From NCBI RefSeq assembly GCF_003751225.1, contig NZ_RJKE01000001.1, forward strand, positions 1,426,001-1,490,000: DNA of 64,000 nucleotides, read 5' to 3'. The notes beneath the pieces are model-generated. The model did no database searches and was not told the DNA's origin. It was given only the letters and a program-made list of their open reading frames with translations. Source of the DNA: Actinocorallia herbida. Lineage in GTDB: Bacteria; Actinomycetota; Actinomycetes; Streptosporangiales; Streptosporangiaceae. Positions 1 to 64,000 of this stretch are shown here, piece by piece; position 1 is the first letter of the stretch, and the number at the start of each line of letters is the position of its first letter. Both the position numbers and the translations under genes were made by a program.

Positions 1-1038
1 GAGGGGGTGGCCCTTGGAGATGAGGCCGCCGGACGGGTTGACGACCCACTTGCCGCCGTAGGTGGTGGCCTGGGCCTCGACGAGCTTGTGGCCTTCGCCG
101 ACGGGGGCCATGCCGAGCGCCTCGTAGCTGATCAGCTCGTTGGCGCTGAAGCAGTCGTGCAGCTCGATCACGTCGACGTCCTCGATGGTGATCCCGGCCT
201 CGGCCATGGCCTTGTCGGCCGCGCGCTTGGAGCAGCCGAAGCCGACGGCCTGGATCGAGGACTTCTCGGCGAAGCTGTCGACGGTGTCGGTGGCGATGTG
301 CTGCCCGGCGATCTCGATCGCCTGGTCCCACAGGCCGTGCTCCTCGACGAACCGCTCACTGGCGACGATCGCGGCGGCGGCCCCGTCGGAGGTGGGGGAG
401 CACTGCAGCTTGGTGAGCGGGTTGAAGATCATCGGCGCGTCCTTCACCTGGTCCAGGGTGTACTCGTCCTGGAACTGGGCGTAGGGGTTGTGCACCGAGT
501 GCTTGTGGTTCTTCCAGCCGATCCACGCGAAGTGCTCGGGGGTGGAGCCGTACTTCTCCATGTGCTCGCGGCCCGCGTTGCCGAACATCTGCGGCATCGG
601 CGCGGCGGCCTCCCAGCCGCCGCGGCCCTCGACCATCGCCCTGAGGTGGTGGTCGACGATGGTGACCTTGGACGCGGCCATGCCCGCGCCGAGGGAGCCC
701 TTCTCCATCTTCTCCATGCCGAACGCCAGGACGCAGTCGGCGAGCCCGCCGCGGACGGCGTTGCGGGCCAGGAAGAGCGCGGACGAGCCCGTCGCGCAGG
801 CGTTGGAGACGGTCATCACCGGAATCCCGGTCATGCCGACCTCGTAGAGGGCGCGCTGTCCCATGGAGCCGTAGGCGGAGCCCGCGTACGCCTGCTCGAC
901 CTGCTCGTAAGACACCCCGGCGTCTTGCAGCGCCTTCTCGACTGCCTCCTTGGCCATGTCGGGGTACTCCCAGTCCTTGGACCCCGGCTTCTCGAACTTG
1001 GTCATCCCGACACCGACGACGAACACCCGACCTGCCAT
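1..1038 (-). CDS. Thiolase / SCP-x-type lipid-transfer acetyl-CoA acetyltransferase (3' truncated by window edge)
   Basis: 346 residues are visible from ATG 1038. The ORF is open at base 1 inside the conserved thiolase segment GGLISKGHPL, so roughly 50 C-terminal residues lie outside the window. The N-terminus reads MAGRVFVVGVGMTKFEKPG, typical of SCP2/SCP-x thiolases that process long-chain or sterol side-chain acyl-CoAs. The nucleophile cysteine lies in SNACATGSSAL (about residues 82-92), and the HDCF motif is about residue 305. A Shine-Dalgarno GAGGAGG at about 1042-1048 (read on the minus strand) fixes the start. Upstream at 1085-1102 is a half-matched TetR-type operator. The role in beta-oxidation is inferred from the family; the exact substrate is unknown. 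Confidence 0.85.
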   Translation of the reverse strand, partial: MAGRVFVVGVGMTKFEKPGSKDWEYPDMAKEAVEKALQDAGVSYEQVEQAYAGSAYGSMGQRALYEVGMTGIPVMTVSNACATGSSALFLARNAVRGGLADCVLAFGMEKMEKGSLGAGMAASKVTIVDHHLRAMVEGRGGWEAAAPMPQMFGNAGREHMEKYGSTPEHFAWIGWKNHKHSVHNPYAQFQDEYTLDQVKDAPMIFNPLTKLQCSPTSDGAAAAIVASERFVEEHGLWDQAIEIAGQHIATDTVDSFAEKSSIQAVGFGCSKRAADKAMAEAGITIEDVDVIELHDCFSANELISYEALGMAPVGEGHKLVEAQATTYGGKWVVNPSGGLISKGHPL

Positions 1039-1083
1039 GCGGCTCCTCCTCGCTTGCGTGATCCGGCCAGAGCATAACTTGTC

Positions 1084-1104
1084 GGCGAGCGCTTACTTGG
1101 TTTC
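1084..1104. promoter_or_regulatory. Possible TetR-type operator upstream of the thiolase
   Basis: On the minus strand this reads ACCAAGTAAGCGCTCGCC. It matches one half and the centre of the perfect palindrome ACCAAGCGAGCGCTTGGT found at 38907-38926. Such sites often control lipid-catabolism genes in actinobacteria. It lies about 50 bp upstream of the thiolase start. The call rests on similarity only. Confidence 0.3.
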
Positions 1105-1126
1105 GGGCGCGGTCTCCCGGAAACGC

Positions 1127-1154
1127 CGAAGGCCCCGCCGGAGCGGGGCCTTCG
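1127..1154 (-). terminator. Terminator hairpin after the polyprenyl synthase gene
   Basis: A perfect 12-bp stem CGAAGGCCCCGC / GCGGGGCCTTCG encloses the tetraloop CGGA, 20 bp past the stop at 1174 (minus strand). No long T tract follows, as is common in high-GC actinobacteria. Confidence 0.75.
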
Positions 1155-1173
1155 CGATGCGTCGCGGGACGGG

Positions 1174-2226
1174 TCAGACGCGGCGCGCGGTGGCCGCGAC
1201 GGCGAGGTCGGTGAGGGCGGTGCGCGCCTCGGGGGTGAGCTCGATCTCGGCGAGGGCGCGGTGCGCGTCGGCCGCGAACCTGTCGATCATCTTCTCGCAG
1301 CCGTCGAGCGCGCCGGTCTCGGTGAGGATGCCGCGCAGCTCCTCGACGCCGGCGAGGTCGAGGTCCGGGTCGCCGAGGCGGTGGTTGAGGGTCTCGCGCT
1401 GGGCGGGGGTGCCGCTCTGCATCGCGAGGGCGATCAGGACCGTCCGCTTGCCTTCGCGCAGGTCGTCCCCGGCGGGCTTGCCCGTCTCGGTCGGGTCGCC
1501 GAAGACGCCGAGGACGTCGTCACGGAGCTGGAAGGCGGTGCCCAGCGGGAGGCCGTAAGCCGACAGGCTCTCCAGGTAGGCCGCGTCCGCGCCCGCCATC
1601 GCCGCGCCGAGGTGCAAGGGCCGCTCGATGGTGTACTTCGCGGCCTTGTAGCGCACGACCCTGAGCGCGCTCTCCACGTCGCCGGTGCCGCGGGCCTGCT
1701 CCAGCATGTCCAGGTACTGCCCGCACATGACCTCGGTGCGCATGATGTCGTAGATCGGCCGACCGGGCGCGAGCGCCGCCTCGGACAGGCCGGACGCCTC
1801 GTACATCTCGGTGGACCAGGCGAGGGTGACGTCGCCGAGGAGGATCGCCGCGCCCGTCCCGAAGGACTCGGCCGAGCCCGGCCAGCCCTCGCGGGCGTGC
1901 ATCGCCTCGAACCTGCGGTGCACCGACGGCTGGCCGCGGCGCGTGTCGCTGCCGTCCATGACGTCGTCGTGGATCAGCGCGCTGGCCTGGAGGAGCTCCA
2001 GGGAGGCCGCCGCGGAGAAGACCTCGGGCCCGTCGACGCCGCCCGCGCCGCGCCAGCCCCAGTAGGCGAACGCCGGCCGCAGCCGCTTGCCGCCCGACAG
2101 CAGGGTGTCCAGTGCCGAGAGCATCGGCTCGAGGTCCTCGGTGATCGCCAAGAGGACGGGGCGCTGCCTGTCGACGAAGGCGTACAGGGCCTCGTCGACC
2201 TCTTTGCGGACGCGGCTGGAGGTCAT
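1174..2226 (-). CDS. Polyprenyl diphosphate synthase (GGPP-or-longer type)
   Basis: 350 residues, a trans-isoprenyl diphosphate synthase that condenses IPP with allylic diphosphates. GGKRLRP lies at 46-52, the first Asp-rich motif DDVMD at 87-91 and the second DD at 236-237 (QLRDDVLGVFGD). The residues just before the first motif are small (Ser82, Ala83), which favours C20 or longer products over FPP; this is inference. ATG 2226 lies 7 nt from a minus-strand TAGGCT -10 box (2234-2239) with no Shine-Dalgarno, so the transcript is probably leaderless. It is divergent from metF, an arrangement I recall from Streptomyces. Products could feed carotenoids, menaquinone or hopanoids; nothing nearby decides this. 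Confidence 0.88.
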   Translation of the reverse strand: MTSSRVRKEVDEALYAFVDRQRPVLLAITEDLEPMLSALDTLLSGGKRLRPAFAYWGWRGAGGVDGPEVFSAAASLELLQASALIHDDVMDGSDTRRGQPSVHRRFEAMHAREGWPGSAESFGTGAAILLGDVTLAWSTEMYEASGLSEAALAPGRPIYDIMRTEVMCGQYLDMLEQARGTGDVESALRVVRYKAAKYTIERPLHLGAAMAGADAAYLESLSAYGLPLGTAFQLRDDVLGVFGDPTETGKPAGDDLREGKRTVLIALAMQSGTPAQRETLNHRLGDPDLDLAGVEELRGILTETGALDGCEKMIDRFAADAHRALAEIELTPEARTALTDLAVAATARRV

Positions 2227-2354
2227 GGCGTCCAGCCTAATGGCGGCCCGTTCGTTTTATGTGCTTTTGTGGTATCTGCTGTATCTCTGTTCTTGTCGGG
2301 TCACCCGGGTCCCGGGACTGCCCATCTCAGCATGTGGATCGGTACCCTGCTGCC
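2227..2354. promoter_or_regulatory. Divergent idsA-like/metF promoter region, both starts apparently leaderless
   Basis: Minus-strand -10 TAGGCT lies at 2234-2239, 7 nt before the synthase ATG. Plus-strand -10 TACCCT lies at 2343-2348, 6 nt before the metF ATG. Neither gene has a good Shine-Dalgarno. The 128-bp spacer is AT-richer than its surroundings around 2250-2300. No convincing -35 boxes were seen. Confidence 0.5.
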
Positions 2355-3263
2355 ATGACGTCTGCGCGCCCCACCATCCGCGAGCTTCTGGCCTCCGGCG
2401 AGAAGACCTTCTCCTTCGAGTTCTTCCCCCCGAAGACCGAGCAGGGTCTCCTCAACCTGTGGCGGGCCATCCGCGAGGTCGAGGCGCTGCACCCGTCATT
2501 CGTGTCCGTCACCTACGGGGCCGGCGGCGGGACCCGCGACACCACGGTCGACATCGTCGAGCGGATCGCCACCGACACCACCCTGACGCCCGTGGCGCAC
2601 TTCACCGCGGTGAACCACTCCATGGCCGAGTTGCGCAACCTCGTCGGCAGGTTCGCCTCCGTCGGCGTCAACAACATCCTCGCCCTGCGCGGCGACCCGC
2701 CCGGCGACCCCAACGGCGAGTGGATCAAGCACCCGGAGGGCGTCGAGTACGCGGGCGAACTCGTCAAGATGATCCGCGCCTGCGGCGACTTCAGCGTCGG
2801 CGTCGCGGCCTTCCCCTACAAGCACCCCAGGTCGCCCGACATCGCGACCGACACCCGCAGGTTCGTCGAGAAGTGCCGCGCGGGCGCCGACTACGCGATC
2901 ACCCAGATGTTCTTCCGCGCCGAGGACTACTTCCGGCTGCGCGACCGCGTCGCCGCCGAGGGCTGCGACATCCCGATCCTGCCCGGGATCATGCCGGTCA
3001 CCCAGCTCAGCACGATCACCCGCTCGGCGCAGCTGTCCGGCGCGCCCTTCCCCGCCGACCTCGCCGAGCGCTTCCACGCCCTCGGCGACGACCCCGAGGC
3101 CGTCCGGAACCTCGGCGTCGAGCACTGCGCCCTGCTGTCCCAGGAACTCCTGGAGGGCGGCGCCCCCGGCATCCACTTCATCACCATGAACCGCTCGACG
3201 GCCACCCGCGAGGTCTTCGGCCTCCTCGGCGCGGCCGCCGCCCGGCCCCGCGCCGCCGTCTGA
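2355..3263 (+). CDS. metF: 5,10-methylenetetrahydrofolate reductase
   Basis: 302 residues, an FAD-dependent reductase making 5-methyl-THF for methionine synthesis. The N-terminal signature TFSFEFFPPK is at about 18-27 and carries the catalytic Glu; NILALRGDPP and the C-terminal GIHFITMNRS complete the TIM barrel. I chose ATG 2355 because family members begin close to this point and a TACCCT -10 box lies 6 nt upstream. An in-frame upstream ATG at 2259 would add 32 Cys-rich residues lacking family similarity. The gene ends 4 bp before the convergent GNAT gene with no terminator between them. It is not linked to metK or other met genes here. Confidence 0.95.
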   Translation: MTSARPTIRELLASGEKTFSFEFFPPKTEQGLLNLWRAIREVEALHPSFVSVTYGAGGGTRDTTVDIVERIATDTTLTPVAHFTAVNHSMAELRNLVGRFASVGVNNILALRGDPPGDPNGEWIKHPEGVEYAGELVKMIRACGDFSVGVAAFPYKHPRSPDIATDTRRFVEKCRAGADYAITQMFFRAEDYFRLRDRVAAEGCDIPILPGIMPVTQLSTITRSAQLSGAPFPADLAERFHALGDDPEAVRNLGVEHCALLSQELLEGGAPGIHFITMNRSTATREVFGLLGAAAARPRAAV

Positions 3264-3267
3264 CGGC

Positions 3268-3867
3268 TCAACGGGGGACGTGCGCGGCCGGGGCCTCGAC
3301 CCGGGCCAGCGGGAGCCGCGCGCCCATGACGGCGTACGGCGGTCCGCCCCCGGGGAACTCGAACGCGCTGAGCAGGTCGTGGAAGCCGACCGAGCGGTAC
3401 AGGTGCTGGGCCGGGGTCTGCGGCCTGCGGTCCAGCGTCGACAGGACCGCGGTGCGCTCCCTGCGGCCCGCGCACAGCGTCGTCAGCAGGGACCGGCCGA
3501 GGCCCTGGCCCTGGTGGTCGGGGCGCACATGCAGCTCGGCGACCTCCCACGCGTCACTGAGCCAGCTCGTCGCGTGCTCCCGGCCGCTGCGCTCGCGCAG
3601 CTCCCGGTCCACCACGTCGTGCCACCACTGGCCCGCCGCGCCGTGGAACCCGTAGGCGAACGCGACGGGAGTCGCCCCGAACACCCTGCGCTGCTCCACC
3701 ACCAGCGCCCGGAACCCCGGATACGTCGCATGCCGCAGCATGATCGACTGCCGGCCGGGAAGCTGGGCGGGCGGCGGATCCATCGCCGCGATGTAGACCT
3801 CGAGCAGCCCGCCGAGCAGCCGTCGGAACGTCTTCGCGTCGATCTCACGCAGCGTCGGCTCTCTCAC
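3268..3867 (-). CDS. GNAT-family N-acetyltransferase
   Basis: 199 residues from GTG 3867. The acetyl-CoA-binding motif A, VRPDHQGQGLG, is at about 114-124, preceded by the beta-4 strand WEVAELHV. YRSVGFHD near residue 170 is the typical motif B. The substrate is unknown: these proteins acetylate amino groups of small molecules or proteins. A longer reading frame starting upstream (to 3921) adds only Gly/Arg-rich sequence and is not preferred. No clear Shine-Dalgarno is present. Confidence 0.85.
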   Translation of the reverse strand: MREPTLREIDAKTFRRLLGGLLEVYIAAMDPPPAQLPGRQSIMLRHATYPGFRALVVEQRRVFGATPVAFAYGFHGAAGQWWHDVVDRELRERSGREHATSWLSDAWEVAELHVRPDHQGQGLGRSLLTTLCAGRRERTAVLSTLDRRPQTPAQHLYRSVGFHDLLSAFEFPGGGPPYAVMGARLPLARVEAPAAHVPR

Positions 3868-4528
3868 CCGCCCGAGCCTACGACCGCCCCACCCCCCACA
3901 GCCAACCCAAGCCGCCCCCACACCCCCCGAGCCGCGCCGCCAAGTCGGCCCCGCGCACTCGGCCGGGGCGCGTTTCCCGGCTCCCGGACCACCCGTCCGG
4001 CCGCGCCCCGCCTTCCGGTCGGCGCGGGCCTCGCCGCCCGGGCCGGGCGCGGTTCATGGCCGGCCCGCGCTTGCCGCGCGGTCGGCGCGCGAGCGGGGCG
4101 CGCGGCATGGAGGGCTGCGGGCTTGGCGAACGGTCGGCGCGAGGCTCGCGCCCCGCCCGGGCCGGGCGCGGTTCAGGGTCGGCCCGCGCTTGCCGCGCGG
4201 TCGGCGCGCGGGCGGGGCGCGCGGCATGGAGGGCTGCGGCCTTGCCGAACGGTCGGCGAGGGGCTCGCGCGTTTCATGTCCGGGCGCACCCCGCTTTCGT
4301 CGACTCGAGTCTCGCCGCGCGTGCCTGGCGCGAGGCACGGCGAGCTGTGGCCTTGCCGAAGGGTGCTCCGGATGCGCGGGCTGTTCGTTCTGGGCGTTCG
4401 CGGAGGTCATCGAAGCGGTCGGGGGGTTCACGGACGCCGGGCGTGCGCGGGTGGCGGCGCGGGACGCCGACCGGACCGGCGGGCCGCCTCGACGTGACCG
4501 GGCGTCGGCACGTCGCGGGGGCGCGGGG
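3868..4528. other. 660-bp gap without a convincing gene; degenerate GC-rich repeats
   Basis: Reading frames here are Arg/Ala/Pro/Gly-rich on both strands and lack any recognisable domain. The stretch contains a duplicated 119-bp unit (4033-4270) and a decayed third copy up to about 4370. I see no RNA gene. Confidence 0.6.
4033..4270. repeat. Two tandem copies of a 119-bp GC-rich unit
   Basis: Copies at 4033-4151 and 4152-4270 share GGCCGGGCGCGGTTCA (starting 4041 and 4160), CGCGCTTGCCGCGCGG and GGCATGGAGGGCTGCGG with scattered substitutions. A third, strongly degraded copy can be traced to about 4370 (CTTGCCGAAGGGT). 119 is not a multiple of three, which argues against coding. Confidence 0.8.
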
Positions 4529-4861
4529 TCAGCCCGGGGTGAGGAAGCGCGGGGTGGCGCGCACCCGGTTGTAGATCGACCAGAGGATCTTGTCCGCGGC
4601 GGACTGGAGTCTGCGGCGGTTCGAGCCGAGTTCCGCGCCCCAGGCCCGGGCCTCAGGGCCGAGCCAGGCGTCGGTGGCGGTGAACGTCCGGAAAGGGGCG
4701 TTCACCGCCTCGCGCAGGGCGTCGACGCTGCCATAGGCCGCCGTGTACTGCTGGTACAGCTCGCGGTAGGCGGGGTTCGGCAACGTCCCCGGAGGCGCCT
4801 CGCCCGTACCGAACGGAGGGGGGACGCTGCCCGGAGGCGGCGGAGCGGACGGCATACCCAT
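4529..4861 (-). CDS. Small WXG100-like hypothetical protein
   Basis: 110 residues with a Pro/Gly-rich first 30 residues, then a helical region whose centre is TDAWLGPEARAWGAEL (about 63-78). Trp66-Leu-Gly between two helices resembles the W-x-G turn of type VII secretion substrates. It starts 39 bp after the stop of the larger neighbour and is probably co-transcribed with it. No signal peptide, membrane segment or toxin motif is visible. The WXG100-like assignment is inference from pattern and context; no ESX machinery is present in the window. Confidence 0.6.
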   Translation of the reverse strand: MGMPSAPPPPGSVPPPFGTGEAPPGTLPNPAYRELYQQYTAAYGSVDALREAVNAPFRTFTATDAWLGPEARAWGAELGSNRRRLQSAADKILWSIYNRVRATPRFLTPG

Positions 4862-4900
4862 GAGGTCACCTCGCCTGTCGTCGGACGCGCCGGGGCACGC

Positions 4901-6262
4901 CTACTCCGTCGGTGCGCCCGTACCGGCGCCCGTCAGTCTGTTCGTGCCCCCCGCGGCGGCGGCGCCGCCCATCGGGGTCGCGCCCAGCACGTCGGCCGCG
5001 TCGTCCCCGACACCGAGCGAGGCCGCCTCGGCCCGGACGTCGGCGGTCCACTGGGCGTCGAGGTCGAGCTGGACGTCGGCGGTGGACAGGGACGCGGCGA
5101 TCGCGTCGAGCTTGGCGGGGTCGCCGTCGGCGGCCTCGATGAGCTGCGCGGTGCCTTCGGCGCCGAGGCGGTCGTAGAACGAGGCGGTGTAGTCGCCGTC
5201 CCCGGCATGGGTTTCGAGGTTCGCCCACACCTGGGCGTCCACCCCGTCGCCCGCGGACAGGGACTCGACCGCCGCATAGGCGTCGACGACCCCGCCCGAG
5301 ACCCCTCCGGAGCCTTCCCCGCTCGCGGGGCCGCCCGCCCCGTCGCCTTCCGCGCCGGAGCCTTGCGTGCCGTCGCCTTGCGTGCCGTCCGTACCGGATC
5401 CCTGGGTGCCGTCGCCTTGCGTGCCGTCGGTGCCGGAGCCTTCCGTGCCGGACCCAGGTCCGCCGTCGGTGCCGGAACCTTCCGTGCCCGTTCCCGGCGT
5501 TCCGTTCGTGCCGGAGCCCTGGGTGCCGGAGTCGCCGGTTCCCTGGCCGGTGCCCTCGCCTTCGTGCCCGGTGCCGGAGCCGTGGTCCTGGTCGCCGTGG
5601 CCGGTGGAGCCGTCGTGCGGGGTGCCGGTGCTCGGGTCGTCGCCGGTGGAGGTGCCGCCCGTGCCCTGGCCGTGGGTCGGGGTGGTGCCGTCCTGGCCGG
5701 TGCCTTCGGCGTCGGCGGGGATGTCGGGGTCGCTCGTGCCGTTGCCCAGGCCGGGGGTCGCGCCGGTGCCGGACCCGGTGCCCGCGCCCGTGCCGGTCCC
5801 GCCGTTCGCGTCCGTGCCGTCGGTGTCGGTGTCGGGGCCGGTGCCCGCGTCCAGGTCGTCGTCATCCGTGCCGGAGCCGGTGCCGCCTTCGGCGTCGGTG
5901 TCGGCGGGGACGTCGGGGGAGGGGACCGGGTCGTCGTCCGTGCCAGGGCCGTTGCCCGAACCCGGCGAATCCGCGGAATCCGTGCCCGGGGGCGTGCCGA
6001 CGGGGATGTCCGGATCGTCGAGTGCGGCGGACGCGGCGGCGCGGCGGCGGTTCAGCATGCCGAGCTGGTCGGCGACCCACTGCTGGACGACGCGGGCGTC
6101 CCGGTAGCCGTCGGCGGCGACACCGGCCGGCGGGGGATGGGCGGAGAGCCAGGTGCCGATGTCGTCTGCCGCGCGTTCCATCTGCCGGATCAGCTGCGAC
6201 AGCGCTGCGGCGTCGGCACCGCGGAAGTTCGGATCTCGACTCGCCGCGACCTGCATGCTCAT
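4901..6262 (-). CDS. Gly/Thr/Asp-rich low-complexity protein with helical N-terminus; possible type VII secretion substrate
   Basis: 453 residues from ATG 6262 (Shine-Dalgarno GGGGAG; upstream extension is Arg-rich and unlikely). Residues 10-80 form a helical, WXG-like domain with IGTWL at about 35-39. Residues about 83-320 are an acidic low-complexity linker of GTG, SGTD, EGSGTDG and DGTQ repeats. The last ~129 residues look folded (WANLETHAGDGDYTASFYDRL, then LGAEGTAQLIEAADGD), resembling domains near the C-terminus of large actinobacterial WXG-type proteins. No signal peptide or transmembrane segment. Function unknown; the linker suggests a surface or secreted role. Confidence 0.7.
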   Translation of the reverse strand: MSMQVAASRDPNFRGADAAALSQLIRQMERAADDIGTWLSAHPPPAGVAADGYRDARVVQQWVADQLGMLNRRRAAASAALDDPDIPVGTPPGTDSADSPGSGNGPGTDDDPVPSPDVPADTDAEGGTGSGTDDDDLDAGTGPDTDTDGTDANGGTGTGAGTGSGTGATPGLGNGTSDPDIPADAEGTGQDGTTPTHGQGTGGTSTGDDPSTGTPHDGSTGHGDQDHGSGTGHEGEGTGQGTGDSGTQGSGTNGTPGTGTEGSGTDGGPGSGTEGSGTDGTQGDGTQGSGTDGTQGDGTQGSGAEGDGAGGPASGEGSGGVSGGVVDAYAAVESLSAGDGVDAQVWANLETHAGDGDYTASFYDRLGAEGTAQLIEAADGDPAKLDAIAASLSTADVQLDLDAQWTADVRAEAASLGVGDDAADVLGATPMGGAAAAGGTNRLTGAGTGAPTE

Positions 6263-6353
6263 CGGCGCTCCCCACCCCAGGACACCTTCCGTGACCTGTG
6301 TACCACAGGAACCCCCGCCGCGTCTGCCGGGAAAGCCCGTCTCGTCGGGGCTC

Positions 6354-6704
6354 TCAGCGGCCCAGGGCCGCCTCGACCGACGCCTCGTCGCGGGCGACGA
6401 ACGCCCGGCCGTCATCGGTGAGGATGATCGGCCGCTGGATCAGCGACGGATGCGCCGCGAGGACCTCGATCCACCGCCCCCGGTCATGCTCCGCCGACTT
6501 CAACTCCAGCTCCTTCGCGACGGGCTCCCCCATCCGCGTGATCTCCCACGGCTCCATCCCCAGCCGCGTGAGCACGTCCTCCAGGTCGGCGACCGTGGGC
6601 GCGTCCTCCAGATACCGCCGCTCCGTGAACTCCGCCCCGCTCCCGCTCAACGCCGCAAGCGCAGCCCGGCTCTTGGAACACCGCGGGTTGTGCCAGATCT
6701 CCAT
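6354..6704 (-). CDS. ArsC/Spx-family glutaredoxin-type arsenate reductase-like protein
   Basis: 116 residues from ATG 6704 with Shine-Dalgarno GGAGGAG 8 nt upstream. The N-terminal active site HNPRCSKSRAAL places Cys9 where thioredoxin-fold ArsC proteins carry the catalytic cysteine, and RPIILTDDGRAFVAR near 91-105 contains the conserved arginine. No arsenite pump or ArsR is adjacent, so a general thiol reductase role is as likely as arsenate detoxification. Confidence 0.85.
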   Translation of the reverse strand: MEIWHNPRCSKSRAALAALSGSGAEFTERRYLEDAPTVADLEDVLTRLGMEPWEITRMGEPVAKELELKSAEHDRGRWIEVLAAHPSLIQRPIILTDDGRAFVARDEASVEAALGR

Positions 6705-6769
6705 GTTCGTCACTCCTCCGTCGCGTCGGATGGTCGGTATGCGCACTTCGCCCCGCCGTTGGCGGCGCG

Positions 6770-6833
6770 GTGATCGGGCGCTCGAGATCCGGGCGGCCAT
6801 GCCCTCCGGCCCGGGCACGAACCACCCGATCAC
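6770..6833. repeat. Intergenic inverted repeat, copy 1 of a three-copy family
   Basis: Arms GTGATCGGG (6770-6778) and CCCGATCAC (6825-6833), with GGGCGCTCGAGATCCGGG continuing inward from the left arm. The same arms occur at 34342-34376 and 37534-37612. It lies in the 312-bp gene-free stretch 6705-7016, in which I see nothing else. Confidence 0.7.
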
Positions 6834-7016
6834 TCTAGGGAACTCGTCACCTGAAGCTCCGCCCCGGGGCCGCGGCGCGACCCCTCCTGCCCAGGGGCGG
6901 AGTTCGCGGACGCGGAACGCCGCCCAGGAGGTACGGAGCAGGGGCGAGGCGGTGAGCAGGGGCCGGTGCCGAGGGGCGGGGAGGCCGCTGCGGGGGCCAC
7001 TCGCTGCGCGGAGGGG

Positions 7017-7481
7017 TCAGGCCACTTCGGCAGGGGTGCCGGAGGTGAGGGTGAGGAGTTCGGCGTAGGTGGTGGGGAAGACGGTGTGGGGATGGCCGGC
7101 CGCGGCCCAGACCGTCTCGTGGCGGTCGAGCCAGGTGTCGACGAGGGTGCGGATCGGGGAGGGGTGGCCGACGGGGGAGACGCCGCCGATCGGCTGGCCG
7201 GTGGCCTCGCGCACGAACTCGGGGGTCGCCCGCTTGACCTTCGCCGCGCCGATGAACTCCGCGACGCGCTTGACGTCCACCCGGTGCGCGCCGCTGGTGA
7301 GGACGAGGAGCGGCGCGCCGTCGGCGTCGAAGACCAGGCTGTTGGCGATCGCGCCCAGGGGGCATCCGAGCAGGTCGGCGGCGGCCTGTGCGGTGGGCGC
7401 GGCCTCGTCCAGCTCGACGACCTCGCCGCTCGCTCCGGACGTGGCGAGGACCGCGGCGACATGGGCGGTGTTCGGGTGCAT
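7017..7481 (-). CDS. YbaK/EbsC-family aminoacyl-tRNA deacylase
   Basis: 154 residues, a single YbaK domain, which in characterised members hydrolyses mischarged Cys-tRNA(Pro) or related species. Visible family motifs: NSLVFDADGAPLLVLTSGAHRVD (about 47-69), the catalytic-type lysine region AAKVKRATPEFV, and GQPIGGVSPVGHP (about 95-107). ATG 7481 is preceded on the minus strand by TAGGCT at 7488-7493, 6 nt away, with no Shine-Dalgarno, so it is probably leaderless. It is monocistronic and divergent from the SOS-type promoter region to its right. Confidence 0.9.
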   Translation of the reverse strand: MHPNTAHVAAVLATSGASGEVVELDEAAPTAQAAADLLGCPLGAIANSLVFDADGAPLLVLTSGAHRVDVKRVAEFIGAAKVKRATPEFVREATGQPIGGVSPVGHPSPIRTLVDTWLDRHETVWAAAGHPHTVFPTTYAELLTLTSGTPAEVA

Positions 7482-7555
7482 GGCGGAAGCCTAGTCGCGC
7501 GGGACACGGTCATCGCACGGGTTCTCCGGCGCGCTCTCCGGGTCGCTCCGCGGGG

Positions 7556-7564
7556 TTATCCACA
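7556..7564 (+). promoter_or_regulatory. Consensus DnaA box, isolated
   Basis: TTATCCACA is followed by GGGG. A second copy in the same context lies at 60200-60208. They are single sites, not a cluster, so this is not an origin. Immediately downstream, CACAGGGG (7561-7568) is inverted as CCCCTGTG (7587-7594). Confidence 0.35.
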
Positions 7565-7658
7565 GGGGTCTCCGCGTTCTGTCGGTCCCCTGTGTTCTCA
7601 TCGGGGTACCTGGTCGACCTGGGGTTCCGTGGATCACGGGACGCGCCAATCGAACGTA

Positions 7659-7716
7659 TTGACGAACGTTGGCGGTTGGGGTTTACTGGGGACATGTCGA
7701 ACCGATGTTCGACATG
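7659..7716 (+). promoter_or_regulatory. SOS-type promoter: TTGACG-17-TTTACT overlapped by a LexA box
   Basis: A -35 TTGACG (7659-7664), 17-bp spacer and -10 TTTACT (7682-7687) predict a start near 7694. Covering that start is TCGAACCGATGTTCGA (7697-7712), an exact match to the actinobacterial LexA/SOS consensus TCGAAC-N4-GTTCGA, embedded in 10-bp arms (7693-7702, 7707-7716). It reads toward the HEPN gene at 7908 through a ~210-nt leader. Confidence 0.75.
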
Positions 7717-7784
7717 GTGCGGGACTCGCGGCCCGCATCCGAGGCACAGGCGAGCCGGAGGCAGCGCAAACCGGACGGTTCGCT

Positions 7785-7824
7785 CCGGTCGGGCTGGAGG
7801 AGGGGAAGCCTCCGGTCCGACCGG
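7785..7824 (+). other. Hairpin in the long leader of the HEPN gene
   Basis: CCGGTCGG (7785-7792) pairs with CCGACCGG (7817-7824); inside, GGAGG pairs with CCTCC. It sits between the SOS promoter and the gene start; possible attenuator or processing structure. Confidence 0.4.
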
Positions 7825-7907
7825 GCCCGCCGAAGGGAGAGGGGCGCGAGGAGTTCGTCCCGGGAGGGGCCGTCCGGCTCCGTCCGGCCGAGAAGGAGGC
7901 GAATGCC

Positions 7908-8348
7908 ATGTCCGTGCATCCGATGCCTCCGGGTCCGCCGATCCGGAAGGTTGCCCCGACCCACGCCCAGCACCTCTTGCGGGACGCCCGCAGGCTTCTC
8001 GCGGAAGCCGCAGAGTCCTCGCACCCCAACGTCCGCTACGCCACGGCTCACCTCGCCGCGCTGCGCGCCGCCGCCGCGGTCCTGGCCGTCCGCGGCCCCG
8101 TCGCCCCGACCCGCGGCCGCCCACGCACCGCCTGGGTCCTGCTGGAGCAGGCCGAGCCCCTCTTCGCCGAGTGGGCCGCCTTCTTCGCCGCGGGTGCCCC
8201 CACCCGCGCCGCCGCGGAGGCGGGCCTGCCAGGTGCCACCACCCCCGCCGAAGCCGAGGAACTCCTCCGCACCACCGAGACCTTCCTCACCCTCGTCGAA
8301 GACACCCTGCGCATCCCCACCCAGCAGTCCCTCCCTCTGACCGGCTGA
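7908..8348 (+). CDS. SAV_6107-type HEPN-domain protein, predicted SOS gene
   Basis: 146 residues from ATG 7908 with a strong Shine-Dalgarno GAAGGAGG (7892-7899). It is all-helical, with APTHAQHLLRDARRLLAEAAE followed by NVRYATAHLAALRAAAAVLAVRGP (about 41-64), as expected for the HEPN four-helix fold. In Streptomyces, to my recollection, the homologous small gene heads an imuB-dnaE2 translesion operon; here it is alone and closed by a perfect terminator. The LexA box at its promoter supports DNA-damage control. HEPN proteins are often RNases, but I see no clear RxxxxH motif, so a structural partner role is also possible. Confidence 0.8.
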   Translation: MSVHPMPPGPPIRKVAPTHAQHLLRDARRLLAEAAESSHPNVRYATAHLAALRAAAAVLAVRGPVAPTRGRPRTAWVLLEQAEPLFAEWAAFFAAGAPTRAAAEAGLPGATTPAEAEELLRTTETFLTLVEDTLRIPTQQSLPLTG

Positions 8349-8372
8349 TCCCCCTGCGGTCAGAGGGAGGGA
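8328..8372 (+). terminator. Strong terminator overlapping the end of the HEPN gene
   Basis: A perfect 16-bp stem TCCCTCCCTCTGACCG (8328-8343) / CGGTCAGAGGGAGGGA (8357-8372) encloses a 13-nt loop that contains the stop codon. It should end transcription right at the gene. Confidence 0.85.
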
Positions 8373-9676
8373 CGCCCTCCCTCCCCACGCCCCGAAGGAA
8401 GGAACCCCACCCGGCCTCTCACTCAGGCGGTCGGCACTCCGACCCTCGACCTCGCCACTCGTGGTCTCCGGGGCCCGCGTCGGCCTGAGGTCCGGTGCTC
8501 ACGCATACGGGCCGAGGGGATCCGCGACGTCATCCGCACACCCCGCCCGGGGCCTCTCCCGCCGTTCGCCCCCCAGAGGCCCGACCCGCGAGAGCACGCC
8601 TGGGCCGCCCGCAGAGGTCCCCGCTCCGTGCGGCGGCCGCGCGGTCGCTAGGCCGAACTCGGCGTGCCGCACGCCGCGGACGGCCGCAGTGGCCCGTCCC
8701 GCACAGAGCGCGCCGCCTTCGACCGGGATCGCCATCCCGCGCCGGAGACGCACCTGCCCCCTCCCCGAGACCGCTGCGCTCCTCGCATCCCGCCAGGCCC
8801 GCGCGACGAGGTCGTCGCCCGGTCCGAGGCCGCCCGGTCCCGCTGACGGCGCCGATGGCCGCGTGCCGGGCCCGGCACGCCGCTCGCCCGTGCGGCCGAC
8901 GTCGCCGTGTCCGTGCCGAGGGCGCGGACGGTCGCGTGTCTGCCCTGCCGCGCGGGTCGCGTCTCGTACGGCCGGCGCGTGGTCTCAGACCGCGACGCCG
9001 GCCGCGTCCGGCCTGACCCGGGCGAGGCCGCTGCGCGTGGCCGGGGCCGCCGTGCCGAGCCGGTGCGGGGGTCGCGTGCGGGACGCATCTCGTGCGGCGA
9101 GCGCCCTCGTCGTCGCATGCGGTCGGGTGTGCCGTGTCGTGCCGAGGGCGCGGACGGTCGTGGGTCGAGCCCGCCGTTCGGGTCGTACCTTGCGTGGTGG
9201 TCGCGCGGCCGTCGCGTGCGGTTGGGGTGGCCGTGGCGTGCTGGCGGGCGCGGGTGGTCGCGGGCTGGGATTGCCGCGCCGGTCGTACCTTGCGTGGTGG
9301 TCGCGCGGCCGTCGCGTGTGGTTGGGGTGGCTGTGTCGTGTCGGCGGGCGCGGGTGGTCGCGGGCTGGGATTGCTGCGGCGGTCGCGTCTTGTGCGGCGG
9401 GTCCGTGGCCGTCGCGTGTGGTTGGGGTCGCCGTGTTGTGCCGGCGGGCGCGGGCTGGGCGTTGTGCGGGTCTCGTCTCGGAGGGTGAGTGTGTGCGTCG
9501 GGGGTGTCGGGAGGCGGGTGGGTGCGGGTCGGGCCGTTGGGCGGGTCTTGGCTTGGGCGGCTTGGGCGAGGTCGTTGTGGGTGGTCGGGGCGCTGTGTTG
9601 GGCTGGGGTGTGGGTGGTCGTGGGGTGGGACCGCTGTTCTGGTCTTGTCGGTCGGGGTGGTCGGCGGGGTTCGCGG
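8349..9676. other. 1.3-kb gene-free tract with degenerate tandem repeats
   Basis: All frames give Arg/Gly/Ala/Val-rich, repetitive translations without domains or Shine-Dalgarno-led starts. The right part (about 8890-9480) is a tandem array. No RNA gene or mobile-element ends were recognised. It sits where imuB/dnaE2 might be expected after the HEPN gene. Confidence 0.6.
8890..9480. repeat. Degenerate ~100-bp tandem repeat array
   Basis: Three best units begin at 9181, 9281 and 9381, an exact 100-bp period. They share GGTCGTACCTTGCGTGGTGG, GCCGTCGCGTGTGGTTGGGG and GGCGGGCGCGGGTGGTCGCG. Older, more diverged units of about 100-106 bp can be followed back to about 8890 (GTGCCGAGGGCGCGGACGGTCG recurs at 8916 and 9149). 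100 bp is not a codon multiple. Confidence 0.75.
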
Positions 9677-10408
9677 TCAGGGGGTCTGGCGGGCGGGGGT
9701 GGGGGTGGGGGTGAGGAGGTCGGCCATGGGGGTGAAGTCCGTGAACTCGGTGAGGGGGGCGGGGCGGCCGGACTGGTTGATCGAGTGGGTGGGGGAGGAG
9801 GGGGCGCGGGTGGGGGTGACGGCGCCTGCGGTGGCGCCGGTGAAGCGGAGGACGTACTGGGCGAGTTCGGTGGCGGCGCGGAGGGTGCGGGTGGTGAGGG
9901 AGTTGGGGGACTGGGCGGTGGTGGGGGCGCCGAAGTCCTCGGAGGCGGCGAAGACGCCGGTGGGGGTGATGTCGGCCTTGAGGTAGGTGAAGAGGGGGCG
10001 CAGGGCGTAGTCGATGGCGAGGGAGTGGCGCGCGGTGCCGCCGGTCGCCCCGAGGAGGACGGGGACGCCGGTGAAGGTGCCGGGGTCGATGACGTCGATG
10101 AAGGACTTGAAGATGCCCGCGTAGGACAGGTTGAAGGTCGGCGTCACCGCGATGACGCCGTCGGCGCCGCGGATCAGGTCGATCGCCTTCTGGAGGCGTT
10201 CTCCCGCGAAGTGGGTGAGGGTCGCGTCGACGATGTCGTGGCCGAGGTCCTTGACCTCGATGACGTCGATCGTCACCGAGTGCCCGTCGCTCTCCAGGAC
10301 GTCGCGGGTGGCCGCGGCGAGGCGGTCGGCGAGCATCCGGGTGGAGGAGGGGACGCTCAGCCCCGCGGCGATCACCACGAGGCGGAGCGGGCGGATCGGG
10401 TCACTCAT
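9677..10408 (-). CDS. NAD(P)H-dependent FMN reductase (CE1759 type) partner of an LLM oxidoreductase
   Basis: 243 residues with a flavodoxin-like fold: RLVVIAAGLSVPSSTRMLADRL (about 9-30) is the FMN-phosphate loop and TPTFNLSYAGIFKSFID (about 89-105) the second flavin contact. It should reduce FMN for the adjacent monooxygenase. Its start overlaps the end of the upstream LLM gene by 8 bp, so the two are translationally coupled. The last ~40 residues are Pro/Thr-rich and probably disordered. Confidence 0.88.
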   Translation of the reverse strand: MSDPIRPLRLVVIAAGLSVPSSTRMLADRLAAATRDVLESDGHSVTIDVIEVKDLGHDIVDATLTHFAGERLQKAIDLIRGADGVIAVTPTFNLSYAGIFKSFIDVIDPGTFTGVPVLLGATGGTARHSLAIDYALRPLFTYLKADITPTGVFAASEDFGAPTTAQSPNSLTTRTLRAATELAQYVLRFTGATAGAVTPTRAPSSPTHSINQSGRPAPLTEFTDFTPMADLLTPTPTPARQTP

Positions 10409-11705
10409 CGTCGGTTCCCTTCTCGGTCTGGGCGGGCTCGGCGGCGGCCGCGGCCTCTGCGGCCTCGCGGCCGGCTGCGGAGTCGGCGAGGCGGGTGCTC
10501 TCGCGCCGGTCCTTGGCCAGCGCCTCGCGCTGGGCCTGCTCGCCGCCCTCGGCGGTGAGGCCGGTCCAGTTGTCGCCGGTGCCGAAGCGGTAGGCGTCGG
10601 AGTAGGGGGTCTCGCCTTCGGCGGCGAGGGCCGCGTCGCGGGCGGCGACCCGGGAGGCGTGCGTGGGCGCGTCCGGGACGTGCGCGGGCCGCAGCGCGTC
10701 GAGTTCCTTGCGCAGGACGGGGACGATCCGGGTGCCCAGGATCTCGATCTGCTCCAGCACCGTCTTGTGGGGCAGGCCCGCGTGGTCGACGAGGAAGAGC
10801 TGGCGCTGGTAGTCCCCGACGTTCTCGCGCATCGACAGGTACCGCTCGACGACCTGCTCGGGCGATCCGACGGTCAGCGGCGTCTCGCGGGTGAAGTCCT
10901 CCAGCGACGGCCCGTGTCCGTAGACGGGCGCGTTGTCGAAGTACGGCCGGAACTCCTTGACGGCGTCCTGGCTGTTCGGCCGGGCGAAGAACTGCCCGCC
11001 GAGCCCGACGATCGCCTGGTCGGCCGAGCCGTGCCCGTAGTGCTCGAACCGCTGCCGGTAGAACTCGACCATCTGCGCGGTGTGCCGCAGCGGCCAGAAG
11101 ATGTTGTTGTGGAAGAAGCCGTCACCGTAGTAGGCGGCCTGCTCGGCGATCTGCGGGGAGCGGATCGAGCCGTGCCAGACGAACGGCGCCACCCCGTCGA
11201 GGGGGCGCGGGGTCGAGGTGAACTGCTGGAGCGGCGTGCGGTACTTGCCCTCCCAGTCGACGACGTCCTCGGTCCACAGCCGGCGCAGCAGGTGGTAGTT
11301 CTCGATGGCGAGGTTGAGGCCCTCGCGGATGTCCTGGCCGAACCACGGGTAGACGGGGCCGGTGTTGCCGCGTCCCATGACGAGGTCGACGCGCCCGCCC
11401 GACAGGTGCTGGAGCATCGCGTAGTCCTCGGCGATCTTGACCGGGTCGTTGGTCGTGATCAGCGTGGTCGCGGTCGACAGCAGGATCTTCGACGTCCGCC
11501 CGGCGATGTAGCCGAGGGTGGTCGTCGGCGACGAGGTGACGAACGGCGGGTTGTGGTGCTCGCCGAGGGCGAAGACGTCGAGCCCGACCTCCTCGGCCAG
11601 CTTCGCCATCTCCACGATGTTCCGCAGGCGCTCCTGCTCCGTCGGAACCTTCCCGGTGGTGGGGTCCGGGGTGATGTCGGCGATGCTGAAGATGCCGAAC
11701 TGCAT
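10401..11705 (-). CDS. LLM-class flavin-dependent oxidoreductase (CE1758 type)
   Basis: 434 residues from ATG 11705 (Shine-Dalgarno AAGGGA). A luciferase-like TIM barrel: FALGEHHNPPFVTSSP (about 45-60), LSTATTLITTNDPVKIAEDYAMLQHLSGGR (about 75-104, quoted in part by position) and VGSPEQVVERY near 285 are family hallmarks. It is a two-component flavin monooxygenase fed by the reductase encoded downstream. The last ~60 residues form an Ala/Glu-rich tail. The substrate is unknown. Upstream are tandem GGTTGAA repeats (11759-11772) that could be an operator. Confidence 0.9.
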   Translation of the reverse strand: MQFGIFSIADITPDPTTGKVPTEQERLRNIVEMAKLAEEVGLDVFALGEHHNPPFVTSSPTTTLGYIAGRTSKILLSTATTLITTNDPVKIAEDYAMLQHLSGGRVDLVMGRGNTGPVYPWFGQDIREGLNLAIENYHLLRRLWTEDVVDWEGKYRTPLQQFTSTPRPLDGVAPFVWHGSIRSPQIAEQAAYYGDGFFHNNIFWPLRHTAQMVEFYRQRFEHYGHGSADQAIVGLGGQFFARPNSQDAVKEFRPYFDNAPVYGHGPSLEDFTRETPLTVGSPEQVVERYLSMRENVGDYQRQLFLVDHAGLPHKTVLEQIEILGTRIVPVLRKELDALRPAHVPDAPTHASRVAARDAALAAEGETPYSDAYRFGTGDNWTGLTAEGGEQAQREALAKDRRESTRLADSAAGREAAEAAAAAEPAQTEKGTDDE

Positions 11706-11753
11706 GGTGACGGCTCCCTTCGAGCTTCCAGGGCAGGTGCCGCGCACCCGCCC

Positions 11754-11774
11754 AAGTTGGTTGAAGGTTGAACT
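11754..11774. promoter_or_regulatory. Direct-repeat operator candidate upstream of the LLM/FMN-reductase operon
   Basis: GGTTGAA occurs twice in a row (11759-11765, 11766-11772), flanked by AAGTT on the left and CTATC on the right. The short AT-richer island lies about 55 bp before the LLM start. Confidence 0.3.
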
Positions 11775-11823
11775 ATCTCATGCGCGCGGCTATTCCCCGA
11801 AGCGCCCCCGGCCGTCACGGAGG

Positions 11824-11852
11824 GTCCGGGCCGCCGCCTGAGCGGCCCGGAC
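11824..11852 (-). terminator. Terminator hairpin after the PPOX gene
   Basis: Perfect 11-bp arms GTCCGGGCCGC (11824-11834) and GCGGCCCGGAC (11842-11852) with a 7-nt loop, 11 bp beyond the stop at 11863. Confidence 0.75.
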
Positions 11853-11862
11853 GCCCGGTGGG

Positions 11863-12285
11863 TCAGAGGTTCCCGAGGTCCGACGACACCCAGTGCTCGG
11901 GCCGCATCCGGATGACGACCGACGGCCCGTGCTCGCGGAGCGCGGACTCGACGTACCCGTCGACCATCTCCGGTGGCAGGTAGCGCGCGGAGATCTCCTT
12001 GAGCTGGTCGAGGGTGGCGTCCTCGGTGGAGGTCACCGGCCCTTCGACGGCGGTGTACCGGATGGTCGGATCGAGCCGGTCGATCATGAGGGTGAACCGG
12101 CCCGCCTTCCCGATGAGCTCGGCCTTGCGGGAGTCGCGGCCGGTGAGGATCCACACCTCGCCGCCCGGTGCGTACTGGTACCAGACGGGCACCGACAGGG
12201 GCCCGCGCCCCGGCTGGTCGACGGACAGGGCTGCGACGTGGGGCTCGGCGAAGAAGGCCTGGCGTTCTTCACGGGACAGCGGCAT
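11863..12285 (-). CDS. Pyridoxamine 5'-phosphate oxidase-fold (PPOX/FDOR) protein
   Basis: 140 residues from ATG 12285 with Shine-Dalgarno AAGGAG 9 nt upstream. A split-barrel flavoprotein fold is indicated by PLSVPVWYQYAPGGEVWILTG (about 29-49), SRKAELIGKAGRFTLMID (about 52-69) and YTAVEGPVTS (about 77-86). Members bind FMN or F420 and reduce varied substrates; the cofactor cannot be read here. It is monocistronic, closed by the 11824 hairpin, and divergent from the MFS gene. Confidence 0.85.
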   Translation of the reverse strand: MPLSREERQAFFAEPHVAALSVDQPGRGPLSVPVWYQYAPGGEVWILTGRDSRKAELIGKAGRFTLMIDRLDPTIRYTAVEGPVTSTEDATLDQLKEISARYLPPEMVDGYVESALREHGPSVVIRMRPEHWVSSDLGNL

Positions 12286-12446
12286 GGGAGAAGGCTCCTT
12301 GCGTTAGCGCGGACGTGGAGAGGGAGAACAGGCAGGTCGCAGCCCGTCCCCTCTGCTCCCCTTCCCCCGATCACCGGCGATGCCACCCGTCCGAGCGACA
12401 CCCCACCTGCCGACAAATACGGGCAAAGGTGAGAATCTATCGCCTT

Positions 12447-13841
12447 ATGGAGAAGCTCTGGGGTGGTCGGGGACTGGTCTGGGTGCTGGCCTTCCTGGGG
12501 GTGGTGGGGTACGCGATGCCGGTGGCGGTGATGACCCCGGCGCTGCCCGTCGTGCAGGACGAGCTGGGCGGCAGCGCGGCGGGCGTGGCCTGGGCCATCA
12601 CGGGGATCACGCTCAGCGCCGCGGTGGCCACCCCGGTGATCGGCAGACTCGGGGATCTGTTCGGGGCCCGGCGGGTCCTGCGGTGGGTGCTGCCGCTCGG
12701 CCTCGCGGGCCAGGTCGTGACGGCGATGGCCCCGGCCCTGCCCGTACTGCTCGCCGGACGGGCGCTCGCGGGCGTGGGCAGCGGCGTGTTCCCGCTCGCC
12801 TACACGCTCATCCGGGCGCACGCGGGGGACCGTGAGGTGTCCGGCATCGGGGTGATGTCGTCGATGCTGGCGTTCGGCGGCGCGGCGGCCTGGGTGCTGG
12901 CCGGGCCGGTGATCGACGGTCCGGGCTGGCGCTGGCTGGTCGCCGTGCCCGCCGCGCTGCTGCTGGTGGGAACGTTCCTCGCCCGGAGGCTCCCGGAGAC
13001 CGACGGCAGCCCCGGCCAGCGCGTCGACTGGTGGGGCGCGGTCCTGTTCGCGGGCTGGATGGGCGCGGGCCTCGCGGGTCTCACCCAGGGCCCGTCCTGG
13101 GGCTGGGCGTCGCCGGGCGTCCTCGGGCTCGCCGGGGCCGCGGTGGTGCTCTGCGCGGTGTGGGTGCGGGTCGAGGGGCGGGTGCCGCAGCCGCTGATGG
13201 ACCCGCGGATGCTGCGGCTGCGCGGCGTGTGGACGGCCAACCTCGGCTCGATCCTCGCCGGGTTCTGCCTGATGGCCGCGGGCGTGCTCATGCCGCTGCT
13301 CGTGCAGGCCCCCGTGCGCGACGGGTTCGGGTTCGGCGGCACCGCGACCGACACCGCGCTCGTGGCGCTCCCGGCGAGCCTGTCGATGACCGTCACGGGG
13401 ATGCTCGCGGGGATGGCGGCGCGGCGGATCGGCGCCCGCGCGGTGCTCGCGGTGGGGGGGATCCTCACCTCCGCGTCGTACGGGGCGATGCTCCTGCTGC
13501 ACACCGAGATGTGGCATCTGATGGCCACGAACGCCGTGCGCGGCGCGGGCATCGGTCTCGCCTACGCGGCGGTGGCGGCCCTGGTCGTCGCGGCGGTCCC
13601 GCTCGCCCAGACGGGCGTGGCGACGGGCGTGAACACCCTGCTCAGGACGGTCGGGGCGGGGCTGGGCACGCAGGCGACGGCGGTCATGGTCGCGGCCTTC
13701 GCGGGCGCCAGGGAAGGGTTCCTGCTGGCCTTCGGCACCTGCACGGTGCTGGCGCTCGGCGTGGTCGCCGCGGCGCTGGCGGCCCCGCGCGTCGCCAAGG
13801 CCCTGGCCCCGGCCGAGGGAAGGCTCCCCGAGCCCGCCTGA
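12447..13841 (+). CDS. MFS drug-exporter-like transporter (14-TM DHA2 type probable)
   Basis: 464 residues. Hydrophobic helices run throughout, starting LVWVLAFLGVVGYAMPVAVM, with motif A-like GRLGDLFGARRVL at about 66-78 and AGRALAGVGSGVFPLAYTLIR (about 102-122) carrying the antiporter motif. It probably exports hydrophobic compounds using the proton gradient. ATG 12447 fits the family start; a longer frame from 12168 is unsupported. No TetR regulator is adjacent; the neighbours are the divergent PPOX gene and convergent bldD. Confidence 0.88.
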   Translation: MEKLWGGRGLVWVLAFLGVVGYAMPVAVMTPALPVVQDELGGSAAGVAWAITGITLSAAVATPVIGRLGDLFGARRVLRWVLPLGLAGQVVTAMAPALPVLLAGRALAGVGSGVFPLAYTLIRAHAGDREVSGIGVMSSMLAFGGAAAWVLAGPVIDGPGWRWLVAVPAALLLVGTFLARRLPETDGSPGQRVDWWGAVLFAGWMGAGLAGLTQGPSWGWASPGVLGLAGAAVVLCAVWVRVEGRVPQPLMDPRMLRLRGVWTANLGSILAGFCLMAAGVLMPLLVQAPVRDGFGFGGTATDTALVALPASLSMTVTGMLAGMAARRIGARAVLAVGGILTSASYGAMLLLHTEMWHLMATNAVRGAGIGLAYAAVAALVVAAVPLAQTGVATGVNTLLRTVGAGLGTQATAVMVAAFAGAREGFLLAFGTCTVLALGVVAAALAAPRVAKALAPAEGRLPEPA

Positions 13842-13862
13842 ACGCCGCCGTGGGCAGGGAAA

Positions 13863-13893
13863 TGGCCCGGTCCAACGGACGTGGACCGGGCCA
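13863..13893. terminator. Bidirectional terminator between MFS gene and bldD
   Basis: Perfect 12-bp stem TGGCCCGGTCCA (13863-13874) / TGGACCGGGCCA (13882-13893), loop ACGGACG, between the convergent stops at 13841 and 13908. Confidence 0.85.
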
Positions 13894-13907
13894 AAGGCCG
13901 GGAGGCG

Positions 13908-14402
13908 TCAGAAGCCCTCGACGGCGCGGCGCGCCTCGGCGTCGAGCACGCCCCAGCTGATCAGTTCCTCGGTCAGCTCCGCCGGGGACTTGTCGTAGAT
14001 GACGGCCAGCGAACGGAGGTCCTCCTGCCGGATCGACAGGACCTTCCCGTTGTAGTCGCCACGCTGGGACTGGATGGTCGCGGCGTACCTTGCGAGGGGG
14101 CCGGCCTTGTCCTTCGGAAGCTGGCTGAGCCGCTCAAGGTCGATGACGAGCTTGGGCGTCGGGCCCAGGGGGCTCGGCGCGGCACCACCGGGGAGCAACT
14201 CGTTGACGGGCACACCGTAGAACTCGGCGAGCTCGTTCAGCTTCTGAACGGTGACGGCGCGGTCGCCCCGCTCGTACGAACCGACGACGACGGCCTTCCA
14301 ACGGCCGCGCGACTTCTCCTCCACACCATGCAGGGACAGGCCCTGCTGCGTCCGGATGGCACGAAGTCGTGCGCCCAGAGCCTTTGCGTATTCAGACGGC
14401 AT
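13908..14402 (-). CDS. bldD: Developmental regulator BldD
   Basis: 164 residues from ATG 14402 (MPSEYAK, as in Streptomyces MSSEYAK). Residues about 5-65 form the XRE helix-turn-helix, with GLSLHGVEEKSRGRWKAV at 21-38 nearly identical to known BldD. The C-terminal domain contains RGD (114-116), eight residues, then RQED (125-128), the RxD-x8-RxxD signature that binds c-di-GMP. It is expected to repress sporulation genes during growth when c-di-GMP is high. It lies just before pyrR, as in Streptomyces. A candidate BldD box at 14486-14498 suggests autorepression. Confidence 0.95.
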   Translation of the reverse strand: MPSEYAKALGARLRAIRTQQGLSLHGVEEKSRGRWKAVVVGSYERGDRAVTVQKLNELAEFYGVPVNELLPGGAAPSPLGPTPKLVIDLERLSQLPKDKAGPLARYAATIQSQRGDYNGKVLSIRQEDLRSLAVIYDKSPAELTEELISWGVLDAEARRAVEGF

Positions 14403-14479
14403 CTTTGCGGCCCCCAGGCTCACTCTCATAGTCGTGGTTCTCCCAGGGCGTCCGACACGGGGTCGGATGACCACCCTGA

Positions 14480-14498
14480 GTATGGTTACGGACAGTGA
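14480..14498 (-). promoter_or_regulatory. Candidate bldD promoter with BldD box
   Basis: TTAC-GGACA-GTGA (14486-14498) has the TNAC-N5-GTNA half-site spacing of BldD boxes, though the central bases differ from consensus. On the minus strand it abuts a CATACT -10 candidate (14480-14485), about 80 bp before the bldD start. Confidence 0.4.
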
Positions 14499-14694
14499 CG
14501 GTAAAACGGAGACGGCCAAAGGTCAAGCTGTTCGGAAAAATCCGGTCGAATCTGTCACGGGGTTCTGACCCTCCGCGAGCCGTTCCGCCCCCCCGGGCAG
14601 GAGGTTATCGCCAGGTACCCCGCCACCTCGTGTGACCCCTCTCACCTGGTGTTATGGAGGTGCCGCGGGGGACGACGCAAGGCGACGGTACTGC

Positions 14695-14752
14695 TACCGT
14701 GATGAGGACATGACGTCCTTTAAGCCCCGTCCCGTGAGGCGGGAAAGGAGGT
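14695..14752 (+). promoter_or_regulatory. pyr operon leader with PyrR-binding hairpin sequestering the RBS
   Basis: A -10 TACCGT (14695-14700) is followed by CCTTTAAG (from 14717), GTCCCGTGAGGCGGG and AAAGGAGG (14745-14752). CCTTT can pair with AAAGG of the Shine-Dalgarno, and the inner loop carries the PyrR-binding consensus (GUCC...GAGAGGC type). PyrR with UMP would therefore block its own translation start. No separate antiterminator is visible, so regulation is probably translational as proposed for mycobacteria. Confidence 0.7.
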
Positions 14753-14759
14753 TGGTGCA

Positions 14760-15325
14760 GTGACCGCTGCCCAAAGCCAGGACGCGCCCTACAAGGCGGT
14801 CCTGGAGGCCCCGGAGATCCGCCGGGCGCTCACCCGTATCGCGCACGAGATCCTCGAACGCACCAAGGGCGGCTCCGACGTCGTCCTGCTGGGCATCCAG
14901 ACGCGGGGAGTGAACCTCGCGAGGATGCTCGCCGAGCGCTTCCACGAGGTCGAAGGCCTCGACATCCCCTGCGGATCGCTCGACGTGACGATGTACCGGG
15001 ACGACCTGCGCATGAAGCCCGCGCGGGCCCTGACCAAGACCGAGCTCCCCGCCGAGGGCATCGACGACAAGACCGTCGTGCTCGTCGACGACGTGCTCTA
15101 CTCCGGCCGCACGATCCGCGCGGCCCTGGACGCCCTCAACGATCTCGGCCGCCCGCGCGCCGTCCAGCTCGCCGTGCTGGTGGACCGCGGCCACCGGGAG
15201 CTGCCCATCCGGGCCGACTACGTGGGCAAGAACCTGCCGACGTCCAGCCAGGAGACGGTCCGCGTCCTCCTGCACGACGTCGACGGGCGCGACGCGGTCC
15301 TGCTGGGGCCGAAGGGGGACGGCAA

Positions 15326-15329
<4 letters not shown>
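14760..15329 (+). CDS. pyrR: Bifunctional pyr operon regulator / uracil phosphoribosyltransferase
   Basis: 189 residues from GTG 14760, Shine-Dalgarno AAAGGAGG 7 nt upstream. The PRPP-binding loop [13 protein letters not shown] is at about 106-118, and [10 protein letters not shown] at 45-54 is a PyrR hallmark. It senses UMP/UTP, binds the leader RNA just upstream and has weak UPRTase activity. First gene of the pyr operon; its stop overlaps the pyrB start by 4 bp. Confidence 0.95.
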
Positions 15330-16257
<928 letters not shown>

Positions 16258-16261
<4 letters not shown>

Positions 16262-17562
16262 GCCAGTACCTCATCCGGAACGCCGCGATCCTCGGCGGTG
16301 ACGTCCGGGACATCCTGATCCGGGACGGCGAGATCGCCGAGATCGGCATCGGGATCGAGGCCCCCGCCGCCGAGGTGATCGACGCCTCCGGGCTCGTCGC
16401 CCTGCCCGGCCTGGTGGACCTGCACACGCATCTGCGCGAGCCGGGCCGCGAGGACAACGAGACCGTCCAGTCCGGCACCCGCGCGGCCGCCAGGGGCGGC
16501 TACACCGCGGTGCACGCGATGGCCAACACCACCCCCGTGGCCGACACGGCGGGCGTCGTCGAGCAGGTCTGGCACCTGGGCCGGGAGTTCGGCCACTGCG
16601 ACGTGCACCCGGTCGGCGCGGTCACCGAGGGCCTGGCGGGCAAGAAGCTCGCCGAGCTGGGCGCGATGGCGGAGTCCGCGGCGAACGTGCGGGTGTTCTC
16701 AGACGACGGCCACTGCGTCGACGACGCGGTCATCATGCGTCGCGCGCTGGAGTACGTGAAGGCGTTCGACGGCGTCGTCGCCCAGCACGCGCAGGAGCCG
16801 CGGCTCACCGAGGGCGCCCAGATGAACGAGGGCGAGGTGTCCGACCGGCTCGGCCTTCGCGGCTGGCCCGCGGTCGCCGAGGAGTCGATCATCGCCCGCG
16901 ACTGCCTGCTGGCCGCACACGTCGGCTCCCGCCTGCACGTGTGCCACGTGTCGACGGCCGGGTCGGTCGAGATCGTGCGGTGGGCCAAGTCCAAGGGCTG
17001 GAACGTCACCGCCGAGGTGACCCCGCACCACCTGTTCCTCACCGACGCGTGCTGCGAGCACTCGCCGCTCGGCCGCTCCTACGACCCGATCTACAAGGTC
17101 AACCCGCCGCTGCGCACGCAGGCCGACGTGGACGCGCTGCGCGCGGGCCTCGCCGACGGCACCATCGACTGCGTCGCGACGGACCACGCCCCCCACGCGG
17201 TGGAGGACAAGGAGACCGAGTGGGCCGACGCGGCCATGGGCATGATCGGCCTGGAGACCGCGCTGAGCGTGGTGCAGGCGGCCATGGTGGACACCGGCCT
17301 GCTCGACTGGGCGGGCCTCGCCGACCGCATGTCGGTCAAGCCGGCCGAGATCGGACGCCTGGGCGGCCACGGCCGTCCGCTGGAGTCCGGCTCTCCGGCC
17401 AACATCACTTTGTACGACCCGGCCTACCGCGCTCAGGTGGACGCGACCACGTTCGCCTCCAAGAGCCGCAACACCCCGTACGCCGGTCTCGAACTGCCCG
17501 GACGGGTCGTCGCCACGTTCCTGCGCGGCCGCCCCACGGTGCTGGAAGGAAAGCTCGTATGA
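16258..17562 (+). CDS. pyrC: Dihydroorotase
   Basis: 434 residues from GTG 16258, overlapping pyrB by 4 bp. A class I (long) zinc amidohydrolase: [10 protein letters not shown] (about 54-63) gives the metal histidines His56/His58 and TDHAPH near 306 the catalytic aspartate. [12 protein letters not shown] is a further signature. It cyclises carbamoyl aspartate to dihydroorotate. An in-frame extension upstream lies inside pyrB and is not used. Confidence 0.97.
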
Positions 17563-18683
17563 CGCAGGCCATGCTCGTCCTCGAAGACGGACGGGTGTTC
17601 TACGGTGAGACGTTCGGCGCCGAGGGGGAGACCTTCGGCGAGGTCGTCTTCAACACCGGGATGACCGGTTACCAGGAGACCCTCACGGACCCCTCCTACC
17701 ACCGCCAGATCGTGGCGATGACCGCCCCGCACATCGGCAACACCGGCGTGAACGACCTCGACCCGGAGTCCCGCCGGATCCACGTCGCCGGGTACGTCGT
17801 GCGCGAGCCCGCCCGGGTGGCGTCCAACTGGCGCGCCCAGCGCTCCCTCGACGCGGAGCTGAAGGCGTACGGCGTCGTCGGCATCGCGATGCCCGGCACC
17901 CGCGCGCTCACCCGCCACCTGCGCGACCGCGGCGCGATGCGCGCCGCGATCTCCTCGGTGGAGACCGACCCGCGCGCCCTGCACGCCAGGATCCTCGCCA
18001 GCCCGCAGATGGCCGGCGCCGACCTCGCCGCCGAGGTCGCCACCACCGAGCCGTACGTCGTGCCCGCGCGCGGGGAGACCCGATTCCGCGTCGCCGCCGT
18101 CGACCTCGGCATCAAGGCGATGACGCCCTACCGGATGGCCGAGCGCGGCTGTGAGGTGACGGTCCTGCCCGCGACCGTCACGGCCGAGCAGATCCTGTCG
18201 CTGAACCCCGACGGCGTCTTCTTCTCCAACGGCCCCGGCGACCCGTCCACCGCCGACCGCCAGGTCGAGGCGCTGCGCGGCGTGCTCGGCTCCGGCACCC
18301 CGTTCTTCGGCATCTGCTTCGGCAACCAGATCTTCGGCAGGGCGCTCGGCCTCGGCACCTACAAGCTGCGCTTCGGCCACCGGGGCGTGAACCAGCCCGT
18401 CCAGGACCGCCGCACCGGCCGGATCGAGATCTCCGCGCACAACCACGGCTTCGCCGTCGACGCGCCGCTGGACGGCCCGTTCGACACCGCGTTCGGCCGC
18501 GCCGAGGTCTCCCACGTGAACCTCAACGACGGCTGCGTGGAGGGCCTGCGCCTGCTGGACCGCCCCGCCTTCTCGGTGCAGTACCACCCCGAGGCCGCGG
18601 CGGGCCCGCACGACTCGACGGTCCTGTTCGACCAGTTCTGCGCCCTGATGCAGCACGCGCGCAACCTCAAGGAAGGTGTCTGA
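17559..18683 (+). CDS. carA: Carbamoyl-phosphate synthase small (glutaminase) subunit
   Basis: 374 residues from ATG 17559 (ATGA overlap with pyrC). The N-terminal CPSase domain begins [20 protein letters not shown]; the C-terminal class I amidotransferase has nucleophile Cys253 in GICFGNQ and the His-Glu pair in QYHPEA near 342. It releases ammonia from glutamine for CarB. carB begins directly after the stop (TGA at 18681-18683, ATG at 18684). Confidence 0.97.
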
Positions 18684-21989
<3,306 letters not shown>

Positions 21990-22045
21990 CGGGGCGACCG
22001 CCCAGGGGGTCAGCACCGACACGACCAGTCGATAGGGAGGCCGCC

Positions 22046-22957
22046 ATCTCCACCGAGGCATCCGGCCAGGCAGGGACCGGACCCGTCCAGTCCCCCGGGA
22101 CCGTCCTCACGGTCCGGCAGGTGGCGGCCTACCACGCGATGACCGTCGTGGCGCCCGCGGTGGCCGAGAGGTTCCGGCCCGGCCAGTTCGTCGCGGTCGC
22201 CGTCGGCGGCGAGCACACCTCGCTGCTCGCGCGGCGCTGTCTGCCCGTCTACGAGGTGAAGCCCGACTACGGCGGCACCGTCGAGTTCGTCTTCTCCGCC
22301 GACGACCCGGGCAGCCGGTGGCTGGCCTCCCGCCGCTCCCGCGACGCGCTGGACCTCATCGGCCCGCTGGGCCGCCCGTTCCCGCTGCCGCGCGACCCGG
22401 CCGCGTGCCTGCTCATCGGCGGCGCGCACGGCTCGTCCGGGTTGTTCGCGCTGGCCGACGCGCTGCGGCAGCGCGACTGCAAGGTGCACTTCGTGCTGGC
22501 CGCCCCGCACGCCCACCAGGTGTACGGGGCGCTCAGCGCCCAGCGGATCGGCGACAGCTCCACCGTCATCACCCGCGACGGCTCCCTCGGCACCGCGGGG
22601 ATGCTCCCCGACCTGCTCCCCGGCATCATCGACCGGACCGAGGCCGACGTGATCTACGCCGCGGGGCCGACGGGGCTGCTCAGCGCCGTCAGCGGCATCG
22701 CCTCGGCCCTCGGCATCCCCTGCCAGGTCAGCCTCGGCGAACTGCTCGGCGAGACCGGCGCCTGCGGCATCGGCGTGTGCGCGTCGTGCGTGCTGCCGGT
22801 CATCGGCGACGACGGCCACACCCGCATGGTCCGCGCCTGCGTCGAAGGCCCCGTGCTGCGCGGCGAGCGCATCCGCTGGAACGACCTCGGCACCATCCCC
22901 CTGGACGCCCTGGGCGGCCCACGCGCCCCCCAGACCGCCCTGGAGGCGGCACCTTGA
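22046..22957 (+). CDS. pyrK: Dihydroorotate dehydrogenase electron-transfer subunit (possible AUC start)
   Basis: About 303 residues if started at ATC 22046. It is a ferredoxin-reductase-like protein carrying FAD and a 2Fe-2S cluster that passes electrons from the class 1B PyrD to NAD. LIGPLGRPFPLP and the NAD-site GGAHGSSGLFALADAL are visible; the cluster ligands are in CGIGVCASC and a distal RACVEGPV. The only canonical start in frame is GTG 22121, but homologues align about 20 residues earlier (VLTVRQVAAYHAMT). AGGGAGG at 22034-22040 is correctly placed for ATC 22046, and no ATG/GTG/TTG lies between. Either a rare AUC start is used or the base is a sequence error. Confidence 0.85.
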   Translation: MSTEASGQAGTGPVQSPGTVLTVRQVAAYHAMTVVAPAVAERFRPGQFVAVAVGGEHTSLLARRCLPVYEVKPDYGGTVEFVFSADDPGSRWLASRRSRDALDLIGPLGRPFPLPRDPAACLLIGGAHGSSGLFALADALRQRDCKVHFVLAAPHAHQVYGALSAQRIGDSSTVITRDGSLGTAGMLPDLLPGIIDRTEADVIYAAGPTGLLSAVSGIASALGIPCQVSLGELLGETGACGIGVCASCVLPVIGDDGHTRMVRACVEGPVLRGERIRWNDLGTIPLDALGGPRAPQTALEAAP

Positions 22958-23012
22958 CGCGCCCGTCCGCAGGTGCGGCGGGGCCCCATCCCTCGGCAGC
23001 AGGAGGACACCC

Positions 23013-23996
23013 GTGGACCTGAGCACCCGGATCGGCGCCGTCACGCTCGCCAACCCGCTGCTCACCGCGTCCGGCTGCGGCGGGACCGGCCGTGAGCTGT
23101 CCCCCTACACCGACCTGGCCCGGCTCGGCGCCTTCACGACCGCGACGGTCATGGGCCGCCCGCGCGCGGGCCGGCCGACGCCCCGGATCGCCGAGACGCC
23201 CAGCGGGCTGCTCAACGCGATGGGGCTGCCCGGACCGGGACTCGACGCGTTCCTCGCCCGGGACCTGCCCTGGCTCGCGGGCCACGACGTGTCCGTCGTC
23301 GTCTCGGTCGGCGGCAGCAGCGTGCAGGAGTTCGCCGAGATCGCCGGGCGGCTCGCCGCCTCGCCCGCGGCCCGTCCGATCGTCGGGGTCGAGGTCAACG
23401 TCGCCTGCCCCAACGCCGAAGACCGGGGCCGCATGTTCGCGGCCTCGCCCGCGGCCGCGGCGGACGTCGTCCGCGCGGTGCGCGGCGCAATTCATCGGGA
23501 CGTCCCGGTATTGGCCAAGCTTTCGCCGGACGTGACAGATATCGCGACCATTGCACTGGCCTGTGCCGACGCCGGGGCGACCGGTTTGTCACTCATCAAC
23601 ACGGTCTCCGGACTCGCCATTGATCCGGCCACATTGCGCCCGGCTCTCAGCGGCGTCGCCGGCGGCCTTTCCGGGCCCGCGCTGCGGCCCGTCGCGCTGC
23701 GCTGCGTCTACCAGGTCCACGCCGCGATCCCCGAGCTGCCGATCATCGGCGGCGGCGGCGTCGCCACCGGGTCCGACGCCCTGGAGTTCCTCGTGGCGGG
23801 CGCGACCGCCGTCTCGGTCGGCACCACCCTCCTGCACGACCCGTCGGCCCCCCAGCGCATCCTCAGGGAGCTGGAGGAGGCCCTCGCGGCCCGGGGGATG
23901 GCCCGGCCGGGCGACGCCGTCGGGCTGGCCCACCGGCCCGCCTCGGCGGGACCGCAGATCGCGCGCCCGCGCACCCGTATCGAGGAGTTCTCATGA
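23013..23996 (+). CDS. pyrD: Dihydroorotate dehydrogenase, class 1B catalytic subunit
   Basis: 327 residues from GTG 23013, Shine-Dalgarno AGGAGG at 23001-23006. An FMN TIM barrel: GCGGTGRE near 21-28, substrate loop VNVACPN (about 128-134) holding the conserved class 1 active-site cysteine, AKLSPD for the FMN lysine, and IIGGGGVATG near 246-255. It pairs with PyrK upstream. The segment 23490-23640 has clearly lower GC and rarer codons than its surroundings. It overlaps pyrF by 4 bp. Confidence 0.95.
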   Translation: MDLSTRIGAVTLANPLLTASGCGGTGRELSPYTDLARLGAFTTATVMGRPRAGRPTPRIAETPSGLLNAMGLPGPGLDAFLARDLPWLAGHDVSVVVSVGGSSVQEFAEIAGRLAASPAARPIVGVEVNVACPNAEDRGRMFAASPAAAADVVRAVRGAIHRDVPVLAKLSPDVTDIATIALACADAGATGLSLINTVSGLAIDPATLRPALSGVAGGLSGPALRPVALRCVYQVHAAIPELPIIGGGGVATGSDALEFLVAGATAVSVGTTLLHDPSAPQRILRELEEALAARGMARPGDAVGLAHRPASAGPQIARPRTRIEEFS

Positions 23997-24685
23997 AGCC
24001 CGCGCCCATCGCAGTGGCCCTGGACACCGACGACATCGCCACCGCGGTGCGCTGGACCGGGCAGGTCGCCCCCCACGTCAGCACCGTCAAGGTCGGCCTC
24101 GAGCTGTACCTGCGCTACGGCCGCGAGGTCGTCACCCGGGTCCGCGAGGCGGGCGGCGAGCGCCTGTTCCTCGACCTGAAACTGCACGACATCCCCGCGA
24201 CCGTCGAGAAGGCCGTGCGCGCCGTCGCCGATCTCACCCCCGCCTACCTGACGGTGCACGCGTCGGGCGGCACCACGATGATCAAGGCGGCCGCCGCGGC
24301 GGCGCCCGAGACGAAGATCACAGCGGTCACGGTGCTGACCTCGATGGGGGAGGGCGATCTGGCCGAGATCGGCCTCGCCGGCCCGGCCGACGACGCGGTC
24401 CGCCGCCTCGCCGCCCTCGCCGTCGGCGCGGGCGCCCGCGCGCTGGTGTGCTCGCCGCGCGAGGTCGCCCTCGTGCGCGCGGAGGTCGGCGCCGGAATCG
24501 ACCTGATCACGCCCGGAGTGCGTCCCGCGGGCTCCGCCGCCGACGACCAGACGCGCATCGCGACTCCCGAGTCGGCACTCGCCGCGGGGGCCGATCTGCT
24601 GGTTATCGGACGCCCAATTACCCGTGATTCGGACCCGGGAAGAGCCGCCGCCGAGATCGCGGCGGCACTGCGCGCCGCGGGTTGA
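23993..24685 (+). CDS. pyrF: Orotidine 5'-phosphate decarboxylase
   Basis: 230 residues from ATG 23993. Catalytic D-x-K-x-x-D in DLKLHDIPAT (Asp61, Lys63, Asp66) and phosphate-binding TPGVRPAG plus VIGRPITRDSDP near the C-terminus. It is the short form related to the E. coli type, not the longer mycobacterial type 2. It makes UMP and ends the operon before the hairpin at 24688. Confidence 0.96.
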   Translation: MKPAPIAVALDTDDIATAVRWTGQVAPHVSTVKVGLELYLRYGREVVTRVREAGGERLFLDLKLHDIPATVEKAVRAVADLTPAYLTVHASGGTTMIKAAAAAAPETKITAVTVLTSMGEGDLAEIGLAGPADDAVRRLAALAVGAGARALVCSPREVALVRAEVGAGIDLITPGVRPAGSAADDQTRIATPESALAAGADLLVIGRPITRDSDPGRAAAEIAAALRAAG

Positions 24686-24687
24686 GC

Positions 24688-24711
24688 GAAAGCCCAGGCA
24701 GTCGGGCTTTC
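24688..24711 (+). terminator. Hairpin at the end of the pyr operon
   Basis: GAAAGCCC (24688-24695) pairs with GGGCTTTC (24704-24711) around an 8-nt loop, directly after the pyrF stop. Confidence 0.65.
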
Positions 24712-24796
24712 CGGCGATTCGTATAGACGCAGGGTGATGACTCGATTACGGATAGAGAATTTCGTGGATATCTCACCGGAATAACCGCGCATCACG

Positions 24797-24826
24797 TTGC
24801 TTTATGGGGGGGAAAGTCGCTAGTTT
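24797..24826 (+). promoter_or_regulatory. Candidate mihF promoter
   Basis: TTGCTT (24797-24802), 18-bp spacer with a run of seven G, then TAGTTT (24821-24826). It lies in the AT-richest intergenic stretch of the window (24715-24830), 46 bp before mihF. Confidence 0.45.
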
Positions 24827-24871
24827 CCGGGGCGTCCGACTCCGTCGAGTGGAAAACACGAGGTGACCGGC

Positions 24872-25189
24872 GTGGCTCTTCCGCCCCTTACCCCCGAACA
24901 GCGTGCCGCGGCCCTGGAAAAGGCCGCATTGGCCCGCAGGGAGCGCGCAGAGGTCAAGGTCAAGCTCAAGAACCAGGAGATCTCCCTCTCCGACGTGCTT
25001 CAGCAGGGCCTTGCCGATGACATCGTCGGCAAGATGAAGGTGTCCGCGCTCCTGGAGTCGCTGCCCGGCGTCGGCAAGGTCCGCGCCAAGCAGATCATGG
25101 AGCGGCACGGCATCGCCGAGTCCCGCCGCGTGCGGGGCCTGGGCGCCAACCAGCGCGCCTCGCTTGAGCGCGAGCTGGGCAACAAGTAG
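24872..25189 (+). CDS. mihF: Actinobacterial integration host factor (mIHF/sIHF)
   Basis: 105 residues from GTG 24872 (Shine-Dalgarno GAGGTG; MALPPLTPEQRAAAL start as in the family). Basic helices are followed by a helix-two-turns-helix with LPGVGKVRAKQIMERHGIAESRRVRGLG (about residues 64-91, given by position), the sequence-independent DNA-binding part. It is a nucleoid protein supporting integration, topology and, in Streptomyces, sporulation. The position between pyrF and gmk is conserved in actinobacteria. Confidence 0.95.
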   Translation: MALPPLTPEQRAAALEKAALARRERAEVKVKLKNQEISLSDVLQQGLADDIVGKMKVSALLESLPGVGKVRAKQIMERHGIAESRRVRGLGANQRASLERELGNK

Positions 25190-25253
25190 CGGTGCGCGTC
25201 CCGCCGGGTCGGCCCGCCGCCGGAGACCCCGGACGGCCCTGACCCGGCAGGAC

Positions 25254-25275
25254 ACCCCGCACGTCGCCGCGGGGT
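25254..25275 (+). terminator. Short hairpin between mihF and gmk
   Basis: ACCCCGC (25254-25260) / GCGGGGT (25269-25275) with an 8-nt loop; weak, could allow read-through to gmk. Confidence 0.4.
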
Positions 25276-25295
25276 CGTGATAAACCTTGGGCGCG

Positions 25296-25880
25296 ATGGA
25301 AACCTCCGATTCACTCTCCCGTTCCCGGGTGCTCAAGCGCCTCACGGTCCTGTCCGGGCCGTCCGGCGTCGGCAAGAGCACTGTCGTCGCCCGTCTGCGC
25401 GAGGACCACCCCGGCGTCTGGCTGTCGGTGTCCGTGACGACCAGAAAGCCCCGTCCCGGCGAGACCGACGGCGTGGAGTACCACTTCACCGACGACGCCG
25501 GATTCGACCGGATGATCGCCGACGGCACCCTGCTGGAATGGGCCGAGTTCGCGGGCAACCGCTACGGCACCCCGCGGGAGCCCGTCGAGGAGCGGCTCGC
25601 CCGCGGCGTCCCCACGCTGCTGGAGATCGACCTCCAGGGCGCGCGCCAGGTGCGCGAGACGATGCCCGACGCGCGGCTGGTCTTCCTCGCCCCGCCGTCC
25701 TGGGAAGAGCTGGTGCGCCGCCTGGTCGGCCGCGGCACCGAGTCCGACGAGGTGATCGAGCGGCGCCTCGCCGCCGCCCGCGTCGAGCTCGCCGCGGAGA
25801 AGGAATTCGACACCACCCTGGTCAATCACTCGGTACCTGGTGTATGCGAGGAGCTGCTAGCCTTGATGGCTGACCACTGA
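25296..25880 (+). CDS. gmk: Guanylate kinase
   Basis: 194 residues from ATG 25296. P-loop GPSGVGKST at 21-29; GMP-binding [18 protein letters not shown] near 51-68 and NRYGTP near 89; [11 protein letters not shown] near 112. It phosphorylates GMP to GDP. TTG 25287 would add three residues; neither start has a strong Shine-Dalgarno, so the start is uncertain by a few codons. Followed by repeats and rpoZ. Confidence 0.95.
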
Positions 25881-25945
25881 TCACTTTCTGAGATCACTGC
25901 TCACTCTCCGGCGATCGCTGCTCACTTCCCGCGATCACTGATCCA
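25879..25945. repeat. Three to four ~20-bp direct repeats between gmk and rpoZ
   Basis: GATCACTGCTCACT-type units begin at 25892, 25913 and 25933, with a shorter GATCACT at 25879. They fill nearly the whole 82-bp spacer and stop before the rpoZ Shine-Dalgarno GAAAGG (25951). Confidence 0.65.
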
Positions 25946-25962
25946 CTTTTGAAAGGCGCACT

Positions 25963-26217
25963 GTGGCTGCGAACAACGAGGGCATCACCAACCCGTCGAT
26001 CGACGACCTGCTCGGCGTCGTCGAGACCAAGTACGGCCTGGTGTCCATCGCGGCCAAGCGGGCCCGTCAGATCAACGCGTACTACGCGCAGCTCGGCGAG
26101 GGCCTGCTGGAGTACGTGGGGCCGCTGGTCGAGACCCAGGTCCAGGAGAAGCCGCTGTCCATCGCCCTGCGCGAGGTGCGCGAGGGTCTGCTGCACACCG
26201 AGCCGACCGAGGGCTGA
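25963..26217 (+). CDS. rpoZ: RNA polymerase omega subunit
   Basis: 84 residues from GTG 25963. N-terminal [30 protein letters not shown] matches the omega core that wraps the beta' C-terminus (positions about 8-37). It assists assembly and stability of RNA polymerase. The spacing to coaBC is 6 bp, so the two are probably co-transcribed. Confidence 0.95.
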
Positions 26218-26223
26218 GCGAGG

Positions 26224-27417
26224 TTGACCGGTCCGAAGGTCGTCCTCGGCGTCGGCGCCGGGATCGCCGCGTACAAGGTGTGCGAACTGCTCCGGCGGCT
26301 CACCGAGTCGGGGCACAGCGTCAAGGTCGTGCCGACCGCCGACGCCCTGCGGTTCGTGGGCGAGCCCACCTGGGCCGCCCTGTCCGGCCAGCCCGTCCAG
26401 ACGGGCGTGTGGGAGGACATCGCCGACGTCCCCCATGTGCGGATCGGGCAGACCGCCGATCTCGTCGTCGTCGCCCCGGCCACGGCCAACCTGCTGGCCA
26501 AGGCCGCGCACGGCATCGCCGACGACCTCCTCACCAACACGCTGCTGACCGCCCGGTGCCCCGTGGTGTTCGCGCCCGCGATGCACACCGAGATGTGGGA
26601 GCACCCGGCGACCCGGGCGAACGTGGCGCTGCTGCGCGAGCGCGGCAACATCGTCGTCGAGCCCGCGTCCGGCCGGCTGACGGGCAGGGACACCGGCCCC
26701 GGCCGGCTGCCCGACCCGGCCGAGCTGTTCGAGGTGGCCAGGCGCGTCCTCGCGGGCGATCCGCGCGATCTCGTCGGAAGACACGTGGTCGTCTCCGCCG
26801 GCGGGACCCGTGAGCCGATCGACCCCGTGCGCTTCATCGGGAACCGCTCCTCGGGCTTGCAGGGCTACGCCCTCGCCCGGGTCGCCGCGGCCCGCGGCGC
26901 GAAGGTCACCCTCGTCGCCGCCAACACCGCGCTGCCGGACCCGGCCGGGGTCTCGGTCGTGCGGGTGGGCTCGGCGCTGGAGATGCGCGAGGCGGTCCAG
27001 TCCGTCGCGGCCGCCGCCGACGTCGTGGTGATGGCCGCGGCCGTCGCCGACTTCCGGCCGTCGGTCTTCCAGGGCTCGAAGATCAAGAAGACCGATAAAA
27101 ACGAGACTTTGCCTATCGAATTGGTGAAGAATCCCGATATCCTGGCCGAGCTCGTCACCCGGCGGACGCCCGGACAGGTCATCGTCGGGTTCGCCGCCGA
27201 GACCGACGACGTCCTCGACCACGGCCGGGCCAAGCTCGCACGCAAGGGCTGCGACCTGCTCGTGGTCAACCAGGTGGGCGAGAACCTGACGTTCGGCGCA
27301 CCCGACAACGCCGGGGTGATCCTCGCGGCGACCGGGGCCGAACGCGAGATCCCGCGCGGAAGCAAGGACCAGCTCGCCTCCGCCGTCTGGGACGAGATCG
27401 CCGCCCTCCTGGCCTGA
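26224..27417 (+). CDS. coaBC: Bifunctional phosphopantothenoylcysteine decarboxylase / phosphopantothenate-cysteine ligase
   Basis: 397 residues from TTG 26224. The CoaC half (1-185) has the FMN site GVGAGIAAYK, catalytic His71 in DVPHVRIG and PAMHTEMW at 118-125. The CoaB half (about 190-397) has SAGGTREPIDPVRFIGNRSSG and the VKNPDIL loop. It performs two consecutive steps to CoA. The only Shine-Dalgarno-like GAGG is almost adjacent to the TTG, so the start is less certain. The segment coding GSKIKKTDKNETLPIELVKN (27075-27135) is unusually AT-rich. Confidence 0.95.
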   Translation: MTGPKVVLGVGAGIAAYKVCELLRRLTESGHSVKVVPTADALRFVGEPTWAALSGQPVQTGVWEDIADVPHVRIGQTADLVVVAPATANLLAKAAHGIADDLLTNTLLTARCPVVFAPAMHTEMWEHPATRANVALLRERGNIVVEPASGRLTGRDTGPGRLPDPAELFEVARRVLAGDPRDLVGRHVVVSAGGTREPIDPVRFIGNRSSGLQGYALARVAAARGAKVTLVAANTALPDPAGVSVVRVGSALEMREAVQSVAAAADVVVMAAAVADFRPSVFQGSKIKKTDKNETLPIELVKNPDILAELVTRRTPGQVIVGFAAETDDVLDHGRAKLARKGCDLLVVNQVGENLTFGAPDNAGVILAATGAEREIPRGSKDQLASAVWDEIAALLA

Positions 27418-27579
27418 TCGGATCCCGCCGCCCCGCCCAAGCGCCGCCTAAGCGCCGCGAGGGCCGGTACGGCTAGACTTCGTTCGCCTGATCCACCACG
27501 GGGGCCGGTACCGGACCCGGTCCCGCCCCGCTACCCTGCTACTGGTTCAAGTCAGCAGCCGCTGCAAGGAGTACACGTA

Positions 27580-28773
<1,194 letters not shown>

Positions 28774-28791
28774 CGCACAGCGCACTCCGCG

Positions 28792-28821
28792 AAGCCCGCA
28801 CCCCGCCCGGGGTGCGGGCTT
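28792..28821 (+). terminator. Terminator after metK
   Basis: Perfect 13-bp stem AAGCCCGCACCCC (28792-28804) / GGGGTGCGGGCTT (28809-28821) with loop GCCC, 18 bp past the stop. Confidence 0.9.
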
Positions 28822-28869
28822 CCGTGCGTTCCGCGCCCGTTCCAGCGGTTCCGGTGCGTGTGCGCCGGG

Positions 28870-29934
28870 TCAGGGGAAGGAAGGCAGGCCGCGGGAGGCC
28901 AGGAGAGAGGCCAGGTCGGGGAAGGCGTCGGGGAGGCCGAGGGAGTGGAGCGCGTGGGGGAGGAGCCCGGGATAGGCGTGGGCGGCGTGGCGGGGGAGGG
29001 CGGCCAGGTGCGCGCGCTCCAGCGGGGAGAGGTGGGCGCCGGGGGTGGCGGCGGCCTCTTCCAGGAGGAGGTGGACGAGGCCCGCGTCGATCGGGAACGA
29101 GTGGCCGGTGCGCTGCCGAAGGCGGGTCAGGGCGACGGCCGCTTCGCGGCGGCGCGCGGCGGGTGCGCAGCGCAGGGCCGAGGCGAGGACGCCGGGGACG
29201 TCACCGTAGAAGTAGGGGATGTCGTCGTCTTGGAACGCGTGCTTCGGCAGGGTCCGGGCGGCGTCGAGGACCGCGTCGACGACGGCGGCGGGAGGGTCGT
29301 CGCGCAGGGCGAGGAGCGCGGCGGTCGCGTAAGGCCAGTCGCCGTCGGGGACCGGCAGGGAGAAGAGGGCACGATCGCCGAGGAGCGCCGCCGCGAGGAG
29401 GCAGGTCGTGCGGGTGGCCGGGAGAGGGGCCGAGGAGAGCACGTCGTGCAGCGGGGGAAGGACGGCCCCGGCCTCTTCGGGGAACCACGAGAGCGCCCAG
29501 GCCGCGGCGCGGACGACGTACGGGTCGCCATCGCCGAGGAAGCCGACGAGCCCGGGGACCTCCCGGCGCACTGCCTCGTAGGCGGCCAGGGCGTCCGGAT
29601 CGAGGTCGGGGTCCCCGGAGATCTCGGCCGGGCGCGGCAGCGACCACTGGTCGTCGTCCCCGGTGGCCAGCCGGCCGAGCAGGATGAGCCCCGGCACGTC
29701 CGCGAGCGGGTTCTCGAGCAGCCCGGCGAGGAACGGCACGGCCGCGGCGCTCGCGTCGAACCGGCTGCCCTGGTGGCACAGGGCCGCGAACAACGCGCCG
29801 AAGGCCTCCTCGGCCGCCTCCTCGTCGGTTCCGCCGAGCGCGCGGAGCAGCCCGGGGACGTCGGAGGCGTCGCCGTACGCATGGTGCAGCGCGCTCCAGT
29901 CGACCGCGTCGAGCTCGCTCAGGGGACGTCCCAC
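28870..29934 (-). CDS. HEAT-like repeat protein, actinobacterial conserved hypothetical
   Basis: 354 residues from GTG 29934 (MGRPLSELDAVDWSALHHAYG); the extension to 30042 is Pro/Arg-rich. An alpha-helical solenoid is suggested by repeated hydrophobic helices. A motif I recall from similar Streptomyces proteins is HAYGDASDVPGLLRAL ... LCHQGSRFDASAAAVPFLAGLL (about 16-75). No catalytic residues are evident. It could be a scaffold or an immunity-like protein. It is convergent with metK and divergent from priA. Start weakly supported. Confidence 0.75.
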   Translation of the reverse strand: MGRPLSELDAVDWSALHHAYGDASDVPGLLRALGGTDEEAAEEAFGALFAALCHQGSRFDASAAAVPFLAGLLENPLADVPGLILLGRLATGDDDQWSLPRPAEISGDPDLDPDALAAYEAVRREVPGLVGFLGDGDPYVVRAAAWALSWFPEEAGAVLPPLHDVLSSAPLPATRTTCLLAAALLGDRALFSLPVPDGDWPYATAALLALRDDPPAAVVDAVLDAARTLPKHAFQDDDIPYFYGDVPGVLASALRCAPAARRREAAVALTRLRQRTGHSFPIDAGLVHLLLEEAAATPGAHLSPLERAHLAALPRHAAHAYPGLLPHALHSLGLPDAFPDLASLLASRGLPSFP

Positions 29935-30077
29935 GCACAGGACCCTAGCGGGAGCGGGCCGGCCGATCGACCGCGTCGATTTCGGCAGAGGCGTTCTGGC
30001 GGCCGGGCGCTGGTGGGGGCGGGGGCCGGGCGGGTTTTCCACAACGAGCGGCGGGGGCAGGGGGCGCGGGGTGATAG

Positions 30078-32456
30078 GTGTGGGGGGTGGGCGAGGACGG
30101 ACTGATTCCGGGGACGGAGGGGCTGGCGGCGGAGGCCGCGGCCGAAGCGGCGGCGGTGCGGAAGAAGGCGGGCGGGAAGCAGCAGGCGGGGGTGCCCGAG
30201 GCGGCGGCGGAGCTGCCGGTCGCGCGGATCGCGGTGGACGTGCCGCTGCCGCACCTGGACCGGGTGTTCGACTACCTCGTGCCCGCGCGGCTCGACGCGC
30301 AGGCCGTGCCCGGCTGCCGCGTGCGGGTGCGCTTCCACGGCAAGCTCCTGGACGGATTCCTCCTGGAACGCGTCCCCGGTAGCGAGCACGAGGGCAGGTT
30401 GCTGTTCCTGGAGCGCGTGGTGTCGCCCGAGCCCGTTCTCGGCCCCGAGATCGCCGCGCTGGCGCGCGAGGTCGCCGACCGGTACGCCGGGACCTTCGCC
30501 GACGTGGTGCGCCTCGCCGTCCCGCCCAGGCACGCCCGCGCCGAGAAGCGGCGTCCGGCCGAACCCGCGCCGCGCCCCGCGCCGCCCGCCGACCCCGGCC
30601 CGTGGGCCGCCTACCCGGCGGGCCCCTCCTACCTGGCCGCCCTCGCCGAGGGCCGCTCGCCCCGCGCGGTCTGGACCGCCCTGCCCGGCCCCGAGTGGCC
30701 CGCCGCCCTGGCCCGCGCCGCCCGCGCCACCGCGGCCTCCGGCCGAGGCGCCCTCATCATCGTCGCCGACGGCCGGCAGGCCGCCCGAGTGGCCGCCGCC
30801 CTCACCGCCGAACTCTCCACCGAGCAGACGGCCCCCTCGGACGCCCCTTCCTCCGCCGGGCCTTCTCTCTCGGCGGCGCCGCCACCCGACGCCGGCGCCG
30901 AGAAGCCGTCGGCTCCGCCTGCTCCTCCCGGCGTCCCCGCCGACTCGGCGGAGGCCCCGGCGGCCGTGCCCGCCTGGCCCGGCGAACTTTCGTCCGCCGA
31001 CGCGGCGGCCGCGCCCGGGGAATCGGCGGAATCCGCGCGAAGCGGCGAGCAGGGCCCGCCCGAGTCCATCGAGGGGCCCGACGGTGCGTCGGCGTCCCCG
31101 GGAGCCGACGCCGTGGCCGCGCCGAAGGGCGCGCGCGCCGGGGCGGGGGAGGGGTTCGTGGTCCTGCGGGCGGAGGACGGGCCGGAGCGGAGGTACGGGG
31201 AGTGGCTGCGGGTGGAGCGGGGGGAGGCGCGGATCGTGGTGGGGACGCGCGCGGCGATGTTCGCGCCGGTGCGCGATCTCGGGCTCGTGGTGCTCTGGGA
31301 CGACGGGGACGACGTGCACGCGGAGCCGCACGCGCCCTATCCGCACGCGCGGGAGGTGCTGGTGCTGCGGGCGCACCGGGCGGGCGCGGGGGCGCTGTTC
31401 GGCGGGATCACCCGGACGGCGGACACGACCCGGCTCGTCGAGACCGGGTGGGCGCACCCGCTGACGGCGGCGCGCGAGACGATCCGGGCGGCGATGCCGC
31501 GGGTCAGGCCCGCGGGCGACGACGCCGAACTGGCCAGGGACGAGGCGGCCCGGACCGCGCGGCTGCCCGCGCTGGCGTTCCGGGCGGCCCGCGCCGCGCT
31601 CGCCGAAGGACCCGTCCTGGTGCAGGTGCCGCGCCGTGGCTACCTGCCCGCGCTGGCCTGCGCCCAGTGCCGCGAGCCCGCCCGCTGCCCGGCCTGCGCG
31701 GGGCCGCTCGCGCTCGGCTCGGCGGGCGGCGCGCCCGCCTGCCGCTGGTGCGGCGCGATCGCCGCGGCCTGGCGCTGCCCCGAGTGCGGCGGCACCCGGG
31801 TCCGCGCGGTCGTCGTCGGGGCCGGGCGCACCGCCGAAGAGCTGGGCCGCGCCTTCCCCGGGGTGACGGTCCGGACCTCGGGACGTGACGCGATTCTCAC
31901 CGAGGTGTCCGGGAAGCCGGAACTCGTGGTGGCCACGCCCGGGGCCGAACCCGTCGCCGAGGGCGGGTACGCCGCCGCGCTGCTCCTCGACGGGTGGGCG
32001 ATGCTCGGCAGGCCCGACCTGCGCGTCGCCGAGGAGGCCCTGCGCCGGTGGCTGAACGCCGCGGCCCTGGTCCGCCCGCACGGCGCCGTCGTGCTCGCCG
32101 CCGACGGCGGGATCCCCGCGGTGCAGGCCGCGGTCCGCTGGGATCCGGTCACCTTCGCCGAGCGGGAACTCGACGAACGCCGCGAGCTGCACTTCCCGCC
32201 CGTCGCCAGGATGGCCTCCCTCACCGGCCCGCCCGCCGCCATCCGCGACCTCATCGAGCACGCCCGCCTGCCCGAGGACGCCGAACTGCTCGGCCCCGTC
32301 CCGCACGCCGAAGGACGCGAGCGCGCCCTCCTGCGAGTCCCCCGCACCGGCTCCACCGACCTCGCCCGCGCGCTCAAGGAGGCCCAGTCCATCCGCAGCG
32401 CCCGGCGGGCCCCCGACCCCGTCCGCGTCGAACTCGACCCGCTCGAACTCCTGTGA
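30078..32456 (+). CDS. priA: Primosomal protein N' (PriA), helicase-inactive actinobacterial form with long Ala/Pro/Ser insertion
   Basis: 792 residues from GTG 30078 (GTG 30087 is also possible). The N-terminal 3'-DNA-binding domain begins VARIAVDVPLPHLDRVFDYLVP (about 48-69). Eight zinc-site cysteines appear as CAQC, CPAC, CRWC and CPEC around 530-570. The helicase core lacks a Walker A GKT, and motif II is degenerate (LWDDGDD), as I recall for other actinobacterial PriA. Residues about 255-355 are a low-complexity Ala/Pro/Ser/Glu insertion between motif Ia and the rest of the helicase lobe. It probably acts as a restart scaffold without unwinding. Confidence 0.92.
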   Translation: MWGVGEDGLIPGTEGLAAEAAAEAAAVRKKAGGKQQAGVPEAAAELPVARIAVDVPLPHLDRVFDYLVPARLDAQAVPGCRVRVRFHGKLLDGFLLERVPGSEHEGRLLFLERVVSPEPVLGPEIAALAREVADRYAGTFADVVRLAVPPRHARAEKRRPAEPAPRPAPPADPGPWAAYPAGPSYLAALAEGRSPRAVWTALPGPEWPAALARAARATAASGRGALIIVADGRQAARVAAALTAELSTEQTAPSDAPSSAGPSLSAAPPPDAGAEKPSAPPAPPGVPADSAEAPAAVPAWPGELSSADAAAAPGESAESARSGEQGPPESIEGPDGASASPGADAVAAPKGARAGAGEGFVVLRAEDGPERRYGEWLRVERGEARIVVGTRAAMFAPVRDLGLVVLWDDGDDVHAEPHAPYPHAREVLVLRAHRAGAGALFGGITRTADTTRLVETGWAHPLTAARETIRAAMPRVRPAGDDAELARDEAARTARLPALAFRAARAALAEGPVLVQVPRRGYLPALACAQCREPARCPACAGPLALGSAGGAPACRWCGAIAAAWRCPECGGTRVRAVVVGAGRTAEELGRAFPGVTVRTSGRDAILTEVSGKPELVVATPGAEPVAEGGYAAALLLDGWAMLGRPDLRVAEEALRRWLNAAALVRPHGAVVLAADGGIPAVQAAVRWDPVTFAERELDERRELHFPPVARMASLTGPPAAIRDLIEHARLPEDAELLGPVPHAEGRERALLRVPRTGSTDLARALKEAQSIRSARRAPDPVRVELDPLELL

Positions 32457-32574
32457 CCCCCGGCGCACGGTCCAGGCCGTTCGCGGAAGGGCGGGAGGCC
32501 CGGATCCGGTCGCCGGCCGTGATGTCGGGGGGAGGCGCGGGGGCGCTTTGGGAGCGGGCGGGTGGGTTCTCCTT

Positions 32575-32580
32575 TAGGGT
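32575..32580 (+). promoter_or_regulatory. -10 box TAGGGT giving a leaderless GTG start
   Basis: TAGGGT ends 6 nt before GTG 32587, and no Shine-Dalgarno lies between. Confidence 0.5.
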
Positions 32581-32586
32581 TGACGG

Positions 32587-34329
32587 GTGGCTGAGAAGTG
32601 GGTGGAGAAGACCGTCGCCGGGTTCGACGAGTGGGCCGGTGAGCGCGGCGGCGCGGATCTGCACGGGGCGCGCATCATCGTGTCCCTGCTGGATCTGAAC
32701 GAGACGGCGGAGCTGACCGCCGAACTGCTCGAGGAGACCCTCCTGGAGGACTTCCCCGAGAACGTCGTGGCGGGTCCCGACGACGCCCCCGCCGTGCTCG
32801 GCGCGGCTCGGGCCCTGGTGGAGTACCTGGCGCGCGGCGGTGAGCTGGCCGAGCCCGTCGCGGCGCGGTGCCGGGCGCTGCTCGACGACCTGGCTCCACG
32901 CCTGGCCGAGGCGCTGGCCGAAGCGAGCGGCGACGACGGCGAGGCGATGGAGTTCCTCGGCCGCATGATGGCCGCCGAGGGCATCGACCTGGACGACGAG
33001 GAAGCCGTCGAGGCGTGGATCGCGGCGTTCGAGGCGCTCCCCGAAGAGGAGCGGATGCAGCGCACCATGCGCCAGTTCGCGGCCGAGAACGTGGTGCCGC
33101 CGGTGCGCCTGGCCGCCGTGGCCGAACTCGCCGCGACGGCCCGCGAGTCCGGCCTGCTGCGCGAGGCGCTCGGCCTCGCCGACTGGATCGGCGCGCGCGC
33201 CGCGACCGACGGCAGGCTGTCGGCCGCCGACGCCGAGGCCGCCGCGACCGCGCTCGGCCTGCCCGTGCCCCGCGCGGGCGGCGGCGTGTTCCCCGAGGTC
33301 GAGCGGATGTACGACGCGCTCGGCGAGGTCGGCGTCATCGAGACCGACGGCGCCGAGATCCGCCAGGGCGACCGCCCGGACTCGGCGTCCGACGAAGAGG
33401 TCCTCGCCCTGTGGATCGCCCTCCTGGACGGCCTCGTCGGCCAGGAGTACGCCGAAGGCTCGTCGCTCAGCCCCGTCGAGGTCGTCTGGAGCGAGCTGCC
33501 CGGCGTCCTGCTGCGGATGTACGAGAGCGGAGAACCCGTCGCGATCGGCCAGCTCGTGGTCGACCTCCTGGAGCACATCCAGGCCGGGTACGACGTCGCC
33601 GACGGAGAGGTCTTCGCCGAGGGCGTCCCGCAGGCGCTGCGGCTCGACCTGGAGGACCTCGCGCGCTGGGGCGCCGTGACCTTCGCCACCGCCGACGAGG
33701 CGGCCCTCACCCCGCTCGGACTGTTCGCCGTGCGCGAGCTGCTCCTCGCCGAGGGCTACACCGCGCCGCTCATCGGCGACCTCGCCGAGTCGACGGCCGA
33801 GGACCTCATCAAGGGGCTGGGCTTCCACCGCGAGGACACCGCCGAGGAGGAGATCGCGCTCTGGCTCGCCAAGCGCTCCGCCGAGGAGGCCGCGCAGGGC
33901 CTGCTGCACCTCATGCGGCAGGGCCGCCCCGCGCAGCGCAACATCGCCGCGGTCGTGCTCGGCCAGGTCGACCGGCCCGCCGAGCAGCTCATCCGCGGCG
34001 CGCTGGAGTTCCCCGAGACCCGCCCGTACGCGCTGATGTGGCTGAACGGCCACGGCGACGAGTCGGCCATGCCGACCGAGGCGGACATGCAGTGGATGTT
34101 CGTCGACACCGTCGCCGGCATGACCGAGGCGCTCGGCCCGCACGACGCCGTGCACCTCGCCCTGTCCGACACCCCGGAGGAGGCCGACCTCACCGGCCTC
34201 ATCACCGACATCTGGCGGATCCCGCACCCCGACGTCGCCGACGTCCTGGAGGCCATCGGCGAACACCACCACGACCGCGACCTCGCCAAGGCCGCCCGCA
34301 AGGCGGTCTTCAAGGCCCGCTCCAAATAA
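32587..34329 (+). CDS. 580-residue acidic, helical conserved hypothetical protein
   Basis: Not recognised. It is strongly acidic and almost entirely alpha-helical by composition, with runs such as EELLEETLLEDFPENV and LDDEEAVEAWIAAFEALPEEERMQ. A central part (about 235-400) reads like winged-helix or HEAT-type repeats (SDEEVLALWIALLDGLVG; LEDLARWGAVTFATADEAALTPLGLFAVRELL), which resembles the MarR/PadR-like wHTH tail of actinobacterial domain-of-unknown-function proteins. No signal peptide, membrane span or catalytic motif. The basic C-terminus AKAARKAVFKARSK closes it. It sits alone between priA and def and is probably leaderless. Confidence 0.8.
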   Translation: MAEKWVEKTVAGFDEWAGERGGADLHGARIIVSLLDLNETAELTAELLEETLLEDFPENVVAGPDDAPAVLGAARALVEYLARGGELAEPVAARCRALLDDLAPRLAEALAEASGDDGEAMEFLGRMMAAEGIDLDDEEAVEAWIAAFEALPEEERMQRTMRQFAAENVVPPVRLAAVAELAATARESGLLREALGLADWIGARAATDGRLSAADAEAAATALGLPVPRAGGGVFPEVERMYDALGEVGVIETDGAEIRQGDRPDSASDEEVLALWIALLDGLVGQEYAEGSSLSPVEVVWSELPGVLLRMYESGEPVAIGQLVVDLLEHIQAGYDVADGEVFAEGVPQALRLDLEDLARWGAVTFATADEAALTPLGLFAVRELLLAEGYTAPLIGDLAESTAEDLIKGLGFHREDTAEEEIALWLAKRSAEEAAQGLLHLMRQGRPAQRNIAAVVLGQVDRPAEQLIRGALEFPETRPYALMWLNGHGDESAMPTEADMQWMFVDTVAGMTEALGPHDAVHLALSDTPEEADLTGLITDIWRIPHPDVADVLEAIGEHHHDRDLAKAARKAVFKARSK

Positions 34330-34341
34330 ACGGTCGCTCCG

Positions 34342-34376
34342 GTGATCGGGCGCTCGGGATCCCGGCGCCCGATCAC
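34342..34376. repeat. Intergenic inverted repeat, copy 2 (perfect arms)
   Basis: GTGATCGGGCGC (34342-34353) and GCGCCCGATCAC (34365-34376), with the 11-bp centre TCGGGATCCCG itself holding a perfect palindrome CGGGATCCCG. It could act as terminator of the preceding gene (stop 34329), but the same arms recur at two other intergenic places. Confidence 0.75.
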
Positions 34377-34477
34377 ACCGGCGTGGCTTCTCGTCGGAGC
34401 CCGTGGCCGGGGCGGAGCCAGAATCCGCTCGGGCGGCCGGTCGACCACGGCGGACGGCGCGGTGTCCCTGGCGCGCA

Positions 34478-34483
34478 TACACT
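34478..34483 (+). promoter_or_regulatory. Candidate -10 box for def-fmt-rsmB
   Basis: TACACT is positioned for a start near 34490, which gives a ~32-nt leader containing the def Shine-Dalgarno GAGGAG (34511-34516). Confidence 0.4.
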
Positions 34484-34521
34484 GAGTGGCGATCCGTAGA
34501 ACCTTCGAGCGAGGAGCCGTC

Positions 34522-35067
34522 TTGTCCGTCAAGCCGATCCGTCTCTTCGGCGACCCCGTGCTGCGCACCCCCGCCGAGCCCGTCGTCGACTTCGACCGGG
34601 AGCTGCGCACCCTGGTCAAGGACCTCACCGACACGATGATCGAAGCGCCGGGGGCGGGGCTGGCCGCGCCGCAGCTGGGCGTGGGCCTGCGGGTGTTCAC
34701 GTACTTCGTCGACGACGTGCTGGGACACCTGGTGAACCCGTCACTGGACCTCACCGAGGAGATCCAGGACGGCGACGAAGGGTGCCTCTCCCTGCCGGGG
34801 CTGTCCTTTCCGACCCAGCGGGCCTACGGCGTCGTCGCCAAGGGCTTCAACATGCACGGCGAGCCGATCACCGTCGAAGGCACCGAGCTGCTCGCGCGCT
34901 GCGTGCAGCACGAGACCGACCACCTCGACGGCATCCTGTTCATCGACCGGATGGACACCGAGCAGCGCAAGCTGGCGATGAAGGCGATCCGGGAGGCCGA
35001 GTGGTTCGGCGAGCCCGCGCCGGTCGTCCGGGCGTCGCCGCACAGCACCTTCGGCCGGGCGATCTGA
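34522..35067 (+). CDS. def: Peptide deformylase
   Basis: 181 residues from TTG 34522 (Shine-Dalgarno GAGGAG 5 nt upstream; an in-frame GTG at 34486 is unsupported). Metal site motifs: GAGLAAPQ at 44-51, EGCLS with Cys88, and QHETDHLDG with His130, Glu131, His134. It removes the formyl group from nascent peptides. It is followed after 7 bp by fmt, the enzyme that adds that formyl to the initiator tRNA. Confidence 0.96.
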
Positions 35068-35074
35068 GGCCGCG

Positions 35075-36001
35075 ATGAGACTCGTCTTCGCCGGCACCCC
35101 GGAGACCGCGGTGCCGCCGCTCAGAGCCCTGCTGGAGTCCTCGCACGAGGTCGTCGCGGTCGTCACCCGCCCGGACGCCCCCGCAGGGCGCGGCCGCAAG
35201 CTGGTCGCCAGCCCCGTCGGCGAAGTGGCCGAGGCCGCCGGGATCGAGGTGCTGAAGCCCGCCAAGGCGAGCGACCCCGAGTTCCTGGCCCGCCTGACCG
35301 AACTCGCGCCCGACTGCTGCCCGGTCGTCGCCTACGGCGCGATCCTCCGCAAGGAGGCGCTGGCCATCCCGCGGCTCGGCTGGGTGAACCTGCACTTCTC
35401 GCTGCTGCCCGCCTGGCGCGGCGCGGCCCCGGTCCAGCACGCGATCCTCGCCGGCGACGAGATCACCGGCGCGATGACGTTCCAGATCGAGGAAGGGCTG
35501 GACACCGGCCCCGTCTTCGGCCATCTCACCGAGCCGATCCGGCCCGACGACACCAGCGGCACCCTGCTGGAACGGCTCGCCGTCGCGGGCGCCCGCCTCC
35601 TCGCCGACACCATGGACGGCCTGGAGATCGGCGGCCTGCGGGCCGTCCCCCAGTCCGACGAGGGCGTGTCGTACGCGGCGAAGCTGACGCCCGAGATCGC
35701 CCGCGTCGACTGGACCGCGCCCGCGATGCGCGTCGACCGCCTCGTCCGGGCCTGCACGCCCGCGCCCGGCCCGTGGACGACGCTGCGCGAGGACCGGATC
35801 AAGCTCGGCCCGGTCCGCCCCGCCGCGGGCGGGGGCCCGCTCGCACCCGGTGAGATCAAGGTCACCCGCAATGAGGTCCTCGTCGGCACCGCCACCCACC
35901 CGGTGGCGCTGAGCGAGGTCCAGGCGCCCGGCAAGAAGCGGATGCGGGCCGTCGACTGGGCGCGCGGCCTGCGCCTGACCGACACCGACCGCTTCGCCTG
36001 A
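35075..36001 (+). CDS. fmt: Methionyl-tRNA formyltransferase
   Basis: 308 residues from ATG 35075. N-terminal formyl-THF-binding domain with NLHFSLLP (105-112; catalytic Asn105, His107) and the SLLP motif; [17 protein letters not shown] continues the active site. C-terminal tRNA-binding OB-like domain from about 205. Second gene of the def-fmt-rsmB cluster. Confidence 0.96.
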
Positions 36002-36034
36002 TCCGCGCCGCCCAAGACGTCCGGGGGAGAACCC

Positions 36035-37453
36035 ATGCCTGAACAGCGCCGCAGAAGCGCCCACCGCGCCCGGCCGCAGGACAACCGCAGGCCCGCGCGC
36101 CAGGCCAAGCGCCGCACGCCCGGCGACGCCGTACGCCGCGCCGCCTACGACGTGCTCCGCGCGGTCGACACGCGCGACGCCTACGCCAACCTGCTCCTGC
36201 CGCGCGTCCTGCGCGAGCGGGAACTGAGCGGCCGTGACGCGGCCCTCGCCACCGAGCTCACCTACGGGACGCTCAGGGGACGCGGCACCTACGACGCGAT
36301 CCTCGACCTGTGCAGCGACCGCCCCGTCGCCAAGATCGACCCGCCGCTGCGCGACCTGCTCCGCCTCGGCGTCCACCAGCTGCTGCGCACCCGCATCCCC
36401 GCGCACGCCGCGGTGTCCACCACCGTCGACCTCGTCCGGTCGGTGGCCGGGCCCGGGCAGGCGAAGTTCGCCAACGCGGTGCTGCGCCGCGTCACCTCGC
36501 GCGACCTGCCCGCCTGGCTCGTCGTCATCGCCCCCGAGGACGAGCTCGGCCGCCTGTCGGTGACCTACAGCCATCCCAAGTGGGTGGTGTCGGCGCTGCG
36601 CGACGCGGTCGGCGCCGCCGAGATCGAGGACCTCCTCGCGGCCGACAACGAGCGCCCGGGCGTCACGCTGGTGGCCCGGCCCGGCCGGATCGCGGTGGAG
36701 GATCTGTACGACCTGGGCGCGGGTCCCGCCGCCTACTCGCCTTACGCCGCCTACCTTCCCGAGGGCGACCCCGGCGAGATCGCCGCGGTCCGCGAGGGCC
36801 GCGCGGGCGTCCAGGACGAGGGAAGCCAGCTCGTCGCCCTCGCGCTGGCCGCCGCCGAGGTGGACGGCAAGGACGACGCCTGGCTCGACCTGTGCGCCGG
36901 CCCGGGCGGCAAGGCCGCGCTGCTGTCGGCGCTCGGCGCCGAACGCGGCGCGCAACTCCTGGCCTGCGACGTGCAGCCGCACCGCGCCGAGCTGATCACC
37001 CGCGTCGTCGGCGACAACACCCGGGTGCTGGTCGCCGACGGCACCGAGCCCGCATGGGAGCCCGGCTCCTTCGACCGGGTGCTCGTCGACGTCCCGTGCT
37101 CCGGCCTCGGCGCGCTGCGCCGCCGCCCGGAGGCCCGCTGGCGGCGCACCCCGCAGGACCTCGCCTCACTCGGACCGCTCCAGCGGCGGTTGCTGACGAC
37201 CGCACTGGACTCCGTCCGGCCCGGCGGCGTCGTGGCGTACGTCACCTGCTCCCCGCACCTCGCCGAGACCCGCGTCGTCGTCGACGACGTGCTGCGCGGC
37301 CGCGAGGACATCAAGCGCCTCGACGCGGTCGAAGTCCTCGCCGGCGTGGCCCCGACCCTGTCCGGCCTGGGCACGGGCCCCTACGCCCAGTTCTGGCCCC
37401 ACCGCCACGGCACCGACGCGATGTTCCTGGCTCTGGTACGGCGTACCGCCTGA
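36035..37453 (+). CDS. rsmB: 16S rRNA (cytosine-967-C5)-methyltransferase
   Basis: 472 residues from ATG 36035. An Arg-rich leader (1-30), a NusB-like RNA-binding domain (about 32-165) and a Rossmann methyltransferase: SAM loop LDLCAGPGGKAALLSAL near 287-303, motif IV DVPCSGLGALRRRPE, and motif VI YVTCSPHLAETR with the catalytic cysteine. Last gene of the cluster, 33 bp after fmt. Confidence 0.94.
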   Translation: MPEQRRRSAHRARPQDNRRPARQAKRRTPGDAVRRAAYDVLRAVDTRDAYANLLLPRVLRERELSGRDAALATELTYGTLRGRGTYDAILDLCSDRPVAKIDPPLRDLLRLGVHQLLRTRIPAHAAVSTTVDLVRSVAGPGQAKFANAVLRRVTSRDLPAWLVVIAPEDELGRLSVTYSHPKWVVSALRDAVGAAEIEDLLAADNERPGVTLVARPGRIAVEDLYDLGAGPAAYSPYAAYLPEGDPGEIAAVREGRAGVQDEGSQLVALALAAAEVDGKDDAWLDLCAGPGGKAALLSALGAERGAQLLACDVQPHRAELITRVVGDNTRVLVADGTEPAWEPGSFDRVLVDVPCSGLGALRRRPEARWRRTPQDLASLGPLQRRLLTTALDSVRPGGVVAYVTCSPHLAETRVVVDDVLRGREDIKRLDAVEVLAGVAPTLSGLGTGPYAQFWPHRHGTDAMFLALVRRTA

Positions 37454-37533
37454 GGATGTGTTCGCCGGCGTGTTCACTGGCCGGCTGTGTTTGCTGGCCC
37501 GACCTCCGGCCCTGGGGGCCTGCGGTCGGGCTG

Positions 37534-37612
37534 GTGATCGGGCGCTTTCGCGCCCTGGGCCGCCCCTTCGGCCCTTGGGGGCCTACGGGGCGGCCCAGGG
37601 GCGCCCGATCAC
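37534..37612. repeat. Intergenic inverted repeat, copy 3
   Basis: GTGATCGGGCGC (37534-37545) and GCGCCCGATCAC (37601-37612) match the arms at 34342-34376 exactly. The 55-bp interior can itself fold (GGGCCGCCCC / GGGGCGGCCC). Confidence 0.75.
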
Positions 37613-37629
37613 GTGCGCGGCCGCGCCTG

Positions 37630-37858
37630 ACGGCGCTCCCTGGAACGACTGCGCGAGCACCGCGCCTGGCGGTGTTCCCTGGGACGATTGCGGGAGGTGC
37701 CGGGCCTGGCGGTGTTCCCTGGGGCGGCTGCGGGAGGTGCCGGGCCTGGCGGTGTTCCCCGGGGACGACTGCGCGAGCACGGCGCCTGGCCTGGCGGTGT
37801 TCCCCTGGGACGATTGCGGGAGGTGCCGGGCCCGGCGGTGTTCCCTGGGAGCAACCCG
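37630..37858. repeat. Six ~40-bp tandem repeats after rsmB
   Basis: GGTGTTCCCTGGG recurs at 37671, 37711, 37751 (CCCC variant), 37796 and 37837, with a degenerate first unit near 37631. Units carry either GACGATTGCGGGAGGTGCCGG or GACGACTGCGCGAGCAC, so two sub-types alternate. Periods are 40, 40, 45 and 41 bp. Confidence 0.8.
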
Positions 37859-38003
37859 CGTGGGTGCTTCTGGTGGGGGTGCGAAGGGGCGGGGTTCTTG
37901 GAAACAGTCTGTGCGGGGTGCTCGTGAAGGGGTGAAGGGGCGGGGCCGCGCCTTCGGCGCTCCCTGGAAGGGGGGTGTTCGGTGGTGGGGGCTTGGGGTG
38001 AGG

Positions 38004-38145
38004 TTCACCTGGGGGTTCACCTGGGGGTTCACCTGGGGGTTCACCTGGGGGTTCACCTGGGGGTTCACCTGGGGGTTCACCTGGGGGTTCACCTGGGGGT
38101 TCACCTGGGGGTTCACCTGGGGGTTCACCTGGGGGTTCACTCGGG
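38004..38145. repeat. Eleven perfect copies of a 12-bp tandem repeat upstream of rpe
   Basis: The unit TTCACCTGGGGG starts at 38004 and repeats every 12 bp without change to 38135; a twelfth, TTCACTCGGG, is partial. It ends about 45 bp before the rpe start. Uniformity implies recent expansion or active homogenisation. Confidence 0.95.
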
Positions 38146-38174
38146 TGAGTGAGGGGCGGGCGGGTCGGGGAGCC

Positions 38175-38180
38175 TAGACT
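38175..38180 (+). promoter_or_regulatory. -10 box of rpe
   Basis: TAGACT lies 10 nt before ATG 38191, which leaves only a very short leader. No Shine-Dalgarno is visible. Confidence 0.45.
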
Positions 38181-38190
38181 CGGTCCCACC

Positions 38191-38886
38191 ATGGGCATTC
38201 AGATCTCTCCGAGCATTCTTTCCGCCGACTTCGCGCGTCTCGCCGAGGAGGTGGCCGCCATCTCCGACGCCGCCGACTGGGTGCACGTCGACGTGATGGA
38301 CAACCACTTCGTTCCGAACCTCACTCTCGGGCTGCCGATCGTGGAGGCGCTGCTCAAGCACAGCGCGCTCCCGCTCGACTGCCATCTGATGATCGAGGAC
38401 CCCGACCGCTGGGCCCCCGCCTACGCCGAGGCCGGGGCCAAGAGCGTCACGATCCACGCCGAGGCGGCCAAGGCGCCGGTCCGCACGCTGCGCATGATCC
38501 GCTCCGCGGGCGCGCGCGCGTCGCTGGCGCTGAACCCCGCGACCCCGGTCGAGCACTACGAGGACCTGCTCGGCGAGCTGGACATGCTGCTGCTGATGAC
38601 GGTCGAGCCGGGTTTCGGCGGCCAGAAGTTCCTCGACGTGGTGCTGCCGAAGATCCGGCGGGCCCGCGAGATGGTCAAGGGCCGCGACCTCGACCTGTGG
38701 ATCCAGGTGGACGGCGGGGTGTCGGCCGAGACCATCGAGCGCGCCGCCGAGGCGGGCGCCGACGTGTTCGTCGCGGGCAACGCCGTCTACGGGGCCGAGG
38801 ACCCGTCCGCGGCGATCCGCGAACTGCGCGCCCTCGCCGACAAGAAGGCGGAGCACCCGCGCCCCATCGGCTTCGGTCGCCCCTGA
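38191..38886 (+). CDS. rpe: Ribulose-phosphate 3-epimerase
   Basis: 231 residues from ATG 38191. TIM-barrel metal epimerase: [10 protein letters not shown] (5-14), [12 protein letters not shown] (about 32-43) with a catalytic Asp, [17 protein letters not shown] near 145, and QVDGGV with the second Asp. It interconverts ribulose-5-P and xylulose-5-P; ribulose-5-P is also the RibBA substrate encoded downstream. An upstream in-frame start at 38149 is less likely because the -10 box lies after it. Confidence 0.96.
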
Positions 38887-39122
38887 CCCACCCGTCGCTC
38901 CGGGCCAACCAAGCGAGCGCTTGGTTGGCCCAATGTGGTCAGAGGGGGGCCGGTATGGCGAGCGGAACATCTGCCATGGCAGACTTGTTACCGAGATATG
39001 AGGCCGATGGGGGATGAAACCCGCATCCGGCAGCGAACTCGGCAGTACCGCAAGATCGCAGTGCCCGGCCACCCCCGCGGTGGCGGTAAGAATTGAGAAT
39101 GCGGCGCATACCGCGTCGCAAA
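38887..39122. other. Gene-poor spacer between rpe and the FMN riboswitch
   Basis: It contains the 38902 palindrome, a second perfect palindrome TCTGCCATGGCAGA (38970-38983) and a 20-codon ORF from ATG 38955 (MASGTSAMADLLPRYEADGG) behind a G-rich stretch. I cannot support the ORF as a gene. The promoter of the rib operon should lie within about 39080-39122. Confidence 0.4.
38902..38931. promoter_or_regulatory. Perfect 30-bp palindrome after rpe (terminator or TetR-type operator)
   Basis: GGGCCAACCAAGCG (38902-38915), AG, CGCTTGGTTGGCCC (38918-38931). It could be the rpe terminator (16 bp past the stop). Its core ACCAAGCG-N2-CGCTTGGT also looks like TetR operators of lipid-metabolism genes and partly matches the site upstream of the thiolase near 1090. 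Confidence 0.6.
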
Positions 39123-39248
39123 GCGTGCTCCGGGGTCGGTGCAATTCCGAACCGGCGGTAAAGTCCGCGACCCGGCCGAAGCCATCGGCCGGCTGATCCG
39201 GTGAGATTCCGGTACCGACGGTCATAGTCCGGATGGGAGGCAGCGCGC
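39123..39248 (+). ncRNA. FMN riboswitch aptamer
   Basis: The conserved FMN (RFN) element is clear: P1 GCGTGCT (39123-39129) with AGCGCGC (39242-39248), then CCGGGGTCGGTG, ATTCCGAACCGGCGGTAAAG, TCCGCGACCC, GTGAGATTCCGGTACCGACGG and GTCATAGTCCGGATGGGAGG in order. It senses FMN and controls the rib operon starting at 39331. Confidence 0.95.
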
Positions 39249-39249
39249 G

Positions 39250-39280
39250 CGCCGAACCATGCCCTGACCAGGGCTCGTTC
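39250..39280 (+). terminator. Expression-platform hairpin of the FMN riboswitch
   Basis: CCGAAC (39250-39255) pairs with GTTCGG (39275-39280), and GCCCT with AGGGC inside. It abuts the 3' side of P1. Only a weak T-rich tail (CTATTCCT) follows, so termination or translation control are both possible. Confidence 0.6.
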
Positions 39281-39330
39281 GGCTATTCCTAGACCCCCGG
39301 AGCTCCCCGCCAGACAGGGAGGACAGGGGA

Positions 39331-39920
39331 GTGTTCACCGGAATCGTCGAAGAGCTCGGCGAGATCGTCAGCAAGACCGACGGGCCCGATTCGGCCGTCC
39401 TGGCCATCAAGGGCCCCATCGTCACCTCCGACGCCGTCCACGGCGCGTCGATCGCGGTCAACGGCGTCTGCCTGACCGTCGTCGACCTCAAGGACGACGT
39501 CTTCACCGCCGATGTGATGCACGAGACGCTGGCGCGGTCCAGCCTCGGCGCCCTCACCCCCGGCTCCCGGGTCAACCTGGAGCGGCCCGTCCGCCTGGCC
39601 GACCGCCTCGGCGGGCACCTCGTGCAGGGCCACGTCGACGGGGTCGGGACCATCGTGGCGCGGACCCCCTCCGACAAGTGGGAGCTCGTCCGGGTGTCAC
39701 TGCCCGCGGCGCTGTCCCGGTACGTCGTGGAGAAGGGCTCCATCACCGTCGACGGCATCAGCCTCACCGTGGTCGAGGCCGCCGCCGACTCGTTCACCGT
39801 CAGCCTCATCCCCACCACGCTGGAGCTGACCACCCTGGGCCGCAAGGCCGTCGGGGACCCCGTCAACCTCGAAGTCGACGTCGTCGCCAAGTACGTCGAG
39901 CGCATGATCGGAGACCGGAA

Positions 39921-39924
<4 letters not shown>
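39331..39924 (+). CDS. ribE: Riboflavin synthase alpha chain
   Basis: 197 residues from GTG 39331, Shine-Dalgarno AGGGAGG 8 nt upstream. Two similar beta barrels: residues 1-95 ([21 protein letters not shown]) and 96-197 ([19 protein letters not shown]). It dismutates two lumazines to riboflavin. First gene after the riboswitch; ribD is not in this cluster. GTGA overlap with ribBA. Confidence 0.96.
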
Positions 39925-41128
<1,204 letters not shown>

Positions 41129-41129
<1 letters not shown>

Positions 41130-41614
41130 TGAGCGGAGCGGGACGTCCGGAGGACACCACCGTCGAGGCGGCGGGCCTCACCATCGGGATCGTGGCCGCG
41201 CGCTGGCACGGCGAGATCACCGACCAGCTGCTGGCCCGGGCCGTCGAGGCGGCCAAGGCGTGCGGCGCGGAACCCGTCGTGGCCCGGGTCGCCGGGACGC
41301 TCGAGCTGTCGGTCGTGGCCCAGCAGTTCGCCCGCGACCACGACGCCGCGGTCGCGCTCGGCTGCGTGGTGCGGGGTGAGACGGCTCACTTCGACTACGT
41401 GTGCGACTCGGTCACCGCGGGGCTGACCAGGATCTCGCTCGACGAGGCGACGCCCGTCGGCAACGGCGTGCTCACCTGCGAGAACCTGGACCAGGCGCGC
41501 GCCCGCGCGGGCCTGCCCGGCAGCACCGAGGACAAGGGCTGGGAGTCGGTCGTGGCGGCCCTGGACGCCGCGCTGACCCTGCGCGACCTGCGGGCCCGCG
41601 ACGGCGGCCGCTGA
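41129..41614 (+). CDS. ribH: 6,7-dimethyl-8-ribityllumazine synthase
   Basis: 161 residues from ATG 41129. Lumazine synthase fold: IVAARWHGEITDQLL (about 20-34), VAGTLELSVVAQQFA and LGCVVRGETAHFDYVCDSVTAGL near 83-105 with the catalytic histidine. It condenses the two RibBA-derived intermediates. Last gene of the rib operon, followed by a perfect 14-bp inverted repeat. Confidence 0.96.
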
Positions 41615-41627
41615 ACACTGCGGTAAA

Positions 41628-41660
41628 GTTCACGTGCCCGCAACACGCGGGCACGTGAAC
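41628..41660 (+). terminator. Hairpin closing the rib operon
   Basis: Perfect 14-bp arms GTTCACGTGCCCGC (41628-41641) and GCGGGCACGTGAAC (41647-41660), 5-nt loop, 13 bp past the ribH stop. Confidence 0.8.
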
Positions 41661-41725
41661 CGCATCAGGGTCCCGGATCCCCACAAGATCCGGTATTTCC
41701 CGAAGTTTCCGGTGGAGGAGGCGAA

Positions 41726-41812
41726 GTGACCGCGCTCGGCATGGCATTCGACCTGCGAGGCACGCGGCACGGTGGACACGCCGGGCATGCCGGGGAGCAT
41801 CGCAGCTCCTGA
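41726..41812 (+). CDS. Putative 28-residue His-rich leader peptide upstream of hisG
   Basis: GTG 41726 follows Shine-Dalgarno GGAGGAGG (41714-41721). The product has four His in its last fourteen residues (RHGGHAGHAGEHRS). It lies 50 bp before hisG, and a hairpin plus T-rich stretch separates them, as in transcription attenuation of histidine operons. Spacing between Shine-Dalgarno and start is short (4 nt). No homology is known to me; the function is inferred from composition and position only. It occupies the place where hisE normally precedes hisG in related genomes. Confidence 0.5.
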   Translation: MTALGMAFDLRGTRHGGHAGHAGEHRSS

Positions 41813-41842
41813 CCTGCCCCGGACCCGTCCTTCCCGTCTTTT
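41790..41842 (+). promoter_or_regulatory. Possible his attenuator: alternative hairpins and T-rich tail before hisG
   Basis: GGAGC (41794-41798) pairs with GCTCC (41805-41809). Alternatively CCGGGG (41790-41795) pairs with CCCCGG (41817-41822). T-rich CTTCCCGTCTTTTC ends at about 41843. The last His codon of the leader ORF lies inside the 5' arm. Confidence 0.4.
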
Positions 41843-41861
41843 CACACCGAAAGGCCTCACC

Positions 41862-42737
41862 GTGCTCTCCCTCGTTCTGCCCAAGGGTTCCCTGGAGAAG
41901 GCGACCTTCGATCTGTTCGCCGCGGCCGACCTGTCGGTCCGCCGCGCCAGCGAGCGCGACTACCGCGCCTCGATCGACGACCCGCGCATCGACAAGGTCC
42001 GCGTGCTGCGCCCCCAGGAGATCCCGACCTACCTGGAGCAGGGTCTGTTCGACCTCGGCATCACCGGCCGCGACTGGATCACCGAGACCGACGCCGACGT
42101 GGTGTCCCTGGGCGAGCTCAAGTACTCCAAGGTGACCTCCAACCCCGTCAAGGTGATCATGGCCGTCCCGGAGGACGCGCCCTGGCAGACGGTCGCCGAC
42201 CTGCCCGACGGCGTCCGGATCTCCACCGAGTTCCCGGCCCTCACCGACCGGTTCCTGGAGAAGCACGGCGTCAAGGCCAAGGTCTTCCCGTCCTACGGCG
42301 CGACCGAGGCGAAGGTCCCGGACATCGTCGACGTCATCGTCGACCTCACCGAGACCGGCTCGTCGCTGCGCAAGAACGGCCTGCGCATCCTCGACACGCT
42401 GCTCACCAGCTACACCGAGCTGGTCGCCAACCGCGAGGCCTACGAGAACCCCGAGAAGCGCGCCGCGATGGAGGACATCGCGCTCCTGCTCCAGGGCGTC
42501 ATCCGGGCCCGCGGCCAGGTGCTCATCAAGCTGAACGTGCCCGCCGGGCAGCTCCAGGACGTGCTGAACGTCGTCCCGGCCATGGCCTCCCCGACCGTCA
42601 CGCCGCTCGCGGGCGGCGAGATGTACGCGGTCGAGAGCGTCGTCGCCAAGGCCGGCATCAACGAGCTCATCCCGAACGTCAAGGCCGCGGGCGGCCGCGA
42701 CATCCTGGAGATCCCGATCTCCAAGATCGTCGACTAG
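41862..42737 (+). CDS. hisG: ATP phosphoribosyltransferase (long form)
   Basis: 291 residues from GTG 41862 (Shine-Dalgarno GAAAGG 7 nt upstream; MLSLVLPKGSLEK start as in the family). HisG-L: periplasmic-binding-like catalytic domain with the PRPP loop DLTETGSSLRKNGL near 154-167, plus a C-terminal ~75-residue ACT-like regulatory domain (PAGQLQDVLNVVPAM) for histidine feedback. First committed histidine step. hisE is absent between ribH and hisG. Confidence 0.95.
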   Translation: MLSLVLPKGSLEKATFDLFAAADLSVRRASERDYRASIDDPRIDKVRVLRPQEIPTYLEQGLFDLGITGRDWITETDADVVSLGELKYSKVTSNPVKVIMAVPEDAPWQTVADLPDGVRISTEFPALTDRFLEKHGVKAKVFPSYGATEAKVPDIVDVIVDLTETGSSLRKNGLRILDTLLTSYTELVANREAYENPEKRAAMEDIALLLQGVIRARGQVLIKLNVPAGQLQDVLNVVPAMASPTVTPLAGGEMYAVESVVAKAGINELIPNVKAAGGRDILEIPISKIVD

Positions 42738-42741
42738 CGAG

Positions 42742-43176
42742 ATGCCCGGCACCACCACCTGGCGGCCGCGCAAGACGCGGGCCACCGCCATCGCGATGGC
42801 GGTCCTGATCATGGCCACCATGGTCTGGCTCGCCATCGCGATCTCCGACACCTTCAAGACCGGTGACCGGATCGGCATCGTGCTGTTCGGCCTGTTCGTG
42901 GTGTGGGTGCTGTCCCTGCTGGCCCGGGTGAAGGTCGTCGCCGACGACGACGGCCTCACCGTGGTCAATCCGCTGCGCAAGCACCGGTACGCCTGGGCGG
43001 AGATCGTCGGCGTCAGCCTCGGCGTCGGCGCCCCCTGGCCCTACCTCGACCTCGCCGACGGCACCACCAAGGGTCTCGTCGGCATCCAGGGCTCCGAAGG
43101 CGAGGCGGCCCGCGAGGCCGTCGCCGAACTGAAGGCGTTCATCGCCGACCGCGGCGAGGGCGCCGAGCCCGCCTGA
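42742..43176 (+). CDS. PH-domain (bPH-type) membrane protein
   Basis: 144 residues from ATG 42742, 4 bp after hisG. Two transmembrane helices (about 14-34 and 44-61), then a soluble PH-like domain (KVVADDDGLTVVNPLRKHRYAWAEIVGV, about 64-91). A gene of this kind follows hisG in many actinobacteria, to my recollection; its function is not known. It is probably co-transcribed with hisG. Confidence 0.85.
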   Translation: MPGTTTWRPRKTRATAIAMAVLIMATMVWLAIAISDTFKTGDRIGIVLFGLFVVWVLSLLARVKVVADDDGLTVVNPLRKHRYAWAEIVGVSLGVGAPWPYLDLADGTTKGLVGIQGSEGEAAREAVAELKAFIADRGEGAEPA

Positions 43177-43231
43177 CCCGCGCGGACCGCCGGGTTCGTT
43201 GCCCGGATCCTGTGAAACCTCATGCATTCGC

Positions 43232-44950
43232 GTGAGCTTGCCGGTGGAGGCGCTGGGAAGATTCTTCGAGGTGATCTTCCTCGCGCAGGCCAACGACGAC
43301 CTCCGGTTGGACGTCAACGGCATCGACTGGTTGCTGCTCGCGATCTACTTCGCGACGGTCCTCGGCATCGGCTTCGCGGCACGGCTCACCGTCCGCTCCA
43401 GCGTCGACTTCTTCCTGTCGGGCCGGTCGATGCCCGCGTGGATCACCGGCCTCGCCTTCCTGTCGGCGAACCTCGGCGCCACCGAGATCCTCGGCATGGC
43501 CGCCAACGGCGCCCAGTACGGCCTGATGACCACGCACTACTACTGGATCGGCGCCGTCCCTGCGATGGTGTTCCTCGGCATCGTCATGATGCCGTTCTAT
43601 TACAAGTCGGGCGTGCACTCGGTGCCGGAGTTCCTGCGGCGCCGCTTCAACTCCGCCACCCAGCTGCTGAACGCCGTCTCGTTCGCGATCGCGCAGGTGC
43701 TCATCGCCGGCATCAACCTGTACGCGCTGGCGCTGGTGATGCGGGCGCTCGTCGGCTGGCCGCTGCCGGTCTCGGTGGTGGTCGCCGCGATCTTCGTCCT
43801 CATCTACATCACGCTGGGCGGCCTGTCCTCGGCGATCTACAACGAGGTGCTCCAGTTCTTCGTGATCGTCGCGGGCCTGATCCCCGTCGTCTACCTGGGG
43901 CTGCGCAAGGTCGGCGGGATCTCGGGGCTGAAGGACGCGATCAACCAGAGCCCTCTCGGCAACCCGGGCCTGCACACCTGGGCCGACACCGGGTTCGGCA
44001 CGCCGAACCCGATGAACGCCAGCTGGCTCGGCATCGTCCTCGGCCTCGGCTTCGTGCTCTCCTTCGGCTACTGGACGACGAACTTCGCGGAGGTCCAGCG
44101 CGGCCTGTCGGCCAAGAACACCGCGGCGGCCCGGATGACGCCGATCGTCGCCGCCTTCCCGAAGATCTTCATTCCGATCCTGACGGTCGTGCCGGGCATG
44201 GTCGCGCTCGTGGTGTTCCCGCAGCTCAGCCAGCCCGGCGCCGACTACAACAATGCCATCCCACTGCTCATGGGCGACGTGCTGCCCAACGGCGTCCTCG
44301 GGGTGGCGCTCACCGGCCTGCTCGCGTCGTTCATGGCGGGCATGGCGGCCAACGTCTCCGGTTTCAACACGGTCTTCACCTACGACATCTGGAAGCCGTA
44401 CCTGATGAAGGGGCGGACCGACCACTACTACCTGAACACCGGCCGGTGGGTCACGGTGATCGGCGTCGTCTGCGGCATCTTCACCGCCTTCATCGCAGCG
44501 CAGTACAGCAACATCATGGCGTACATGCAGCAGCTGTTCTCGTTCTTCAACGCGCCGCTGTTCGCCACCTTCATCGTCGGCCTCCTGTGGCGCAGGATGA
44601 CGCCCTGGGCCGGTTTCTGGGGCCTGCTCATCGGCACGCTGAGCGCCGTCGTCTCGTACGTGCTCTATGAGACGGGCGTCCTGCGCGACTTCTACGGCAC
44701 CGACCTCAACGCCAGCTTCTGGGGTGCGGGCATCGCCTTCGTCGTCGACGTCGTGGTGTCGATCGTCGTCAGCAAGATGACGGCGCGCACCGCCAAGTCG
44801 ACCGCGGAGCTGCGCGGCCTCGTCCGCGGCATCCCGTCGGACCGGCCGGACGACTTCCAGACGGGAGACGACAAGTGGTACCGGTCGCCGGTGAAGCTCG
44901 GCCTCGGTGCGCTGGTGCTGTCCCTCGCCTGCTACATCCCCTTCTGGTAG
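43232..44950 (+). CDS. Sodium:solute symporter (SSS family)
   Basis: About 572 residues from GTG 43232. Start uncertain: TTG 43199 and GTG 43271 are in frame and none has a good Shine-Dalgarno. About 14-15 membrane helices; family marks are FFLSGRSMPAWITGLAFLSANLGATEILGMAANGAQYG (about 60-97, by position), YITLGGLSSAIYNEVLQFF and a repeated LeuT-type architecture. It takes up an organic solute, probably a sugar or polyol, with sodium; the substrate cannot be read. A small membrane protein follows by 9 bp. Confidence 0.9.
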   Translation: MSLPVEALGRFFEVIFLAQANDDLRLDVNGIDWLLLAIYFATVLGIGFAARLTVRSSVDFFLSGRSMPAWITGLAFLSANLGATEILGMAANGAQYGLMTTHYYWIGAVPAMVFLGIVMMPFYYKSGVHSVPEFLRRRFNSATQLLNAVSFAIAQVLIAGINLYALALVMRALVGWPLPVSVVVAAIFVLIYITLGGLSSAIYNEVLQFFVIVAGLIPVVYLGLRKVGGISGLKDAINQSPLGNPGLHTWADTGFGTPNPMNASWLGIVLGLGFVLSFGYWTTNFAEVQRGLSAKNTAAARMTPIVAAFPKIFIPILTVVPGMVALVVFPQLSQPGADYNNAIPLLMGDVLPNGVLGVALTGLLASFMAGMAANVSGFNTVFTYDIWKPYLMKGRTDHYYLNTGRWVTVIGVVCGIFTAFIAAQYSNIMAYMQQLFSFFNAPLFATFIVGLLWRRMTPWAGFWGLLIGTLSAVVSYVLYETGVLRDFYGTDLNASFWGAGIAFVVDVVVSIVVSKMTARTAKSTAELRGLVRGIPSDRPDDFQTGDDKWYRSPVKLGLGALVLSLACYIPFW

Positions 44951-44959
44951 GAGCCCGCC

Positions 44960-45319
44960 ATGCGCACCAATCCGCTCGCCGTCCTCCTCGACATCCGGAC
45001 CGTCATCGGCGGCATCTTCAGCATCTACGGGATCATCCTGACGATCCTCGGGATCATCGACGACGCCGCGGCCAAGGCCAAGGCCCAGGGCGTCGACATC
45101 AACCTGTGGGTCGGCCTGGCCATGCTCGTGTTCGGCCTGTGCTTCCTCGGCTGGACCATCTACCGGCCGCGGCGGGGCGGCCCGACGCAGAAGGAGGGCC
45201 CGGACCCGCTCGACCAGCCGGGCGGCCCGGGGGAGCCCGGCGGTCTCACCAGCGGCCCGGGCGACACCTTCCGGGGCGACGAGCCCTTCGGCGGGTCGGG
45301 CAGCACCGCCCGGGGGTGA
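44960..45319 (+). CDS. Small two-helix membrane protein next to the symporter
   Basis: 119 residues from ATG 44960. Hydrophobic helices at about 12-33 (VIGGIFSIYGIILTILGI) and 49-68 (WVGLAMLVFGLCFLGWTIY), then a Pro/Gly-rich cytoplasmic tail. Tight coupling to the symporter suggests an accessory role; no family function is known to me. It converges on the molybdoenzyme gene. Confidence 0.8.
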   Translation: MRTNPLAVLLDIRTVIGGIFSIYGIILTILGIIDDAAAKAKAQGVDINLWVGLAMLVFGLCFLGWTIYRPRRGGPTQKEGPDPLDQPGGPGEPGGLTSGPGDTFRGDEPFGGSGSTARG

Positions 45320-45325
45320 CCCGGG

Positions 45326-46384
45326 TCAGACGACGGTGATCTCGTGGCGGACGACGCCGGACCACAGGTAGCCCTTGGCGTTGTAAGGGGATCCGAGCGC
45401 CTCGGTGACGCCGAGCTCGTCGGTGGCCCGTGCCATGAGGACGGCGGGCCCGCGCCGGTCCGGACACCAGGGCAGCTCCCACTGGGCCCAGGTGTGCGCC
45501 AGCCGGGGGCCGACCATCCGGGCGGGCGCCCAGCTCCGGCCGCCGTCGGTGCTGACCTCGACCGAGCGGATCGGGCCGTTGCCCGACCAGGAGCGGCCGG
45601 TGAGCAGGACCTCCTCGTCGCGGGTGAGCTTGGCGTAGGGCGCGATCTCGAAGGCGCTCTTGACGGGCATCGTGGTGAGCGGCGCGCTGCCCTCGTCGGG
45701 GTAGCCGAGGCCGAACAGCCGGTAGAAGTCGGTGCTCCACGGAGAGTGCAGGGCCGAGGTGGACACCTCGATGTCGCCGAGCCACTTGATCGAGGCGACG
45801 CCGACCCAGTCGGGGACGATCAGCCGGATCGGGAAGCCGTGCTCGCGGGTGAGCGGCGCGCCGTTCATCTCCCAGACGACGAGGACGTCCTTCATCGCCT
45901 TGGTGACCGGCAGCGGCCTGCGGAACCTGCCGTGGTCGACGCCGTCCTCGACGTAGGAGGAGTCGAGGCCGCGCGGCATGAGGTCGACGGCGTCGTCGCG
46001 GAGGCCGGCGTGCTCCAGGACGTGCCGGAGCGGCACCCCGGTCCACTCGGCCACGCCGATGGCGCCGAGCCCCCAGGGCGTGCCGGAGACCCGCTGGTTC
46101 TGCTGCGAGGTGTAGAAGGTCCGGCCGTTGCCCGCGCACTCCAGGAAGGCGCTCATCGTCACCGACGGCATGGCCTTCAGGTCGTGGTGGTCGAAGGTGA
46201 CCGGGCCGTCTTTCAGGCCGTCGCCGTGCAGGGTGAGCGTCCAGGTCGAGACGTCGATCACGGGCGCGTCGGTGTGGTGGTGCACGAAGAACCGGTCGGT
46301 CGGGGTGTGGTGGCCGACTCCGCGCATCTCCTCCCAGTTCATCTCCCGGTCGCCGTCGCCCTTGCGAAGTTCTTCCCGCAGCAT
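45326..46384 (-). CDS. Sulfite oxidase-like molybdopterin oxidoreductase
   Basis: 352 residues from ATG 46384 (TTG 46405 in frame is the alternative). The oxidoreductase Mo-pterin domain has the Mo-ligating cysteine in SAFLECAGNGR (about 82-92) and GVPLRHVLEHAGL. The C-terminal Ig-like dimerisation domain (about 235-352) contains GGRSW and the closing GVVRHEI. No Tat signal or heme domain, so it is probably cytoplasmic. It oxidises sulfite or reduces sulfoxides; substrate unknown. No molybdopterin genes are nearby. Confidence 0.88.
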   Translation of the reverse strand: MLREELRKGDGDREMNWEEMRGVGHHTPTDRFFVHHHTDAPVIDVSTWTLTLHGDGLKDGPVTFDHHDLKAMPSVTMSAFLECAGNGRTFYTSQQNQRVSGTPWGLGAIGVAEWTGVPLRHVLEHAGLRDDAVDLMPRGLDSSYVEDGVDHGRFRRPLPVTKAMKDVLVVWEMNGAPLTREHGFPIRLIVPDWVGVASIKWLGDIEVSTSALHSPWSTDFYRLFGLGYPDEGSAPLTTMPVKSAFEIAPYAKLTRDEEVLLTGRSWSGNGPIRSVEVSTDGGRSWAPARMVGPRLAHTWAQWELPWCPDRRGPAVLMARATDELGVTEALGSPYNAKGYLWSGVVRHEITVV

Positions 46385-46559
46385 CGTCTCAGCATGACCC
46401 CTCAATCCCTACAAAGTCAATCGGCATTTAGGAAATGTGGCCGGATCCCGTTCCCGAACCGTCTCCGGACCTGGCGCCGCTCACGGAACCGAACATAGCG
46501 GCGCTTTCCGGCGTCACAAGCGCGAATGAGTTCGCCAGTGATCGCGGAGGTGTGCAAGA

Positions 46560-47396
46560 TTGGTCGCCATGCGCGGCGGATTCCCCCTGTTGTCCAGTGC
46601 TGTCGCGGTGGCCCTCGCGGTCGCCGCCGGAGTGTGGCCCTCGATTCGGTCGGCGGCCCTCGGCGGCCCGGACGCGGCCGAGGTGCGGGCCGCGGCGGTC
46701 ATCCCGGATCAGGACTGGACCCTCCCGGCGAAGGGTTCTTACACCCTGCCCGCCGCCTCTGCCGACGGACTGCCGCCCGTCATCACCAATATAGAGACGC
46801 AGGACAAGGTCGTCTTCCTGACGATCGACGACGGCTACGAGTACGACGCGGAGTTCGTCAAGATCATCCGGGAGCGGAAGGTCCCGATCCTGACCTTCCT
46901 CACGACCTCCTACATCCCCATGCACGGTCCCTACTTCTGGGCGCTCAAGAACGCCGGCTCCCAGATGGAGAACCACACCGTCAACCACGCCAACCTCCCG
47001 GGGCTGGACGCCGAGGGCCAGAAGAAGGAGATCTGCGGCGCGTCCGACGCGATCGAGCAGCAGTACGCCCGCCGTCCCGCCATCTTCCGCCCGCCCTTCG
47101 GCGCCTTCAACGACACCACCAAGCAGGTGGCCAAGGAGTGCGGCCTGAAGTCGATCATCCTGTGGTCGGCGGAGTACTACAACGGCACCACCTCGCCCCA
47201 GGGCGTCCCCGACGCGTTCGCGCGCGGCGACGGAGGCCAGGGCTTCAAGCCGGGCGACATCATCCTCATGCACTACCGCAAGGGCCTGGCCAAGCAGATG
47301 ACGACGATGCTCGGCTGGATCGAGGAGCAGGGCTTCAAGCCCGCGGCCCTGGAGAACTACCTCCCGGTGTCGCTGGGCGGCAACGCCCCGGGCTAG
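46560..47396 (+). CDS. Secreted polysaccharide deacetylase (NodB domain)
   Basis: 278 residues from TTG 46560, best placed behind GGAGG (46546-46550); ATG 46569 is the alternative. A signal peptide or anchor spans about 4-28. The NodB domain (about 85-265) has motif 1 LTIDDGYEYD, motif 2 HTVNHANL (metal His pair), motif 3 RPPFGAFN and motif 5 ILMHYRKG. It probably trims N-acetyl groups from peptidoglycan or another wall glycan. Its stop overlaps that of the convergent PucR gene by 4 bp. Confidence 0.9.
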   Translation: MVAMRGGFPLLSSAVAVALAVAAGVWPSIRSAALGGPDAAEVRAAAVIPDQDWTLPAKGSYTLPAASADGLPPVITNIETQDKVVFLTIDDGYEYDAEFVKIIRERKVPILTFLTTSYIPMHGPYFWALKNAGSQMENHTVNHANLPGLDAEGQKKEICGASDAIEQQYARRPAIFRPPFGAFNDTTKQVAKECGLKSIILWSAEYYNGTTSPQGVPDAFARGDGGQGFKPGDIILMHYRKGLAKQMTTMLGWIEEQGFKPAALENYLPVSLGGNAPG

Positions 47397-49069
47397 ATGC
47401 CGCGCATCCGCAGGACCCGCAGCGCCAGGTTGACGTTGAGCTGGAGGTGCGGGTCCTCGGTGAACGGGCCGAGCATGCGCTCCAGCTTGCCGATGCGGTA
47501 GCGCAGGGTGTTGTAGTGGAAGTGCAGGCGGCGGGCGGTCTCGGCGACGTTGAGGTTGGTCTCCAGGAGCACCTGGAGGGTGCGGCGCAGGTCCGCGGCC
47601 TCGGGATCGGCGTCCCCGGCGAGGTCGCCCAGGGTCTCGGCGACGAACGCGTGCAGTTCCGCGCTGTCGTCCACGAGGCTGAGCAGCCGGTAGACGCCCA
47701 GGGCGTCGAAGTGCGCGGTCTCGCCCGGCCCGTGCAGCTGCCTGCCCACCCGGACCGCCTTGCCGGCCTGGTCGTAGGCCTCAGGCAGCGTCGCGGGGCC
47801 CGGCGCCGGGCGGCTCACCCCGGTCGTGAACTCCAGGCCCTCGGCGGTCGAGACCTCCCGGACCAGCCCGGCCACGAGATCGGCGAGCGTGCCCTCGGCG
47901 GGCAGGCCGACGACCGCGACGACCTCGTGCGCGAACGCGGCGACCGCGGCGTCCCGGTCCCGGCGGCGCACGGCGGCGGCCCAGGCCGCGGCCAGCCTTT
48001 CCTGGGCGTGCTTGGCGCTGTCCGGCTGCCGGACGGGGACGGCCGACCCGTCGGACTCCAGATCGGGTGAGGCGACGATCACCGCGACCGGCCTGGCGAG
48101 ATCCCAGCCGAACCCGGCGCAGTGCGCGACGACCCGCTCGGCGTCCCCGGCCCGGCCGGCCAGGACGTCGCGCAGGAAGTCGGCGCGGTACTTGCTCTCC
48201 ACCGCCGCGACGGCCTGCTGCTTGGTGACGACGAGCGCGGCGACGGTCGCGGCCCGCTCCAGGATGCCGACCTCGGTGTCGCTCAGCTCGCGGCCGGGGA
48301 AGTACGCGGCGATCAGGCCGTGGTCCTCACCCGCCGCGGCGACGGGCACGACCACCCGGTCGCCGTGCAGGCCGAGGCCGTGGTGGCGCTCCAGCCAGAG
48401 CTCGAGGGTCTTCAGGTCGGCGGCGGAACCGGCCCCGGCCAGGACCCGCTCGTCGCCGTCCAGCGCGAGCACGGCGCCGTCGAGGAGTTCGGCGAGTTCC
48501 GCCGTCACCTCCGGCAGTCCGCCTCCGGCCAGCACGATCTGGACGAGCGCGCGGTGCACCTCCTCGGTGCGGGCGAGGATCGCGGCCTGCCGGTTGAGGA
48601 TGTCGGTGAGCACCTGGTTGAGGATGTCGTCGAAGCCGACGTGCTCGGGGAGCTGGATGAGCGGGAAGCCGAGCCGGTCGGCGCGCGCCAGCATCTCCTT
48701 CGGCAGCTCGTCAAGATAGGCCCCGGGCTTGACGGCGAGGGCCGCGACGCCCCGCTCGTTCAGCCCCGTCACCAGGTGGCCGAGCGCCTCCGGCCGGTTG
48801 CGCAGCGGGTATCCGGTGGTGAGGAGCAGCTCGTTCGGCTTCACCCAGGCCAGGACGTCCGGCACCTCCATGACGTTCAGGCGCTGCACGATCCGGTCGA
48901 GCCCCGCCGCGCCCGCGACGAGTTCGGCGTCGGCGAGGGTGGACACGCCGAGCACCTCGCGGACGGGGAGGCCGTATTTCAGGGTGCCCGTGCTGGCGAG
49001 GCGCAGCCGCGGCGGGACGGTGTGGGTCTCGCCGGTCCTGCGGGTCCAGAGGTCGGTGCGTGTTTCCAT
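47393..49069 (-). CDS. PucR-family purine-catabolism transcriptional regulator
   Basis: 558 residues from ATG 49069 (ATG 49084 is possible; no good Shine-Dalgarno). N-terminal PucR sensing domain (about 28-150: GLPVREVLGVSTLADAELVAG; NELLLTTGYPLR), a GGDEF-like middle part, and the C-terminal PucR helix-turn-helix LNVAETARRLHFHYNTLRYRIGKLERMLG. Family members control purine/ureide degradation. It is divergent from the DUF2877/FdrA-like pair, its likely target. Confidence 0.92.
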   Translation of the reverse strand: METRTDLWTRRTGETHTVPPRLRLASTGTLKYGLPVREVLGVSTLADAELVAGAAGLDRIVQRLNVMEVPDVLAWVKPNELLLTTGYPLRNRPEALGHLVTGLNERGVAALAVKPGAYLDELPKEMLARADRLGFPLIQLPEHVGFDDILNQVLTDILNRQAAILARTEEVHRALVQIVLAGGGLPEVTAELAELLDGAVLALDGDERVLAGAGSAADLKTLELWLERHHGLGLHGDRVVVPVAAAGEDHGLIAAYFPGRELSDTEVGILERAATVAALVVTKQQAVAAVESKYRADFLRDVLAGRAGDAERVVAHCAGFGWDLARPVAVIVASPDLESDGSAVPVRQPDSAKHAQERLAAAWAAAVRRRDRDAAVAAFAHEVVAVVGLPAEGTLADLVAGLVREVSTAEGLEFTTGVSRPAPGPATLPEAYDQAGKAVRVGRQLHGPGETAHFDALGVYRLLSLVDDSAELHAFVAETLGDLAGDADPEAADLRRTLQVLLETNLNVAETARRLHFHYNTLRYRIGKLERMLGPFTEDPHLQLNVNLALRVLRMRGI

Positions 49070-49097
49070 CGGAGGTGTAACCATCACAAGAAAGACG

Positions 49098-49116
49098 AAG
49101 GATGACAAGTATCCTT
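49098..49116. promoter_or_regulatory. Inverted repeat between PucR gene and the DUF2877 gene
   Basis: AAGGAT (49098-49103), GACAAGT, ATCCTT (49111-49116) in an AT-richer pocket of the divergent promoter region; possible PucR operator. Confidence 0.35.
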
Positions 49117-49195
49117 GGCAACTTTCTCCATACGGCCATCGTGTGAACGAGCGTTAACGTCCGTTCAACGCGCCGACCCCTGGAGGAACAAGCCC

Positions 49196-50122
49196 GTGAC
49201 GGACCGCCCGGCTCCCCGGCTCCTGGTGACCGAACCTGCCGACGGAACGAGCCTGCCCCCCGTGCCGGGCGCGGCCAGCCTCGCCCTGCGCGAGGTCCTG
49301 GAACGGCCGCGCACGCCCGCCCGGGTCGTCGCGGTGTTCCCGTCGTCGGTGTACCTGCTGCTGAAATCCGGCGCCGACCCGCGGGTGGTGGTGCTGGCCG
49401 GATCCGACGAGGCCCGCCCCGCCAACTCCGTGATCGTGCCGTCCGTCTCGCGCCACCAGCCCTTCGCCGGAGTCCGCGAAGGCGACGAGGCGTGGGTGGG
49501 GGACGGGCTGGTCGAGGCCGGCGACTTCGGGGTCCGGGTCAAACGCTGGTGGGATCCCCGGCCCGTCCTCGGGCCGCTCACCACGGCGGGGCTGCGCCAC
49601 TCCGTCATGGCCCTGGAGAACGTGCTCGACCCGGCGGCCTGCGGGCTCGCCGGGCACCCCGGCCCCGCGGCGCTCGCCGCGCACTGCGCGGCCGGCGACC
49701 TCGCCCGCGCCGTCCCGGCCGCCGAGCGGATCGTCGGGCTCGGGCCCGGCCTCACGCCCAGCGGCGACGACGTCCTCGCCGGCCTGCTCCTCTCGCTGCG
49801 CCTGCTGGGCTCGGTCCTCGACGGCGGCGGCCGGGCCGTCTGGCTCGCGGGCTGGCTCGCCGCGGCCGTCACCGCCGACACCGAGACCCGCACGACGCCC
49901 ATGGGCGCGGCCGCGCTGCACTGCGCCGCGGCCGGAAGGCCCGCCGCCGAGGCCGCCGCCGTGCTGCGCGGCCTTGCCGGGCGTGAACAGCTCGTCCCCG
50001 CCGTGGGGCGGCTGGCCAGGCCCGGCCGCGCCGGAGGTCAGGATCTCGCCTGGGGACTGCTCGCGGGGGCGCGGGCCACCCTGGCGCTGCGCGGCGAAGC
50101 CGTGCGCCGGGCGACCGCGTGA
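49196..50122 (+). CDS. DUF2877-family protein (YlbF/AllH-like)
   Basis: 308 residues from GTG 49196, Shine-Dalgarno GGAGG at 49182-49186; the upstream ORF extension is not needed. The family core GLGPGLTPSGDDVLAGLL (about 181-198) is clear. DUF2877 proteins are encoded with FdrA and DUF1116 in allantoin/ureide clusters, where the trio has been linked to oxamate carbamoyltransferase (AllFGH). Here DUF1116 (AllG) is missing. The stop overlaps the next gene by 4 bp. Confidence 0.85.
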   Translation: MTDRPAPRLLVTEPADGTSLPPVPGAASLALREVLERPRTPARVVAVFPSSVYLLLKSGADPRVVVLAGSDEARPANSVIVPSVSRHQPFAGVREGDEAWVGDGLVEAGDFGVRVKRWWDPRPVLGPLTTAGLRHSVMALENVLDPAACGLAGHPGPAALAAHCAAGDLARAVPAAERIVGLGPGLTPSGDDVLAGLLLSLRLLGSVLDGGGRAVWLAGWLAAAVTADTETRTTPMGAAALHCAAAGRPAAEAAAVLRGLAGREQLVPAVGRLARPGRAGGQDLAWGLLAGARATLALRGEAVRRATA

Positions 50123-50625
50123 CCCCACCCCTGACGGTCGGGGGACCGGACGCCTACCGCGCCGCGCTGGACGCCCTGCACGGCGGACGCGATGTACTGC
50201 TCCCGGGGGAGGAGCTCTCGGTCGCGCAGGAGATCGCGCTCAAGGACGAGGCGGCGATGCTCGGCAGACTCGTCCTCGGGCCCTGCGCCTGCACGGGTTC
50301 TCTTCCACCCGGCCCCTACGGCGTCGTAGGGGTCTCGCCCGAGGCCACCGCGGAGGTCGTCGAGGTACTCGCGGAAAAGGGAGGGCGCGTCCTTCCCGTC
50401 GGCTCCCGCGACCTGTCCGCGGCGGTCTGCGGCCGGGCCACCCTCCAGGCCCTCGCGGCGTTCGACGCCGATCCCGTCATAGAGGCGGTGGTGCTGGCCG
50501 CGGAACGCCCCGCAGGGGAAGTCGCGGCCCTACTGCGCGAGGCCGCCCGACGGCTGGGCAAGCCCGTGGTCTCGGCGGCGCCCGGCGAGGCACGGTTCGT
50601 GCTCGCCCGCCTGGACGTCCTTTAG
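50119..50625 (+). CDS. Short FdrA-like (AllF-like) single-domain protein
   Basis: 168 residues from GTG 50119. The whole protein aligns by eye with the internal succinyl-CoA-ligase-like part of FdrA: IALKDEAAMLGRLVLGPCACTG, GVVGVSPEATAEVVE, VGSRDLSAAVCGRATLQAL, and GKPVV near the end. Full FdrA is about 500-550 residues, so this is a minimal or partial version. FdrA's PDCG is here PCAC, and GG of RDLS-x-x-VGG is CG. Translationally coupled to the DUF2877 gene, under likely PucR control. Not a recent truncation: the ORF is clean. Confidence 0.7.
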   Translation: MTPPLTVGGPDAYRAALDALHGGRDVLLPGEELSVAQEIALKDEAAMLGRLVLGPCACTGSLPPGPYGVVGVSPEATAEVVEVLAEKGGRVLPVGSRDLSAAVCGRATLQALAAFDADPVIEAVVLAAERPAGEVAALLREAARRLGKPVVSAAPGEARFVLARLDVL

Positions 50626-50705
50626 ATCCCGTTCTCGCTCCCAGGTCAGGGAGATGTGGCCGCCGGAGGGATCTTGCAGGGCGCGCGTTCCGCGAGAATG
50701 TCACC

Positions 50706-51605
50706 ATGATGCTTTCGGGGAATCAGTACGAGATCGCCGCGGGCGGCTACCGGGCCGCGGCCACCGAGCAGGGCGGCAGCCTGCGGGAGCTGACGCACGA
50801 GGGCGCCCCCCTCGTCATCGGCTTCGCCCCGGACGAGGTGGTCGACGGCGCGGCGGGGCAGATCCTCGCCCCGTGGCCCAACCGCATCGCGCACGGCACC
50901 TACGTCTTCGAGGGAGTCGAGCAGCACACCCCGATCACCGAGCCGGACCGCGACTGCGCGATCCACGGCCTGGTCCGGTGGGAGCCGTGGACCGTCACCG
51001 AGCACGAGGCCGACCGCGTCACCCTCGTGCACCGGCTGCTCGGCCGCCCCGGCTACCCCTACCGGCTCGACCTGTCGGTCACCTACTCCCTCGACGCGCG
51101 CACCGGCCTGACCGTCCGGCTCGGCGCGGCCAACGCGGGCACCCGCAACGCCCCCTACGGGCAGAGCGCCCACCCGTACCTCACCGTCGGCCGGCCGCTC
51201 GACGAGTGCACCGTGACGTTCGGGGCCAGCCACTACCAGCCCGTGAACGAGCGGCTCATCCCGTCCGGCGCGCCCGTGCCCGTCGCGGGCACCCGGTACG
51301 ACCTCAGCTCCGGCGGCGTCTTCGGCGCCCGCCGCATCGACACCGCCTACACCGGCCTGGAGTTCGCCGACGGCCGCGCCTGGGTGGGCCTGTCGGGCGG
51401 CGGCCGCACCGTCGGGCTGTGGGCCGATGACGGCCACCCGTGGCTCCAGCTCTATACCGCCGACCACATGGGCGAACGCGCCCGTACGGGCCTCGCCGCG
51501 GAGCCGATGACCTGCCCGCCGAACGCCTTCAACACCGGAGTGGACCTCATCACTCTCAAACCAGGTGACGCGTTCGCCAGTTCTTGGGGGATCATCTCCT
51601 TGTGA
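50706..51605 (+). CDS. Aldose 1-epimerase-family protein
   Basis: 299 residues from ATG 50706 (ATG 50709 is equally possible). Galactose-mutarotase-like beta sandwich: LAPWPNRIAHGTYVF (about 57-71), catalytic His in DCAIHGLVRW, second His in GQSAHPYLTVG, and Glu in LAAEPMTCPPNAFNTG near 265-280. It interconverts sugar anomers; substrate not known. It overlaps the next gene by 4 bp (GTGA). Confidence 0.9.
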   Translation: MMLSGNQYEIAAGGYRAAATEQGGSLRELTHEGAPLVIGFAPDEVVDGAAGQILAPWPNRIAHGTYVFEGVEQHTPITEPDRDCAIHGLVRWEPWTVTEHEADRVTLVHRLLGRPGYPYRLDLSVTYSLDARTGLTVRLGAANAGTRNAPYGQSAHPYLTVGRPLDECTVTFGASHYQPVNERLIPSGAPVPVAGTRYDLSSGGVFGARRIDTAYTGLEFADGRAWVGLSGGGRTVGLWADDGHPWLQLYTADHMGERARTGLAAEPMTCPPNAFNTGVDLITLKPGDAFASSWGIISL

Positions 51606-52774
51606 ACCTCAGCGTCTCCACGACCGACGATCTGGCAGAGCGGGTCCGCGCACTGGCCGCGGCGTCGGCGGGCCGCACCGGTACCGCAGAGGGCCGCCAG
51701 CCCGTCCACACGGTGTTCGTCCCGGCCGACCGCTTCTCGCGCACCACCACCGCCGACTGGGGCGCGCAGGCGCTGCGGCTGCTCAACAAGCACACGCCGG
51801 GCGACGGCTCGTTCGGCGCGTCGTTCATGCTCGACCCGTCGCTGGCCGGGCAGATCCGGGCGCGGGTGGCGGCCAAGCTCGCGCGCGAGCCGATCGAGGA
51901 TCTGCGCATCGACTTCGGCCCCGCCTACGGCGACCGGTGGTCGGACACCGAGGAGGACGGGCACGTCGAGCAGGTCGTCGAGGCCGTCGCGACCTCCTAC
52001 AACGCCCAGCAGCTCCCGCACTTCTGGGGCGTGCGCGTCAAGTCGTTCTCCGGCGGCGGGCACGCGCGGGCGATGCGGACCCTCGACGGCTTCCTCACCT
52101 CCCTGCGCGACAGGCTCGGAAGGCTTCCCGGCGGCTTCACCATCACCCTGCCGGACGTCACGGGGGCCGAGCAGGTCGCGGTCTTCACCGACTTCCTCGA
52201 CAGGCTGGAGGCCGCACTCGGCCTGCCCAACGGCACACTGCGCTTCGAGGTGCAGATCGACGCGCCCGCGGGCCTCGCCGACCAGCGCGGCGGGCTCGGC
52301 GTCCGGCGGGTCCTGGTCTCCGGGCAGGGCCGGATCCAGACCGTCCACTTCGGCGGGCTCGACTACGCCTCGGCGCTCGGCCTGCCCGAGGAGCAGCGGC
52401 GGCTCGACCACCCCGTCTGCGACTTCGCCCGGCACGTCCTCCAGACGACGACGGCGGGCTGGGGCGTCCGGCTGTCCGACGGGCCCCCGCACCTGACGCC
52501 CAGGGACGACTCGGCCGACGAGGTCGTCCCGGCCTGGCAGGCGCACGCCACCGAGGTCAGGCACTCCCTCGCGCACGGCTTCTACCAGGGCTGGGACACC
52601 GATCCGGCGCACCTGCCCGCCCGCTATGCCGCGCTGTTCGACTTCCACCTCAGCGGGGTGGAGGCGGCGATCGGGCGGCTCGAGGCCGCGCCGGAGCGCT
52701 CGGCCGCGCTGCTCGACCGGCTCCAGCGGGGCGTCGCCTGCGGCGCGCTGGACCCCGAGGTCCTCCAGGGCTGA
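51602..52774 (+). CDS. DUF6986-like / HpcH-HpaI-fold aldolase candidate
   Basis: 390 residues from GTG 51602. The middle and C-terminal parts look like a TIM barrel: FEVQIDAPAGLADQRGGLGV (near 215-234) resembles the metal-binding beta strand of citrate-lyase-type aldolases, and RIQTVHFGGLDYASALGL the following loop. I recall similar actinobacterial proteins labelled DUF6986 or aldolase. Coupling to an aldose epimerase suggests sugar or oxoacid metabolism. Not experimentally anchored. Confidence 0.6.
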   Translation: MNLSVSTTDDLAERVRALAAASAGRTGTAEGRQPVHTVFVPADRFSRTTTADWGAQALRLLNKHTPGDGSFGASFMLDPSLAGQIRARVAAKLAREPIEDLRIDFGPAYGDRWSDTEEDGHVEQVVEAVATSYNAQQLPHFWGVRVKSFSGGGHARAMRTLDGFLTSLRDRLGRLPGGFTITLPDVTGAEQVAVFTDFLDRLEAALGLPNGTLRFEVQIDAPAGLADQRGGLGVRRVLVSGQGRIQTVHFGGLDYASALGLPEEQRRLDHPVCDFARHVLQTTTAGWGVRLSDGPPHLTPRDDSADEVVPAWQAHATEVRHSLAHGFYQGWDTDPAHLPARYAALFDFHLSGVEAAIGRLEAAPERSAALLDRLQRGVACGALDPEVLQG

Positions 52775-52796
52775 CGCGCGGCACGGTTCGGCACGG

Positions 52797-52830
52797 GAAA
52801 GGGGACCCGCCTCGCGGTGGGTCCCCTTTC
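52797..52830. terminator. Bidirectional terminator between aldolase-like gene and FKBP
   Basis: Perfect 12-bp stem GAAAGGGGACCC (52797-52808) / GGGTCCCCTTTC (52819-52830), 10-nt loop, between convergent stops. Confidence 0.9.
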
Positions 52831-52845
52831 CGACGTGCCCGGGTC

Positions 52846-53220
52846 TCAGCTGACGCCGAGCAGGTCGACCACGAAGATCAGCGTCTCGTTCGGGCCGATC
52901 GCGCCGCCCGCGCCGCGCGCGCCGTAGCCCAGGTGCGCGGGGATGACCAGCTTGCGGCGGCCGCCGACCTTCATGCCGGCCACGCCCATGTCCCAGCCCT
53001 TGATGACGCGGCCCGCGCCGAGCGGGAAGACGAACGCCTCGTTGCGGCTCCAGGAGGAGTCGAACTCCTCGCCGGTGGAGAAGGCCACGCCGACGTAGTG
53101 GACGTGGACCTGGTGGCCCTTCTTGGCCTCGTCGCCCTCGCCGACCACCAGGTCGGTGATCTCCAGGTTGGCGGGCGGGTTGCCCTCGGGGAAGTCGATC
53201 TCGGGCTTGGTCAGCGCCAT
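52846..53220 (-). CDS. FKBP-type peptidyl-prolyl isomerase
   Basis: 124 residues from ATG 53220, Shine-Dalgarno GAGGAG 9 nt upstream. One complete FKBP domain: VHVHYVGVAFSTGEEFDSSW (about 38-57), FPLGAGRVIKGWDMGVAGMKVGGRR (about 65-89, by position), IPAHLGYGARG, and FVVDLLGVS at the end. Cytoplasmic (no signal), assists folding by proline isomerisation. Confidence 0.95.
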   Translation of the reverse strand: MALTKPEIDFPEGNPPANLEITDLVVGEGDEAKKGHQVHVHYVGVAFSTGEEFDSSWSRNEAFVFPLGAGRVIKGWDMGVAGMKVGGRRKLVIPAHLGYGARGAGGAIGPNETLIFVVDLLGVS

Positions 53221-53314
53221 CGCTTGTGTGCTCCTCGGTGGTGGATCTCGGACCGCACGAGGCTACCGGTCCACGGGCGGGAATGCGGGCCCAGGTCATG
53301 GTGTTGGCACCGGG

Positions 53315-53944
53315 GTGAAAATCGAGATTTATTCCGACGTGGTGTGCCCTTGGTGCTATCTCGGACAGGCCCGCTTCCGTCAGGCCGTCGAGGAGTTCCC
53401 CGGCGAGGTCGAGATCGTCTGGCGCCCGTTCCAGCTCGACCCGTCGTCCCCGGCCGAGCCCGAGGCGGGCCTCGCGAGCACGGTCCTCGCCGAGAAGTTC
53501 GGCGGCGCCGACAAGGTGCACGCCGCGCACCAGCGGTTGCGCGCCCTCACCGAGGACGCCGGACTGCCGTTCGAGCCCGAGCTGGCCCGGCAGATCAACA
53601 GCCTCCAGGCCCACCGCGTCATCTGGCTCGCCGGCGAGGAAGGCGTCCAGGACGCCGTCGTCGCCCGCTTCTTCCGCGCCCACCACGCCGAAGGCCGCGA
53701 CCTGAACGCTCCCGAGACCCTCGTGGAGCTCGCCGCAGAGGCCGGCCTGCCCGCCGACCGCGTCCGGGCGCTCCTGGCCTCCGCGGAGGGCGCCCCCGAG
53801 GTCGCCGCCCAGATCGACGAGGCCCGTCGGCTGGGCATCAGCGGCGTGCCCTTCTTCCTCTTCGAAGGCAAGTGGGCCGTCTCCGGCGGCCAGCCCACCG
53901 AGGTCTTCGCCGAAGCCCTCCGCGAAGTCGCCTCGAAGCTCTAG
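53315..53944 (+). CDS. DsbA-family (FrnE-like) thiol oxidoreductase
   Basis: 209 residues from GTG 53315. Active site CPWC in IYSDVVCPWCYLGQ (about 5-18), the helical insertion (about 60-150) and cis-Pro loop GISGVPFFLFEGKWAVSGGQ near 175-194, as in cytoplasmic FrnE / 2-hydroxychromene isomerase relatives. No signal peptide. Probably a disulfide reductase/isomerase. Closed by a perfect hairpin at 53954. Confidence 0.92.
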   Translation: MKIEIYSDVVCPWCYLGQARFRQAVEEFPGEVEIVWRPFQLDPSSPAEPEAGLASTVLAEKFGGADKVHAAHQRLRALTEDAGLPFEPELARQINSLQAHRVIWLAGEEGVQDAVVARFFRAHHAEGRDLNAPETLVELAAEAGLPADRVRALLASAEGAPEVAAQIDEARRLGISGVPFFLFEGKWAVSGGQPTEVFAEALREVASKL

Positions 53945-53953
53945 CGGCGCGCG

Positions 53954-53979
53954 ACCGCCGTGCCCTCCGGCACGGCGGT
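53954..53979 (+). terminator. Terminator after the DsbA-like gene
   Basis: Perfect 11-bp stem ACCGCCGTGCC (53954-53964) / GGCACGGCGGT (53969-53979), loop CTCC. Confidence 0.85.
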
Positions 53980-54042
53980 GGCCGGGTGGCGCCCGGTCGG
54001 CGGCGGGCCCTGCGGTGCGGCCCTTTCGGGGGAGGCGGGAGG

Positions 54043-55419
54043 ATGGGCGGCATGGGATTGCTGGGTGCGGAACGCGACGGGGTGGTGAGCGTCGCCGGGG
54101 TCGAGGTGACGCGGGAGGAGCTGGCGGGGCGGGCGCGGGCCGTCGCCGGGCGGATCGGCGGGGCGCGGGCCGTCGCGGTGAACGCGACGGCGAGCGTCGA
54201 CACGGTCGCGGCGGTGCTCGGCGGGCTGGTCGCCGGGGTGCCCGTGGTGCCGGTGCCGCCGGACTCCGGGCCCGCCGAGCGCGGGCACATCCTCGCCGAC
54301 TCAGGGGCCGAGCTCCTGGTGGGGGCGCCCTCCGATGGGGAGGTCTTCGGCCTTCCCACGGTGCCTTCGACGGGCTCCGGGTCGGGCGCCTTCCCCGAGC
54401 CGTCCGAGGACGCGACGGGGCTGATCCTCTACACGTCCGGGACCACCGGCGCGCCGAAGGGCGTCATGGTCTCCCGGGCCGCCATCGCCGCCGACCTCGA
54501 CGCGCTCGCCGAGGCGTGGGCGTGGACGCCGGACGACCTCCTCGTCCACGGCCTCCCGCTCTTCCACGTGCACGGGCTCGTCCTCGGTGTCCTCGGGGCG
54601 CTGCGCGTAGGGTCCGGTCTGGTGCACACCGGAAGGCCGACGCCCGAGGCGTACGCGAAGGCGGGCGGGAGCCTGTACTTCGGCGTCCCGACCGTGTGGT
54701 CGCGGGTGGTGGAGTCCGGCGCGGCCGAGGCGCTGCGCGGCGCCCGGCTGCTGGTCTCCGGCAGCGCGGGCCTGCCCGCGCCCGTGTTCGACGCGCTCGC
54801 CGCGCGCAGCGGGCACCGGGCCGTCGAACGGTACGGGATGACCGAGACGCTGATCACCGTCAGCGCCCGGCACGACGGCGAGCGCCGCCCCGGCCAGGTC
54901 GGCCTGCCGCTGCGCGGGGTCGAGACCCGCCTCGTCGGCGAGCACGGCGAGGACGTGCCGCACGACGGCGCGACCCCCGGCGAGCTCCTCGTGCGCACCC
55001 CGACGGTCTTCCAGGGCTACCTGAACCGCCCGGACGCGACCGCCGAGTCCCTCGCCGACGGCTGGTTCCGCACCGGCGACATCGCCGCGATCGGCCCGGA
55101 CGGCTGGCACCGGATCGTCGGCCGCGCCTCCACCGACCTCATCAAGAGCGGCGGCTACCGCATCGGCGCGGGCGAGATCGAGGCCGCCCTCCTCGCCCAC
55201 CCCGCCGTACGCGAGGCCGCCGTCATCGGCACCCCCCACCCCGACCTGGGCGAGCAGGTCACCGCCTTCGTCATCGCCGACGGCATCGCGGAGACCGACC
55301 TCATCGACTTCGTCGCCCGAGATCTCTCCGCCCACAAACGCCCCAGGACCGTCCACTTCGTCGACTCCCTGCCCCGCAACGCCCTGGGCAAAGTCCAAAA
55401 GAAACTCCTCACCCCCTGA
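54043..55419 (+). CDS. AMP-dependent acyl-CoA synthetase (malonyl-CoA-synthetase-like)
   Basis: 458 residues from ATG 54043 (Shine-Dalgarno GGAGG; ATG 54052 possible). ANL superfamily: P-loop LYTSGTTGAPKGVMVS (about 126-141), YGMTET near 265, GWFRTGDIA, IVGRASTDLIKSGGYRIG hinge region, and catalytic Lys in PRNALGKVQKK at the end. It is shorter than typical family members (about 480-500), mainly at the N-terminus. It likely activates a short or dicarboxylic acid; neighbour is a carboxyltransferase, which fits malonyl- or methylmalonyl-CoA supply. Confidence 0.9.
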   Translation: MGGMGLLGAERDGVVSVAGVEVTREELAGRARAVAGRIGGARAVAVNATASVDTVAAVLGGLVAGVPVVPVPPDSGPAERGHILADSGAELLVGAPSDGEVFGLPTVPSTGSGSGAFPEPSEDATGLILYTSGTTGAPKGVMVSRAAIAADLDALAEAWAWTPDDLLVHGLPLFHVHGLVLGVLGALRVGSGLVHTGRPTPEAYAKAGGSLYFGVPTVWSRVVESGAAEALRGARLLVSGSAGLPAPVFDALAARSGHRAVERYGMTETLITVSARHDGERRPGQVGLPLRGVETRLVGEHGEDVPHDGATPGELLVRTPTVFQGYLNRPDATAESLADGWFRTGDIAAIGPDGWHRIVGRASTDLIKSGGYRIGAGEIEAALLAHPAVREAAVIGTPHPDLGEQVTAFVIADGIAETDLIDFVARDLSAHKRPRTVHFVDSLPRNALGKVQKKLLTP

Positions 55420-55428
55420 CCCCGCCCC

Positions 55429-55458
55429 CGCCCGTCCCCGGAGTACCGGGGACGGGCG
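55429..55458. terminator. Bidirectional terminator between the synthetase and carboxyltransferase genes
   Basis: CCCGTCCCCGG (55431-55441) / CCGGGGACGGG (55446-55456), loop AGTA, with flanking G-C pairs extending the stem. Confidence 0.85.
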
Positions 55459-55477
55459 GATTCCCGGTGTCGGGGGC

Positions 55478-57004
55478 TCAGCGGGCGAAGCGGGCGGCGC
55501 GGGCCGCGGTGCGGCCTTCGGGGGGCAGGTCGGAGGCGGTGCGGAGGGCGCGTTCGAGGAGCGGGGCCAGCGCGGCGGGGGCGTCCGGGACGATCTCGTC
55601 GGCGATGCCGCGGTCGAGGAGGTCGGGGGCGGTGATGCCCTGGGCCTCGGCGAGGTCGGGGGCCCGCTCGGGGGTGCGGTGGACGATGACCGAGGCGCCT
55701 TCGGGGGGCAGAGGGGTGAGCCAGCCGTGGGCGGCGACCAGGACCCGGTCGGCGGGCAGCAGGGCGAGGGCGGCGCCGCCGGTGCCCTCACCGAGCAGGA
55801 GGCAGACGGTCGGGGCGGCGAGGGTGATGAGGTCGGCGAGGCAGCGGGCGATCTCCCCGGCCAGGCCGCGGTTCTCGGCGTCGGCCGACAGCACGGCGCC
55901 CGGCGTGTCCACCACGGTCAGGAGCGGCAGCCGCAGCTCGGCGGCGAGGCGCATGCCGCGCCGCGCGACCCGCAGCCCGGCCGGGCCGAGCGGGTGGCCG
56001 GTCCGCTGGCTGACCCGGTCCTGGCCGACGACGACGCAGCCCGCGCCGCCGAACCTGGCCAGCGCGAGGCGCAGCCCCGGATCGTTCTCGCCCGCGCCGG
56101 TCCCCGACAGCGGCGTCACGTCCGCGGCCTCGCGCAGCAGTTCCCGCACCCCCGGACGATCGGGCTCGCGGGTCGCCAGCACCGCGTCCCACGCCCGCAT
56201 CGAACGCTCGAAGGGCATCGCCCGAAGGGCTCGTCCTTCGGACGGCCCCGAAGATCCCGACTTGGCGTCGCCCGAAGACTCCGGCTTCGCTTCGCCTGAA
56301 GGCTCAGGTCCTGGTGTCGGGCTCGAAGGCTCCGGCCTCGCTTCCAGGACGGAGAGGATCCGGATGACGGCCGGGCGCAAGTCCTCGGCCGGGATGACCG
56401 CGTCCACGAGGCCGCGTGCGGCGAGGTTCTCCGCGACCTGGACGCCCGCGGGGAACTCCTCCCCGTACAGCCCGGCGTAGACGCGCGGGCCGAGGAAGCC
56501 GATGAGGGCGCCCGGTTCGGCGGCCGTCACATGGCCGAGCGATCCCCATGAGGCGAGGACTCCGCCCGTCGTCGGGTGCCGGAGGTAGACGAGATAAGGC
56601 AGATGGGCGGCTTTGTGCGCCATGACGGCCGCGGTGATCCGGGCCATCTGCACGAACGCGAAGGTGCCCTCCTGCATACGGGTGCCGCCCGAGGCGGGCG
56701 CGGCGAGCAAAGGCAGCCCCTCAAGGGCGGCCCGTTCTACGGCGGCGACGATCCGGTCGGCGGTGGCCACCCCGATCGACCCGGCGAGGAAGGCGAACTC
56801 GCTGACGATCAGCGCCACCCGCCGTCCGCCGACGCGCCCCTCACCGGTGAGCACCGCCTCGTCGCAGCCCGACCGCTCCCGCGCCGCCGCGAGCTCCTCG
56901 GCATACCCGTCGGGCTCCTCCGGCGGGCCGTCCCACGACACCCACGTCCCCGCGTCGAGCGTCAGCCCGATCAGTTCCCGCGCCGTCCTCTTCCCTCCAG
57001 CCAC
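55478..57004 (-). CDS. Fused acyl-CoA carboxylase carboxyltransferase (beta-alpha)
   Basis: 508 residues from GTG 57004; a TCTAAT -10 box 6 nt upstream gives a leaderless start, and the longer frame to 57226 only reads through 18-bp repeats. The N-half (about 1-235) is AccD-like crotonase fold (SEFAFLAGSIGVATADRI; ASGGTRMQEG), lacking the Cys4 zinc finger of E. coli AccD. A Ser/Gly/Glu linker follows (about 245-285). The C-half is AccA-like (PLLTVVDTPGAVLSADAENRGLAGEIA; GEGTGGAALALLPADRVL). It transfers CO2 from carboxybiotin to an acyl-CoA. No biotin-carboxylase gene is adjacent. Confidence 0.9.
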   Translation of the reverse strand: MAGGKRTARELIGLTLDAGTWVSWDGPPEEPDGYAEELAAARERSGCDEAVLTGEGRVGGRRVALIVSEFAFLAGSIGVATADRIVAAVERAALEGLPLLAAPASGGTRMQEGTFAFVQMARITAAVMAHKAAHLPYLVYLRHPTTGGVLASWGSLGHVTAAEPGALIGFLGPRVYAGLYGEEFPAGVQVAENLAARGLVDAVIPAEDLRPAVIRILSVLEARPEPSSPTPGPEPSGEAKPESSGDAKSGSSGPSEGRALRAMPFERSMRAWDAVLATREPDRPGVRELLREAADVTPLSGTGAGENDPGLRLALARFGGAGCVVVGQDRVSQRTGHPLGPAGLRVARRGMRLAAELRLPLLTVVDTPGAVLSADAENRGLAGEIARCLADLITLAAPTVCLLLGEGTGGAALALLPADRVLVAAHGWLTPLPPEGASVIVHRTPERAPDLAEAQGITAPDLLDRGIADEIVPDAPAALAPLLERALRTASDLPPEGRTAARAARFAR

Positions 57005-57344
57005 GCCCCGATTAGACCAAACGCCCCCCGCCCCACCCCCCACCGGGGACGCCCCGGCCCCCGGCGCTCCGCGCAGCTCCGACCACCGCGCGACGCGGCA
57101 TCCCGAGGTGGCGCGGCATCCCGAGGTGGCGCGGTGCCCCGAGGTGGCGCGGTGCCCCGAGGCGCCCACCGCGCGGGTGGCCCCGCCTGTTTCGCGGCCG
57201 GGTCTTCGCCAGAGCGAGGGCTTCACCCGCGCGCCAGGGCGGGCTTCGGCTGGAGGACGCCGGAGCGCTCTGGGGCGCTGCTCGGTGGTGGCGCCGGCCG
57301 GGGCCGGCGTCGCGTGTCATGTGCGGCGCGATGCCGGGCGGGCG
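57005..57344. other. 340-bp gap with four 18-bp repeats
   Basis: Apart from the repeats at 57095-57166 and the -10 box of the carboxyltransferase gene (57011-57016), no gene or hairpin of note is seen. Confidence 0.6.
57095..57166. repeat. Four tandem copies of an 18-bp repeat
   Basis: GCGGCATCCCGAGGTGGC twice (57095, 57113), then GCGGTGCCCCGAGGTGGC (57131) and GCGGTGCCCCGAGGCGCC (57149). It lies upstream of the carboxyltransferase promoter. Confidence 0.9.
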
Positions 57345-58127
57345 TCAGAGGCGGCGGTGGTTCAGGGACGGGATGACGGCGCGGACCCGGGCGGTCAGGG
57401 TGAGGTCGACCGGGACGGTGCGGATGGCGGGGAAGGGGCCCAGGTCGGCGGTGACGGTGCCCATGGGGTCGACGGCCAGGGAGCGGCCGACGCCCATGCG
57501 GGCGCCGCGCGGCGGGTCGGTGAGGTCGGGCGCCCGGTCGACCGCGAGGGTCCAGATCGTGTTCTCGATCGCCCGCGCGCGCACGAGGGTCGTCCAGTGC
57601 TCTTCCTTGAAGGTGCCCTGGGCCCAGGCGGCGGCCACCACGAGCAGGTCGGCGCCCCGGTCCACCAGCGCGCGCGCCAGCTCCGGGAAGCGGATGTCGT
57701 AGCAGGTGATCAGCCCTATCCGGGCGCCGGCCAGCTCCACCACGACGGGTTCGCTTCCGGGCGCGACGGCCTGGGACTCCTTGTAGGCGAAGGCGTCGAA
57801 CATGTGGATCTTCCGGTACGTCCCGGCGAGCGCGCCCTCGGCGTCGATCGCGACGAGCGTGTTGTGGACGCGTCCGTCGTCCGCGGGCTCGAAGGTGCCG
57901 ACGATCAAGGCGGTGCCCCGGGCGGCGGCCTCGGCCCGCAGCGCGGTGACGAACGGGCCGTCCAAGGGCTCGGCGAAGTCCTTCAGGCTGTTGCCGAACC
58001 GTACGAGGGTCGCCTCGGGGAAGATCGCGAGGTCGGCCCCCTCGGCCTCCTCGAGGGCGGCGCGGACCGCCGTGAGGTTGACGGCCGGGTCGTCGGTGAC
58101 GTCGATCTGGCAGAGTGCGGCGCGCAT
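57345..58127 (-). CDS. Carbon-nitrogen hydrolase (nitrilase superfamily, omega-amidase-like)
   Basis: 260 residues from ATG 58127. Catalytic Glu in AIFPEATLVRFG (about Glu38), Lys in YRKIHMFDAF near 105, and Cys in ITCYDIRFPE near 143. The KIHMFD and CYDIRFPE segments fit omega-amidase/NIT2-like or deaminated-glutathione amidases. It is divergent by 22 bp from an aminotransferase, consistent with a transaminase/omega-amidase pair. A leaderless start is predicted (TAGACT 6 nt upstream). Confidence 0.9.
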   Translation of the reverse strand: MRAALCQIDVTDDPAVNLTAVRAALEEAEGADLAIFPEATLVRFGNSLKDFAEPLDGPFVTALRAEAAARGTALIVGTFEPADDGRVHNTLVAIDAEGALAGTYRKIHMFDAFAYKESQAVAPGSEPVVVELAGARIGLITCYDIRFPELARALVDRGADLLVVAAAWAQGTFKEEHWTTLVRARAIENTIWTLAVDRAPDLTDPPRGARMGVGRSLAVDPMGTVTADLGPFPAIRTVPVDLTLTARVRAVIPSLNHRRL

Positions 58128-58149
58128 GTCGCCAGTCTAAGGTGGCGCC
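58128..58149. promoter_or_regulatory. 22-bp divergent spacer with overlapping -10 boxes
   Basis: Minus-strand TAGACT (58134-58139) and plus-strand TAAGGT (58138-58143) share two bases. Each ends 6 nt before its own start codon, so both genes should be leaderless and cannot be initiated at once. Confidence 0.55.
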
Positions 58150-59319
58150 GTGAGCGAACCACTGGTCGGGCGGATGCGGGGCTTCGGGACGACGATCTTC
58201 GCTGAGATGTCGGCGCTGGCGGCGGCGACCGGGGCGATCAACCTGGGCCAGGGCTTCCCCGACGAGGACGGTCCGCGCGGTGTCCTGCGCCGGGCCGTCG
58301 AGGCGATCGAGGGCGGCCGCAACCAGTACCCGCCGGGTCCCGGCCTGCCGGTGCTGCGCGAGGCCGTGGCGGCGCAGCGGCTGGCCCGGTACGGGCAGTC
58401 CTACGACCCCGAGACCGAGGTCCTCGTCACCGTCGGGGCCACCGAGGCCGTCGCGGCGGCGATCCTGGCACTGGTGGGGCCGGGTGACGAGGTGATCGCC
58501 TTCGAGCCGTTCTATGACTCCTACGCGGCTTCCGTAGCCCTCTCCGGGGCCACCCTGTGCCCGGTGACCTTGCGGCCGGAAGGCGGCAGGTTCACCTTCG
58601 ACCCCGACGAGCTGCGCAGGGCCGTCACCCCGCGCACCCGGGCCATCCTCGTCAACTCCCCGCACAACCCTTGCGGCACGGTCTTCACCCGGCAGGAGCT
58701 CGCCGCGATAGCGGAGCTCTGCGTGGATCGCGGCCTTCTGGCGATCACCGACGAGGTGTACGAGTACCTCGTCTTCGACGGGGTGGAGCACCTGCCCCTG
58801 GCGTCCTTCCCCGGCATGCGGGAGAGGACGGTGACGATCTCCTCGGCGGGCAAGACCTTCTCCGTCACGGGCTGGAAGACCGGGTGGGTGTGCGCGCCCG
58901 CCCCCCTGGTCGCGGCGGTCCGGACGGTCAAGCAGTTCCTCACCTACGTGGGCGCCGGGCCGTGGCAGGAGGCCGTCGCCCACGGGCTCGCCCACGAGAC
59001 GGCCTGGGTGGAGGAGCTGCGCCGCTCCCTCCAGGCGAAGCGGGACCGGCTCATCGAAGGGCTGGAGTCCGTGGGATTTCAGGTCTTTCGTCCTGAAGGC
59101 ACCTATTTCGTCCAGGCGGATCTCCGTCCGCTCGGCCACGACGACGGGCTGGCCTTCGCCCGCGCGCTTCCCGAGCGGACGGGCGTCGTGTGCGTCCCGA
59201 CGCAGGTCTTCTACGCCGATCCCGCACGGGGAAGGCACTACGTGCGCTTCGCCTTCTGCAAGCGCGCCGAGGTGATCGACGCCGCCGTCGCCCGGCTCAA
59301 GGGAAGCCCTCCCGGCTGA
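58150..59319 (+). CDS. PLP-dependent class I/II aminotransferase (YbdL/KAT/DapC-like)
   Basis: 389 residues from GTG 58150. Fold type I: INLGQGFPDEDGP (about 30-42), NSPHNPCGTVFT near 168-179, DEVYEYLVFDG, and PLP-lysine in ISSAGKTFSVTGWKTGW near 231-247. Similar enzymes transaminate glutamine, kynurenine, methionine or succinyl-DAP. The neighbouring omega-amidase-like gene favours a glutamine-transaminase role; DapC remains possible. Confidence 0.9.
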   Translation: MSEPLVGRMRGFGTTIFAEMSALAAATGAINLGQGFPDEDGPRGVLRRAVEAIEGGRNQYPPGPGLPVLREAVAAQRLARYGQSYDPETEVLVTVGATEAVAAAILALVGPGDEVIAFEPFYDSYAASVALSGATLCPVTLRPEGGRFTFDPDELRRAVTPRTRAILVNSPHNPCGTVFTRQELAAIAELCVDRGLLAITDEVYEYLVFDGVEHLPLASFPGMRERTVTISSAGKTFSVTGWKTGWVCAPAPLVAAVRTVKQFLTYVGAGPWQEAVAHGLAHETAWVEELRRSLQAKRDRLIEGLESVGFQVFRPEGTYFVQADLRPLGHDDGLAFARALPERTGVVCVPTQVFYADPARGRHYVRFAFCKRAEVIDAAVARLKGSPPG

Positions 59320-59385
59320 GCCGCCTACGGACGGGTGAGGGAAACGGCACCCTCGGTGAGCGCCGATGCCTATACCCTTCCGTGC

Positions 59386-60075
59386 GTGTCCGGACCGAAT
59401 CTCATCAAGCCGCAGTTCCCCGACGACGACGGGAGCGCCGATCCCCGGCTACAGGCCGCGCTGACCGCCTACGCGGGCGGACGGGCCGCGGAGCACACCG
59501 TGCTGGAGGCGCTGGCCGCCTCCCGGCTGCTCATCCCCATCGTCGCGATGGCGACCTCCGAGGAGGAGGTCGACGGCCTGCGCCGGGAGAAGGAGAGCGA
59601 GATCGCCCTGCCGATGCTCACCGGCCAGGACGGCCGCAAAGGCGTCCTCGCGTTCACCTCGCTGAAGACCCTCCAGCTGTGGCGGGCCGACGCGCGCCCG
59701 GTCCCCGCGCACGCCCGCGACGCCTGCCGGACCGCCCTGGACGAGGGGGCCGACGCCCTGGTCGTGGACGTCGCGGGGCCCGTCCCGTTCGCCGTCGACG
59801 GCGTCCGCCTGCACCTGCTGGCCGAGGGCGCGCCCGTCCCGCCGCCGCACCGCGACCCCGACGTGCTCGCCGCGATCGAGGCGGCCTTCCGCCCGGAGAC
59901 CGGCGTCACCGGGGTACGGGTCGGCCCCGGTGACGACACCGAGCTGTCCGTCCGCTTCCACGTGGACCCCGGCATGGACGAGCAGGCCGCGGTCCGCCGC
60001 ATCGGCGACCGCCTCGCCGACGTCCTCCGCGGCCGCATCGTCGGCGGCGTCGAACTGGGCATCGCCCGCCGCTGA
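59386..60075 (+). CDS. SseB-family protein
   Basis: 229 residues from GTG 59386; -10 TACCCT (59373-59378) is 7 nt upstream, so probably leaderless. Two SseB-like halves: residues about 20-125 (LLIPIVAMATSEEEVD; PMLTGQDGRKGVLAFTSLKTLQLWR) and a C-terminal part with SseB_C-type ELSVRFHVDPG. Function of the family in actinobacteria is unknown. An in-frame upstream GTG would lie before the -10 box and is not used. Confidence 0.8.
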   Translation: MSGPNLIKPQFPDDDGSADPRLQAALTAYAGGRAAEHTVLEALAASRLLIPIVAMATSEEEVDGLRREKESEIALPMLTGQDGRKGVLAFTSLKTLQLWRADARPVPAHARDACRTALDEGADALVVDVAGPVPFAVDGVRLHLLAEGAPVPPPHRDPDVLAAIEAAFRPETGVTGVRVGPGDDTELSVRFHVDPGMDEQAAVRRIGDRLADVLRGRIVGGVELGIARR

Positions 60076-60199
60076 CCCGATTCCCGGTCGGCCCGGCCCC
60101 GGTCCTCGCGCCGACGTCGCCGTGGGGCGACGACGGTCTCCGCGCTCGCGCGCGGCGGCGCCCCGCCCCGGCGCAGGGACCGGAAAGATCGCGGAAAAG

Positions 60200-60208
60200 T
60201 TATCCACA
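60200..60208 (+). promoter_or_regulatory. Consensus DnaA box, isolated
   Basis: TTATCCACA followed by GGGGG, 44 bp upstream of the prepilin peptidase start; same context as 7556-7564. Confidence 0.35.
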
Positions 60209-60251
60209 GGGGGCTCGGCGGGAGGCCGGGGGTTCGCGTTAGTGTGCGGCC

Positions 60252-60899
60252 ATGAGCGAGACGGCGTCGTGGATCGAGCCCGTCCGCGGCCGTCCGGTGG
60301 CGGTCGCGGCGGTGGTCGCGGCTGTGCTCGGGCTGCTGTTCTGGCGGGTCGGGCCGCGGCCGGAGCTCGCCGCGTTCGCGCTGCTCGGGGCCGTGGGGAC
60401 GGTCCTCGCGTTCGTCGACGCCGCTACCAGGACGCTGCCGGAGCCGCTCACCCTGCCGCTGCCGTTCGCGCTGGCCGGGCTGCTGTGGCTGGCCTCGCCG
60501 CAGGAGGGGCGGAGCCTGGCGGGGGCGCTGCTCGGCGCGGTCGCCCTCTTCGGGTTCTACGGGGTGCTGTGGTGGTTCTCGCCGGATCGCGGGATCGGGT
60601 TCGGCGACGTGGTCCTGTCGGTCTCGCTCGGGCTCGTGCTCGGCTGGATGGGCGTCGCCGCGGTCGTGACCGGGCTCCTGGTGATCCATCTTTCCGGCGC
60701 CGTGTGGGCGCTCGGGCTGCTCGTCCTGGGCCGCGCCACGCGCGGCTCGGAACTGCCCTACGGGCCGTTCCTGCTGGCCGGGACCCTCGCCGCGATCCTG
60801 CTGCGGGCCTTAGCCGGGGCCGCCCGCGCGGGGCACGCCGTATCTCAGCAGGTGGACGCCGGTCCCGGCCGGTCGCCGGAAGGTGGAAGAATTGCCGTC
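60252..60899 (+). CDS. Prepilin peptidase A24 domain protein, reading without stop into aroC
   Basis: 216 residues from ATG 60252 up to the aroC start; the same frame continues through aroC to 62081 with no stop codon. About six to seven membrane helices; aspartyl residues of A24 peptidases in [16 protein letters not shown] (about 54-69) and [15 protein letters not shown] (about 115-129, GxGD). No N-terminal cysteine domain, so it is the short TadV/CpaA-like form. No pilin genes are in the window. A separate A24 gene before aroC is, from memory, usual in Streptomyces; here the separation is lost or a fusion exists. The right end given is the domain boundary, not a stop. Confidence 0.8.
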
Positions 60900-62081
60900 A
60901 TGTTGCGCTGGTTGACCGCTGGGGAGTCCCACGGGCCCGCTCTCGTCGCGATCGTCGAGGGCATGCCCGCCGGAGTGCGGGTGACGTCCGCGGACGTCGC
61001 CGAGGGCCTGCGCCGCCGCAGGCTCGGACACGGCCGGGGCGCCCGGATGAAGTTCGAGCAGGACAAGGTGTCGATCCTCGGAGGGGTCAGGCACGGATCG
61101 ACCCTCGGCGGGCCGATCGCGATCGAGGTCGGCAACACCGAGTGGCCCAAATGGGAGACCGTGATGTCGGCCGACCCGGTCGACCCCGACGTCCTCGCCG
61201 CCCAGGCGCGCAACGCGCCGCTGTCGCGGCCGCGCCCGGGTCACGCGGATCTGTCGGGCATCCAGAAGTACGCCTTCGACGACGCCCGCCCGGTCCTGGA
61301 GCGCGCCAGCGCCCGGGAGACCGCCGCGCGCGTCGCCCTCGGCGAGGTCGCCAGGGCGTTCCTGCGCCAGGCCGTCGGCGTCGAGGTGCTGAGCCACGTG
61401 GTCTCGCTCGGCGAGATCGCGGTGCCCGCGGACGCCCCGCTGCCGACCCCGGAGGACCTGGAGGCGATCGACGCCACCCCGGCGCGCTGCTTCCACGCCG
61501 AGACGGACGCGGCGATGGTCGCGCACGTCGACGAGCTGAAGAGGGCGGGCGACACCCTCGGCGGCGTCGTAGAGGTCCTCGCCTACAACCTGCCCCCGGG
61601 CCTCGGCAGCTACGTGCACTGGGACCGCCGCCTCGACGCGCGCCTCGCCGGGATCCTCATGGGCATCCAGGCGATCAAGGGCGTGGAGGTCGGCGACGGC
61701 TTCGAGACCGCCCGCCGCCCGGGAACCCGCGCCCACGACGAGATCGAGAGCACCCCCGAGGGCGTGCACCGCAGGACCAACCGCGCGGGCGGCATCGAGG
61801 GCGGCATGACCAACGGCGAGGTCCTGCGGGTCCGCGCCGCGATGAAGCCGATCTCCACGGTGCCGCGCCAGCTCGACACGATCGACGTGCTCACCGGCGA
61901 GCCGGCCAAGGCCATCAACCAGCGCAGCGACGTCACGGCGGTGCCCGCCGCGGGCGTCGTCGCCGAGGCGATGGTGGCGCTGTGCCTGGCGGACGCGGTG
62001 CTGGAGAAGTTCGGCGGGGACACCGTGGAGGAGACCGCGCGCAACGCCCGCGCCTACCTCGAGTCTCTGGTGGTCAAGTGA
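60900..62081 (+). CDS. aroC: Chorismate synthase
   Basis: 393 residues from ATG 60900. FMN-dependent: [15 protein letters not shown] (signature 1), [15 protein letters not shown], and [10 protein letters not shown] near 275-284; [16 protein letters not shown] also typical. It forms chorismate from EPSP. ATG is preceded by AAGGTGGA (about 60880) and an AGAATT -10-like box, so separate initiation is plausible although the frame is open from 60252. Overlaps aroK by 4 bp. Confidence 0.96.
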
Positions 62082-62587
62082 GCCCCCGCGCCGTCCTCAT
62101 CGGTCCCCCCGGCAGCGGCAAGACCACGATCGGGGTGGCGCTCGCCGCCCTCCTCGGGGTGGACTTCCGCGACACCGACGCCGACATCGTGCTCAAGACC
62201 GGCAAACCGGTCGGCGACATCTTCGTCGACGACGGCGAGGCGCGCTTCCGCGAGCTGGAGCGGGCCGCGGTCCGTGACGCGCTCGCCGAACACGACGGGG
62301 TGCTGGCTCTCGGCGGCGGCGCGATCCTCGCCCCGGAGACCCAGGAGCTGCTGGCCGGGCACCGCGTGGTGTACCTCGACGTCTCCCTGGAAGAGGCGGT
62401 CAAGCGCGTCGGCCTGAACTCCGTGCGCCCGCTGCTGGTGTTCAACCCGCGCTCGCAACTGCGCAAGCTCATGGCCGAGCGGCTGCCGATCTACCAGCGG
62501 CTCGCCGAGATCACCGCGGCCACCACCGGCCGCGCCGAGGACGAGGTCGTCGCCGAGATCGCGGCGGCCCTGGAGACCGTGCGATGA
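62078..62587 (+). CDS. aroK: Shikimate kinase
   Basis: 169 residues from GTG 62078. P-loop GPPGSGKTT (9-17), [11 protein letters not shown] for shikimate/Mg binding (about 32-42), FRELE, and GGGAIL near 80. Lid region LNSVRPLLV near 114. GTGA and ATGA overlaps with aroC and aroB imply translational coupling. Confidence 0.96.
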
Positions 62588-63663
62588 GCGACGCGAGCAG
62601 GATCACGGTAAGCGGCGAGCAGCCCTACGACGTCGTGATCGGCACCGGGGTGCTGGGCGAGCTGCCCGCCCTCGTCGGGGAGAAGGCCAGGACGGTCGCG
62701 GTGGTCCACTCCGCGGACCTGCCCGAGCTGGTCCGCCCCGTCCTGGACGTCCTGCGCGGCGCCGGGTACGCGGTGCACGCGCTGCCGGTGCCCGACGGCG
62801 AGGCGGCCAAGAACGTCGAGGTGCTCGCCGGGCTCTGGTCGGACTTCGCCAGGCTCGGCGTCACCCGCTCCGACGCGATCGTCGGCGTCGGCGGGGGAGC
62901 GGCCACCGACCTCGCCGGGTTCGCCGCGGCGTCCTGGCTGCGCGGCGTCCGGTGCGTCCTGGTCCCGACCACCCTGCTCGCGATGGTCGACGCCGCGGTC
63001 GGCGGCAAGACCGGCATCAACATCGCCGAGGGCAAGAACCTCGTGGGCGCCTTCGCGCCGCCCGCCGGGGTGCTGTGCGAACTCGGCACGCTCGCCACGG
63101 TCCCGCGCGAGGACTACATCTCCGGCCTCGCCGAGACGATCAAGGCGGGGTTCATCCGGGATCCGCGGATCCTCGAACTCGTCGAGGAGGACCCCGAGGG
63201 GGCGGCCTCCCCGTCCGGTCCGCACACCCGCGAGCTCGTCGAGCGGGCCGTCCAGGTCAAGGCCGACGTGGTCGGCGCGGACCTGAAGGAGTCGGGCCTG
63301 CGCGAGATCCTCAACTACGGCCACACTCTCGCGCACGCGATCGAGAAGGTCGAGCACTACGCCTTCCGGCACGGCCACGCCGTCGCCATCGGCTGCGTGT
63401 ACGCCGCCGAGCTGGGCCGCCTGGCCGGCCGGATCGACGCCGACCTCGTGGCGCGGCACCGCGAGGTGTTCGCCTCGGTCGGCCTGCCGACCTCCTACCG
63501 GGCGGACGCCTGGCCCGCGCTGCGCGAGGTCATGAACGTCGACAAGAAGACCCGGGGCGCGACCCTGCGCTTCGTCGTGCTGGACTCCCTGGGCGAGTGC
63601 GGCCGCCTCGCGGGCCCGTCGGAGGAACTGCTCCAGGCGGCCTACCTGGAGGTGGCGCGGTGA
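62584..63663 (+). CDS. aroB: 3-dehydroquinate synthase
   Basis: 359 residues from ATG 62584. NAD site DGEAAKNVE and [18 protein letters not shown] (about 102-119); [18 protein letters not shown]; metal ligands in AETIKAGFI (Glu), [11 protein letters not shown] (His) and the HGHAVAIG His. It cyclises DAHP to 3-dehydroquinate. Its stop overlaps the aroQ start. Confidence 0.97.
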
Positions 63664-64000
63664 CGACGGTCCTGGTCCTGAACGGCCCCAACCTGCGCCG
63701 CCTGGGCACCCGTGAGCCGGAGATCTACGGCGCCGACACCTTCGACGACCTCGTGGACCTCTGCCGCCGCACCGGTGCCGAGCTCGGCCTGAAGGTCGAG
63801 GTCCGGCAGACCGACGACGAGGCCGAGATGATCGGCTGGGTGCACGCCGCCGCCGACGCCCGCACCCCGATCATCCTCAACCCCGCGGCCTTCACCCACT
63901 ACTCCTACGCGCTGCACGACGCCCTCGCCCAGCGCACGGCCCCCCTCATCGAAGTCCACATCTCCAACCCCCACACCCGCGAGGAGTACCGCCACACCTC
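63660..64000 (+). CDS. aroQ: 3-dehydroquinate dehydratase, type II (3' truncated by window edge)
   Basis: 113 residues visible from GTG 63660; the family has about 145. [18 protein letters not shown] (about 7-24) holds the active-site Asn and Arg and the catalytic Tyr; [12 protein letters not shown] (about 78-89) and [16 protein letters not shown] (from about 98) carry the catalytic His and substrate-binding residues. It dehydrates 3-dehydroquinate. Last gene of the aro cluster seen here. Confidence 0.95.

Follow-up and report, generated by a model that had tools for sequence, protein, structure and literature searches.

A probable remodelled remnant of an AllH-AllF-AllG operon in Actinocorallia, with AllH and a trimmed AllF beside a PucR regulator

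The PucR-linked AllH locus of Actinocorallia herbida, which lies in the 64,000-nucleotide stretch of DNA analyzed here (the window), is probably a remodelled remnant of an AllH-AllF-AllG operon, in which AllH has been repurposed, a short ‘mini-AllF’ serves as a non-catalytic partner, and the ancestral promoter element has been kept. The events leading to this locus can be rationalized as follows. An ancestral PucR-linked AllH-AllF-AllG operon would have lost AllG in the Actinocorallia lineage, and AllF would have been cut to a core of 168–180 amino acids that kept the fold without the conserved loops. Both remaining proteins would be held by selection, with the function of AllH independent of AllG and mini-AllF acting as a pseudo-enzyme partner of AllH, either a stabiliser or an allosteric subunit, made alongside AllH through a 4-nt gene overlap, behind the ancestral promoter element. 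Evolution has preserved both leftovers, so they have probably changed job; we infer mutual binding of AllH and mini-AllF and a loss of carbamoyl transfer by the pair.

Table 1. Features of the PucR-AllH-mini-AllF locus (positions in the window)
Feature	Position	Strand	Remarks
PucR-family regulator	47393..49069	-	558 aa from ATG 49069; PF07905, PF17853 and PF13556 above cut-off
Spacer element TTGGCANNTTTCYCCRTACG	49115..49134	+	In the PucR-AllH divergent spacer; putative promoter/operator
AllH (DUF2877, PF11392)	49196..50122	+	308 aa; 69.3 bits
AllH motif GLGPGLTPSGDD	49736..49771	+	Kept
Mini-AllF (FdrA/AllF core)	50119..50625	+	168 aa; NF004760 124-288; 3dmy; AF2 fold; omega 0.118
GPCAC of mini-AllF	50278..50292	+	Replaces GPDCGT and the loop ending LGFAN of full-length AllF

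The layout described in the earlier note, a PucR gene divergent from a DUF2877 gene that is overlapped by a short FdrA-like open reading frame, holds for all three genes (Table 1). The GTG start of mini-AllF sits in the AllH stop codon (GTGA), and the same 4-nt overlap is present in 3/3 Actinocorallia genomes. The regulator belongs to the PucR family by its N-domain (PF07905), GGDEF_2 (PF17853), and C-terminal HTH_30 (PF13556) regions; its reading frame is open to 49108, with the ATG as likely start, and a homologous PucR occupies the same place in the loci of relatives. DUF2877 is now named ‘AllH’ in Pfam, and the score of the divergent gene product against a cut-off of 25 identifies it as the AllH subunit of AllFGH; its probable start is the GTG at 49196, with GGAGG ahead. 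This is the single AllH of the A. herbida genome. AllH was found in 43 of the 44 sequences examined, each spanning nearly the full profile, and a scan of viral contigs for further AllH sequences found no relative. Structure prediction of AllH from three sequences reached a pLDDT of 36.5, too low for a model of its active site or interface. Downstream of the locus lie genes for an aldose epimerase and a DUF6986 protein, common to several related genera; they do not belong to the module in general, since unrelated genes (among them a kinase, a histidyl-tRNA synthetase, and a methyltransferase) follow in other genera.

The 168-residue protein matches positions 124–288 of the 555-position FdrA model NF004760 (E = 9.6e-17; 60.7 bits, with a model cut-off of 433) and residues 43–207 of PDB entry 3dmy (E = 1.1e-8). 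A genome search found the same positions 124–288 only, at 56.8 bits, rather than a full-length AllF with a C-terminal Ligase_CoA domain, and the protein had no Pfam match at E up to 1, hence no PF00549. Its earlier description as matching only the central ligase-like domain of FdrA is correct as to FdrA and incorrect as to the domain, because the matched stretch covers the CoA_binding/Succ_CoA_lig part of full-length AllF (residues 193–299 in the related-genus locus L036) together with some preceding sequence, and the Ligase_CoA domain proper (L036 residues 331–485) is missing. Structure prediction, a check named beforehand, points to an FdrA fold: AF2 gave a pLDDT of 85.1 and a pTM of 0.81 from four input sequences (one of the five models reached only 64), and the best PDB match in Foldseek was 3dmy (TM 0.73 by query length), followed by succinyl-CoA synthetase and ATP-citrate lyase. 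The mini-AllFs of the three Actinocorallia genomes are 168, 170, and 180 amino acids long, the other two having 83% and 67% identity to that of the window.

The absence of DUF1116 from the locus, pointed out in the earlier note, extends to the whole genome: AllG (PF06545) has no match in the 9.8-Mb single-contig A. herbida genome, in a search whose E. coli control was positive. A full FdrA acting from elsewhere is likewise missing, the only other NF004760 match being one of 28.7 bits at 8.55 Mb. This was rejected as a second full FdrA, and the 17 kb around it held no called gene similar to the window AllH or PucR at E = 1e-6. Where the 3/3 Actinocorallia genomes have PucR divergent from AllH-mini-AllF, conserving the pair without DUF1116, related genera carry PucR divergent from AllH-AllF-AllG. 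Full-length AllF was matched over 446–540 amino acids in 26 such loci, and 25 of the 27 AllF-bearing loci of related genera have an NCS2 permease gene nearby, many of them with molybdenum-hydroxylase-type genes as well. In a sample of 150 family genomes, AllG is present in 95 and in 0/3 Actinocorallia. NF004760 matched 102 of the 150 at E ≤ 1e-8 (95 strong matches, four weak ones in the 1e-9 range, and the three Actinocorallia), and 94 of the 95 strong genomes also show the C-terminal segment (within 321–552), the exception, G094, lying at a contig end. The Actinocorallia matches are confined to 123–289 in 3/3. Thus, the Actinocorallia form is a derived reduction, unique in the sample and carried by three genomes only. 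A scan of genome contigs with two short peptide patterns returned three loci: one in each of the two named Actinocorallia, and one in Actinomadura hibisca whose AllF is full-length. A uricase/allantoicase route was rejected as a requirement for the pair: G016 has neither enzyme yet keeps it. Among 16 chosen genomes, both enzymes were found in G000 and G075, with an allantoicase search that matched 0/14 control genomes.

The trimmed core has lost much of what is conserved in AllF. We aligned 26 actinobacterial full-length AllFs with E. coli AllF and defined the conserved core (E. coli residues 122–285) as the 71 columns at ≥95%. Each actinobacterial full-length AllF keeps at least 69 of these columns and E. 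coli AllF keeps 58, while the three minis keep 34, 36, and 40; 33 columns are kept in all three minis, nine are deleted, nine are re-fixed to one new residue, and 20 are mixed. The losses include glycine-rich loops. None of the three minis retains FSDN, GPDCGT...LGFAN, ASGTG, or H.LGVGG, each of which is lost or replaced, as is the K of KPP; at the GPCAC site, the window protein lacks the equivalent of 11 E. coli AllF residues. E..LK, RDLS..V.G, AL, and D.D are kept. The GPCAC region reads PCAC, PCAC, and PCAA across the three minis. This lack of conservation of the second Cys defeats the altered chemistry that had been proposed from the change of PDCG to PCAC, and CxC chemistry was rejected. 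AllH has changed as well. Its conserved motif GLGPGLTPSGDD is complete in every solo and mini-locus AllH, and the mini-locus AllHs also retain the TT pair; GHTSG is retained in six of seven solo AllHs (the seventh has R for H) and lost in Actinocorallia, where RAGG, RNGG, or RYSG stands in place of HTSG. Therefore, the Actinocorallia AllH changed together with AllF. Across 63 AllH columns (≥92% conserved among E. coli AllH and 26 AllHs from loci that carry AllF), the kept cells amount to 426/441 in solo AllHs, 170/189 in the minis, and 354/441 in a divergent AllH clade described below.

These losses bear on whether the pair still functions as a minimal enzyme, either a carbamoyltransferase or a CoA-ligase-like one, with AllH as the catalytic subunit, mini-AllF as the second, and AllG dispensable. 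The retention of GLGPGLTPSGDD and the TT pair in AllH and purifying selection on both genes would fit such an enzyme, and so would part of what is reported for E. coli, in which the genes of the AllFGH enzyme were identified in 2024 (PMC11326118). According to the available parts of that report, a triple mutant reached 16% of wild-type oxamate with allGH and 7% with allFG (Table 3), so not every subunit appears indispensable; oxamate was 17.7 mM in the wild type, 1.2 in the allH deletion, and 0 in both the allF deletion and delta-allG (Table 1). The zero of delta-allG argues against a dispensable AllG, although it may be polar on allH, because plasmid allG did not restore the mutant (0 mM; Table 1). 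The combinations given in the available part of its Results do not include allF with allH, and the parts available do not assign catalysis to any one of the three subunits; among the open-access matches listed, no later work shows a catalytic AllFGH subunit, and no title or abstract deals with AllH without AllG or with a truncated AllF. No carbamate kinase was found among the eight flanking proteins scanned against Pfam. With AllG gone, the conserved AllF loops lost, and GHTSG altered in AllH, carbamoyl transfer by a two-protein enzyme is unlikely in Actinocorallia, and we give the minimal enzyme as a whole a small chance. What stands of the two-protein simplified system proposed earlier is a real AllFGH derivative that lacks DUF1116 and is present as a pair in 3/3 genomes; its carbamoyl transfer or CoA ligation is unsupported.

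Alternatively, the two genes could be decaying debris, with AllF truncated by deletion and both leftovers merely not yet lost. Selection was estimated by NG86 for pairs among the window, Actinocorallia sp. API 0066, and A. populi; with dS ~1 for the mini-AllF pairs of the window, the omega values are rough. For mini-AllF, omega is 0.118 between the window and API 0066 (differences at the three codon positions 18/20/88; chi-square p = 4e-17) and 0.246 between the window and A. populi (35/29/87; p = 2e-9). Within the genus, omega is 0.24–0.38 for AllH and 0.14–0.20 for PucR. The pair API 0066 and A. populi gives the weakest evidence of selection, with the highest omega of all pairs measured (0.518; 40/39/66), which would suit decay, as would the GC3 of the window mini-AllF (0.858, the lowest of 12 gene sequences compared) and the scraps of AllF and AllG that exist elsewhere in the family (see below). 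Both proteins may also be drifting to a lesser role, because AllH lost GHTSG too. Against debris stand the intact reading frame, the shared start overlap in all three species at 67–83% identity to the window protein, the third-position bias, and the confident predicted fold. On this evidence, the mini-AllF gene looks held rather than decaying, and debris is an improbable account of the locus.

That AllH can be retained without AllG is seen across the family. AllH is present in 104 of the 150 family genomes; by hand comparison of the lists, 88 have both AllH and AllG, seven AllG only, and 16 AllH only. The last comprise the three Actinocorallia, seven with a solo AllH beside PucR (G037, G109, G149, G091, G114, G068, and G099), five with a divergent AllH (G002, G011, G013, G032, and G115), and G094, rejected as a contig-end artefact (contig 21635 long). 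In a phylum sample of 296 genomes, AllH was found in 26 and AllG in 35, and 25 of the 26 AllH genomes have AllG, the exception being A. herbida. AllH without DUF1116 thus occurs in 16/104 AllH genomes of the family, one of them the artefact, and in 1/26 of the phylum sample. An AllH tree of 43 rows, built by a quick search with SH-aLRT values, unites the mini loci in a single clade (support 100) and the divergent AllHs in another (96). The solo loci need four changes, three forced by well-supported branches, a loss count that holds if AllH descended vertically. Instead of reflecting loss, the divergent clade could represent an old paralogue: G074 and G082, two of the seven genomes in it, have AllG too, on another contig. 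The sister genomes G068 and G099, of the same genus, are ~95% identical at the locus, with AllH intact in both and a different scar behind it: 44 residues that match AllF in G068 (E = 7e-9) and a C-terminal piece of AllG in G099 (tblastn E = 9e-19). The other 13 of the 14 solo and divergent loci show no AllF relic at E < 0.3. In L068, AllG matched weakly (E = 1e-4) to a stretch antisense within AllH, which was taken as chance. AllG thus appears to have been lost several times independently, the differing deletion scars of the two sister genomes among these cases, and AllH outlives the AllFGH enzyme in the family. That AllF and AllG were lost repeatedly with AllH kept suggests a role for AllH by itself, and we infer that it works alone elsewhere in the family.

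One such function could be regulatory. The divergent spacer contains TTGGCANNTTTCYCCRTACG, which has a single match in the window with up to three mismatches allowed and none in 100 shuffles. The element is exact in 3/3 Actinocorallia, 21 of the 27 other AllF-bearing loci (L036–L042 and L047–L066), and four of the seven solo loci, as scored with a pattern derived from the very same sequences. PucR may bind this element and act on it. AllH, with or without mini-AllF, might then be a metabolite-binding regulatory partner that feeds back on the PucR promoter, in keeping with its position divergent from PucR in 7/7 solo and 3/3 mini loci and with the retained element. However, the retained adjacency may only mean that the PucR-proximal gene is deleted last, and the 7/7 loci of another clade have AllH immediately ahead of an aldose epimerase gene, with no PucR match in the stretch examined. 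We regard this regulatory role as rather unlikely.

The favored reading remains a remodelled remnant with AllH repurposed. A broader interpretation is that a conserved function, separable from oxamate carbamoyl transfer, belongs to AllH itself and is kept after repeated AllF/AllG loss, and that the mini-AllF of 168–180 residues is its dedicated pseudo-enzyme partner in a new two-protein system beside PucR; we consider this possible but less likely than not. The repeated loss of AllF and AllG with AllH kept, together with one genus that has a trimmed AllF, amounts to a natural dissection of the complex, and the Actinocorallia pair offers small proteins for finding what AllH does.

Among known systems, the locus can be compared with the oxamic transcarbamylase AllFGH (FdrA-YlbE-YlbF) of E. 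coli (PMC11326118, as far as available), with which it shares a member of the AllH family. That three-subunit enzyme acts on a product of purine breakdown, interconverting oxamate plus carbamoyl phosphate and oxalurate. Mini-AllF is homologous to AllF residues ~122–288, with the same predicted fold (3dmy). Unlike the E. coli system, the window locus lacks AllG, its AllF is reduced from 555 to 168 amino acids with the loops lost, and its AllH has lost GHTSG; ybcF/allK adjoins the E. coli operon, whereas the eight neighbors scanned here include no carbamate kinase. ArcA and AllS reportedly control the E. coli operon (PMC12535856, in the part available), whereas the Actinocorallia locus adjoins PucR. 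The AllH-AllF-AllG operons of related genera (e.g., L036 and L037) are closer, with a homologous PucR, the spacer element, and the same order of PucR divergent from AllH-AllF, but they contain a full-length AllF, AllG, and, in 25 of 27 loci, a nearby NCS2 permease gene of a kind not seen beside the Actinocorallia locus. Finally, the predicted mini-AllF core resembles the fold of the succinyl-CoA synthetase alpha subunit and ATP-citrate lyase, which follow 3dmy in Foldseek. The loops corresponding to AllF GPDCGT and ASGTG are responsible for CoA and phosphate binding in these synthetases; in mini-AllF, they are shortened or replaced, and Ligase_CoA (PF00549) is absent.

Solo AllH genes, which adjoin PucR where AllF and AllG are absent, were observed in seven genomes of the 150-genome family sample (loci L067-L073), distributed over three genera (g37, g52, and g68), each of which also includes a species with a complete operon in the same sample. 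The remnants behind the intact AllH differ between L072 and L073, two loci from close sister genomes, with a scrap of AllF in the former and of the AllG C-terminus in the latter; these scars apparently record separate, recent operon losses. The reverse pattern was seen in L063, where PucR is adjoined by AllF and AllG, and AllH was found neither in the fetched stretch nor genome-wide using the PF11392 profile.

Features of the window and of two solo AllH loci
Feature	Location	Strand	Context
mini-AllF	window:50119-50625	+	
Aldose epimerase (PF01263) and DUF6986 (PF22484) genes	window:50706-52774		adjoining the AllH/mini-AllF locus
AllF scrap	L072:6634-6765		3' of intact AllH
AllG C-terminal scrap	L073:6764-6961		3' of intact AllH

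The epimerase and DUF6986 genes remain neighbours of the locus across several genera, and this adjacency persists despite AllF/AllG loss in L070 and L071; the epimerase call in L067 is a 96-aa piece only. In a divergent AllH clade (L074-L080), an aldose 1-epimerase gene lies directly downstream of AllH in all seven loci, no PucR match occurs within the fetched stretches, and AllH has lost its GHTSG motif and, in SGDD, the second D.

Compared with its counterpart in API 0066, another Actinocorallia, the window's mini-AllF has a dS of 1.08, exceeding the values for six further locus genes (0.29-0.54) two- to fourfold, and its GC3 is lower, at 0.858.
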